A DNA stretch of 64,000 bases from Hydra vulgaris (lineage: Eukaryota > Cnidaria > Hydrozoa > Anthoathecata > Hydridae). Location of the stretch: contig NC_088932.1 of the NCBI RefSeq assembly GCF_038396675.1, forward strand, positions 22,846,001 to 22,910,000, read 5' to 3'. Within the stretch, counting starts at the first letter, position 1, and every line of letters starts with the position of its first letter. The position numbers and the translations under genes were made by a program. Shown here one piece after another: positions 1 through 64,000 of this stretch. The notes under the pieces were generated by a model. The model saw nothing but the letters and a program-made list of their open reading frames with translations, was not told the DNA's origin and did not search any database.

Positions 1-668
1 GCGTACAAAATTAATATATACCTAGTCTTACAATTCATGCATAAAATAAAAAACGAACAATCTCCAACAATATTTAATCAATATTTTAGTAAAATAAGTC
101 ATAAATACCCCACCAGATTTTCAGAAAAATTTTTGTAAGTGCAATATTTAATCTTAAAGTCATTTTCTTATTCTATTCACTTTGGGGACCTTTTTTTATG
201 AAAAAGTTTTAAACAAATTGTTCATATTAAAAAACAAAAACTTCCGTAATTCAAAGCCAATTTAAAATATTATTTAGTAAATATGGATTTTAATATTCTA
301 AATATTGCCAGTCTTTTTTAAGTTATCAAATCAAATTTTTAATGATACATTAACTTAAACAACTTGAACATGCTAACTACCAAAAAAACTAAAAATAAGA
401 AGAAAATCAACTATTATTATTAAGAATATCAATGTCTTTATCACACTTCTTTAAAAATGTTTACTTATGAATATTTAGTCTCTTAGTTTAAAAAGTTTTA
501 TTTTTTTGTTTCCTTTAATCTAAATTATCTTATATTTATTTTATTTTTGACACTTTTATATATTTCATGTTGTTGTGGATGAACTTTATTCATTTTATTA
601 TAAAAACGACAATACGAGACAATATGTATATATGTGTATGTGTTTATGTGTATATACACATATATATT
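1..668. other. AT-rich flank, no gene seen
   Basis: I see no coding potential on either strand. The stretch is AT-rich and ends in a TATA/TGTA-rich tract (about 625-668) into which the element starting at 669 appears to have inserted. Confidence 0.6.
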
Positions 669-840
669 CCCTCTAAAAAATGAAGCGTTGGTTTGATGTT
701 GATCAACGTTGATTTTGCGTTGACATTAGCTATCAACGGCGATCAACTATAGATGGATGTTGTAGTAACGGCAATATTATCAACAGCAAATGAACGTATT
801 TACAAACATAGAGCGTTCGTTGATTTTCTGTTGAGAAAAA
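669..840 (+). repeat. Left terminal and subterminal repeats of the CACTA-like element
   Basis: A 35-bp terminal inverted repeat is followed by several short copies, in both orientations, of ATCAACG-type motifs, for example around 691-712, 732-747 and 813-824. Such clusters would be the expected binding sites for an element-encoded accessory protein. Confidence 0.65.
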
Positions 841-1327
841 GCAAATTTATTGAGCCGTTTACTAACAGTAATTTTTTTGTTATTTTTGGTGGTAATAAAA
901 CGTTTGTTTAAATTTTAATTATATTACGGTATGAAATGAATATAAACTTTATTGAAAAACATATATTTTATTAAGTAATTATATTTTCAGTTCTTGAATA
1001 AAGGTTATCCTAATGAAATTAGGGTAGTTCTTTAACTATTTGAGGGTAATAGAACATCGTAATATAAGTATTTTAACAACTTAACATATAAAAGTCACAA
1101 CTTAGCAGCAATTTGGCTTATTAATGCTTATTATAATAACATTACTATTATCATAGCAAATTAGTAATGTTTATGAATGCAAGTATTTGCCTGATAAATT
1201 CTGACTGCAAACTTAAATCATTTAGTACAAAATGCAATTTAAATTGGTTTTTTCTGTATAAGAATAATAATTCGTTTATTGTTTTTTTTTTTGTTTTTTT
1301 TTGTGATGTAATGAAATAAAGATAATA

Positions 1328-3288
1328 ATGCTTAAATGTGGCAGAAGCCCATACATGAGAGAATTTATGAAAGAAAAACAAGATACTGAAAAAAGAATAA
1401 AATATCTCCTTGTAGAGTGCAATATTGTTGGTAGATGGAATTGTGTTCATCTAGATCCAGATATTCAAAAGATTTTAAAGTTTCTAAAGGTGTGCACAGC
1501 GATATATTGATGTTTTCAATCACTTCGCCTGAAAATAAATTTTGTTTAAGTAAAGTTGAATCTAATTATGGTGATGTTGGCGACATTGCTGTTGAAAATA
1601 GTTTATACAGTAGTATTGATACTCTAACTTCAACAAAAGATTTTTTATATGAGTGGTCATTAGAATACTGTATAAAAGATGATGCTTTAAATGCACTTTT
1701 ATTTCACTTAAATAAATTTACTCCATCTATACCAAAATGCAGGCAGACATTACAAAAATCTCTTCAAAAAGTTAATGTTTTATATGTCAGTGGAGGCGAT
1801 TATATATATCTTGGAGTTGAAAGTGCAATTGATTATTATATATCAACAGTTGGAAATAAGGAAAAGCTTGATCTAGTTGTAAGTATTGATGGTGCACCTA
1901 TGTACAATAGTAAAAACCCTTCCATTTGGCCTATACTAATTACAATTAACAGAAAAAGACCACATGCTGTTGCAATTTGGCATGGTCAGGGAAAACCAAA
2001 CAATTTGGATGAGTACTTTAAAGATTTTATTCTTGAAATGAAAAAATTGCAAATTAATGGGTATAAACAGCTGCAGGTGACTATTAAAGCTTTTGTTTGT
2101 GATGCGCCTGCAAGAGCATTTGTTAAATGCATTATAGGGCATAGTGGCTACCATAGCTGTGAAAGATGTATTGCAGTTGGCGCACAAAAAGATGGTGTAA
2201 GATTATTGAAAACAACTGCTTTACTTTGTACTGACATGGCTTTTAAAAATAATTTGTATAAAAAAGAAGGTCACCAACTAGAAAGTCTTTCTCTGTTTGT
2301 TCAGTTAAGTTTCCCAATGGTAACTGGATTTCCATTGGACTATATGCACCTTGTATGTCTTGGGGTAGTTAAAAAACCTCTAATTAACTGGTGTAAAAGT
2401 CCCCAATGTATTAGAATAATTCAATCTGTTAAAGACAGTATTTCAAATGAACTCATAAATTTACAAAGTTATACACCATCCAATTTTCAATGTAGACCAC
2501 ATTCTTTAAATGAACTTGAGAAGTGGAAAAGCAACAGAGTTTCAATTCTTTCTGCTTTATGCTGGGCCTGTTGTTTTAAAAAGGAAAAATAAATAAAACT
2601 AGCTATGACTTATTTATTTCTCTTTCAATTGCTATGCGCATACTGCTTTCTGATAAAATGGTGAAAAATGAATTGTAAGTGGCATATGCTAAACAGTTGC
2701 TTATATGGTTTGTTAGAGAAGTACAAATTTTGTATGGGGAGATCTTTGTAACATACAATGTTCATACCAGGATTCATTTAGCTGATGATTGTATTAACTT
2801 TGGGGAGAGATTTGATCATCTATCAGCTTTTCTTTTTGAAAACTTTTTGGGTCAAATTAAAAAAATGGTGCAAAAATCACATAGGACTGTTGCCCATATA
2901 GTGAATCAACTAGATGAGAGAAAATAGTTGGATATTTTTCTTAGAGAAAGGAATGGTAAAGAAATTTCTGTCCTAGTGGTAAATAAAATCACATCAAATC
3001 TACAAGGCAAAGTTTATTTCATTGACGACAAAGGGTTTATTTTAGTAGAAGAGGTTTTGGTAGATTTTGTAAAATGCAAGGCTCTAAATCCTCATTCAGT
3101 TCGAAAGTTTTTTCCTGATTGTTCTGAAACATCTTATTTACACGTTTGTTATGTAAATTCATTAGTTAACCTAAAAACAATTTTTCTGAAAAAAAAGAAC
3201 TTTTGAAAAAAGGCTTGATGATATCTGTTCAAAAAGGTGGTTATGCTTTTTTTCTGCTTAGACATTGTGATATTCCTTATGATCACTG
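1328..3288 (+). pseudogene. Tnp2/CACTA-like transposase, broken
   Basis: The longest open piece (1435-2592, 385 codons) contains VVSIDGAPMYNSKNPSIWPI, then a VCDAPARAFVKC segment and a HSGYHSCERC cysteine motif, then FPLDYMHLVCLGV. This order (an Asp after a beta strand, a second Asp before a CxxC finger, a conserved DYMHL) matches the Tnp2-type transposases found with animal CACTA-like elements. Similarity then moves frame near 2560, passes through an unlabelled stretch in frame 3 (2592-2675), and continues in 2679-3206 with YNVHTRIHLADD and FENFLGQIKKM. Lesions are a frameshift near 2560, another near 2590, TAA at 2676-2678, TAG at 2925-2927 and a frameshift near 3204, after which a tail can be followed to about 3288. 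It would cut and rejoin the element's own ends, but this copy cannot make a full protein. Confidence 0.75.
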
Positions 3289-4295
3289 ATTTCTTGAATT
3301 AAAAACACAAAATTTGATTATACTTGCAGCCCATCAAGTTTTAAAGAATGTCTGTGCATGTGTCATTTTGTAAAATTTGTTATAAATTTGTCAAATATAT
3401 AGTTTATTGAATAATTTTAAAGTGAGTTGAATGCATTTGAATTTATAAATTTTTTGTGTGAAACAAATACCTGGTATGTTTATAGAAATAATAAAATATT
3501 TACGCTGGTGTTTTAAATTAATAAATCTAAAAAGCGTTTTACAAAGTTCATTGTTTTTATTCTTTAATGTATTTTTAATTTTATTTTGTAACTTATATAA
3601 GATTGTTTAAAATTAAATTGCACCAGAATATTAAAATGTCAAGTTAAATGAAAAATGGTGGGAATTGCTTCTGGCCACCATTTAAAAGTTCCGCTGCAAT
3701 TTGTAAAGCTGTCACAACCTTGCAGGCACCAACCTCTTATTGGAAGAAATACTCAGCTAGGATTTTATACACTACAGGTTTGCATATTAATATAAAAAAA
3801 TGTAAAATAATTGAATTAAATACTGAACTGTATGTTTTGACCAGGGCACTGGAGAGGATAAACATTAGCTGGTGCAAATTTATTTTGGGACCCCCTTTAC
3901 AATATGACTATTCTCTCATTTAATATTACTTATTTTAAATCCAATATTCCAACAGGCATTTGTTTAAATTATATGTTTTGAATGTCTTTAGAATGTTTAA
4001 AGAAGATTTCCAACGATTAAAAAAAGTTTTTTTAATCGTTGAGAAAAACATTTTTATTTTGGAGTCTTTATAAAAAAAAGGTTTTTTAACAATGTTTTTA
4101 GTTTTTGTTTTAAACTTTTAGTTTTTTTTTTAAACTTTTAGTGTTTTTTAAAAACTAAAAAAATTCATTAATTTTTTAGTTTTTAAAAAACACTAAAAGT
4201 CACCCCGTTCTCATAGGGCCTGCTTTTGCCGCAAACATTTCAATTACATTTTCATTAGATATTGATAAATGATTTTACGTACATAGATTTGTGTT
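3289..4295. other. Non-coding spacer inside the CACTA-like element
   Basis: No coding similarity is seen. AATAAA-rich sequence around 3485-3500 could end the transposase transcript. A long near-perfect inverted repeat lies at 4134-4200. Confidence 0.5.
4134..4200. repeat. Long hairpin, about 32-bp arms
   Basis: ACTTTTAGTG followed by a T/A-rich arm (4134-4165) is mirrored by an arm ending CACTAAAAGT (about 4170-4200). There is only a 4-5 base loop and one base of difference in an A/T run. A partial third copy of the TTTTAGT motif lies just upstream (4095-4130). Confidence 0.8.
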
Positions 4296-5914
4296 TAGAT
4301 TTTTATGAAGAAGCTCAGTCACACTTAAAAAAAGCAGCAGATACTTCAAATATTGATACTGACACCGCAGAGAAAAAAGGGACAAAGCGAAAGTAAGTTT
4401 CACTAAAATTAGTTTTTAATAAATAAAAAATTTTGCAATGAAGAGTTACACAAATCATGCACTTTTTTTGTTTAAAAAGTAAAGTTTATATTAAAGGAGA
4501 AATACGGCAATGACATTCTGTGAAAGTGATGAAGGTATTGTGGTCGGTGATGAAGGACTATACGGAAGACATTATTTTGATAGTTCAAATAGCCAAAGAA
4601 CATCTAATGTGATTCCAAATATAGTAGGTTAACTATTTTTGTAAAAGTAAAATAATGGTTTGTTAAAATAAACATGCTTTTTTTTTTACTGAATTATAGA
4701 TGTTTTTAAATCGATATCAACTCCCCATTTGCACAGTGAAATAGCATGCTTTTCAGTTGCTGAAAATAACATTTACTTCTCGAAAGAAACTAATCTATCT
4801 CAAGGGAAAATGATGTTGTCTTCAAATATATTGGTAAAAAAAAGTCCTAATGTTGCTTTTGTTCTAATAAAAATCTGTGTGTGTGTGCAGTAAAAAAATT
4901 AATAGAAATTAGAACTATATGTTATTGAATATAATTTTGTTGACAAATATTTTATAAATATATGTTTGTTGACAAGTTTAAATAAAAATCACTATAGAAT
5001 GTTTAAAAATTTTGTTAAATTTTTGTATGTATAATTTATCTACACCTAGGTAGAAAATGGCTCTAAAAATTGTGTTTTGGATAAAGAGGATAGCAGAGAA
5101 AGATATTTATCTTGCCAGGGTAAATTTAAGAATGTACATTTCAATGTGTTAATCAAAGTTTTACTTATTTTTTCCATTTAGGTAATTTTTCATGGTTTAC
5201 AATTTTTTAAAAAATATTGTACATATATAATAATAATATTATTTATTTTAATACATTTTTTTTTTTAAGATTTTCAAAAAGTTGCGTTGAGTTGGATGGC
5301 AAAAATAGATAAAAAGGTACTACTGTTGCTTTTTATTTTAATATCAAGGATTACATATAGTCCCCACAAATTTTCAAAATTTTGAATCAAATCAGAAAAG
5401 TAATTCAAGAATCAATTTTACAAATCCGTGTATTGAAATCAAGATAATTTCATTCATATAGAATGAACATAATATGTATTCTGACCCTTAAGTAATTTTT
5501 ATTTTTTTAATAAAAGATGAGTTCTCTTAGTCGTTGTGGAGGTAATACTCCATATAAATCGGCTTTTGCTTTTGGAAAGTTGTTGATGAGCGAGGACGCT
5601 GGGGCTTGTTTTAATGGTTCTGGTGGTTCATTGAAGATAAATTTTAAAACATACACCCTGTATCATATGATAGTGGGTAAGAATGGTTTTATGCATTTTT
5701 TTAGATTTTTTTTTTTTTACAGGAAATATATTTTGTTTGTCCCAGTCAGTCATTTATGTAACTGTTTGCTATAATTTCTGCAGCTTGATTTTTTTCAAAT
5801 TTGATTTGAATTTTTGATTTAGATGCGAAAAATTTGCGAATGTCACTCAGGCATTTCGAAATTTTTATCGCAATCAGGAACACGACTCAATCGAAAAGTT
5901 TTAAAAATGAATAA
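4296..5914 (+). CDS. Spliced second gene of the element, DUF4806-like C-terminus
   Basis: No long frame is present, but seven short open segments are bounded by plausible AG acceptors and GT donors: about 4296-4391, 4497-4623, 4700-4833, 5050-5119, 5270-5316, 5517-5676 and 5823-5914 (ending in TAA). The first encodes FYEEAQSHLKKA and a basic KKGTKRK tract. The sixth encodes LSRCGGNTPYKSAFAFGKLL, then SLKINFKTYTLYHMIV; this resembles the DUF4806 pattern of a Gly-Gly pair, a basic amphipathic helix and a Phe-Lys motif. DUF4806 proteins have no settled function. Lying between the transposase and the right terminus, it may be an accessory protein of the transposon. Exon limits are read by eye and the first exon is the least certain. 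Splicing is inferred. Confidence 0.5.
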
Positions 5915-6479
5915 TGCTGCAAACGCTAAATAAATTGTTTGAAAATGTAAATTTTATGGTAAAATTCAATAAAAAACTTTCTTACTTAACGCAGTGCCTA
6001 CTTTCTTTCATTATTCTTTTGAGTTAGCTTTGAATTGCTCTATCAATAAATTTTTTGCTAAATCCTTTATTTACATCCTGTTTCTTACAAAATAAATAAA
6101 GATTTGAGCAATATGCATAAATTTTATATTCAAATATTTTATATATATACATACATAATATATATATATAAATTATAAATTAGTAGAAGACACATCAAAA
6201 ATAATGAGTTTTTTTATTGATAAGAGCATTTCTGATGAGTCTTTCTATTGATGAAACACAGTGTTAAATGAAAAAAAATTTTGTGAAGTGGTTTCCTACT
6301 AATTTATAATTGCTCTGTTCTTTTAAGAACATTGAGCACTCTATTTTGTAGAATGCATTTTAAAGTTGTTTAAATATATATATATAAATATATATAGTTC
6401 GTAAATTGTTGATATATATTTTTTTGATATATACATCAAAAAGCGATATCAAAATGCCGTCGGCTATTATAAAAATCAG

Positions 6480-6664
6480 TGTTGAATCACCAGAATAAAT
6501 GTTTTTTGATTAAACGTTGAAAAGCAACATTCGATCAACGTTTTTTGTAAACACCAAATCAACGTTGATAAGTGGCTAACATTTTGGACAAAAAATCAAT
6601 ATGGAATCAATGTTGACGAGAAACATTTAATCAACATCAAATCCACGCCTCATTTTTTAGCGGG
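6480..6664 (-). repeat. Right terminal and subterminal repeats of the CACTA-like element
   Basis: This is the reverse-complement counterpart of the left end. Multiple ATCAACG/CGTTGAT motifs occur before the terminal 35-bp inverted repeat. Confidence 0.65.
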
Positions 6665-6789
6665 TTTATACATTTTATATCTTTCTTAATTAAGTTTACT
6701 TTGAATTTTTTAGTACTTTCTTGTTTCTTAACTTCTTATGCTTGACGTTTTGTAAAGATTTTTTAATATTTTACGGAATTGTAAAATGC

Positions 6790-6925
6790 GATTGTCATGG
6801 GGCTCGGTGATAAGGCTAATTGATGCCTTCTTCTTGCTCCAGACATTTCCTTTTGTTATATTTGTACGTTGTATATATTCTTAACGGCGAAATAAATGAA
6901 ACTACTACTACTACTTTTAAATATC
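6790..6925 (+). mobile_element. LINE 3' tail fragment
   Basis: A short GC-richer block runs GGGGCTCGGTGATAAGGC and later CGGCGAAATAAATGAAAC, then ends in an (ACT)n tail. A related block lies at 18001-18115 in this window. Repeated 3' blocks ending in a short tandem tail are typical of non-LTR retrotransposon remnants. No coding part is attached. Confidence 0.45.
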
Positions 6926-8267
6926 TGTGTGGTTTTGGCACAGTCTACAGGTTCCATTTACCTCGCTCCCTGAATATCCTCCCACAAAAAACAAAAGTAA
7001 AAAAAAATCGTATTTCTTTAAGAGATGTTAAACTAACAAGAAAGTGGTTTTAAAAAATGTCATACCTCACTTACCTAAGGTAAAAAATATCAATTTTACA
7101 AGTTTATATTTTGACAAGACCAAATGTAATATTTTAATTTCTTAAAGTTTAAAGCTCAGAACAAAGTTAAATAAAAAAAAAAAACTATTAAAAAGAAAGC
7201 TCAACATGTGAAAGCACACGTGCTTGAGTTTGGTTATATACAAATAAATTAATACAAACACTATAATATCGTAACTACATATAACAAAATTTAATTTTCG
7301 GAAATATTATAACATATAAAAACTTTTTTAAATATGTCTAATTCATGAAAGACCAAAAGTTATAAATCATTAAAATCAAAAAAAAATTTGAGACAATAAA
7401 ATATGATTTTAATTAAAATATTAAAAGAAAAATGTAACGTAGCAACCTTTTCAAAAAAAAAAAAAAAAAAAACATTCATATCAAACATAAATTGTTTAAC
7501 ATAAAAAGTTTGAAACTTTTTTTATTATAATTCAAATTAAATGCACATTCCCGTAACAGAAAAGGTACCTAACATTTTCATTTTATGTGATAAATATTTA
7601 CAATATTTTTTCTAAAAAAGCATGGCTAAGTTAGAATATAAAAATAAACGTTCATTCGTAACATTGCATAAATAACATAACTGCATATAATATTATAAGT
7701 GATTCTAATAGTTTTTATATAATAATATCAAGTTGCCTACAAACTTTAAAAGTTTTAATGTAAAGAAAAACAGATGCTCTTGAAATTTTCTTTAACTAAT
7801 TGATTATTTATTTTAAAACAATACAATCTCTCTGTATCATATAATGTCCTAAGCTAAAAATTCGATTTGTGTATAAATAAACTGTATTTTTTACTTTTTA
7901 TTTCATGTTTAGGGTACATTTTTGGATATCAGTTAAATCTCTATCACCATAGAGTCTGTGTAAGCATATTACACTTTACAGTCATTAGCAAATAGGATGT
8001 ATGTAAAATCATATCAATAAAAAAAAAGCTCAATGAAGCATTAAATACACCACATCTTCCAATTACATATTTTTTTTTCTCTGTGTGACTTTGGTTATTT
8101 TATTATCTGTGCAGTTTTTATTGTTTCATGTATTGTTTCATGTATTATTAGCCTAGTTTCCCATTTTTGATTGCTCTTGCGAGGAACCTTACATTGAAAA
8201 TAATAAAAGTATTCAAACCTTTTTCTATTCATTTCAAATGCATACAATACACAATGAGACTAAAGTG
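6926..8267. other. AT-rich intergenic stretch, includes likely 3' end of the channel gene
   Basis: I see no coding similarity. On the minus strand, AATAAA hexamers at 8117-8122 and 8099-8104 lie about 150 bases past the stop codon of the TMEM175-like gene and are candidate polyadenylation signals. The remainder is A/T homopolymer-rich. Confidence 0.5.
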
Positions 8268-9992
8268 TTACAAATAACAGTTAACGTTCGTTTTGTAGGA
8301 TATCAACGCGGCATTATTTTGAACAACGTACAAATCTTTCAACAATAAATTATTGTTTACACTGCTCTGAATACATTTATCGTAAATTATATCTCCAATT
8401 TCTCTTTCTTCAAATCTTTTAGTAATTTTTTGTTTTTTTTCTTCATTTTTATTAATATTGCTCATGCGGCTATTTAAATACACATTTATGTTATTATCAC
8501 TCGGTTGATTATTTTTACCAATATGATTCATAAATGCTAGTTTTGCAAAAAAAAACGTTAACGGAGATGCAATAAAACATGTACACAACACAAAAAAAGA
8601 AAATTTAGGGGAGCCTAAGCTCCCTAATGTACACAGCAAAGACCAAAAAGGTACATTTAATGTCTTGAAAACAATATACAAACATTGCCGAGGCATAGCT
8701 TTAAAGCTGCGATCACATTTTGCCCATTCAAACCAATATTTTTCTTGAGTTAAAAACCCGTAGAAAAATAGAAAAAAGTTTGCCATGCTAGCGCAAAAAA
8801 CTATCAATCCAGCATAACGAATACTAGTTATTGAACTTGCGTTACCTTTAGCTCCGTATTTTAAAATCATATTTCCGGCTAAAGGACATAAGCACGAAAA
8901 CGCAAGAAAGAATTTCTGCAAATACAGCGCTACAGTATTTATGGTACGAAATAAATGTAACACGCAGTGATTAACATACCAAAGTGTAGAAACCATAGCA
9001 AATGTTGCAAGAAACGTGTAAAACTCAGACTTCATATTTTCCAGCACATGTTTTAAACCCTTTTCAGACACTATATTGGAAGGTGGAAACTCATCCGTTG
9101 TTATATCCAGAATTAGAAGGCATGCTATGACTGCGACTGCTGCATCACTCATTACCTCAATGCGCTCGTTGGGTATGTTTCCTTTTGAAAAGAAGAAATA
9201 AAACTCATATTTTTCCATTTTTTTAGAAGTTTTCATTCGTCGACGAACATACAAAAATAAATTACGAATAGTTGGCATCAAAGTTAAAATAGCAATAAAT
9301 CCCCAAGAGACCGCGTAATGAACTAAACAAAGAACACCTCCAATAACAACTAAAACTAGACTTAACAAAGGTCTGATGAGAACTATATTCCGAAACCTAC
9401 GAAGTTCTGTTTTTGACCACGTTTGTATTTCTATATGAAGGGTTCTCGGTGTTTCAATTGCATAACAGATGAGTAGTATGTCTAATATTTGAATAAATCC
9501 CAAAACGCAACATGTTAAAATTATTGATACTTTTTCGGATGGATAATTGCCTTGAAGAGCCAAAGAAAATGGGAGAACAGTGGTAGCTAACATTTCCAAA
9601 ATAACAAAAGTCAAAACATAATCATCTACACGCTTTACCACCATTGTCCTTACGTTGATGTTTTCCCAAATGGTTAGTACAACGGCAAATCCCAAAAAAA
9701 ACATAATAAACTCCGCTTGCATATCATCAATAAAACTTGATAAAGCAAGTGTTTGGTTAGCGTTTGTAGTGTGTATCTTTTTTATCGGAATGACTAGAAA
9801 TGTTGCACACGTTGCCATTATGGAATCTGTGTAGCCAAGCATGCGGTCTGAAGAAACAATATCTCCAAGTTGCCGATTATCTGAGACCATTTTTGTAAGG
9901 TTTTCGTGAAAATAATCCGCTTTTTTTTTATCGGCTGTCATAATTTCAGTATTATCGGTGGAAACTCCGATGTCTTTTTTTAAATCAGACAT
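8268..9992 (-). CDS. TMEM175-like endolysosomal K+ channel
   Basis: The 574-residue protein has the two-repeat layout of TMEM175, a lysosomal/endosomal channel that conducts K+ (and, as reported, H+). Human TMEM175 is about 504 residues. Each repeat opens with the family motif RxxxFSD: here R50-MLGYTD56 and R277-IEVMSD283. About ten further hydrophobic segments follow, grouped as 57-70, 92-110, 122-145, 154-178 and 205-240 in repeat I, then 284-296, 325-346, 352-375, 392-414 and 436-482 in repeat II. The N-terminus (1-45) and the C-terminal tail (490-574) are hydrophilic; both are probably cytosolic. Aligned without gaps to the human pore helices, the constriction residues I46 and I271 correspond to T61 and V288, and T274 to C291, while T49 is kept (T64). 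The coding region has no intron. The ATG is chosen because it is the first in frame and lies just after an acceptor-like site. Base composition is less AT-rich than the flanks, as expected for a constrained gene. Confidence 0.9.
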   Translation of the reverse strand: MSDLKKDIGVSTDNTEIMTADKKKADYFHENLTKMVSDNRQLGDIVSSDRMLGYTDSIMATCATFLVIPIKKIHTTNANQTLALSSFIDDMQAEFIMFFLGFAVVLTIWENINVRTMVVKRVDDYVLTFVILEMLATTVLPFSLALQGNYPSEKVSIILTCCVLGFIQILDILLICYAIETPRTLHIEIQTWSKTELRRFRNIVLIRPLLSLVLVVIGGVLCLVHYAVSWGFIAILTLMPTIRNLFLYVRRRMKTSKKMEKYEFYFFFSKGNIPNERIEVMSDAAVAVIACLLILDITTDEFPPSNIVSEKGLKHVLENMKSEFYTFLATFAMVSTLWYVNHCVLHLFRTINTVALYLQKFFLAFSCLCPLAGNMILKYGAKGNASSITSIRYAGLIVFCASMANFFLFFYGFLTQEKYWFEWAKCDRSFKAMPRQCLYIVFKTLNVPFWSLLCTLGSLGSPKFSFFVLCTCFIASPLTFFFAKLAFMNHIGKNNQPSDNNINVYLNSRMSNINKNEEKKQKITKRFEEREIGDIIYDKCIQSSVNNNLLLKDLYVVQNNAALISYKTNVNCYL

Positions 9993-10025
9993 TTTTTATG
10001 AAAGCTAAAATAAGAATAACTTATA
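9993..10025 (-). promoter_or_regulatory. Splice or trans-splice acceptor before the channel gene
   Basis: On the coding strand, a T-rich tract ending TTCTTATTTTAG is followed after 12 bases (CTTTCATAAAAA) by the ATG. This fits a 3' splice acceptor. Hydra and other cnidarians add spliced leaders to many mRNAs, so it may be a trans-splice site. A short 5'UTR intron is the alternative; no upstream exon was identified. Confidence 0.5.
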
Positions 10026-10074
10026 TTATACGATATATAAAAGAATTTTTCATAATTGTTATTTACCCATTGTT

Positions 10075-10128
10075 AGATCCTACCACGTTCCTGGTAGTAC
10101 CGCGCTCAAATCGTTTCTCCGCGCAGCG
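10075..10128 (+). mobile_element. LINE 3' fragment, upstream half
   Basis: This GC-richer block ends at CAGCG and continues on the other side of the inserted element (from 10914). Removing that element and one CAGCG copy gives one uninterrupted block running GCGCAGCGACATTGTTCGTC. Confidence 0.5.
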
Positions 10129-10913
10129 CGCAGTGGGACAAAATTGAGTTTTTTGTGCCAAAATTATTTTCGTAGTTTTTTTTTATTTGAATAGCTATAT
10201 TTATATATAAAATGCGTAGATAAAGTAATAAACATGTAATTATATAATATAAAAAGAAGTATTAAAAAAATTAAACTTTGGTGAAAAATACGAAATATTT
10301 TTAATGGACAAGACAACTTTTATCTGTGTAAATATTAAAAATATTACTTTTCAATGCATGTATTTGTCATAAAATAACTTTTTTAGATTTATATTTAAGA
10401 ACTTATATATTATAACAGTAATGAAAGGTTTTGTCGGTATTTTTGTGTACAAAACATCTTTTTTTCATGTTTTTTTACCAATCTTTTGTTATAACTTTTT
10501 TTATTGCTATTTACATGTTTGGACGATATTGGAGGATAGTTTATCTGATACCTAATAGTAAAGGTTAGTAGCAAAAAAAAAATATCAAAAACTGTCTATT
10601 TTCGAAGCATAAAGTCTGAGCGAAAAAAACATTGTTAATTAAAATAATATATTTAAAAATGAAATTAAATAAAGTTAATTTAAAATAATAGTAGCGTAAG
10701 AAAGTTGATAAATAAAAAAATGCAAAACAGCGTTTTGGAACACATGTTAAATTAACGTGTAAATAACCGCATAAAATTACGCTCAAATTAATATTTAATG
10801 TTTTTTTAACTAGATATTTCCTCTAATGAACATTCTTCACCATTATCACAAATTTTCACTGTGTAATACCGACATTGATTTTTAGGTATTTTGGCACACT
10901 CTGTCCCACTGTG
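10129..10913. mobile_element. 785-bp non-autonomous element with RSS-like ends (Transib-type?)
   Basis: Both ends carry the same terminal sequence in inverted orientation. The left reads CGCAGTG GGACA and later TGTGCCAAAAT; the right (reverse complement) reads CACAGTG GGACA and later TGTGCCAAAAT. The exact 5-bp sequence CAGCG flanks both sides (10124-10128 and 10914-10918). A 5-bp GC-rich duplication and a CACAGTG-like heptamer are hallmarks of Transib/RAG-family transposons. The spacing between the heptamer and TGTGCC is 18 bases on the left and 8 on the right. No coding capacity is seen inside; the interior is about 70-80% A/T. The ends and duplication are seen directly, the superfamily is inferred. 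Confidence 0.7.
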
Positions 10914-11062
10914 CAGCGACATTGTTCGTCAAGATTCATGTTTCGGAGTTATAGAGTTGAGAGAGGGTTATAACCACAAATAAGTAGCCTCATCGTCTGT
11001 AATGGCCTTCTCGGCCTTGAGGAGGTGAGTAAACAAAAAAACAACAAAAACAAAAAATTTAA
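10914..11062 (+). mobile_element. LINE 3' fragment, downstream half with A/C-rich tail
   Basis: The block continues from 10128 with ACATTGTTCGTCAAGATTC, then TAATGGCCTTCTCGGCCTTG, and ends in an AACAAAAAC-type tail at about 11030-11060. This looks like the 3' untranslated end of a CR1-like LINE on the plus strand; no coding part remains. Confidence 0.45.
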
Positions 11063-11752
<690 letters not shown>

Positions 11753-14045
11753 AATGGTCAGTTACCTTGTAAGCTATAATACCTAGTTCTTTAGTCTTGA
11801 AACTATCATCAGGCTTTCTTTATAAAGGCCAATTATCTTTTTTTATTGTTGTGTGTATGATAAATAAAAAATGAAAAAATTATCTTTTCCCCCGTTTTTT
11901 CGACCTCTTCTCGTCCCTCGCAACTTTCTATTACAAACCGCGAGACTTAATGAAAATAAAGTAAAAAAACATAAAATAAAAACTAGGTTTAAATAAGGTA
12001 AGATATCGCTTCTAGCTTTCCATCTTTTTTTTTTTTTTTCTTCTCTTCGAACAGCAAACGACTATCAAACTAAAATAGTACATTAGCGCAACCTTTTTGA
12101 CTAATAAAAAATCATTCAAAGTGTAAAAATAGATCTTTTAAAATGTTTATTCGAGCTTTTAATATTGGGGGAGGATTACGTAATATTTAAAGAAGTCGTA
12201 ATAAATGTAACGCAACAAAAGAATTTCAAAATAAATTATTTAGAAATGAAGCTGTTCATAATTGTTATTTTCATTTTAAAATAAGAAAAAATTTTGCTCT
12301 TTTTTTTTTTTTTTTTGTTCTGGCGCACTTTAAACGTCTACGAAAATGTTTATTATAAAACTAACAACGTTTTGGGAGTTGCATGGTTGCAGACAGAAGA
12401 TTTGAGAAAGATATAATCCAACCTTTAAAGTTTTTGGTGTTTCAAAAGTTTTTTTTTTTTTTGTTGTTGTTGCTGTTGTTGTTTTTGTTTTGTTGTTGTT
12501 TTTAAAGTTGTCGCCATTTGTAGATCATTTTCTCTCTTTTTTTAAGAAATTAAAAAAAAATCTTTTTCACATTTCTTGTGGAAACTGTAATTTTTAGGAT
12601 AAAATTAAATCTATCGACTAAAATAAGTTTGAAAATAAACAATCGATAATTCTCATTATCGATAATTATCAATAGTTATCATTAAATTAATAAAAATTCT
12701 CATTGAAATTTTATTTATAATATATGTTTTACAAACACCGAACTTGTTTCATATCAACGTTTTATGATTAACTTTAATACAAAATATATATATTTACGTA
12801 ATTTTGTTTATGGAAATTTTAACTTGACTGCTTAAGCATAAAGTAAATGAAATTTTTCCATTATAACTTTCAAATTTATTTAGGTTAATAGAGTTGAATT
12901 TATTTTATCCTAAATATTACTGTCACCACAAGAAATGAAAAGTATGTAAAAAATGTGTAGCCATTAATAGATAACTTTTTTAAAAATATGTAAAATATAT
13001 AAAAAAATTCTATTAATGGCAACAACTTGAAAAACAACAACAACGACAACAACAACAAAAAGCATATATAACAGCAAAAAAGAAATAAACCTTACTTGTT
13101 TTACTTTAAAAAGTTTATTTTCATGTAAAGTTTCAAATTTTTATTAATTGTTATTGTTTTTTTTTTTTTTTTCTTTGACATATTTTGTTATCCGGTTCAA
13201 AGTCTATTTTTAAAATAAAATTAAAATAGAGAACTAGATTTTTTTTAGAACTAGAGAAATAGATTTTTAAAATTTTTTAAAAAACCTATTTCTTTGGTTT
13301 AGAGTAATTATACTAAGGTAGAGAAATGAAAATTGAACACTGCTCTTTTCTAAAAGTAATGTTCTATTTCCCGGAAGAAATTAAAAGAGAAATACTAAAA
13401 AAAAAAATCTGATAACAAATCAGCGACTTTTTATTGATAAAAATCAACTTATTAATTAAAGAATCAATTAATCAAACTAAATATTTTAACTTTTGCGTGC
13501 ACATTTTAACTACCTTCTTATGTCAACACATGATTGAAGAATCAACTAACCAGATTGTAAAGATTGTCATTCCGATGACGCAATATATTGGAAAAATTAA
13601 AAAAAAATAAAAACACCTTTTGAAGCTAAAAAATGTCAATCCATATAATTCACAGCAAAACATTAAATAAATTCACACATCAAATGAATTCCAGATATCA
13701 AGTATCAAATGAATTCAAATTCAAACATAAATTCAGCAGACTCTCTAGTAATGCAACAAACTCTAAGATTATAGGCTACAGAATATTTTTAGAACGTATT
13801 ACATAACGTTTAATTCATATATTGAATCATATTTAAGTTCCTAAAGTTAGTTTCTTTAAAAAATAAATTTAATAAAAAGTTTATATTCCAAACATTGTGC
13901 AAAAGATTTATGTTAGCTTTTTATTTTTGTTTTGTTTTTTATTAAAACTTTAATTTTTATGAAATTATTATTTTGGTGTTTTCAACAATTTTTCAACTTG
14001 TGAGTTAGAGCAATGACAAATATACAGTTGGAACTCAGTGCACAG
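11753..14045. other. AT-rich intergenic stretch
   Basis: No coding similarity was recognised. Visible structures are T-homopolymers (12026-12040, 12300-12316, 12450-12462, 13158-13171), GTT/GTTT repeats near 12460-12500, CAA/ACA repeats near 13035-13060, and a small inverted repeat GCCATTAATAG / CTATTAATGGC at 12960-13020. Confidence 0.5.
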
Positions 14046-14105
14046 TAAACCCCCTATTTGAAAAATGTAAACCCCCATAGTAAACCTCCTATTTGAAAAA
14101 TGCGA
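14046..14105. repeat. Short direct duplication
   Basis: GTAAACCCCCTATTTGAAAA is repeated with small changes as GTAAACCTCCTATTTGAAAA about 36 bases downstream. Confidence 0.7.
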
Positions 14106-14599
14106 TTTTAATGTGCTAGCTGGGCATATGACACTATTTAATGGATTGATAAAATTTTGATCTTTTTGCAATAACAATCATTCACAGGTAAAAGCTTTTT
14201 GAAATAACTATGGCTACCATTCCAGAGCGAGGAATTATAAACAGTTGAAGTGACGGTAAATTTAAGACTCCAATACTATCTATCTGATAGCAACAAGGTT
14301 TAATGTAAAAGTAGACCGAATACATTTATTAATTTTAATCTTAATTTTATTTTAAATTGTGTGGCTCAAAAAAAAAATTTTTAATAAATGAAATCTCATT
14401 TTTCAAGTTTAAAAGAATTAGAGTTAAATGTATTTCCAAACTATAGTGAGTAAACAAATGCAGTCAAAGTAGCCTGAGTATGGAGTTGCTGAAATGTAGA
14501 TTTTATAAAAACAGTATTTGTAAAGATTAAAATTGTTTCTATATATATACATCATATAATACCCAGATAAAAATGTTAGCCAAATACGATGCTCGGCCT

Positions 14600-14762
14600 C
14601 TTTATTGATAATACAATACTAAAAAGAAAAAACTCTCGGAGAAAAAATTCTCGGAGTTCTTGTAGACGAAAACTCATACTGGAAATAATAAACAATAATA
14701 TCTCCATGAAAGTTGCTAAATGTATTAGAATTATATATAAAGTATATATCTAATAAGAATAA
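14600..14762 (+). pseudogene. LINE reverse transcriptase remnant
   Basis: The plus strand encodes [13 protein letters not shown] around 14646-14685, then [13 protein letters not shown]-like sequence in a shifted frame. This matches the conserved LG(V/I)xxDExLxWK segment after the RT fingers in CR1/L2-type LINEs, also seen in the minus-strand fragment at 37966-38235. It is interrupted downstream by the (AT)n array. Only some 50 residues are recognisable and at least one stop is present. Confidence 0.4.
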
Positions 14763-14765
14763 ATA

Positions 14766-17698
<2,933 letters not shown>

Positions 17699-17699
17699 A

Positions 17700-17870
17700 A
17701 GGGCGTCCATAAAGTACGTACTCAGTAAAACCACTGATTTAGAACCCTCTCCCTTTTTGTACGCACCTGTATGCTTTTAACAACCTTCCCCCACTCCTCT
17801 GCTTACGTACGTATTATTTGTTAGAAAAACCCCTTTTTACCTTAAGAATAAGTTTTTCAAAACTTTATAA
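17700..17870 (+). mobile_element. Possible DNA-transposon end (GGGCGTCCATAAAGTACGTA)
   Basis: The block begins GGGCGTCCATAAAGTACGTA, a terminal sequence resembling those of widespread invertebrate elements whose ends read GGG(T/C)GTCCATAAAGTACGT. It also has a C-rich interior and a second TACGTACGTA. I did not find the matching inverted end, so this is a fragment or a chance match. Confidence 0.3.
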
Positions 17871-18000
17871 GCAAGGAAACTTTGCTTTAAATCGACATAT
17901 TTACGTTACATAACATAATATTGATCTTTTATTCTTGTGAAAATTGATGCTTTTGTTACGTCTTTCGAAATTTCTATTCATTCCAGAAATATTGCGTCCT

Positions 18001-18115
18001 GAAAGGGGCTTGGCGATAAGACTATTTTGTCTTCTTCTCGCCCCCGCCATTTGTATATTTTACAAATACGAAAGTTGCAATTATTTTAAACGGTAAAATT
18101 ATAATAGTAGTAATT
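18001..18115 (+). mobile_element. LINE 3' tail fragment
   Basis: GGGGCTTGGCGATAAGACTA, followed by a TCTTCTTCTCGCCCCCGCCA block, is a diverged copy of the sequence at 6790-6925. It ends in an A/T-rich (TAGTAA) tail. Confidence 0.45.
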
Positions 18116-20145
18116 AAAAAAAAAAAAATTGTTTCATTTTGTTAGAAATTGTCGCAATTGATAAAAGTACGATATTAGGACAAAAATTAAGATACTTGAT
18201 ATTAAATAATGCCCTTCTTTGTAATTTTTCTGTTTAACAATGAAAGTTTTTACGTAACTTGAAAAAATCAACATGGTTACACTTTTGGTTGTCAAGAAAT
18301 CTGGTAAGTTCATCACTTGCACAATGTTTTAATAAGTGTTTTTGAATGACATCGATTTCCTAGATAAAATTAGCAGTAAACGTACAAAAATAAACTTTAG
18401 CGCGTTTTTAGATGGTTACAAAAGCAGTAGCCTAAGTATAAATTTTGAGATAGGTAGAGTATTTAAAACTGTTGACTGTTTGTGGGCACTTCTGGGTGAT
18501 ACTTCTGGTATTACTCTGATGTATGAGGGCAGTGTATGTAGTGGGGCATTGTAAAAGGAATTCTTTTTACACGTATCATGAGTTTTATCATAATTAGATG
18601 AAAAAAATGTCAACAAGCTGGTATACAAGTAGAGTAGAGACAAACTCCTAGCAGCGTTAGAGCCAAAGAGCTAATAAAGGCAAGGGCTCCTAAATAATCA
18701 TTGATTTTTTATTTCATTTTTTATGAAGCAGAAATATATTAGTGGTTGTAACGAAACTTTGGCGGGGGTGGGGGAAAGGGCTGGCATAATTTCTTGCTAC
18801 GCTACTGATTGCTACCTATGCATGCAAACATTGATTAAGTCACTGTTCCGTTAGAGCGCATTTTTTTTACAGTTTTTTTTCTTTGCACTTCGTTTTTCGA
18901 TCAAATATTTTGTAATGGTAATTCGACGCAATAAAACATGTTTCGTATCCGTAGAGACATCGACTACTAAACAGTTTTCAATAATTTATAAAAAAAGTCA
19001 TGTAAACTATCTAATATAATCTATCTGATAGAAGACTATTTATCCGATATAACAATTTATTGCTTTTTATAAGATATAATCTAAAAAACGATGGTAAAGA
19101 AAGCCGTTCAATCTTCTACTTAAGGTTCTGAGCACTCTAATAACCTTCTTTTTGTAGCGTTGGTGTCTAACCCACCCTATGGAAAATCAAAAATAAAATC
19201 TTATTCAATTAAAATAGTATTTTACGCATTTTTCTAATTTACTTGTTTTAGAATTTATTTCTCTTTCGATGGAAAATAGGTTAGTGGCCCTAATCAAAAT
19301 TTGACGTAAAGTAGCCGGGCATAATTGTTTATATGTTGCTGCTTTTTGCTTCTTTTATTCAGCGTGGCTGTTGTTAACAATCACTCTAACCGAGGTAAAA
19401 AATGATTACTTTTTGTTTGTTTATTAATTAAGAAATATATTCATAAAACATTTGTCTAAAACGAAGTAGTGTCAGTTAGTCCTTTCCAGACAACAATTAT
19501 TCCAGTTAGCCTTTTCCAGAAATAACTTTCGTTTCGATTTGAGTGATTTTTAACAACAACCACGTTGAATAGAAAAAGCAAAAATACGAAACTTTGAATA
19601 AATTTGCAAAATGCAGAGCTACTTCCAAAGCAAGAAAAATAAACCATACAGTCTTTTAATACAAATTAAGTTTCACACTTTTAAATAAGTGATGTAAATA
19701 ACATTAAATTTAATTTTATTAATAAAATTGAAAAATAAAAGAATTAACATAAAAAAATGGATGCATTTTGATAACCGCATCAGTTGCTCAGTATAGCGAA
19801 TGCAGTCGAGTGGTTAAAAAAATGCATTTTATAATTTAAAATTATATGGTTGACTGTGAAGAAAAGTGTTCTATATAATAAAATTACATAAGTTTAACTT
19901 TTTTTTTCAGTAAATTTTTGTTAATTTTTTTACTTTAAATTTTCAAAATTAAAAAGTGAAAAAAAAATAACAAAAATGCAAACCACAATATTTAAACAAC
20001 CAGATTCCAATCACATATTTAAAATTAGGCCCACTCTGTTTTTATTTAAGAACTTAACTTTATGTTACAACTTGAAGCAAACTAAAAAATAAAAACATTG
20101 CAAAAAAATTACGATAATTGGAGTCTTGGAACAATAAAACTCTTA
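18116..20145. other. Intergenic stretch; possible hAT-type terminus at 18796-18807
   Basis: The frames at 18336-18554 (plus) and 18416-18643 (minus) overlap and show no recognisable motif. GCTACGCTACTG at 18796-18807 is the reverse complement of CAGTAGCGTAGC, a terminus typical of hAT-type elements, preceded by a G-rich stretch (18760-18782). No matching opposite end was found. Confidence 0.35.
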
Positions 20146-20215
20146 AATGTTTACATCCCTTCCATAGCAAATGTTTACATCCCTTCCATTAGTAAATGTT
20201 TACATCCCTTCCATG
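20146..20215. repeat. Three-copy short tandem repeat
   Basis: AAATGTTTACATCCCTTCCA occurs three times with 5-8 base linkers. Confidence 0.9.
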
Positions 20216-23200
20216 TCATTAGCGTGAGAGTAACAAATTTTATAATGTCTAATAATGATGTCTAATAACATAAATTTTGAGATGTAATATTAAAATAATT
20301 ATGAAAAAGCAATGGTTTTGGTTGAAATTGAAAAACTAACAGCAATTTAACTGTCATGTGTAACATAATCTATCTTATGAAGTCTTTCATAATATATTCA
20401 GCTAATGCTTCCTACATTAAAATTTTTTATTTTTCTTAACTGAATGTTATTACTTTTTTTTTTTTTGTTACATGTATTTTAGCATTATTTGGTTATATTT
20501 TGTAAGCATATTTTGCTTATATTATGATGTGTAAAAATTTTAGTTGCGAAAATATATATAAAATATAAAAAATAAAAAAATTAAAACAACTCGTATATAA
20601 TATTACTTTATTACTCTAATATACTTCGTTCTTCTTAAATTCAATTACTCTTGGTCAGGTTATAATGCTGTTTGATGAGCTGAACTTGCCTTCGCGGGCC
20701 TTGGTATGTGGCCTCTATATGGCAATTAGCCGAAGGAGGAGGATAAACCCCTATACCAACCTCGGTACGTTAAATCTAAAGAACTTAGCATAATTTTTAT
20801 ATTCAATAGTACATCTATCTTAGTATATATACTTGATGGAACACTTTCTTGATAGTGTCCTATTTCTTTAATATGTTATAATGTTATATTGGGATTTAAT
20901 CAAGAATATACTTAAGTGCCAAACTAAAGCATGTTCTTGCTTATATCGCATTAGAATGTTTAGAAAACGATTGAAACAACCACCTCATTTGGTGAGGGTG
21001 TAAACTTTACAAAATCATAACTTTTGAACACTAAACAATTTCTAAATGAATTTCAAAACATGTTGACTTGAATCTATGTAAGAAAGTAAAAAAATAAAAA
21101 TTACTAATTTGTTATCCAAATTAGTGTTTAAACCTCACATTTGGGTTAGAGATGGTAAATGCTTCAATGCTTCATGGTATTTTTGTTTTCAGACTCCAAG
21201 CACTACAATTTTTATTTCTTAATTTAATTATAAATCGGTACTACGTGTTATCTCGGGTTATACTAATATTACACAGTGGCGTAACAAAGTATTTTTGGCC
21301 AACAGGCATACGTGTCCAAGGTGCCAATTTCTGTTTCTCCGGAACAATAATTTTTCTGAAACAAAACAAAAAAGCAAACTCTTTAAACATATCTTAGGTA
21401 TCCTAAACCTTAAGGCCCTGAGCCCAGCTGCTTGAGGGACCGTAAGTTTTGCTTACACTGGCCTTGCGGTAGCTAGGCAACTGATACTATTTGCATATAA
21501 AGATATATACATAAAAGGTTCTAAATTTTCCTTGCCCATAAAAAATACAGCAGTGGTTTAAACCAAAACTCTTAGGGTCTGTAGATATTCTTGAATTTGT
21601 GGGCATTTTTCTCATCAAAGTCGCAAAAAAGCCTCACAAAAAGAAAGCAACTTTCAATCCTTATTTTTTTAATAATAGAAATATTTACGCTGAAAACATT
21701 TAAAAAAGAACTAAAAATTATTCCAATTATTTTCCTTTCAAATGGTCTACCTTTTTTGACTTCGATGGGTATGTTGGCCTTCTGCTCACTGCCATGTTTC
21801 AGCTTTATCTGAATTCCAGACTTTTCGAATAGTTAGCCAGGGATTCGATATTTTTGAGATAGTTTGATTCAAAGAATGATTTTTGAAGCCAAAACTATCA
21901 TCGAACGGGACTAGAGAGGGTTTTAATCGTAAAAATTTACACAATATTGCGGCCATATTTACGTTGCAAATTTTTCCACATAAAATAGTACTCGATGTAA
22001 AAGTATTTTTACAAAATGGGCCAAAGTTCAAGATCCAATATTTAAGAAACAAATAAATGTTTTCTTAAAAAAAAGACATTAAGTCCAAAATGTTTAAAAT
22101 TTTTTGCTGTTTTAATAAAAATCATCGCAATTAATTTTCAATAAAACTCATTTGTTGTTCGATTTTTTCAAACAAATGGTTGAGAGTTTAGTATCGCGAC
22201 AACTTCAAATTGATATGATATAACAACAAAACAAAGTTGTTAAAAAAGAACCTTACGGTTTTCATTTGTCCTCATTGCACGGTTTCCATTTGTCCTCATT
22301 GCACGGGTGAATTTGAAACAATAAATTTATAATTACTATAACTTAAACAACTATCGAAAATTTACAAAATGTTTTGATGATTATATGCTGATGATTGCAT
22401 TTTGTTAAGTATTTTGTCATCGAAAAATAAATATTAATAATACATCAGTAAAAATTAACTAAATATAGTTTATAAAATGCTATTCTTAAATAATAAAAAT
22501 TAGGAATCTCAAGTAAATTTTTATATAAGTAACAGAATATTAAATAATAAATAGTTCTTCTTATAGATTTCATAGCACGTTATTGTAGGTTTTATTTTGT
22601 CTTTTAAATACAAAATTTAAAAGACAATTATTATTTTGTATTATTACTTTCATATTTCAATAAATCATTTTAACTTTTTTTGTTTTGTTTTGATTTTCTT
22701 ATAACCTTCTAATAAAGACTTTCATCTATGGCACCGTTAAAAATTCAGTTATACATTTTTATTGCAACCTTCTGGCAACCCTGTAGAGTAAGAAGAAATA
22801 TAAAATTGTCTCAATGTCTCCGCAAGTACTGCAAACAACTTGTTTCTCTATAAAGTCTTTGTTTTGTAGTTACAGGGTCCTGCAACTCTAAAACAAAAGA
22901 TTCGCAGAGAAATATATCACACGCCTTACTTTCAGGGACGAAGCAAAATGTTCGATTACAAAACATATTTTAATATATTACTGCACTTGCATATTTTATA
23001 ACATTTAACTGAATGTATTAATGTCATGTTTAATATATTTTAAGTTAAAACTTTTAAAATACACCGTATACGTAGTGAAAATGAAAAATGAAAATCCACT
23101 GCATATACGGAGAACTTTCATGAATCATGCTTTTTTGATAATGGCCGTAAAGAGACACCTTTTGTGTCTCTTTGTGAATGGCCGTAAAACTATTTACAAC

Positions 23201-24225
23201 TTAAACGTTAAAACTGCAAAGAAAAGTTTAAACTGTTAAAAAAAATTGTGCAAAAAAACTTTTAACACGGTAATTCAAAAACTTTACACTGGTTTTAGGA
23301 CCGTTTAAATAAGTTGCTCATCTATGTATGAATCATCGATTTCTATAAAGGTCGATGTATAATTTTGATTTAAAAACTGAAACCGTATTACTACGACGTC
23401 ATGATGTGTAGCCATTTCTAATTAGAGAAAAAACCTTATTTGTCAAAAAAAAAATTTTCAAATTTAAAATTATTTTAAATCTTAAAGGTGAATGTCGTTT
23501 TTTTTTTAATAAACGTTTAACTTTTGTTTTTTCAACTAGAAAGAAATTAAAATAAAATATTTAATAAACTCCTCTTGTAGTATATAGTATATTTTCTAAT
23601 CCTAAAGTTGTTGACGACGAACTAACTGTTAAAAAATTTAATCTGATAAAAAAGTTTTTTTCAGCTTTTATCTAAACTACTCCTCCTTGCTTTAAAATCT
23701 TTTTTTGTTACTTTTTTAGTTTTTGTGAATGATAACACAACTTCTTTTGTAGTATTGCCAGTCAAAAGACGGTTAAGAAAGAAAAGAAAATTTAATAGTT
23801 AAAACATTAAAATTTAAAATAAAGAATCATTGATTCTTATATGAACTATAATGGCCTATAGTTTTTTTTAAATGGTCCTGCTTCTTTCATCTTCAAGATT
23901 AACAAAAATGAAAGTATGTAGTTGTATATATATTTTTATTTGTATATATTTTATATATAAAATATATATTTGTATATATAAAAATATGCGGAAGGGTCTT
24001 TTTGATTACCTTTTTTATTAGGTTGAAACTGAAGCAATTATAATTAAAGCAGCAGAACATGTTGCATTATTTTTTTATAAGGTTGTTTGTAAAAAAAAAT
24101 CGTTTTAAAATGTAAATTAATAACTAATTTTGATAGTGAACTTTCAATTAATAACAGAGCTATGTTCAATTTGTCAAGAAAAAACTATATTGTTTTAAGG
24201 TCGGGAGTAATTTAATTGGTCGGTT
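20216..24225. other. Intergenic stretch, fragments of possible repeats
   Basis: No gene was recognised. GC-richer islands at 20655-20772 and 21265-21500 look like repeat-family fragments rather than exons. The second begins CACAGTGGCGTAAC at 21271, a hAT-like terminus, with no partner found. A two-copy direct repeat containing CATTTGTCCTCATTGCACGG lies at 22258-22305. A small hairpin (AAAGAGACAC / GTGTCTCTTT) lies at 23151-23175. Confidence 0.4.
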
Positions 24226-24567
24226 TAATTTTAGAAAGTGATATCCTTCTTAGGTGAGCTGGTTAAACAACAGCCGTTGGTAAAATGAGGAAATTTTTGA
24301 TGGGTAGTTCCGGGAATTAAAGAGAAAGCAAGAATAATGTGAAAAGTTTCTACTTATCATCCTTATCCTTATTTTTTGTATATTACCGCCCCAACCCAAA
24401 CACTCAGTTAATATAGCAGCATTCTTTTGCATAAATTCCGTAAATCAGTTAACGTATGTACTGAAACCCTATATATTTCCGCAATTTACCGGTTGAAAAT
24501 TTCTGCATTTTACCAATAGCCGTTGTTTAACCAGCTCACCTTTGAAAGATATCACTTTCTAAAATTA
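24226..24567. mobile_element. 342-bp MITE-like element with long inverted ends
   Basis: The left arm reads TAATTTTAGAAAGTGATATC, then AGGTGAGCTGGTTAAACAAC. The reverse complement of the right end gives the same sequences with small changes, with arms of about 85-90 bp ending near GGTAAAATG(A/C)(G)GAAATTTT. The centre holds no gene. This is a small non-autonomous inverted-repeat element; the superfamily is not known to me. Confidence 0.75.
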
Positions 24568-25113
24568 AAAGATTTTAAATCTAAATATTGTTTAAGAACA
24601 TATTAACTAAGTTTAACTTATCTTACTAATGTATTATTACTTAGACCAAACACTTAATAAAATAGAATCAATTACATAAATATATTTTTCACTAATTGTC
24701 GTTAGTTGTTGTAGTTGTAACATGGCCTACTTAAATACACAGGCTTCTCTATTTTGTTTAAATCGAAGAAAAAGTAGTAATAATAATAAAAAAATAATAA
24801 TAAAAAAATAATAATAATAATAATAAAAAATAAAAAAAATAGAAGGTTATTTAAAAAAATACATACTCTACCGGGTGGACAAACTTTTTGAAAATATTTT
24901 GATTATTGCGCTATAAATTTTAAATAAATCTGGCACATTAAAATCATTTTTGAGTTGGCGAAATCGAAATCACAACTTAACATTGTTTATTTAGTTGTGA
25001 CTATTTTTTAGTAATAGATAGTAACTATGGTTATTAAACGCTGCGCTTATTAAAAAAAAACCAAGCATTTATTATCCATAATAGTTATCTAAAATGACTT
25101 GAGAAAGACTTGA
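24568..25113. other. AT-rich spacer
   Basis: Contains an imperfect (AAT)n/(ATAA)n stretch at 24776-24840. No gene was recognised. Confidence 0.5.
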
Positions 25114-25323
25114 CTTAGATTGTCTGAATTGGGGATATTTGGGCCTAGATTGTCCGAATTGGGGATATTTGGGCTTAGATTGTCTGAATTGGGGATATTT
25201 GGGCCTAGATTATCTGAATTGGGGATATTTGGGCCTAGATTATCTGAATTGGGGATATTTGGGCTTAGATTGTCTGAATTGGGGATATTTGGGCCTAGAT
25301 TATCTGAATTGGGGATATTTGGG
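25114..25323 (+). repeat. 30-bp minisatellite, seven copies
   Basis: Exactly seven 30-bp units follow the pattern CYTAGATTRTCYGAATTGGG plus GATATTTGGG. They differ only at three variable sites (C/T at unit position 2, G/A at position 9, T/C at position 12). Because 30 is divisible by three, two plus-strand frames stay open through it and repeat a 10-residue unit (LSELGIFGPR or CLNWGYLGLD). The array lacks a convincing gene context, so I call it a repeat, not a CDS. Confidence 0.95.
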
Positions 25324-26697
25324 TTTTCAAGAACTGAAATAAAAAATACACAAATTATTAAACATAAGTTTTAAAAGTACAAAAAAAAACTAACGCAAAC
25401 TGATTAAAAATATGAAATAAAATATTTTGATTTTCTTTCAATAGAACTACTAATTCTCTTTCTGGTGTTATTAAAATACAAAGTTTAGCATAGCAAATCT
25501 GTCACAGGCATACTCTAATTGATATAATGTTGATATGATATAATATAATGTATAATGTTGTAGTTGTTAATCGTCTCCGGACATTTTATTTAAATAACTG
25601 TAATCAGTTAATTCTTTTTGACAGTATTTAGTACAACAAAATTTGCAACATTTCAAACTTCTTCATCAATTTTTTTTTCCATCTCCTTTTTCACCATGTG
25701 ATTCAAGCAAACTTGTAGAAAAAGAAACATTTAAACCAACGACCTTAAAAAAAGAATGCTTTTATAAAACTCATTACCTTTTCAAATCCTAATTACACCT
25801 ATATCAGAATATTCAGCAAATAACTTTCATAGAATCACCTGATTAAAGCTTGCCTAACAGTAATATTGACGGAAGTGGGAGTCCCTTCAGCAATAAATGA
25901 GTTTGCAATGATGAACAAAACATCAAGGCAAACTGAAGAATTTTTGTAGATCAAGTAAATTTGTTTTTTTGTTTAGACACTTTTAAGGTCTTTAAGAACA
26001 GAATTTCTTTTTCAATGCTATAATGTGAAATGAAGTTTTACAGCATACTTCTCTTTAACATACTTTGGTGGGTTAATCTGAATCAAGATTGTAAAGAAAC
26101 TGTAAGATATTTATAAAAAAGTTTGACATGTAGATTTTTAGTCACATACCAAAAATTTATATGTTGTACATAGATACGCGGAAATCTGGTAGGCTGGAAT
26201 GGTAGATATAGGTGCGCTGGAAATCCGCGTACATTGGTACGCGGAAGTCTGCGTTTTACGGAACCAAAAATTGTGCTAAAAATCTGCGCTACTCTTTTTT
26301 TTATGGTTTTTTTTGCTGGTGAGTAATAAACGTCTTATTTTTAAGACTTTCATATTAAAATAGATATTTATCGAAAACAAGAATTATCAAACTTTACGAT
26401 TGTGTGATTTATGATTGCAATGAATAGTTTAACAAGCGGTTCTATTGACAAATAAAACCGTTAGAAATATTAAATTAAAACCAATTTCAGTAATTGTTGA
26501 ATAAAAAACTTTAAGCATTCAGTAAATGTTAGAAAAATGAAGAAATACTCTTTCATTTTTCTGACCTATTCTTTCATTCAAGTTTACACATTTTTTACAA
26601 ACCTACCTAGTTTCATTAAAAAAAATTTTCACATACCTTATTTACTCACGCACTTTAGGTAGCTAATTTTTATTACCGTTGGGAGGAAGGGGGGAGG
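25324..26697. other. Intergenic stretch
   Basis: No gene was recognised. Around 26170-26260 a GCGGAA(A/G)TCTG motif recurs with CGCGTA/TACGCGG, giving a small GC-richer island of unknown origin. Confidence 0.45.
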
Positions 26698-26753
26698 AAA
26701 AATGGCAACTTTGAGCATCTGCTTCCCCGCAGATGCTCAAAGTTGCCATTTTT
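26698..26753. repeat. Perfect hairpin, 25-bp arms, 6-base loop
   Basis: The left arm (26698-26722) contains GGCAACTTTGAGCATCTGC and the right arm (26729-26753) is its exact reverse complement. The loop is TTCCCC. Confidence 0.97.
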
Positions 26754-27433
26754 TAAAGAACAATTATTTAGTGAAAAAGCAATAATTTCCTACTTTTATT
26801 TTATTTCTAAAACCGCAACTGTGAACTTCCATAATTATATATCAATCGAAAGAATATTAAACAGGCTTTCAGAGTTTATTGTAGAATATTTTATAAAACA
26901 TTTTGAAAACTTTTATAGAGTAGGAAATAATAGCACACTTAAATGTGACTTTTATTAAATTCTGTTTGTTTCTGTAAAAATCTGAATACGTATAGACAAA
27001 CTTCGACCCTTCCTCCTTTAATCCAATATAGGTTTTGATGCCGCCTGGACCCGCCCAAGAACAACTATTTTCAATTTAAAAATGTTTCTACTTAAATTGA
27101 TTTTTTTTTTTTTTTTACATTAAACATGACAGTCATTTTCAATCAAATTGTATAATATTGTCATAAAAAGATATATTTGTGGTAACTTTAAGATCTACTA
27201 TTAATATAATCTCAAAATACTTCCTTTAAATTAATACAACCTCAAAAGCTTCCGCAAGTTGAAAGAATTTACAAAAAATCTTATTGTCGATTTAAAATTG
27301 TGTAAATAAACAATAAAGTACAAATCGTCTTGAATGAAGTTAAAGAATAAAGATGTTATTTCTTTTATGACTGGTGATGTTATTAAAATGTCGGCATGTT
27401 TAAAATATTTGGAGAAGAAAAATGTTATGAAAA
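26754..27433. other. Spacer before the RAG1-like pseudogene
   Basis: The 71-codon frame at 26743-26958 is unrecognised. It contains FISKTATVNFHNYISIERIL and ends FYRVGNNSTLKCDFY, and is probably not a gene. The left end of the downstream transposon should lie here or further left, but no CACAGTG-like heptamer was found. Confidence 0.4.
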
Positions 27434-29465
27434 TTGAAGGTACTCAAGGAAAGAATTAGAAAGTTATTATTAACATTACAAACCATGTACAAACAAAAAA
27501 TGAAGAACGTTCAATACTCCAAGTATAAATTTCATAGAAAGTCAATTTCCTGGTTAGAACATAAATTTAATTTTGAATTTAAAGAAGTTATCTGGAAACT
27601 CTCAAACGTATTAGAAACGCCAGAATTAAAGAAAGGGCGGCATACATTGCCTTTTAAAAACAAAGGAAAACGAGCTAAAAGAATAGCAATTTCTAATCTG
27701 TCTGAAAAAGCTGAATATGGTACAAAGTATATACTCGAAACAGCCAGATACACAGTCAAACAAATATGTAATAAGAACTTAGAAAAAATTATCATGTGCA
27801 TTTTACAAGATCAACAATTGTCATATGATATCAATAAAAACATTGACAAAGAAATGAAAATAATGACTCTAGAAGAGGGACTTCTAGGACTTTTCTATTA
27901 AGTTATGGTTTTACTGAATCTCAGTACATGGAGATTAGATTGGAAAGTAAAGAGAGAGGTGTAGATATTTATCCGCTTTTTCAGCGATATTCTAGAATCT
28001 AAAACCAGATAATATGCACATCTCTGAAAAGGAGTCAAATGCGTCATTACAAAGTTTTCTAATACGTACTGTTTAAAGAATAGAAGAATCACAAGCGGCG
28101 CAAATTATATTTAAAATTACTAATAAAGAAAAGGACTCAATTAAGTTGATTTTTGTTGTAATTTGAGTATTTGATGGAGCCAGTAATTTTTCCCAATTTA
28201 ATCAAAAGTTTAAAGTGTTATTTAAAAGTTTATCAGACGATTCGCTTTTTTATGTTACCATTGTACCCTTAAGACTTCAAACATATGACTGGGATGTGTA
28301 TTGGGCAAACCCAACACCTAATTCTATTAGATTTTGCAGACCAATGATCTTAGAGTATGCTAAAAAATGTAAAGAATTTATTTTCGCAATAAAATTTTTT
28401 GTTGAACGACATATAAATGAACTTTCTGATATTATAATATGGCTACCAAATGGAAAAGTTCTTAATATCAAAAGCTCTTTATTTTTAACAGCCTATGATA
28501 GAAAAGTTTTAGCGGAAATCACTAAAATCCGTCTTATATATTGTGCCCGCTTTGTAAAGCAACACCTACTGAAATGAGTCACATTAAAAACTACACAAAC
28601 AAGTTATTTAGCACTGAGAAAGCATTTTTACTCTTTGGAATCAGTCCACTTTATTGCTGGATCCGTTTCATGGAATATCTCCTTTATTTGTCGTACAAGT
28701 TGAATATTAGACAATGGCAGGCAAAAGGAAAAATAAATAAAGGTTATGTAAAAGCTCGAAAAAGTCTAATACAAAAAGGTTTTAGGAAAAGTTAAATTTA
28801 CACGTAGACAAACCCCATCCAGTTGGCACTGGTTTATCTAATAATGGCAATACTGCACGGCGAGCTTTTTCTGATCCAATATTGTTATCAGAAATTTTGG
28901 ATAAAGATGTAAATCTTATTGTCCATTTAAGAACAGTATCAATATGTTTGTCTTGTCAAATTTCAATTGATCCAATCAAATTTGAAAATTATTGTCTACA
29001 AACAGTTTTAATTATCAATGAAAAATATTCATGGTATAAAATTCTTACTTGTGTTCATAAAAGTTTTAGCTCGTGGAGCTCAAATCATGATTGAATGTAT
29101 TAATTGAATGATTGAATTAATTTTGCCAGTTGAAACTTTTGGCAAAAATGCTGGAGAAAGTCTTCGCAAATGTCATAGAAAAGATCGTATGGATCATGCA
29201 AGAAAAAAATCAAGAATTAACAACAGAACTGATCTTTTTTGTCAAGGTTTAGAGAAATCAGATCCTTATATTTCCAGTATTATTTTAAAAAGTCGTTTGA
29301 AGTCTGTATTCAGTATTACCAGAAGAGTTGTTGCAACTTTTACTGATTAAAAATTACGCAAGAAGTAAGAATGTTAATGAAGAGTTACCTGAACTAAATG
29401 ATGTTTATCGAGAAATAGATTGCGTTAATATAGAAGCCGATAGCAGTTTATCCGATAGCGAATAA
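27434..29465 (+). pseudogene. RAG1/Transib-like transposase, broken
   Basis: Pieces in several frames run in RAG1-core order. 27434-27901 is a basic N-terminal part with KGRHTLPFKNKGKRAKR. An Asp in FDGASNFSQF (codon 28173-28175) comes next, then YDRKVLAEI with Asp at 28497-28499. A CPLC finger (codons from 28544, after a one-base shift) follows, then SPLYCWIRFMEYLLYLSYKL, DNGNTARRAF-like sequence (about 28840-28870), an HK pair followed by GAQIM (29050-29090), and AGESLRK with a Glu at 29156-29158. The open frame from 28173 to 28577 puts the two Asp residues 108 apart, the same as D600 to D708 of RAG1. RAG1-family enzymes use a DDE triad to cut next to CACAGTG heptamers. Frameshifts near 27900, 28540, 28795, 29060 and 29100, plus several stops, make this copy non-functional. 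The tail ends SSLSDSE then TAA at about 29465. Confidence 0.75.
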
Positions 29466-29702
29466 ATACTCAGCTATAACTACGAAATTTACTTTTAATT
29501 AAAACAAATCGAAACCATTATTATTAAATGATATCAGTTCTTCTATTTTGCATGTTTTTTCTTATTCCGTGGAAGCGCCAAGTGGTCTAAAAAGAAAAAT
29601 TCTTTCAGAACATCAAAATATGACTAATTTGCAACAACCACAACACTTTATATCGGATTTTCGCAAATCTTGAATTAATGCCACTTTTTGATTATTTTAA
29701 AC

Positions 29703-29709
29703 CACTGTG
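29703..29709 (-). repeat. Possible right terminus of the RAG1-like element
   Basis: CACTGTG (CACAGTG on the minus strand) lies 240 bases past the pseudogene. On the minus strand it is followed by an 18-base A/T-rich spacer and then GTGGCATTAA, similar in layout to the left end of the element at 10129. The candidate 5-bp duplication is CAGTG (29710-29714); no left partner was found. Confidence 0.35.
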
Positions 29710-29757
29710 CAGTGGGTAGAAGCTAATGAAAATTGGTAGCTAGATCTTACACCTATC

Positions 29758-29805
29758 TTTTGATACCAAGTTATAGTCTTAAAAGACTATAACTTGGTAT
29801 CAAAA
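29758..29805. repeat. Perfect palindrome, 23-bp arms
   Basis: TTTTGATACCAAGTTATAGT plus CTT is followed after two A residues by its exact reverse complement. Confidence 0.97.
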
Positions 29806-29969
29806 TAAAAATATTTAGATTAAGTAAAAACTTTGATCAGAGTCTTTTCAACAAACCCATATATCAGAAATTTGCTACTAATAAGAACAACTCTTTGTAT
29901 AACTGTTCAATATTGATAATTTCACTTTAAAGTACTATACTGAAGAGATTTTTAATTTTTTTATATTTT

Positions 29970-30646
29970 TGTCAGGTCAGGTTATCCTGCTACTGGTAAC
30001 CTGTAACATAGTACAATCTGCTTCATGTCCTGCTGCCTTGTAGGATACTCCTTTTTAGGCAAAGGCTAGGAGATGCCAATTCCGACTTAAAACACCCCCT
30101 GTCTTGGTTGAGTAAAGATTAGAGATGGTGTATCGATAAAAATACTCATCTTGGGTAGATGTTAAATTGCATCCGGCTACTGTCTTGTAGAAGGCCTCCT
30201 AGGCAAGGACTTAAGGGGTAAACAGATTCTATCTGTTGACCAGCTTCGCACCCCTTCTTCATCTATTAGGCTGGTGCAGATGTATTTTTAATACATTGTT
30301 TCCAGTTTAGGATGTTAAATGCTGGATCTTTTTGATTCAATGCATGAGTTTTGCTTGTGTCTCTGTTTTTATGACAGGCAACTCATTCTATTATCTCCTA
30401 ATGAGGGTACAGCTCTAAAACTCAGTTTTATGGCTCTGAGGCCAGCTGGTAGTCAGGTTTCCCGAACTCTGTGATAGCTCTCAGAGAGGCTGATTTCAGC
30501 CTCTCTGAGCCATCGACAGCTGAAAAATATCAAAGTATTAACAGTACCATGTTGCGCATGAATGGTGTCCCTGTTTGTACTCTTGGTGTGCATTGCGGAG
30601 GCCACATTTGGAGCCCTTTGTTACGGCTTAGGGTTTATTAGTAGTA
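29970..30646 (+). promoter_or_regulatory. LINE 5' untranslated/promoter region
   Basis: About 680 bases of GC-richer sequence precede the first long frame. It has an inverted pair AGCTCTCAGAGAGGCTGA / TCAGCCTCTCTGAG at 30475-30511. LINE promoters usually lie in such 5' regions; function here is inferred from position. Confidence 0.45.
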
Positions 30647-33629
30647 ATGAGGCAATTGCTTGGGCTATTAAACGGTGTTCTGAGTACTATCTATGCTTTA
30701 AGTCAAGTTCTTCAATCTAATTTTAAAATGAATAAAGTACCAAAAACTATAAAACACAAAAAACCATCATCATCACCAAGTTCTCTAAACCTATCGTTCA
30801 CTAATATTCGTGGTCTTCGAAGTAACTTTACTTCTGTTGAGTCTTATCTCTTGCAAAGTTCACCAGACCTACTTGCTCTTTGTGAGACTAATTTGAGTTC
30901 AGCTGTCTTATCTTTCGATCTTAGTGTTGATGGTTATCTTCCTTTAATTCGTAAAGACTCCAATAATCAAATGCTTGGCCTGGGCATTTACATTCGTAAA
31001 AATTCACCCATTTGTCATGAAACTAGATTTGAATCCACAGACTATTCTTTCATGTGCTTTCGTTTAGCACCACTTCACTCTATTGCCTTTCTATTTGTTC
31101 TATATCGCTCTCCTTCATCTCAAGACTGCACTCTTTTTGATGTTATTTCTGATCATATTGACCAAGCCCTCTCTCTTTATCCATCAGCTAATATAGTTGT
31201 TGTCGGTGACTTTAATGCTCACCATTCTGAATGGTTTGGCTCTAGTGTCAGTGACTCTGCACGCTTTAAAGCCCACAACTTTTGCCTTTCACAATCCCTA
31301 ACTCAAATAGTCAACTTTCCAACTCGCTTTCCAGACAGCCCGAATCATTTACCTTCTCTACTCGACTTATGTCTTGTTTCTGATCCTAGTCAGTGCTCAG
31401 TTTCTCCACATTCACCCTTAGGTGCTTTTGATCACAGTTTGATCTCTCTAAAACTATTATCTCATTCTTCTTCATCACCTGAATCCCCCTATTATTGAAT
31501 TTCTTACAACTACAGTAAAGCTAACTGGGATTCTTTCCGTGATTTTCTTTGTGATGGCCCTTGGGTAGAAATCTTTTGTCTTCCTGTCGACAAATGCGCA
31601 TCTTACATAACTTCATGGATTCAGGTTGGCGTAGAATTTTTTGTTCCCTCTCAACAATTCCTAGTCAAGCCTCACTCTCCTCCATGGTTTTCCTCACACT
31701 GTGCTGCTGCAATTGCCAATCGAAACCGTGACTTCCATATTTATCAGCAAAACAATTCTCCAGAAAACAGACGTCTGTTTATTACTGCTAAAAACTATTG
31801 TAAAATAGATTTTGTCTAAAGCCAAAGCCTGCTATTCTCAGGTCATGAAATCTCGCATCTCATCTCTAAAGTTAAGCTCTCGAGACTTCTGGAGAATCTT
31901 TAATAGTATCAATAATAAGGGCAAATCTTTAACTCCACCTCTCTTGTATGGTTCAGACTTTGTCACCTCACCTAAATCCAAAGCTGAATTATTTGCTTAA
32001 AACTTTTCATCAATATCATCTCTTGATTCCACTAGTTGCGTTCTACCTGATATTGCCAACAAACAGGTTGATCCATTGCTTGACATTCGTATCACTCCAG
32101 CTTCTGTATCTAAAGTGATTTCGTGCCTAGACTCTTCTAAAGCTTGTGGCCCGGACAACATACCTGTTATTGTCTTGCAGAAGTGTTCTCCGGAGCTGTC
32201 GTCTATACTCTCAAAACTATTCAACAAGTGCTTATCAGAGTCTTGATTTCCAGCCTGCTGGAAAGCGGGATTTATTATCCCTATCTTTAAAAATTCTGGA
32301 GAGCGATCTGGTTCGTCTAACTACCGACCCATTAGTCTTCTTCCTATCATAATATTTTTAAATCTTTAATTAACAAACACTTAATCTCTCATCTTGAATC
32401 TAATAACTTACTTTCTGACCATCAATATGGATTTCGATCTTCTTGTTCTACAGCTGATTTGCTAACAGTAATAACTGATAAGTTTTATCGTGCATTAGAT
32501 AAAGGTGGAGAGGTTAAGGTCATTGCTCTTGACATTTCAAAAGGTTTTGATAAAGTTTGGCATGCTGATCTTCTCCGTAAGCTTTCTTCTTATGGTGTAT
32601 CTGGCAACATCTTTAAGATTATTGAATCCTTCATTTCCAATCGTAGCATAAAAGTTGTCCTTGATGGACAGCACTCTTCTTCTTATTCTGTAACTTCAAT
32701 GGTTCCTCAAGGTTCTATCCTTGGCCCTATACTCTTTTTAATTTATATCAACGATCTTCCAGATATTCTCACATCTAAGGTGAAATTGTTTGCTGATGAT
32801 ACTACTATTTATTCTTGTCGTGATAAGAAACCAACACTCATGATTGCTTGGAGGGGGCATTTGAGCTTGAAATGGATATCACTTCAGCTACAGCATGGGA
32901 CTCACAGTGGCTGGTGAACTTCAATACAGATAAAACTCAATTTTTTTCAGCCAATCGTTATCGCAATAATTTAGATCTTCCTATATTTATGAACGGTGAT
33001 GTACTCGATGAGTCATCTACTCTTCATCTTCTAGGATTAACTCTTACTTCCAATCTCTGTTGGAAACCATATATCAAATCAGTTGAAAAATTAACATCTG
33101 CTAAGGTTGCATCTCTTTATCGAGCTCATCACTTTCTTACTTCGGATTCTATTCTCTATCTCTATAAATCTCAAATCCGACCTTGTATGGAATACTGTAC
33201 CATATCTGGGGCGGATCTTCTAACGATGGCCTTTCTCTTTTAGACAAGATGCAAAAACGCATTGTAATCATAGTTGGACCTGCTCTTGCAGCCAACCTCC
33301 AACCATTATCACATTTTCGTAATGTTGCTTCTTTTTCTCTTTTCTACAAATACTATAATGGGCACTGCTCTAAAGAGCTAGCGTCTCTTGTGCCATCTAC
33401 TAAAGTTCATTCTCGTATTACTCGTTATTCAATTAAGTCTCATCCTTTTTCTGTGGCTGTTCCTAAGTGCTCCAAAAACGCTTATTCGTCTAGTTTTTTT
33501 CCTCGAACATCAGCTCTTTTGAATTTGCTTCCTTCATCTTGTTTTCCTGATTCATTTAATTTTCAATCCTTTAAGTTGTCCGTCAATCGTTATCTTGCTC
33601 TACAATATTCATCTTTTCTTTTTCAGTAA
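30647..33629 (+). pseudogene. LINE endonuclease-reverse transcriptase, frameshifted
   Basis: The first frame (30647-31498, 283 codons) is an apurinic-type endonuclease: FTNIRGLRSN (51-60), catalytic-type E80 in LCETN, GDFNAHHSEWF (187-197) and AFDHSLIS (260-267). It nicks target DNA to prime reverse transcription. After TGA at 31496-31498 the same frame continues to about 31804, then shifts. RT fingers follow (SKACGPDNIPVIVLQKC near 32130; [10 protein letters not shown] near 32310). Next come palm motif A DISKGFDKVWH, motif B PQGSILGPILFLIYINDLP and motif C KLFADDTTIYS in 32459-32840. The thumb/C-terminal part lies in 32848-33230 and 33183-33629. Lesions are in-frame stops at 31496, 31998 and about 32246, and frameshifts near 31804, 32350, 32840 and 33200. 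Identity is clear, but this copy cannot encode the whole enzyme. Confidence 0.9.
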
Positions 33630-33682
33630 CTTCCAACTTTAATTAGTGGCTGCCTTGTTGTAAGCAAAGATGTTTAAAAATT

Positions 33683-34453
<771 letters not shown>

Positions 34454-34985
34454 CACGGTGCAAAAAAAACATGATTGCAACGCATCCCCAGAAATTTGTT
34501 GTTGTTTATCATCAGAAGACTCTTGCTTGTTCCAAAAATGTAAAAAACAACTGTTTTGACGGGGTTCTGGGGAGAATACGTGTATTTTTGGCAAGGGTCC
34601 AGTTATTTTGTTGTTCACGATAAGTAACTAAGAGCCATCTGGCTTACTCAAATTTCTAATATGTTGATACTGGTATCAAATAAGGATGATTTACAAAAGG
34701 TTTAGGTAATTGGAGCTAACCCAACCCCGTCGAAATCTCTAATTGCCCCCTCCCTGGAATTACGTCTTTATGATCATGAGAAGTTTAAAATACCGCTCAT
34801 TTACCCCCTGAAACAACTTTGAATAGTCTTAATTATTAAACGATAAATTTTTTTTGATAAAATTTAACTTATGTTGATGAATTTTGATTTAGTTTATTAT
34901 AACACACAAAATTTTTTTTGATAAGTTCTATTAGGAGCCATACACTAGGGGTCGACTATAAGGAGCCCAATAGGGTTAGTAACAA
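34454..34985 (+). repeat. Left inverted arm of the large element
   Basis: Starts CACGGTGCA and carries TTTATCATCAGAAGACTCTT at about 34506. It pairs in inverted orientation with 38375-39027. Confidence 0.75.
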
Positions 34986-35200
34986 TTAATTTATTGCTGT
35001 AAAAAAAAAATTCTGGTCTATGAGGTTAGAATATTATTTATATTTTGCTTGCCATATATCATCGTATCATATATCAAAAAATTTATTGATATATGATATG
35101 ATTATATATGACAATTATCATCGTATCATATGTTAAAGAATTGTTCGTAGGAGGTTATTATTGTAATTTTTACAAGCTACCTGCATATTGAAACCTACTT

Positions 35201-35282
35201 TAAAAGTGTTAAAATGTACTTTTTAACACTTTTACAGTTAAAAGGTACTCATGGTACCTTTAAAGGTACCATGAGTACCTTT
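35201..35282. repeat. Two adjacent perfect palindromes
   Basis: TAAAAGTGTTAAAA / TTTTAACACTTTTA (35201-35214 and 35221-35234) is followed by a gapless 42-bp palindrome made of AAAGGTACTCATGGTACCTT plus T and its exact reverse complement (35241-35282). Confidence 0.97.
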
Positions 35283-35386
35283 AAAGGAATTGTAGCTTTT
35301 AGATTTCTATAGATCGCAGAGAACTGCTATATATCTTTGATATAAGTAGAGCTTAATGATTTTCCAAAACAGCCATGGACTATTTT

Positions 35387-37030
35387 TTAAAAATCTCTAT
35401 GAATCTTTATGTATTTGGCAGCAATATCTCTAAGACTGGACTCCTGAAAAAACAACTCAAAGCTGTCTATGTTTTTAAGCAACTTGTTGCATTGTCTTCC
35501 AAACAATGCTGTCCTTGATAGGATGCTCTGCAGATGTTTATTGTAAGCAGGTATTGGCTGACAAAGGGTAGCCAACACTCCTTGTTTTCAGACAAACTTT
35601 TTTCAATCTCTTATAAAAACTTTGTTTACAGTATATGTACACCGGAAATATGAACTCTATTCTTTTTTGTTTTCTTCCCTTGTTAATAAAGGGGGTTGAA
35701 CAAAATTTTGTACAATTTTGCAATTTTTAATTTTGCACCATTAGATATCGATTGGTCGTATAATCTGCGCAAAGATTCTAAAGAATAATGATCAGCTTTT
35801 TGAATGTTTTGAGAAAAGGTCATACAAAACGGACAAGGGTGCTTTGATGGTGTAGTTTGTTTTCCAACTATTTGAAGCAAAACCTTTAAATTTTCAAATA
35901 CTGTGTAATCTAAGGAAGAAAAGTTCAATTTAACCAAAATTATCCGCAGAATATGGTCTTTTTTGTTGAATGAAGTTGAAATGGCCAGTATAATAATTTT
36001 GCGTACACTTAAATCTTTGAAATCTTTGAACAGATATACGTCACACTTTTTCAACTTATTTGGGATTTTGTTATTTTCTAACTCTGGTTTTAGGGTAATT
36101 GATAAAGAAACTTTAATAAATCCCTTAAAATTATTTTATCAAATAAATGATTTTGCTATCAATAATTTGATATCAAAATTATTTGTTTCTTGATGTCTGT
36201 GATGAAGCATCACTGCTACAAACTCTTCAACGTCATTGCAATACACCATAAGAGAATCTTTTTCTATACATGCATAAAAAATCAAATTGAATGATACAGA
36301 TTGTATTTTAGTCACCTAAAAAATTCAAAGTAATAAACTACTTACTTTGTTTTCATTTACTGCTTACAACAGTGGACGTTTTGTTTTCACTTATAACAAT
36401 GGACGTTTTGTTTTCATTGATAAAAATGGACGTTTATCCTTCACTCGTCAGAAAGTGTGCAACTTCAATCATATTGCGATTACTTGGAAGTCATAACAAA
36501 ATTGTTTCAAAATTGGCTTTGAACTCTTAATTAAATTATAAAAAAAATTTTAAGCATTAAAATCTTACTTGGTATGTAATTTAAGTTGAAGTTTTTTATT
36601 CATCCAAAGAAAAGAAAGATTTCTTAATCTCAGTCTTTCCAACTGAGACAACAAGTTGCTTTGAACCAGAAGTTTTCAAAGCTAAAGTGTTCCGTCATTT
36701 ATTTGTGCTCAAACAGTTGGTAGGACTGGACAAAATTTTTTCTTGCATTGTGTCGAGATGTTGATCTTATAATGGCCGTCAAATTCTTTTGACGTTCTAA
36801 CTTCGTACAGGGATGTAGAATTACTTATGACACTTGAACATAGCAATCTGGACAATAAAGTCTTTTTGCAGGTTTATTTAAAGCATCTTTTATATACAGG
36901 TTTTCTCGAAAAACATTGAACCATAGGGGCCAATATTTTTTCCATTTTTAATTTGCGCCCATTTTCACATGTAAAACATTCACATTTTCTCCCTCTGATA
37001 ACTCTGGTAATCAAGTCTAAATTTTATAGT
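35387..37030 (-). pseudogene. DNA-transposase remnant with GKQ...HPCPFC motif
   Basis: The clearest part (35683-36190, minus) reads GFIKVSLSITLKPELENN, then DLSVRKIIILAISTSF and GKQTTPSKHPCPFC. This order occurs in a family of uncharacterised transposase-like proteins common in cnidarians. A second part (35387-35578) contains NKHLQSILSRTALFGRQCNK and a Leu-rich RRLL/KLLKNID-type segment. An upstream part (36600-36680) encodes GSKQLVVSVGKTEIKKSFF, and further 5' sequence to about 37030 has C-x-C/C-x2-C pairs (KCECFTCENG). Stops and frame changes separate all the pieces. The CxxC in the PFC motif suggests a zinc knuckle. Its location between long inverted arms suggests it once mobilised that element. 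The exact superfamily is not resolved. Confidence 0.55.
36363..36440. repeat. Three-copy short tandem repeat
   Basis: The unit TGGACGTTTTGTTTTCA with an (A/T)-rich lead (TTACAACAG, TTATAACAA, TGATAAAAA) occurs three times, the last truncated. Confidence 0.85.
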
Positions 37031-37319
37031 ATGTCTAGTAACTATAATTGCCATAATAATGTAGCTAAATTTTAAATAAAGCACATTATATATAAATATG
37101 TATAATTTACCTTCATAACACGGTCGCATAGTGAAGTAAAGGTTAGTCCCAGCAAGTTTTTCTACATTTTGAGCAAAGCATGATAGGAAGGTCTGAGTTA
37201 TTAGCTGAACAATCTTTCCAAAATATAGTTTTGATAAGGTTTGAATAGTCTTTTTTCGTTAACAGTTCAGTTTGCAATTTATTTTTTTAGTTTACATTAT
37301 TTACATGTTGTGTAATATA

Positions 37320-38260
37320 AACATATAAACTTGGAGTCTGGAAGAAGATCATATTCGATCTTGTCGCTTAATATAAAATAATAGAGGTACTTTGTAATAA
37401 ATTAGCAATCCAAAACATTTGAAAAAATAAATGGTTAAAATAAAATCTCAAAAATTTTTCAATATATTATCCGATGAAAAAATAATATTCTTTAACTTGT
37501 TTTTAAAAACAGAAAAAGAGATAGCTAAATCTAAGTTAGGCTGGACAATTATATTCCAGAGATAAGGTGCTCTATAATCTATGCAAAATTAATTAAACTT
37601 TGTTTGACAAAAGGGTTCCTTTAAATAGTTATTATTTCGCAAACTATATTTATTCTTTACTTTATAGGTAAATAGATCTTCAAAAATATTTAATAATGGG
37701 TTGTTCATACAATAAAACATAAAGTATTATACAAGTTAAGATCATAAACGTTTAATACATACATATCTTTGAATAAATATTTTGTGTTTGAAAAACAATT
37801 TCAAAAATATATTATTCGCATTGCATGTTTCTGATGACGGTAAAGACGTTGCAACTTACTTTTACCTGTATTTCCCCAGGCAATATTTGCATCGTTTATA
37901 TAGCTATGAATAAATGAGTAGTATAGTTGTTTTAAATTATTTATATTTAAATAATTTCTGGCCATTTAGAGGATTTTAATACATTTTGCAACTTTTGTTG
38001 ATATATAATCAATTTGAGTTTTCCATGTCATATTTTCGTCAAGATAAATACCTTGGAATTTTAAAACAGAATCTTTTTTTATTTCTAATTTGTCAATATA
38101 AAGTTTTGGTAAATTATTAGGTAAAAAACGCTTTTTTGCTGAGGACTGGAAAAGGACCCGCTTTGTTTTGTCAATAATCAAGGTTAGTTTATTGCATTTA
38201 AACCAAGTAGAAATTTGTATAAGTTGTTTATTCATATTAAAAAAAGTTTGTTAATGTTTT
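37320..38260 (-). pseudogene. LINE RT C-terminal fragment, 5'-truncated
   Basis: The open part (37966-38235) reads ISTWFKCNKLTLIIDKTKRV, then LKFQGIYLDENMTWKTQIDY. This is the conserved segment that follows the RT catalytic core in CR1/L2-type LINEs. Downstream on the same strand one can follow AWGNTGKSKLQRLYRHQKHA and a Leu-rich tail with many stops to about 37500, then probable 3' untranslated sequence. It ends abruptly at about 38260, as expected for a 5'-truncated insertion. It lies within the large inverted-arm element. Confidence 0.7.
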
Positions 38261-38374
38261 TGTTTGATAAAAATAAACTGGTATGTGAGCAAACATGATG
38301 CTTATAATGTTCGAGGCCTTATCTTGATTGTTTTTTTTTTTTGAGTTTCAAAACACATGCTTGCGGGCGTTTGT

Positions 38375-39027
38375 GGTGTTTAAAAAGATTGTCCGATCCC
38401 TAACCACCTCCACCCTCAACCCTACGGTATGATTTCTAAATGAAGTTTTTGAAAATTTTTTTTGTTATATTAAACTAGATTGAAATTCATCGATAGATGT
38501 TAAATTTTATCAAATAAAAAGTTTTTTGTTAAAAGTTACGATCATTTAAAGTTATTTTAGGGGGTAAATAGGGGGCAGAATTTTGAACTTCTTATGGCCA
38601 TAAATCTTAAACAAAAAGAGATTTTTTGATAAAATATAAAATTTTTCGATAAATTTTGATTTAATTCCAAATAAACCTTGAAAAAAATGTTTATGATTTT
38701 AGGAGACGTAGTCTAGGAAAGGGGTAATTAGGGGTCAGTACGGGTTATTTTAGCTTAAATTCTCTAAACCTTATGCAAGTCATTCTCATTTGATACCAGT
38801 ATCACAATACTAGAAACTTGAAGTATGCCACATGCCCTTAGTTACTTATCTTCAACAACAAAAATACTGGGCACTCGCCAAAATACGTGATTTCTTCCCA
38901 GGCCCCCGTGAGAAAAAGTTGTTTTTTCAATTTTTGGAACAAGGAAGAGTCTTCTGATGATAAATATATAAAAAAAAATTTCAGAGGATGTATTGTAATG
39001 TCTTTGAGCATGTTCATATGCACCGTG
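38375..39027 (-). repeat. Right inverted arm of the large element
   Basis: Reverse-complement counterpart of 34454-34985 with an extra internal segment; the outer edge is CACCGTG (CACGGTG inverted). Confidence 0.75.
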
Positions 39028-40229
<1,202 letters not shown>

Positions 40230-40720
40230 GTTTACCCCAATCTTTTCCCCTCTATCTTTATTATTAAGAAACTTTTTGCTTTCTCTATCATATTATCATT
40301 TATCTATCACTTTTTTCTAAGTTTGTATTTTCTTTAGCTCTCTTCCAAAACCATTTCATTTATAATGTTCTTTTTAATGCAATTGATCTAGCTTTTTTTT
40401 TTACCATCCCAGAAATGCTAATTACTTATAGTGACTTCAATGTTCTTCATACTGAATGGTTTAGCTCTAAATGTCATCTTGCATACTTTTAACGGTGTCT
40501 GAAAACAAACAAGCGTTAATACCAAAAACCTTTGATTTTGCGATATCATAGAAAGCTGATCGGAAATATCCATATTTCCGATCAGCTTTCTAGACAACCC
40601 CCAGTCTTCTTTACTTGTTCCATTTTTGTGTGTGTGTGCGTGTTTCTGACCTTCGCTTGTCATCAGACTCTCCTCTATTAAGTTTCTTTCCTAAGTTAAA
40701 ACTGCATTAATAATATATCG
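40230..40720 (+). pseudogene. LINE endonuclease remnant
   Basis: Around 40425-40470 the plus strand encodes SDFNVLHTEWFSSKCHLAYF, a diverged match to GDFNAHHSEWFGSSVSDSARF in the LINE at 30647. Further downstream FLDNPQSSLLVPFLCV and VSDLRLSSDSPLL match the FPDSPNHLPSLLDLCLVSDP segment in order. Upstream (40320-40400) weak similarity to the preceding LINE region is visible in shifted frames. The copy is full of stops and interrupted by a hairpin at 40550-40591. Confidence 0.6.
40550..40591. repeat. Perfect hairpin inside the LINE remnant
   Basis: AGAAAGCTGATCGGAAATAT, two bases, then its exact reverse complement. Confidence 0.97.
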
Positions 40721-41227
40721 TAGAAATGGTAAGTTAATTTAATAAATTGGAGTTAGTTTTTCTTTATCTGAGGGGGTAAGGAGTTAGGAGTGGATAGATA
40801 AAAGAAAAAAGCAAATCAAATAAAACTATGTAAAAAAGTATTTTATTAATTCACAGCAACAGAGTTAAATTTCAACTTGAAATATATTTGTAAACTCAAC
40901 AAAAAATGGACCAAAATATCTTAGATTTGCAAAATTTAAAGTAAAAAGCTAAAAAACTATTTTGTGCAAAACTTGAGTTGTCTGAGTATGCAACAAAATT
41001 TGATTATTATGGATTTTACATAAAATGAATTAAATTAAAACAATAAGTACCCAAAAATTAAAAATTTGGAACCTTACAAACTTATGAATAGGTGTTGTTT
41101 ATTTCAATATAAATTATTGTTGGTAATGTAGCTGAAGATATTGCTACATCTATTCAAAATAAAGAAAGCTCTCAATGATAAAAAGAAAAAAATGTTTTTT
41201 TATTTTAAAAGGAGCAAAAAGCACTAG
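40721..41227. other. AT-rich spacer
   Basis: Nothing recognised. Confidence 0.5.
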
Positions 41228-41345
41228 TAATATTAATCTCAATAAAGTAAGATTAATATAAATAAAGTAATATTAATATAAATCAATAAATTAATATTAA
41301 TATAAATCAATAAAGTAATATTAATATAAATCAATAAAGTAATAA
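41228..41345. repeat. 24-bp tandem repeat
   Basis: About five copies of AGTAATATTAATATAAATCA plus ATAA, with the first copies degenerate. Confidence 0.85.
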
Positions 41346-41549
41346 TAACCTGGATAAAATAATATTTTTACATAATATTTTACAGTTTATTTAAACGCTT
41401 TATTTAAATGCCACATTATTGTTAGCAAAAACAAAATATTGTATTTATAATAACAAAGATTGTTATACTGCTACAAATAAAAAAAACAATAGCAAAGAAA
41501 ATTAAAAAAAAATTTTCCACAATACCCGGCTAACAGTTTTTAAGAAGAA

Positions 41550-41622
41550 AAAAAGTGACGTTATTTTCAACAAAAAGTGACGTTATTTTCAACAAAAAGT
41601 GACGTTATTTTTAACAAAAAGT
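41550..41622. repeat. 22-bp tandem repeat
   Basis: Just over three copies of AAAAAGTGACGTTATTTTCA plus AC. Each carries TGACGT, a CREB/ATF-type core that may be coincidental. Confidence 0.9.
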
Positions 41623-44600
41623 CTGAAAAAATATCTTTAGAAGACTTTTTCTAGATTTTTTCTTTAAAATATTTTTTCATTAAAATATGGTTTTATATTT
41701 ATTATTTCTATTGTAAATATGTGACTTTTTATTTTTATGTTTATGTTCCTTATATTAATTATATAACGGCAAACTTTATGTTACAAAAGTAAAGTATAAA
41801 TAATAATAATAATCGAAACTGTAAAAAGTAAAAAAAAGTTCTAAACGGTAAAAGGTAAGAAAAAAATAAATATAAATATCAAAATACAGTTTTTATTTTA
41901 GAGTTTAATGATCGTCATTTAAGCACTTTTTATTATAAAATAAAGTACCAGATGGGGATCGGCAAATACAAAAAGAAATATATTAATTTTTCTCTAGCGA
42001 CTCTGTTTATATAATAGTACATTGTTTATTCTTTTAGACAGTAGAATAACCAACAAAACGTTATTTTTGCGTTGTTTCAAAAACTTGAACCAGAAATTTG
42101 TTTAAATTATAAAATAAATAGATACTATAATATTAAATATAGTTTTTTATACCAGTGATTAGGCTCCAACGATTTCTTATAAAGTCATTAGCAGTGACAA
42201 ATATTTTCTCTCGTGTAAGAATTCTCTGTTGTATGAGAAAGAAGTAAGTATTGCCAAATATGCAACATTGGTCAGGAGGAAGGTGTGATTTACCTGGTTT
42301 AAATGCTATTTAGTGGTGTTTTGTGATAAGATCGTTAGGACTTTTTAGACCACCTAAATAACTTTAAAAAAAAATTATAAAATAATCAAAATGGAAGTTA
42401 TGCTTCAGAAGGTCTATTTGCTTATCTCTTTCATTTCTATTTATTACTTTGACTAAAGGTTTTGAATAACTTTTTATAATTCAAAAGTCTCTATAATCTC
42501 GACGTTAAACATTTAAATTTCAAAGTAGAGCAGTTTTACTGATAAAGATTTTTTTAATTATTGTTTTAAATGGAAAAATCTAAGTACATCTTGAGGTTTT
42601 TCAAAAAAATTTTATTAAAAAAAAATGATTATAAAGTAAAGCCAATTAAAAAAACCAAACTTTTTGTTAAAGCTAAACATGAATGAACAACTATTAAAAG
42701 AAGTATAAGGGTAGAGTGGGGCATTTAGAGACACTTAAGAAACAAATGCTAGTTGCGGATAAACTAATCATCGTTAACACTGCTTTTTATAAATTTCCTA
42801 AAATTCATTAATATAAGAAAATGAAAAAATAAAAAAAAGTTTCTTAAATAAGTTACAACAACCAAAGTAACGAAACTCTAGACAAGCAAAACTTTTACAT
42901 TTTGCAAGAGGGTGGGGCAAAACGGGACAGTTAAAAAACAGCGGGTTATCCTTTCATGTAATGCTTTAAAAATGATGAAAAATGAACGCTATTTATCGTC
43001 TAAATATGTTCCGACATTAAACTCTAACCTATATATTATAAAATTTGAAAATAAACAAAAAAATTTTATGGATCACATAAATCACGCAAAAAATATCCTG
43101 AAACTAATTGGCAACATTTTTGATGAGCTGGGTTATTAGCAATATGCCAATGTAGAGCAAACTCAAATAAGCCATTTGTATCAACAGCTTTTCTAGTTTT
43201 AAGTTCCTTTTTACTCGCATATAAAACTGCATTTCATCCCATTTTGGATGATTGATCTTTCTTAAATCATTTCTTTCCTTCTTTGTATACTTTAAGCACT
43301 ATTAATAATCGAAGTTAAGTTATAAAAATAAGAACTTTATTTTATTAACTAATTATTACTAAGAATGCTTTTGTAAATAAGAAAAATAATATTTTAGATT
43401 AAAAACAAAATCATTAAACTGTAAACAGCTTCACCACAAGGTAGTAATATATTCAATTACATAAATAGCTTCTTGTCCCGATATGGCCCACAAAAGTTAT
43501 ATTACTGAAATTAATACTATTCAAAATATTCAATTCCAGATATTTTTTTAAAACCAGATTCTAAAAGAGGATAAAAAATACTGTCTTAAAAATATAAATA
43601 CTTTTTATAAATAAAGCAAACTAGCAATAGTTCAAGATAAATCTTTTATCGTTGTATCGCGTAAGAAAATACGCAAATTTTGTTTTTCGCAAACTTACTG
43701 ATGCATTATGGTACTTTTAATGCATTTCGGTATTTTTAAAATTAATTTTTTTCTTACAACAATAAAGCACAATAACCTAAAATGTTTTATCAAAAAAATA
43801 ATTTTTAGCTAAGATACAAGATTTCAGGCATAACCTTTTTACAACTTCTGCAAGAAAATCGTTATTACGTCTCAATAACAATGGAGATACATATGAATAT
43901 AAAATATTCTTTAGACTTAAAAAATTTGAATTATAAAACGACGAACATGCAAATATAACTAGAATCTTACTACTACTTTTGGATTAATAATTACTAATTG
44001 ACTAATTTATATAAAAGATATACAGTAATTAGAGCAAAATGCTTTAACCATATCAGATAAATCGTATTTAAACTTGTTTATAAGTCAATTTAAGTACCTG
44101 TAAATAAAGTTGGAAAAGACCATAAAATTATGTGAGTTTAAATAATATAATGTATGGTCTAAAAAATGATCGAAAACCAAGTCTTGTTTCAAACGATAAA
44201 TATCTTAGAGTTCTAAATCAGTTGAAATATTAGCCGATTTCATAATGCAAAAAATTACTTAATTTCCAAACAATAAACATATTCATTTTAGTTTGATAGT
44301 ATTGTAAAGAGTCTAAAAAAAGTAACATAACCTAGCTTTTCGGGTTAGATTGCATCATGTATTGCATGCAAGTTAGATTGCATCATGCAATAATCATTTT
44401 ATCACTTAATTGCGTTCTCTACTTGATTACAGTATGTCCCATAGCATCAAAGCATTTTTCTGCCTCAACTGAATATGCTAGTAAAGACTATAAAACACAG
44501 TTAAGTTTTTAAGCACTTTGGATGCTTATTTGATCTTTCAAATACAGACATATTAAAGTTAAAACACTTAAAAAATTTCTCACATCAATGTCTGATGTTA

Positions 44601-45663
44601 TTTTTAACCTTTTAAAAGTTATTGAAAAATATAATTTAATTTTTAACATTAAAATTTTGTTAATTTGTACGGATATGACAATAGCTACATATCGCAGCTT
44701 TATAGTAAATATTTTTATTACGATATGTCAATAGATACACATAGTAGCTTTTTAACTAACTATAAAATCTGCATTTAACCGATGGCTCCATAGCTCCATA
44801 TAGACATTAAAAAAAAAAAACGTTGTATTAAAATTAAAACAGCGAGCAACAAATTAAAATTGTTTGGTAAGTAGTAGAAGTTTATGTTTTAATGCCCCAA
44901 TTGCCCCAATTGCCCCAAATATTATACGTAGAGCAGTTAAATATAGAGCATAGAGCAGTTAAATCTATTTAACTGCATAATAAATTTATTTAACATGCAG
45001 TTAAGCAGATTTAACCGCGTAATAAGTGAATTTTTGTTTAATCTAAGATTGTTTTCAACAAGTATATCTAGTGTTACTTAAAATTTCCAACATTAAAAAT
45101 ATTTAATCTTGATAGTTCTGAGCAAAATCTACTAATAAGGCGAATAAATCGTATCCTAAAACAAACGCGAACAAAAAGAAAGCTCAGCACAAATTAAAAT
45201 TCAAAAACTAACCTCGTGATCAAACAAATTCTTTATCAGAGAATCACACATATGGAACTAAGAACAAGCAAACTATGTAGCTTTAGGTACCAGACTTAAG
45301 AGGCTCATGAAAAACATCATAATATTTTAATAACAAACCCGGATTGATAGGAAACTTATTGAACATCGCATTTAGTACTTAAGTAACAAACAACAATATA
45401 TAACAAGAACCTATAAAAAAGCATTTCCTCGACTTTTCGAATTACAAAACAAATATGAAAATCAAATTAGAAAAATTATTAATAAAAAAAGAGAACTTAA
45501 AATAGCTTAAAATAAACACACAACTTTTTCAATTTTTCTTTTCGGTTTTTCTTTTCTTTTTTACTAACATGCGTATATTCTTTTCACTTTGAAGTGATTA
45601 TGAAAATTTATAATTTTATATATTATCACGAGACTTTGCATTCAAATATATTAATAATAAATA
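41623..45663. other. Gene-poor AT-rich stretch
   Basis: No gene was recognised. Two GTGGGGCA-type islands (42714-42732, with GGGGCATTTAGAGAC; 42908-42930, with GGGGCAAAACGGGAC) and a CCCCAATTG triplet repeat (44897-44920) look like repeat-family debris. The 75-codon frame at 42912-43139 begins within the second island and has no recognised motif. Confidence 0.45.
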
Positions 45664-46274
45664 GTAGGAAGGTTTTTAAATGTTTGAAATAATCAACTTT
45701 TAAACAAAAATATTGCAAATTTTTTTACGTTCATATGTATGACGAAAATATTCTTCACAAAAAAAAAAAAAAAAATGTGATAGGAGAATGGGAACAAGAA
45801 ACCTTAAAATCTTAGCCCCCTACCCTAAACGTGAGGGCAATGAGTTGAATTATTTATTTTTTTCATTAATATAAAGTAGATATGTATTCATTGACAGATT
45901 TCAAATTTTATGTTTAAATTATGCACTGTTCAGTTTTTATGACCATGTAAAGTTTGTGGCCCCCTCAAATTGAGGGGGGGGTTATTCTTTACATGGTCAT
46001 AAAAACTAAACACTAAATAATTTAAGTATAAAATCTAAAATCTGTCAATGAATACATAACTAATTTATATATATGAAAAATAAATAATTCAACTCATTGC
46101 CCTCACGTTTAGGGTAGGGGGGGGGGGCTCAGATTTTAGGGATTCTTGTTCCCATTCTCCTATCACAGTAGTTTTTCTTGTGAAGAATATTTTCGTCATA
46201 CATATAAATTTTCAATATTCTTTTTGTTTAAAAGTTGGTTATTTTAAACATTTAAAAACCTTCCTACGGCACTG
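45664..46274. mobile_element. 600-bp foldback (hAT-like MITE)
   Basis: The left half (from TAGGAAGGTTTTTAAATG) is the reverse complement of the right half (ending CATTTAAAAACCTTCCTA) over about 290 bp each. Landmarks such as GTATTCATTGACAGATTT and TTTTTATGACCATGTAAAG are matched on both sides of a short central loop near 45950-45985. The right end reads, inverted, CAGTGCCGTAGGAAGG, a hAT-type terminus; the left end lacks the first bases. No target duplication is visible and no gene lies inside. Confidence 0.8.
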
Positions 46275-49200
46275 AATATAGTGCATTAGATATTGATAAC
46301 ACGACACCGAGTTTTTTGTAGAAGTTGTTTGTTATATAAGTTTTGTAGAGGTTGTTTTGTAGAGGTTTTTTTGTAGAGATTGTTTATTGAAGTTATTTTA
46401 ATATTATTTATTTTTATATAATTCATTTTTTATAAACTCGCACAAGCTATTTTTATATAAACGAGCTATAAGACATAGATAATTAAAATGACGTAAAGAT
46501 TTATTTGTCTAAATTTGTCGTATTTGTCAAATTCGTATATGATTTTCTCCCATTATAATTATTATATTTGCAAAAGATAAGCGCAAATACGACTTAATTC
46601 AGAGACAGTAGCCTCTAAATTGAACAAAAAAAAAACTTTATGTAAAACACACTCTACATGGTTTTAGAACTGGAACAAAATACCCTCAAAAATTGCGACC
46701 AAATACAGTTAAGGACCAACTCGTTTTACAGTTTAAGGAAAAAGCAAAATAATGTAAAAAGGTATTTTAACGGTTTCTATTTTATGTTAATTTATTGGAA
46801 AGACTTAAAAAACTAAAATTAAACAGTATATAGTTTTGGCGAAAAACCTCTTAAAAATTTGCTATGGCAGGTTTTGGGTGACCGGAATACTCTTTTTTTC
46901 GTAGGAGCGCAACAATTTATTATACTTACTTTTTTGCGTAAAAAGACTATTCTGGGCACCCTAGGCAAGTTATTTAATGTGAACCAACCTTAGTAAGTTG
47001 TTAGTGTTTAACAGCATTATCGGTATTGGGTGTTTAACAACGTTTTAATTTTAGTGGTTAAATCGTCTCTTATTTTGCATACTTAAAGCCAATATAATGT
47101 GGCTAGAAATCTGCTTCATCAAATAACTGAACACTTGTTTTTAAATTGTTTTTATTGGTTTGAGCTGTTACTAACAAGTAACTTGCTTATGGGATTTGCA
47201 GTCCTTCGGACCAAATTGCTCTCTCTTATGTTACAAATATTTCTATCTAGTCGTTAGCATATTTTCTACCAAGGTGGTTCATTATTCAACCGGTACGGTT
47301 CATCATATGACTGTAATATTAAATAACTATTTAACTTTTGCAAATTAACAAAAAGAAAAAAAAAATGGTTCAAATAATATTAATTGTTAAACTATTTACA
47401 TAAACTTATTATTATCAATTTTGATTAATTAGAAAAAAATAGAGATTATTTTAACGGGGGATAATAATAGAGGGCGTGGTACTATAAACTGCAACAATTT
47501 CCTAAAATTCTAAGTGACTTGACCTGTATAAATATATATAAAGGTATTTACTTTATTATAGTAGCATCATATAAAAAACTTTTTTGCTCACAAATATTAC
47601 CTTTACACTTTTAAAAACTACAAATTGTTTCATGAAAATTAACAGAATGTTTCTTGTAACAAACTTAACGGTTTTTATCACGTTTACTTCCAATCTTTAT
47701 AATAAAAAACCATTTACATTTTTAGGTCTTGTTTTTATTGAGAACCAAAGCAGATGTTAAATGTTGTTTCCTTATCTTTTTTAATCAGATATAGTTTACT
47801 TTGTTTGATTGTTTATAGTTTACTTTTGCTTAAGGCGGTACAATACCAAATATTTTCTAAAAATTGAAAAAAAAAGTGAATTTTTGATATTTCGCATATT
47901 TGATAGACAATTTATTGTAGATTATTAATATAAAAACTTATTGCCATTTTTTTTTAATTTTTTGATAAATTAACTAAAAAAGTTTATATTGGCATGACGA
48001 GAAAATTTTAACTTCTATTGCGTTTTTCTCCGTTTTCAAATTTTGAGAAACATTGTCTAATTGTAAACATGATATCTTGAGAAGCAGAAATGCAAATCAC
48101 TTCAAATGTTCATGTTTATTATACATGTATCTAGGTAATGATATTCGAAATTTTTAAATTCTGCTCCAATCTTTCTTTTTTTACTTTTAAGGTCTGAAAA
48201 AATTTTTTTTTTTAATTGATGTAAAAAAAGTTGATATAATTTTTTATGTACTTTAAAAATTTTAAAATCCAAATGTCGATACCATACCTTACATGTCTAG
48301 AACAAAGGTAAAAAATTTCATAGATTTTGTGTTGATGTATTTCAGGTTATCGTGTTTTAAATAGACCCATTTAAAATGAATGTTTTTCGATAAACTCGAG
48401 GCAAAGTAATCGTAAGTAAAATGAGGTATAAAATAGCTTTCTAGGTTAATGTAATATTTATTGATATAAAACTTATCGTTTTTTTTTTTTTAAGTTTTAT
48501 CATTTTTGAATAATTGGTGGCGGACCATCTTAATGATTACGTTTTATAAAAGTTATGGTTTACGGGCTTGCAAAATGTTTTTGTATTCAAATGAAAACGT
48601 TTTGTAAAAGTTTTTGTTACGCGCTTGCAAAACTTTTTGTATTCAAAGTTAATTTGCAAAGAGTCATATCTGTAATCTTAGGTAAGAGGATTTAATGGGT
48701 TACAAAAGAATGCAAGAATCATTAGTATGTTTAAGTATCAGATGGCATCAACAGGAAATTATTATTGTTACAAAGTAGTTTGTTTTTTAATGAAAACAGA
48801 AATTTTTTAAAATAGTATAATGCAGTATAACAATGTACTGTATAATGTATAACAATGTACTGTACAATATTTAACAATGTGAACAAATAAAAAATTCTCA
48901 AATGGTTTTGCTTTATGTAGCTAAATCCTTATTTTTTTCTTTATTAAGTTTTTAACGGATTTTATGTTTTAAATAGTTAAAACACTTTCGATTTGTATGT
49001 TTTAGAATTACCTCTTTATCAAATATTATACTGTAATCAAAATTTATAACATAATCATTTGTTAATATCAGAAAACTATTTTTTTTTATTACTATAATAA
49101 TAGTAAATTATTAAATACATCATTTCAATTGTTAAACCTCATTGTTAAATACTTCGTGAGTAAGTACTTCTTGATAAAATGCTTCTTTAAAACAATTATT

Positions 49201-50600
49201 AATATTAATTTAAAGGTCAAATTTTAAATAAAAGTATTGGTTTTTATATTATTAACTCTGCGTTAATATTAATCAAAACAGCCATATTATCAACTCTGAA
49301 TATAATGAACATTTTAAAGTTATCTTTTTTACTAATAAATGTTATTAATTTTTATAAAATATTTTGAGATTATATTCGTTAAAAAATATGTTTACGAACG
49401 GTGAAAAAAGTGACTTTAATTGAATTGAGTACGATTGTCGTAGTTGCAAATAGTTACAAAATAGGTTCTATAAGTAGATATGAAAATAAGATGATGAACA
49501 ATAAAATACTTTTGTTAATGTGTGTAAACCCATTTTGAATTTCAGTTGCTCATCAAACAACCATATAGCAGCGTTTACTTTTCTGTTGCAGTGCTTGTTT
49601 TATAATAAAAAATAATGCATTACTTTTTTATACTATTTGTTTATTTACAGTAGCTATCAATTGTTATTTTATATTTATTTTCAATTGTATATTTACATTA
49701 ATGATAAATTGTTAATCAATGTAATTAAAAAACCCATGAACAAGCTACGTAGTTTGGTGCTTTATTCTTAAATATATTTTTTTAATCGCAAGTAATTGAT
49801 TATAATTCTCCAGTCTATATACAATCATAGTATATACCTCATTTTTATAAGTTTGAAATTATTTTGCTTAATTATTGCACACAAAGTTAACCATAAAGTT
49901 TGGAATTTGCACCTCTTTAAGTTAAATAACTTATAAATAAATGTTTTTTTGTTAAATACCTCATTTTTAAACAAATATTTCTAAACAAAATAATTAATTA
50001 ACTCATTAACATATATAATATAATAACGAATATATAAAAATAAATTTAAAATGACATATTGTCATAGATACTAAATTTATATAGATATATAACAGTTTAT
50101 TAGTTACCTTGAAGTTTTGGGGAATAAATGTATTTTCAATAAAAAATTAACACTTAATAGTGATAAAAAAGTTTGCATAAAGCGTACAAAAATCAAACTT
50201 TTTTGAATTTTTGAAAACTTAGGGTTTGCACCTATAAAAAAATTTAGGTTTGAGTACAGTAGTTTGATTGAGCAACTTTAGGGCGAGTTTGTGTTTTTAG
50301 AGCAACTTTGGGGTAAAACTTTGTTAACTACAACTAAAAAACTATAATCTTTTTTTATTCAAAAGCCTAAGTGTTGCAATCAAGTAAATGATAAAAGCTT
50401 TTAGATTTTATCTGCTACATAAAACATCAATTGCTTTCTAATTGAAACTGAATGGTTTCTTTGCTTTAAAAATGTATTCTGCATAAGTATCATCTCTTTT
50501 TTAAGTGGTTATTTTTACTAGCGAAGATAAATTGGCACTTTTGTTATTAATTCTTGTTTAAATACAAAACTTTATTTTTATTTTACTTTTTTTTTTTTTT
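46275..50600. other. Gene-poor AT-rich stretch
   Basis: No gene was recognised. A roughly 55-bp direct duplication lies at 48540-48655 (ACGTTTTATAAAAGTTATGG and ACGTTTTGTAAAAGTTTTTG, each followed by GCTTGCAAAA). A GC-richer island of unknown nature lies at 47170-47240 (GGGATTTGCAGTCCTTCGGA). Confidence 0.45.
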
Positions 50601-50625
50601 TTTTTGATATTAATCTTTGCATCAG

Positions 50626-50750
50626 GACCAATGAATGTGAAGAACTTGACTGATGAATGTGAAGAATGGACCAATGAATGTGAAGAACTTGATAAAGAAG
50701 CAGAAGAAGAAGAAGCAGATGTTTTATTTAAATTTAAGAAACTGAAATAA
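50626..50750 (+). CDS. Possible terminal coding exon of an unknown gene
   Basis: A long T-tract (50585-50605) and CTTTGCATCAG form a good 3' splice acceptor ending at 50625. One frame is open from there to TAA at 50748-50750. It encodes an acidic tail with two DECEEW/NECEELD units (residues about 9-24), an E-rich run (KEAEEEEADVLF) and a basic end (KFKKLK). AATAAA overlaps the stop (50746-50751) and could serve as a polyadenylation signal. An imperfect ATGAATGTGAAGAA repeat (three copies) underlies the sequence. No upstream exon was recognised. It could be a retrocopy fragment or chance. Confidence 0.3.
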
Positions 50751-51086
50751 AAAATATTGAAATTTAAAATTTATGAAGAAAAAAAAGATTTAGAATATTA
50801 TATAAAAAAAATTTTTGTATTGATTCCAAAAAAGTTTTGTATTGATTCCAAAATCTAATTGCAAAAGTGCTTTTAATATATATGATATAAGCTTTTTACA
50901 GTAAACACTTGATGCATTAAAGATGTCTTTTTCAGGAGTTGCTGTGTTTGCTGTTTGAATATAGCTTATCAACATTAAGTAAAGTTTTTAGTAGGGATTT
51001 TTGTCGAATGACAAGACGAGAAAAGACTTCGCATCTTTAACTAACTTATTTCAAGATGCTTTCCGGAAGAAAAGCCTCTTGAAATC

Positions 51087-51143
51087 AGGTACTTTTGTTT
51101 AAAACTGACTTTTGAAATAAGTCTGTTTTAAACAAAAGTACCT
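51087..51143. repeat. Hairpin, 19-bp perfect arms
   Basis: AGGTACTTTTGTTTAAAAC and its reverse complement, 19-base loop. Confidence 0.95.
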
Positions 51144-51689
51144 ATTCGAAAATTTTTTTATAAAAACTTGAACACGCCATCAATACTTGAAAATTAGCAT
51201 AAATTATTTAGTTAATTAAACAGATTTCTTTAATAAAACATAATTGAATATTTCAAATACGACATGTTTCAAATTTCTTCTTACTTAAGTTTCTTAGAAG
51301 TTTTTGTTTTGAAATAATTTTTTTTTCTTTACTTCTTCAAAAAATTATGTTTCAAAGGTTAAATATAAAGTAAATATAAAATTTTAATTCGCTGCGATAC
51401 TGAAGATAACATTTTATTACAAAAAGTTTGGTATATACAGATGTTTTATTTTTTTAAATTCTATCCGTTTGGTGAACAAGTTTTCTTTTGACAAAACGTA
51501 GATATTAAAAGTTTTGCAAATACTGTTTCTGGTTTTGCATTTCCGGTTATAAACCTATGTTTTGAGTCAATGATTTATATATTTTAATTAATAGTAATAA
51601 TTTTTATATTATTATAATAACAATTACAAATAAATAAACATTTAACTTTTGTCTGCTTTATAAATATAAAAATTTTAAAGTTAAATAAT

Positions 51690-51870
<181 letters not shown>

Positions 51871-52139
51871 TGATAAATTTTAAATCAATTAGCCTGGGGT
51901 TCTAAATGATAAACTTTTGCCTATAAATCACAGAAATGACATTGATTTCACCATACCGTGAAAAAACCTCCTGACCTAAGACAGTTTCATATTTAACCAT
52001 ACAACACATAGCGGCCCAAAGGCTATTAATTATAATATGTCAGCTTTATATACAATACACATTAGAAATACATGAGAATGAGTACCTACACTGTCCTACA
52101 GCATTTGTAGTGATGTTAATAATCTTTCAGATTTGTGTA
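51871..52139. other. Spacer downstream of the transposase pseudogene
   Basis: No gene was recognised. It may include 3' sequence of the minus-strand element. Confidence 0.4.
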
Positions 52140-53390
52140 TTAGTATTAATAAATTTACAGTAAAGATATTTGTTTGTTCTACCAGAAGAACGAATATCCT
52201 CCATCAACTTTACAGCTCTCTCGGCTACTATGTTGGATCGAGGCACATCAAGCACTGACGGTTCCTTCTTCCAGTGGATAGAGAAGCATTTTACAGCTTT
52301 GGAACACTTAAGTTGGGATATTGCTGACAGCAGGTTTTCATAAGCCGCCTCTTATGAAGACCTGCTGTCGCCTCGAAATCGCAAGTTATCCTCAGCTGTT
52401 CTCGCTAGTTTGGAAGAATGAAAAATCCAATAAGCGCAAAAATGCCACTTAAGTTCCACCTGGCACTGAGCAGTGATGGCAGCTTGTGCCATTTGATACG
52501 AGGCCATTTTTCCTCATTTTTTTAAAACTTGTATGCTTCACAAGGCTGAAAAAGAAATTTAAAGTCATCTCTCCAGCAAAGGTTCTCATACTCTGCTACC
52601 ACTGCTGTGCCCTTGTAGGCATTTTTTAAGTCATCATAATGCTCCATAATCTCATCAATAAATTTGTAATTAATGTTAGGCGACAGTAGTTAATGTTAAT
52701 GTGACTGTAAATTTGTAGTTAATGTTAATATGACTGTATAGGGAAAAGGAAGTCCAACACATGTCGTAGAACAAGATCAAGAATGTGGTGTTGGCAGCCG
52801 ATGTATTGAGGTTCATCGAATCCCTTGTCTTGAAATGTTTTCTGAAGCTTGGCTACAACTCCATTCTTGCCACCAGTATTTGCAGCTGTTGTATCAGAGA
52901 TGATCATCTGAATACTGTTCCATGCATTGTAATCATCAAGAAGGTCCTGTAGTGCTTTATATATGTTTGCAGAGGATCCACTGTCACAAACCAAAATGCC
53001 AAGTTTTAATGTTCTTTTGTCATTTTTCAACCACACAACTTGGTACTCAGTCTTGTCAATTTTCTTACCATCAAAATGCAAAGAAAATTTCTCTTCAGAG
53101 ATCAGTTCCATAAGGCGGTTCTTAACTTATTCTGCATCTCTGATTGTTCGACGCCAGACTCCAGACTGTGATGGTTTTGGGACACAAACTCCATCCTCAG
53201 CCAGACTTTGAAGCACCCGTGACGTTTTTATGGTTGACAAAGAGTGACTAGGTTGGCAACAGACTTAGTTGACTGGCGTGTTGCACGCTTTCTGGAAGAA
53301 TCTCCTAGAACTGCCTCCGAGTCAACACTGCTGCTTCCTTCCTCAGAATCCTCACTATCGCTATCAAAAAAAAGCACTAAACAGCAGATC
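52140..53390 (-). pseudogene. Transposase-like pseudogene A (DTTxxNTG family)
   Basis: The best frame (52725-53111, 128 codons) reads FSLHFDGKKIDKTEYQVVWL, then MIISDTTAANTGGKNGVVAKLQ and QYIGCQHHILDLVLRHVLD. This order (an Asp in DGK, an Asp in SDTT, a CQHH motif) matches a DDE-transposase-like family common in cnidarian genomes. Upstream (53110-53390) an acidic/Ser segment, DSDSEDSEEGSSSVDSEAV, and KRATRQSTKSVANLVTLC follow an acceptor-like TTTTTTTGATAG. Downstream (52720-52190), in broken frames, come CWRDDF, WHKLPSLLSARWN and finally VAERAVKLMEDIRSSGR, equivalent to the C-terminal part of the family. Frameshifts near 53225 and 52720 and several stops (for example TAA near 53128) inactivate it. 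Function as a transposase is inferred. Confidence 0.6.
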
Positions 53391-53687
53391 TTACAAATTA
53401 ATACTGCAAATAAACATAAATTGTTTGAATGATATGAGCAACTATACAATATACAATATTATATATTTACAGTTTTAAAAATCAAAGTCAAGCATAAGGA
53501 AGTAAGAACTGGGAACAAAATCAAGTGAAAAATTGAAAAATTTAAAAGTGGTGAGGTGCTAGGTGCAAGAGGTTTTTTTGTGATCCAATCAAATAAACCT
53601 CAAAACAGTGATCTATTGGTAAAAGTTCATCAAATCCAACATCAGGAAAATTAAAATTTTGAGGAGGGTTTCTTTGTCATATACCTA

Positions 53688-54087
<400 letters not shown>

Positions 54088-56566
54088 TCAAGAAAAAAGT
54101 ATAAAGTAATCAGTTTTAGATGAATTACATTTATTTTCTGCTCTGCTTTGGTTTTTATTTAGAATAAAATTACGTCTCTTTACTTGACCATAAACTATCT
54201 TTGTTGCCTCTGACACAAGCTTCACAGACCTTTCCACTGACTGTGAATTGTTCGGTATATCTGTAAGAATAGGTTTTTTAGAAGTTTGCAAAGCATTCTC
54301 TTACTTAAATGATAAAATTAGGATAGAAGTTGGAGGTTTAAACTCAATTAAAGAAACATCAACTAAACTACTCCATGTATAAGCGTTAAAGTTAATAGGG
54401 AAAATTAATTTTGCTTTGATTTTTGGTCTGACTTCAGGATTTACGTCTCTTGATTGCTTTATGTGAAAAACTTGCTTAATAGCTTGAGCCCTTATATCTT
54501 TTTTATCATCTTGCAGCATAGAATATAAAAAGTTTTCATGAAGACAGCAATAAGAGTTTCCTTGAAGATTTTGAAAAACAATTTGTTGTATATTTTCTGC
54601 CTTATTTTTAACAAGCTCTATTGTCTTATGAAGAATTCTAGGAGCATCTCTATAAAGACCAGACCATTTATGGGCAAACCACATGGGGTAATTTACTTGG
54701 ACTATATACTTTGTAATTGTACACAACTCATCTGTAGGATTCTTCACTCTTGCATAAACCATCATTATTCTTTAAGTTAGAGTTAACCATCTGGCATGGT
54801 AAACAGGTCCTGGTTTTTTTATTGAGTATTTTGGAGATATGAAGCCTTTAGATATACCGATACAGTATTCGTAAAGTTTACGTTGATCTGTACTAAGATC
54901 AGATAAAATATTAGAGTTTACGCAGGAATCAATTTCTGAATGAATTGGAACAAAATCAACTATTGGTAAATTATGCAAATCACTTGCCGAAGCTTTTTAA
55001 CCAATAGGGCCCATATATTTCTTTGGATCGTTACTTTTACCATCTACTTCAGCTATGACATGGCGAAGTGGTAACTCATTTTAGTGAAGTACACATCCTA
55101 TTAAATGGATTCGTCGGTTCAAAAGCCTTTGTAATGTCACAACTAAGCCATTATCTGCACCAGTATTAGCAGAAGTAATATCAAGAACAATGGCTTCCAA
55201 ACTACTAATGCTGTTGTATTTTTCGAATATTTTTAGTGTTTCAGTTGCCATTGTAATCCCTGTTCCATTTTTTATTTTAATATGAGTTAAATATTTCTCA
55301 GAAAAAGGTCCATTTTCTGCAGTGAAAGTTAAGTGATGTTCACCCTTTACTGTTCTATTAACAATAGGTTCTGCATAATGATCATATCCTAATATATGTG
55401 CTAGTGTATTTTTATCTTTTTTACTATCTACTCCAATGACTTTCAAATGAAAAACTTCTGAACTATGCTTTTCACTAATCATGGTTGAAACACGCTTTTT
55501 AATTTCGAACCTGATAGCAGCTTTGGCAATGTTAGTTAAATCTGTGTAATTTTGTTTACACAGTGGTTTTGCAAAAAACTCATGATTCTGATTTTTATAA
55601 TCATCATTGTTATCTATTTCTACATCATAAGTTTCACCGATACAATCATTATCTGAGTGAAGTGCCATGTCACTTATTACATTAATTTTCTCCTTACTTC
55701 TTTTTCTTGCGATCTTGGCTGTCTCTTTCTTATCAGTTTGATCTATCTGCCAGGTTCCAAAGAGCCCTTGCTTTACTTTCTGATTCTTTAAATATTCTCG
55801 TTCTAGAACTGAAACCTTAAGTTAAAAAAATTCATTTTATAGCTTATAGAAAGTATTTAAAATAATAAAAAACATAAAAAATAATAATACAAAAAAAAAT
55901 ATCACCTGTTTGCTTTCTTCACCGACACATACATAGTGCTTGTTAGTGCAACCCTTTCATCGAACATTTCTAAAGGGTAATATGTATAATAAAATATAAT
56001 GCCATAATTTGAGAAGAAATAAAAAACTGTACAGCTGTAAAATTTTTTTGCAGTTTAGTCACAAATTATTTTGAACAAACATATTGTTTAATATTGTGGC
56101 TTTATGAAAATGTAACTTCAAACCTGTCATCACAATTTAAAAGAGGAAGTTTACATCTGCATGTTGATATATCAAATAACTTTAAAAGGTGATTTTGTAA
56201 CCAACAAACACTTTTTTTATGTTTTGAAGCTTTAGATCGTTCAGCTGCAATTACTTTTTGAAATGTTCTTTGTAACTTATTTCTTAGAGGTTTCTCTTTC
56301 ATTAGTGGAAGATTTGGATTCACTTTTTTCCAAATTTTTAAAATTTCTTCACTTACTTTTAAAACAATGGCAGGAGAATCAATTTTTTTAGTTGTAATCA
56401 TTTCTTTTTCGACCTAATAAGCATATTGAATAATCTGTTTATATGCTGGAAGGTCACTAACAGGTAGTTCGTTTGGTTGCCCAGCATATCTTTCACTTTC
56501 ATGTCTAGTTATAATATTATGCGTTCTTTTTCTTGTTGGTTTCCCAGATCCACATTTTGCATTCAT
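54088..56566 (-). pseudogene. Transposase-like pseudogene B, two exons, five stops
   Basis: Exon 1 (56566 to about 56129) starts MNAKCGSGKPTRKRTHN and contains KLQRTFQKVIAAERSKASKH and a DISTCRCKLP cysteine segment. Exon 2 starts at 55815 after a TTTTTTTAACTTAAG acceptor, reads LEREYLKNQKVKQGLFGTWQ and continues in one frame to 54088. It includes LTFTAENGPFSEKYLTHIK, then VLDITSANTGADNGLVVTLQ and HLIGCVLH, then NELPLRHVIAEVDGKSNDPK, GPVYHARWLTLT and NYPMWFAHKW. The order DITSANTG...NGLV...LQ...GC..H parallels pseudogene A. Only point stops interrupt it: TAG at 56414-56416 in exon 1, and TAA at 55081-55083, 54997-54999, 54772-54774 and 54301-54303 in exon 2, with no frameshift in the second exon. 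That suggests recent decay. Transposase function is inferred from the family; no terminal repeats were identified. Confidence 0.65.
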
Positions 56567-57121
<555 letters not shown>

Positions 57122-57150
57122 TATATGTATGTATATATGTAAGTATATAT

Positions 57151-59741
<2,591 letters not shown>

Positions 59742-60345
59742 GCCTGCAATTGCATTAAAAAATCTCTTTGTCCACTGAACAACAATTGCTTGTCTAACAA
59801 TATCGTTTACCAAGCCACCGTAAGCTCAAACAAACCTCAATACAACGATAAAGTATACATTGGGATAAGTGAAACCTCATTTAAGCTACGTTATGCGAAC
59901 CATCAAAAATCTTTTACATATAAAAAAATACAAAAACGACACTGAATTGTCTAAGGAAGTATGGGAGTTAAAAGAAAACAATTTTACAACTTCAATCAAA
60001 TGGAAAATTATTAAACGCTGTAAATCATACAATCCTGCGTCAAAAATTTGTAAGCTTTGTTTAAATGAGAAATTCGAAATATTGTTTTACAAAGGGAAAA
60101 ATCTGCTAAACAAAAGAGGTGAATTAGTTTCTAAATGCAGACACAAAAATAAATTTCTCCTTTCATTATTTGATAACGGAGATTAGTTTTCCATTACGTC
60201 TTCTTGTAATATAACGTCAGAACTCATTCTACCGTAGTTTGTAATTTTTAAACGGTTTTTTATATTTTTGATTTTCTACTTCATGGCTGATGATTGCCGA
60301 TAGGCATGAAACTTGAAGTTCCATTAAAAGTTGTTTTTTCTAATA

Positions 60346-60352
<7 letters not shown>
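59742..60352 (+). mobile_element. Inverted second copy of the Penelope-like 3' end
   Basis: These 611 bases are the reverse complement of 57874-58484 with only about three differences noticed (for example at 59793, 60299 and 60304). The copy includes the end of the zinc motif, most of the GIY-YIG domain, the same A-run frameshift, the 105-codon tail (59869-60186) and the 3' untranslated region. It ends in (AT)n. Its 5' truncation point (GCCTGCAATTGC) is fused to the 5' truncation point of the minus-strand copy. Confidence 0.9.
59869..60186 (+). pseudogene. GIY-YIG tail in the inverted copy
   Basis: A 105-codon frame, identical in protein sequence to the minus-strand frame at 58040-58357. It carries TELSKEVWELKENN, KICKLCLNEKFEILFYKGKN and SKCRHKNKFLLSLF, the conserved region after the GIY-YIG core. 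It is a fragment without its own start; the first residues, MKPHLSYVMRTIKN, are an out-of-frame reading of the nuclease core. Confidence 0.85.
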
Positions 60353-60410
<58 letters not shown>

Positions 60411-60422
60411 GTAAAAAGATAC

Positions 60423-60511
<89 letters not shown>
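60353..60511. repeat. (AT)n arrays between the Penelope copy and the mariner
   Basis: Two AT arrays (60353-60405 and 60430-60503) are separated by AATGTAAAAAGATACAATTT. The mariner sits at the right edge. Confidence 0.95.
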
Positions 60512-60512
<1 letters not shown>

Positions 60513-61800
60513 CAGGTAACCAAAAAAGCTCGTGCGGTTTTTCCGTATATAATAAAAACACACAAAACGACAAAAGTAAGTACATTTATTCATCAAAATA
60601 GTCACCATTAGCATCTAAAACCTTTTCCCAACGTAAAACAAGCTTATTTATTCCACTTCTAAAAAATTTTCGGTCCTTTGAGTCTATAAAAGCTTTCAAC
60701 TCCATTTTAACCGCGTCCTGGTCTCGGAACTGCTGTCCTTTTAAATGATTTCCCAGGGAAAGGAAAAAATGGAAATCAGTAGGGGAGAGGTCTGGCGAGT
60801 ATGGTGGATGAGGCAAACTCTCCCAAACAAGGCTTTGGAGCTTGTCCTGAGTCACGCGAGCGGTGTGCGGTCTCGCATTGTCGTAGAGAAGCAGAACTCC
60901 TCTCCTGTGCACCAGTGCAGGCTGCTTTACAAGCAACAGGTCGTGAACTCGTTGCAGCTGTGCTGAGTAGACCAGTCCAGTAATGGTTTGGCCTGTTGGG
61001 AGCAGCTCGTAATGCACCAGACCAGCTGTAGTCCACCAAATGCAGAGCAAAACCTTCCGCTCGTGGAGATTGGGCTTGGGTGTCTTTGGGATGGGGTCAT
61101 CGGGGGACAACCAATGGTAGCAACGCTTGGTATTGTTGTACACAATCCATTTTTCGTCGCATGTCAATAAACGATCAAGAAAAGGCTCAACATTGTGGCG
61201 TGATAAGAGTGATGTGCAGATCGTAAGCCGTTGCTTCTTGTTGTCGATCGACAATTTGTGCGGAACCCACCGACTCAGGTTCCACGCTTTCCCAATCGCA
61301 TGCAGATGCAGGCGGATGGTATCAACACTCACAGCAAACCTCACTGCAAGTTCTTGGCAAGTTTGGCTGGAGTCAGACTCGACAGCGTCCTTCAGTTCAT
61401 CCTCATCAACCAACAATGGGCGTCCAGAACGCGGCAGGTCTTCGATGGACTCATCTCCCGAAGAGAATCGCTGAAACCACTTCTGTGCTGTGCGTTCACT
61501 TACTGTACCTTCTCCAAATGCTGTGCATATGTTTTTGGCCGCTTGTGTTGCATTCCTTCCAAGTTTGAACTCGTGAAGTAAGCAAGATCGAATAATTGTT
61601 GGTTGGGTTGCCATCCTTTCTATACACAAAACCTTTCCTGTAAGCTCGTTACAAGCCTACACTATATATGCAGCAACCGCGCGTGACACACGCGTTCTAT
61701 TACGCAACAAAGCTACTTGCCTTGTGCGATGTGGGTGTTGTAAAAAATGCTAAAAACAATTCAATTACCAAAAACCGCACGAACTTTTTTGGTTACCTAA
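60512..61800 (-). mobile_element. Intact mariner transposon, 1,289 bp
   Basis: Terminal inverted repeats of about 28 bp: left TCAGGTAACCAAAAAAGCTC, right (inverted) TTAGGTAACCAAAAAAGTTC, each continuing GTGCGGTTTTT. TA flanks both ends (60510-60511 and 61801-61802), as expected for Tc1/mariner. The surrounding DNA is a (TA)n array, an obvious target. The interior is far more GC-rich than the rest of the window. Confidence 0.95.
60586..61614 (-). CDS. Mariner transposase (DD34D)
   Basis: Uninterrupted frame of 342 codons from the chosen start ([10 protein letters not shown]; an in-frame ATG five codons upstream at 61629 is also possible), close to the usual mariner length of about 345. The N-terminal part holds two helix-turn-helix regions that bind the terminal repeats: [20 protein letters not shown], then [20 protein letters not shown] with the GRP linker (LPRSGRP), then [20 protein letters not shown]. 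The catalytic core has [25 protein letters not shown] and [13 protein letters not shown]. Exactly 34 residues separate the second and third Asp, giving the mariner DD34D triad. WVPHKLS matches the mariner WVPHEL signature, and the C-terminus GDYFDE resembles GSYFD. No stop, frameshift or missing catalytic residue is visible. The enzyme cuts and pastes the element at TA. Confidence 0.95.
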
Positions 61801-61956
<156 letters not shown>

Positions 61957-62122
61957 TGTAAAAATTACAAATATTTATATATAAATTTATAGAAATAATT
62001 AAAAAATTTTTTAACAGTAGATTTTTAAACTGAAAAAAATGAGGATTACCATTGCGGCTTGTTTTACAAAGAATAATTTGCACCCTAACCACCTTAAAGT
62101 AATATAAAATTTTTATCTTATC

Positions 62123-62949
62123 CATACATACATACATACATACATACATACATACATACATACATACATACATACATACATACATACATACATACATACA
62201 TACATACATACATACATACATACATACATACATACATACATACATACATACATACATACATACATACATACATACATCATACATACATACATACATACAT
62301 ACATACATACATACATACATACATACATACATACATACATACATACATACATAGATACATACATACATACATACATACATACATACATACATACATACAT
62401 ACATACATACATACATACATACATACATACATACATACATACATACATCCATACATACACACATACATACATACATCCAAACATACATACATCCATACAT
62501 ACATACATACATACACCATACATACATACATACATACATACATACATACATACATACATACATACATACATACATACATACATAGATACATACATACATA
62601 CATACATACATACATACATACATACATACATACATACATACATACATACATACATACATACATACATACATACATACATACATACATACATACATACATA
62701 CAAACAAACATACACACATACATACATACATACATACATACATACATACATACATACATACATACATACATACATACATACATACATACATACATACATA
62801 CATACATACATACATACATACATACATACATACATACATACATACATACATACATACATACATACATACATACATACATACATACATACATACATACATA
62901 CATACATACATACATACATACATACATACATACATACATACATACATAC
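62123..62949. repeat. (CATA)n tetranucleotide array, about 825 bp
   Basis: About 200 copies of CATA with occasional single-base changes (for example at 62354, 62449 and 62584) and a few phase breaks (62277, 62515). The three MYVC-repeat frames on the minus strand are translations of this array. Confidence 0.98.
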
Positions 62950-63007
62950 AACTATAAATACTTAGAAAGTAAGGGACGAGTGTAAGACGTAAAAAAAATC
63001 TTTTAAA

Positions 63008-63031
63008 CGTCTTTTAAACGTTCAAAAGACG
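63008..63031. repeat. Small inverted repeat
   Basis: ACGTCTTTTAAACGTTCAAAAGACG: the arms CGTCTTTTAAACG / CGTTCAAAAGACG are nearly complementary. A further copy of the same arm (CTTTTAAACGTC) lies just upstream. Confidence 0.8.
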
Positions 63032-63063
63032 TATTTTTTTGGTACCGTGCACACTGGGTAAAT

Positions 63064-63068
<5 letters not shown>

Positions 63069-63147
<79 letters not shown>
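63069..63147. repeat. (CA)n microsatellite
   Basis: About 39 CA dinucleotides, then a (TG)n stretch at 63163-63176, so the two can pair. Confidence 0.98.
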
Positions 63148-63148
<1 letters not shown>

Positions 63149-63329
63149 AACACACACAAACATGTGTGTGTGTGTGTTCATTCGTATTTGTGCTTGCATA
63201 TATCTTCAGGAGAGAGCTCAATGAATTAAAGTAAATTAAAAAAAATTAAGTTAAAACAGAGCTGTATTTATATACTTTTTATAAATAAAACTACTTATTT
63301 TTTACAATGAGTTTTATGCTATAAGTTTT

Positions 63330-63482
63330 ACAAAAAGTTATAAATTTTACAAAAAGTTATAAATTTTACAAAAAGTTATAAATTTTACAAAAAGTTATAA
63401 GTTTTACAATAAGTTTACAATGATAAATAAGTTTACAATAATAAAAGTTTTACAATAAGTTATAAGTTTTACAATAAGTTTA
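63330..63482. repeat. 19-bp tandem repeat
   Basis: AAAAAGTTATAAATTTTAC units, four clear copies, then degenerate AATAAGTTTACAATGATA variants. Confidence 0.9.
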
Positions 63483-64000
63483 ATGCAATCAATCAGGTAA
63501 TTAATGTAATTTTTCTTCGTAGAAAAATAATTCTGTACACGCGAAAAATGCGTTAGAAAAATCTAATTTTTCGGTTTATGGTTATCCAGCAAAAATTTGT
63601 TCTCATGGCGACACTTGGATATTAGTTCGCTTTTTTTGATTATTAAATCTTTGGGATTTTTATATACAATAAAATTATTAGCTTTTCATATAATTGTAAT
63701 AGGCATTTTTTAGATATGTTGTTGTAGGTGGGGGGTGGCGCTTTTTATGATGGACCATGATAAAATGGGTGTTGCTTTTAACTTACCCTCTGTATCCCGT
63801 TAGGTAATTTAAACATTGTTATAATTAAAGCGTGGTTGTGCTTTTAAGTATTTTTATTTTTGAGCGATTGCTTGTGGTTTGCCCATCTATTTTTCTACTC
63901 GCCCACTGTTGAACTAATATACGTTTTGTCGGGTGTGTTTGGAAAAGATGCAATGTATTTATAGATTACATTTGTTTTTCTGCAATCTCCTTTCATAGGG
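63483..64000. other. Right flank; possible splice acceptor at the edge
   Basis: No gene was recognised within it. The last bases, TTTTTCTGCAATCTCCTTTC followed by ATAG, form a good pyrimidine-rich acceptor, so an exon could begin at 63999 and run out of the window. Confidence 0.3.

Follow-up and report, generated by a model that had tools for sequence, protein, structure and literature searches.

The window analysed here, a 64,000-nucleotide stretch of Hydra vulgaris contig NC_088932.1, contains on its forward strand the probable remnant of a Transib transposon at 26698-29709 (+), which is truncated at its left end but retains its right terminus, and which encloses a broken transposase gene at 27431-29465 (+). 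The remnant was delimited by its terminus motif and by its homology to other genomic copies, which extends from about 26720 to 29706-29721, and the element thus reaches beyond the interval of the original prediction (27434-29465). Downstream lie the remains of a non-LTR retrotransposon (30632-33629, +), with matches to endonuclease (PF03372, 4.6e-14) and reverse transcriptase (PF00078, 1.3e-25) domains, and a perfect 23-bp inverted repeat with a 2-nt loop (29758-29805) is located about 50 bp past the right end of the element. A 356-codon open frame at 60586-61656 (-) carries Mos1-type mariner transposase domains (PF01359, 1.2e-22). Two identical, opposed 105-residue frames (58040-58357, -, and 59869-60186, +) surround a 409-residue frame that gave no Pfam match at E ≤ 1, and the whole arrangement (58040-60186) gives the impression of what we take to be a Penelope-type element with inverted ends. 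A 575-residue frame at 8268-9995 (-), containing two TMEM175 potassium-channel stretches (PF06736, 2.7e-20), is possibly a host gene.

The limits of the transposase gene were set by homology and by three-frame translation of 27301-29700, in which the gene is split among three frames, with stops both between and within the pieces, in agreement with its original description as a relic. The blocks that had been named in it (FDGASNF, YDRKVLAEI, CPLC, GNTARRAF, HK, GAQIM and AGESLRK) are all found on the + strand where they had been placed. The first catalytic-type Asp codon (GAT, 28173-28175, +), in FDGASNF, is aligned with FDGAS of HzTransib, which we take to be the Transib transposase of Helicoverpa zea, and is placed by a profile of family members on the Asp of DGMGD in amphioxus RAG1L. 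The second (GAT, 28497-28499, +), in YDRKVLAEI, is aligned with MIDGK of HzTransib and placed by the profile on the YDEK Asp of RAG1. Both codons share a single open frame (28167-28577) and are exactly 108 codons apart, as had been claimed. The CxxC zinc-type pair (CPLC, 28544-28555, +) was identified from the translation and the HzTransib alignment, and the GNTARRAF block lies within a frame at 28786-29094 (+). In the HxxxxH zinc-type pair (29056-29074, +), the first His codon is CAT at 29056, while the second is replaced by Arg (CGT at 29072), as had been noted, leaving the zinc ligand set of the window copy incomplete; this His is kept in 5/5 other alignment rows covering the position. GAQIM and AGESLRK both belong to the frame beginning at 29063 (+), and the catalytic-type Glu codon (GAA in AGES, 29156-29158, +) corresponds in the HzTransib alignment to the Glu within SEEASEARNK, and is placed by the profile on SEGNESGNK of RAG1. 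It follows the second Asp by 659 nt, or 219.7 codons, matching the distance of about 220 residues given earlier. The Asp/Asp/Glu residues matched in RAG1 are presumably D600, D708 and E962. The D/D/E and CxxC/HxxxxH residues expected of a Transib transposase are found at homologous places, apart from the changed zinc ligand.

The relationships of the gene were studied by searches against all PDB sequences with phmmer, for which the window pieces were joined into a read-through, with X at stops. Only two rows had E ≤ 10, namely HzTransib at 2.3e-52, with residues 151-619 of its 641 aligned to the read-through, and gamma-glutamyl hydrolase at 0.76; RAG1 chains were absent within this threshold. 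The single open piece containing both Asp residues gave a similar outcome (HzTransib at 5.1e-10, followed by gamma-glutamyl hydrolase from 0.14), and L029, an unbroken relative in the same genome with 667 codons between stops, matched HzTransib at 5.6e-90 and RAG1 from 0.00083. Five of the seven window pieces match L029 in the correct order at E ≤ 0.004, four of these at ≤ 1e-7; the first and last pieces gave no match to L029. A seven-row profile was built from the window, L012, L029, L031, L033 (two pieces) and L030, and searched against the PDB sequences. Sixteen rows were obtained at E ≤ 10, with HzTransib at the top (4.7e-126, 425.1 bits), followed by one row of amphioxus RAG1L (1.6e-7, 34 bits) and 13 rows of vertebrate RAG1 (best 2e-6, 30.0 bits). 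The sixteenth row, centromere protein U (E = 0.006), is taken as a chance match; the other 15/16 are HzTransib, RAG1L or RAG1, and no other DDE superfamily appeared. By contrast with the PDB searches, a Pfam scan of three window pieces matched no Transib model, its best row being a chance match (E = 0.081), and a scan of five sequences from relatives likewise matched none, apart from chance matches and a weak RAG1 match in L033 that lies below the curated cut-off (E = 0.00092, 17.9 bits vs 25). Because the Pfam searches matched no Transib model, the Transib placement rests on the PDB sequences. These comparisons indicate homology far beyond chance, and argue that the branch is Transib and not RAG1-like.

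The same ordered blocks and D/D/E frame occur in RAG1, and the profile does match both RAG1L and RAG1, as might be expected of a relic of a RAG1-like transposon (RAGL/ProtoRAG type) that is nearer to RAG1 than to Transib and has lost its RAG2-like partner; PMC7204232 reports such RAGL pairs from other cnidarians. This reading is nevertheless very improbable, since the profile scores HzTransib at 425 bits vs 34 for RAG1L and 30 for RAG1, the window copy is without a RAG1 match at E ≤ 10, and the 2.4-kb element body is mostly transposase, with scant room for a second gene in copies that lack long inserts. The link to the RAG1/Transib group that had been drawn from the ordered blocks therefore stands for the family, through the DDE residues and the HzTransib match, but not for the RAG1-like branch.

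The catalytic spacings bear on the same question. The Asp-Asp interval is 108 residues in the window, 114 in L029 and 99 in HzTransib (counted on the read-through alignment), and the amphioxus RAG1L residues D701 and D811, given in a passage of PMC7204232, correspond to an interval of 110. Because the interval varies within the RAG1/Transib group, a value of 108 is not diagnostic of a branch; the RAG1 spacing, which had been offered as a family mark, fails as such, and its equality in the window is taken as chance. Spacing equality of this kind is a poor guide to branch within the group. From the second Asp to the Glu, the distance is 219.7 codons in the window, 213 in L012, 212 in L029 and 211 in HzTransib (our own count), part of the window distance being a short extra stretch present in this copy. 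This interval is Transib-like and not RAG1-like (254, the figure given in the original prediction).

Structure predictions were of limited use. The AlphaFold model of the two-Asp window piece had a mean pLDDT of 45.7, too poor to use, and that of L029 was of low confidence (mean pLDDT 53.6, pTM 0.32), with TM-scores to HzTransib of 0.24-0.26 by query and 0.34-0.35 by target. All eight PDB matches of this low-confidence L029 model at E ≤ 0.001 were to HzTransib (five) or RAG chains (three). In the same model, Asp 277 lies next to a strand that ends at 275, Asp 391 next to one that ends at 388, and Glu 603 next to a helix that starts at 599; these positions are as would be expected of a DDE fold, at a confidence too low to lean on.

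The element family was investigated by a protein search with the open two-Asp piece against the Hydra genome (911,502,276 bases in 15 contigs), giving at least 150 scored genomic matches from 2415 candidates, a few of the matches being two frames of one copy. Among these 150 rows, 12 have no stop in the match and an open frame of at least 400 residues (one row with a run of N being excluded, and N-runs having been checked in the fetched rows only). An apparent 1862-residue open frame among the matches was rejected, being mostly a run of N and no gene. The anatomy of the family was derived from the best 20 rows after the window itself, fetched with their flanks. An element body is common to 20/20 of these copies, with 81-93% identity to the window per aligned body piece. 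The fuller copies contain, in order, an outer arm of ~0.14 kb, an inner arm of ~0.42 kb, the transposase body of ~2.4 kb, a short unique piece, and then the inverted inner arm and the inverted outer arm, each complete arm totalling ~0.56 kb. The outer arm is present at both ends in 12/20 fetched copies, and a genome search with the outer arm of the window found at least 40 scored places, including its own, out of 181 candidates. Both ends were usable in 11 copies, of which 10 are 3.2-4.2 kb long and the eleventh, L019, one of several copies with longer inserts, is 5.25 kb long.

The ends of the family members are of the CAC..TG type, resembling the RSS heptamer, for which CACAGTG is the consensus. 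Exact CACAGTG, read inward, is present in 17/33 ends (those located with ≤7 differences in the 20 close copies), and also at the right end of the window copy. A search for an RSS nonamer in the window family gave a best match of 6/9, which was equalled by 7712 of 20000 shuffles. Target-site duplications were examined in the 11 copies whose ends were both usable, leaving out L012, whose two ends form one palindrome, and L015, whose second end is a poor match beside the first, and retaining L028 despite its irregular right end. The flanking 5-mers agree at 46/55 positions, vs a shuffled mean of 32.5, a level reached by 3 of 200000 shuffles; agreement is complete in four of the 11 pairs and falls to 3/5 positions in two. 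A 5-bp target-site duplication, characteristic of Transib, is therefore found at the level of the family.

The CxxC/HxxxxH insert is common to Transib and the related CMC/Chapaev group, while the target duplication is 4 bp in Chapaev and 2-3 bp in CACTA. Assignment of the element to the CMC/Chapaev group, which is joined with Transib in some schemes, would be in keeping with the shared insert and with the available nomenclature, as the Hydra genome paper writes ‘CMC-Transib’ (in the relevant portion of PMC12220107), and Transib, TransibSU, Chapaev and Chapaev3 form one superfamily in an excerpt of PMC4411706. The colinear match of about 470 residues to HzTransib, together with the 5-bp duplications and CACAGTG-type ends, makes this assignment exceedingly unlikely. 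Equally hard to credit is the proposal that the locus is a Transib-derived, domesticated host gene rather than a dead transposon. Domesticated relatives such as RAG1 do exist (as noted in part of PMC4411706), but the window copy has frame breaks and stops, a word search in the 20 closest copies found no stop-free family frame longer than 332 aa, and the copies are dispersed, with target duplications at their flanks.

We conclude that 26698-29709 is almost certainly a dead copy of a DNA transposon of the Transib superfamily, the comparison of sequences supporting in outline the original reading as a relic of a RAG1/Transib-type DDE transposase. The evidence for the element comprises homology of the broken gene to HzTransib, D/D/E and CxxC/HxxxxH residues in aligned positions, inverted repeats, CACAGTG-type ends and the 5-bp duplications of its relatives. 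The window copy is cut short on its left, close to where the outer and inner arm modules join. In place of the left outer arm is a foldback (26698-26722, unstranded), a 25-bp inverted copy of 26729-26753, 100% complementary to it and 6 nt apart. The same 25 bp is matched at 100% in 6/20 copies (L016, L017, L019, L020, L025 and L026), matches that are read as the ordinary arm sequence of those copies. The left inner terminal-repeat module (26729-27145, +) is present; relatives have it in inverted orientation at the opposite end. At the right end of the window copy, the inner module is deleted and the outer arm (29570-29712, +, on the module map, which includes 3 bases past the terminus) adjoins the body directly. 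The element terminus is CACTGTG at 29703-29709 (+), which is CACAGTG when read inward, and is followed by CAGTG (29710-29714, unstranded), a candidate target-site copy whose five letters are also found next to both ends of L009 and of L026. Its left partner is lost, and because the left terminus is missing, a target duplication of the window copy itself is not demonstrable.

Transib is the group of cut-and-paste DNA transposons from which RAG1, the vertebrate antibody-gene recombinase, descends. An intact element of the present family would encode one DDE (RNase H-fold) transposase, which would bind inverted repeats headed by CACAGTG, nick the DNA beside the heptamer and cut out the element, so that the flanking DNA would end in hairpins. 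Reinsertion elsewhere with a 5-bp stagger would then generate a 5-bp target copy on each side. Nicking, hairpin formation and pasting are inferred here from what is known of how HzTransib and RAG work biochemically (for background, see PMC7204232 and PMC8355894). The window copy is incapable of transposition because of a frame broken in several places, a substituted zinc ligand, the loss of the left terminus and the deletion of the right inner arm. Lacking both an intact gene and one of its termini, it is presumably dead, would hardly be movable even by an enzyme made elsewhere, and probably has no present function.

The Hydra genome also contains young Transib copies. L029, L030 and L032, which show 36-37% identity to the window piece, represent a Transib lineage other than that of the window copy. 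They are 3077-3083 bp long and 97.8-98.2% identical to one another, with exact CACAGTG at 6/6 ends and perfect 5-bp duplications in 3/3 (CGCCG, CGCTG and CGTCG, of the form CGYYG). Counted from the first Met, the open frames of L029 and L030 are 663 and 593 codons, while the long frame of L032 stops early, at 474. The arms of L029 are about 40 bp long and carry an A-rich nonamer-like word (8/9) 21 bp after CACAGTG; this word is not significant, since 1800 of 20000 shuffles equal it. Symmetric spacers of 20-22 bp are described for Transib ends in a section of PMC8355894. The subfamily of the window may conceivably, although this is a tentative suggestion and rather doubtful, be a Transib lineage that has not been separately described, with long two-module inverted repeats (~0.56 kb), which reached high copy number in Hydra and then died, while the short-repeat L029 group stayed young.

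Transib-group elements have been reported for Hydra and other cnidarians, and the element described here belongs to the same group. CMC-Transib is listed among 14 putatively active families in Hydra vulgaris, AEP, in a 2025 paper (PMC12220107), a listing with which the young L029/L030/L032 lineage is consistent, and Transibs are stated to occur in cnidarians in a passage of PMC7204232. Hydra magnipapillata is named in the legend of a superfamily tree in PMC4411706; this tree includes Chapaev, and the Hydra members may therefore belong to either clade. According to the same paper, an animal genome typically has a single autonomous Transib copy or a few of them, wording confined to autonomous elements and thus not in conflict with many broken copies in Hydra. 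A search of the literature found no published source for the exact subfamily. A Transib relic in Hydra is an ordinary instance of an already known kind, and that in the window is of little importance in itself, but is a useful positive control for the reading of decayed transposases by eye. The presence of Transib copies of differing age in one early-branching animal is convenient for studying the variation of RSS-like ends over time.

Compared with RAG1 and RAG1L (vertebrate RAG1; amphioxus ProtoRAG, PDB 6b40), the element shows the same DDE order and a weak but significant profile match, but is far more distant from them than from HzTransib, and its Asp-Glu spacing is shorter than that of RAG1. 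HzTransib (PDB 6pqn and kin) is the closest known system, sharing ~470 colinear residues, including the FDGAS, D(G/R)K, CxxC, GNTARR and HK blocks and the SEEASEA (HzTransib) or KNAGES block, with an Asp-Glu spacing of 211 vs 212 and 213 in two of the relatives; it differs in its Asp-Asp interval (99 vs 108 in the window), and from the window copy in that the latter is broken and has Arg for the second His.
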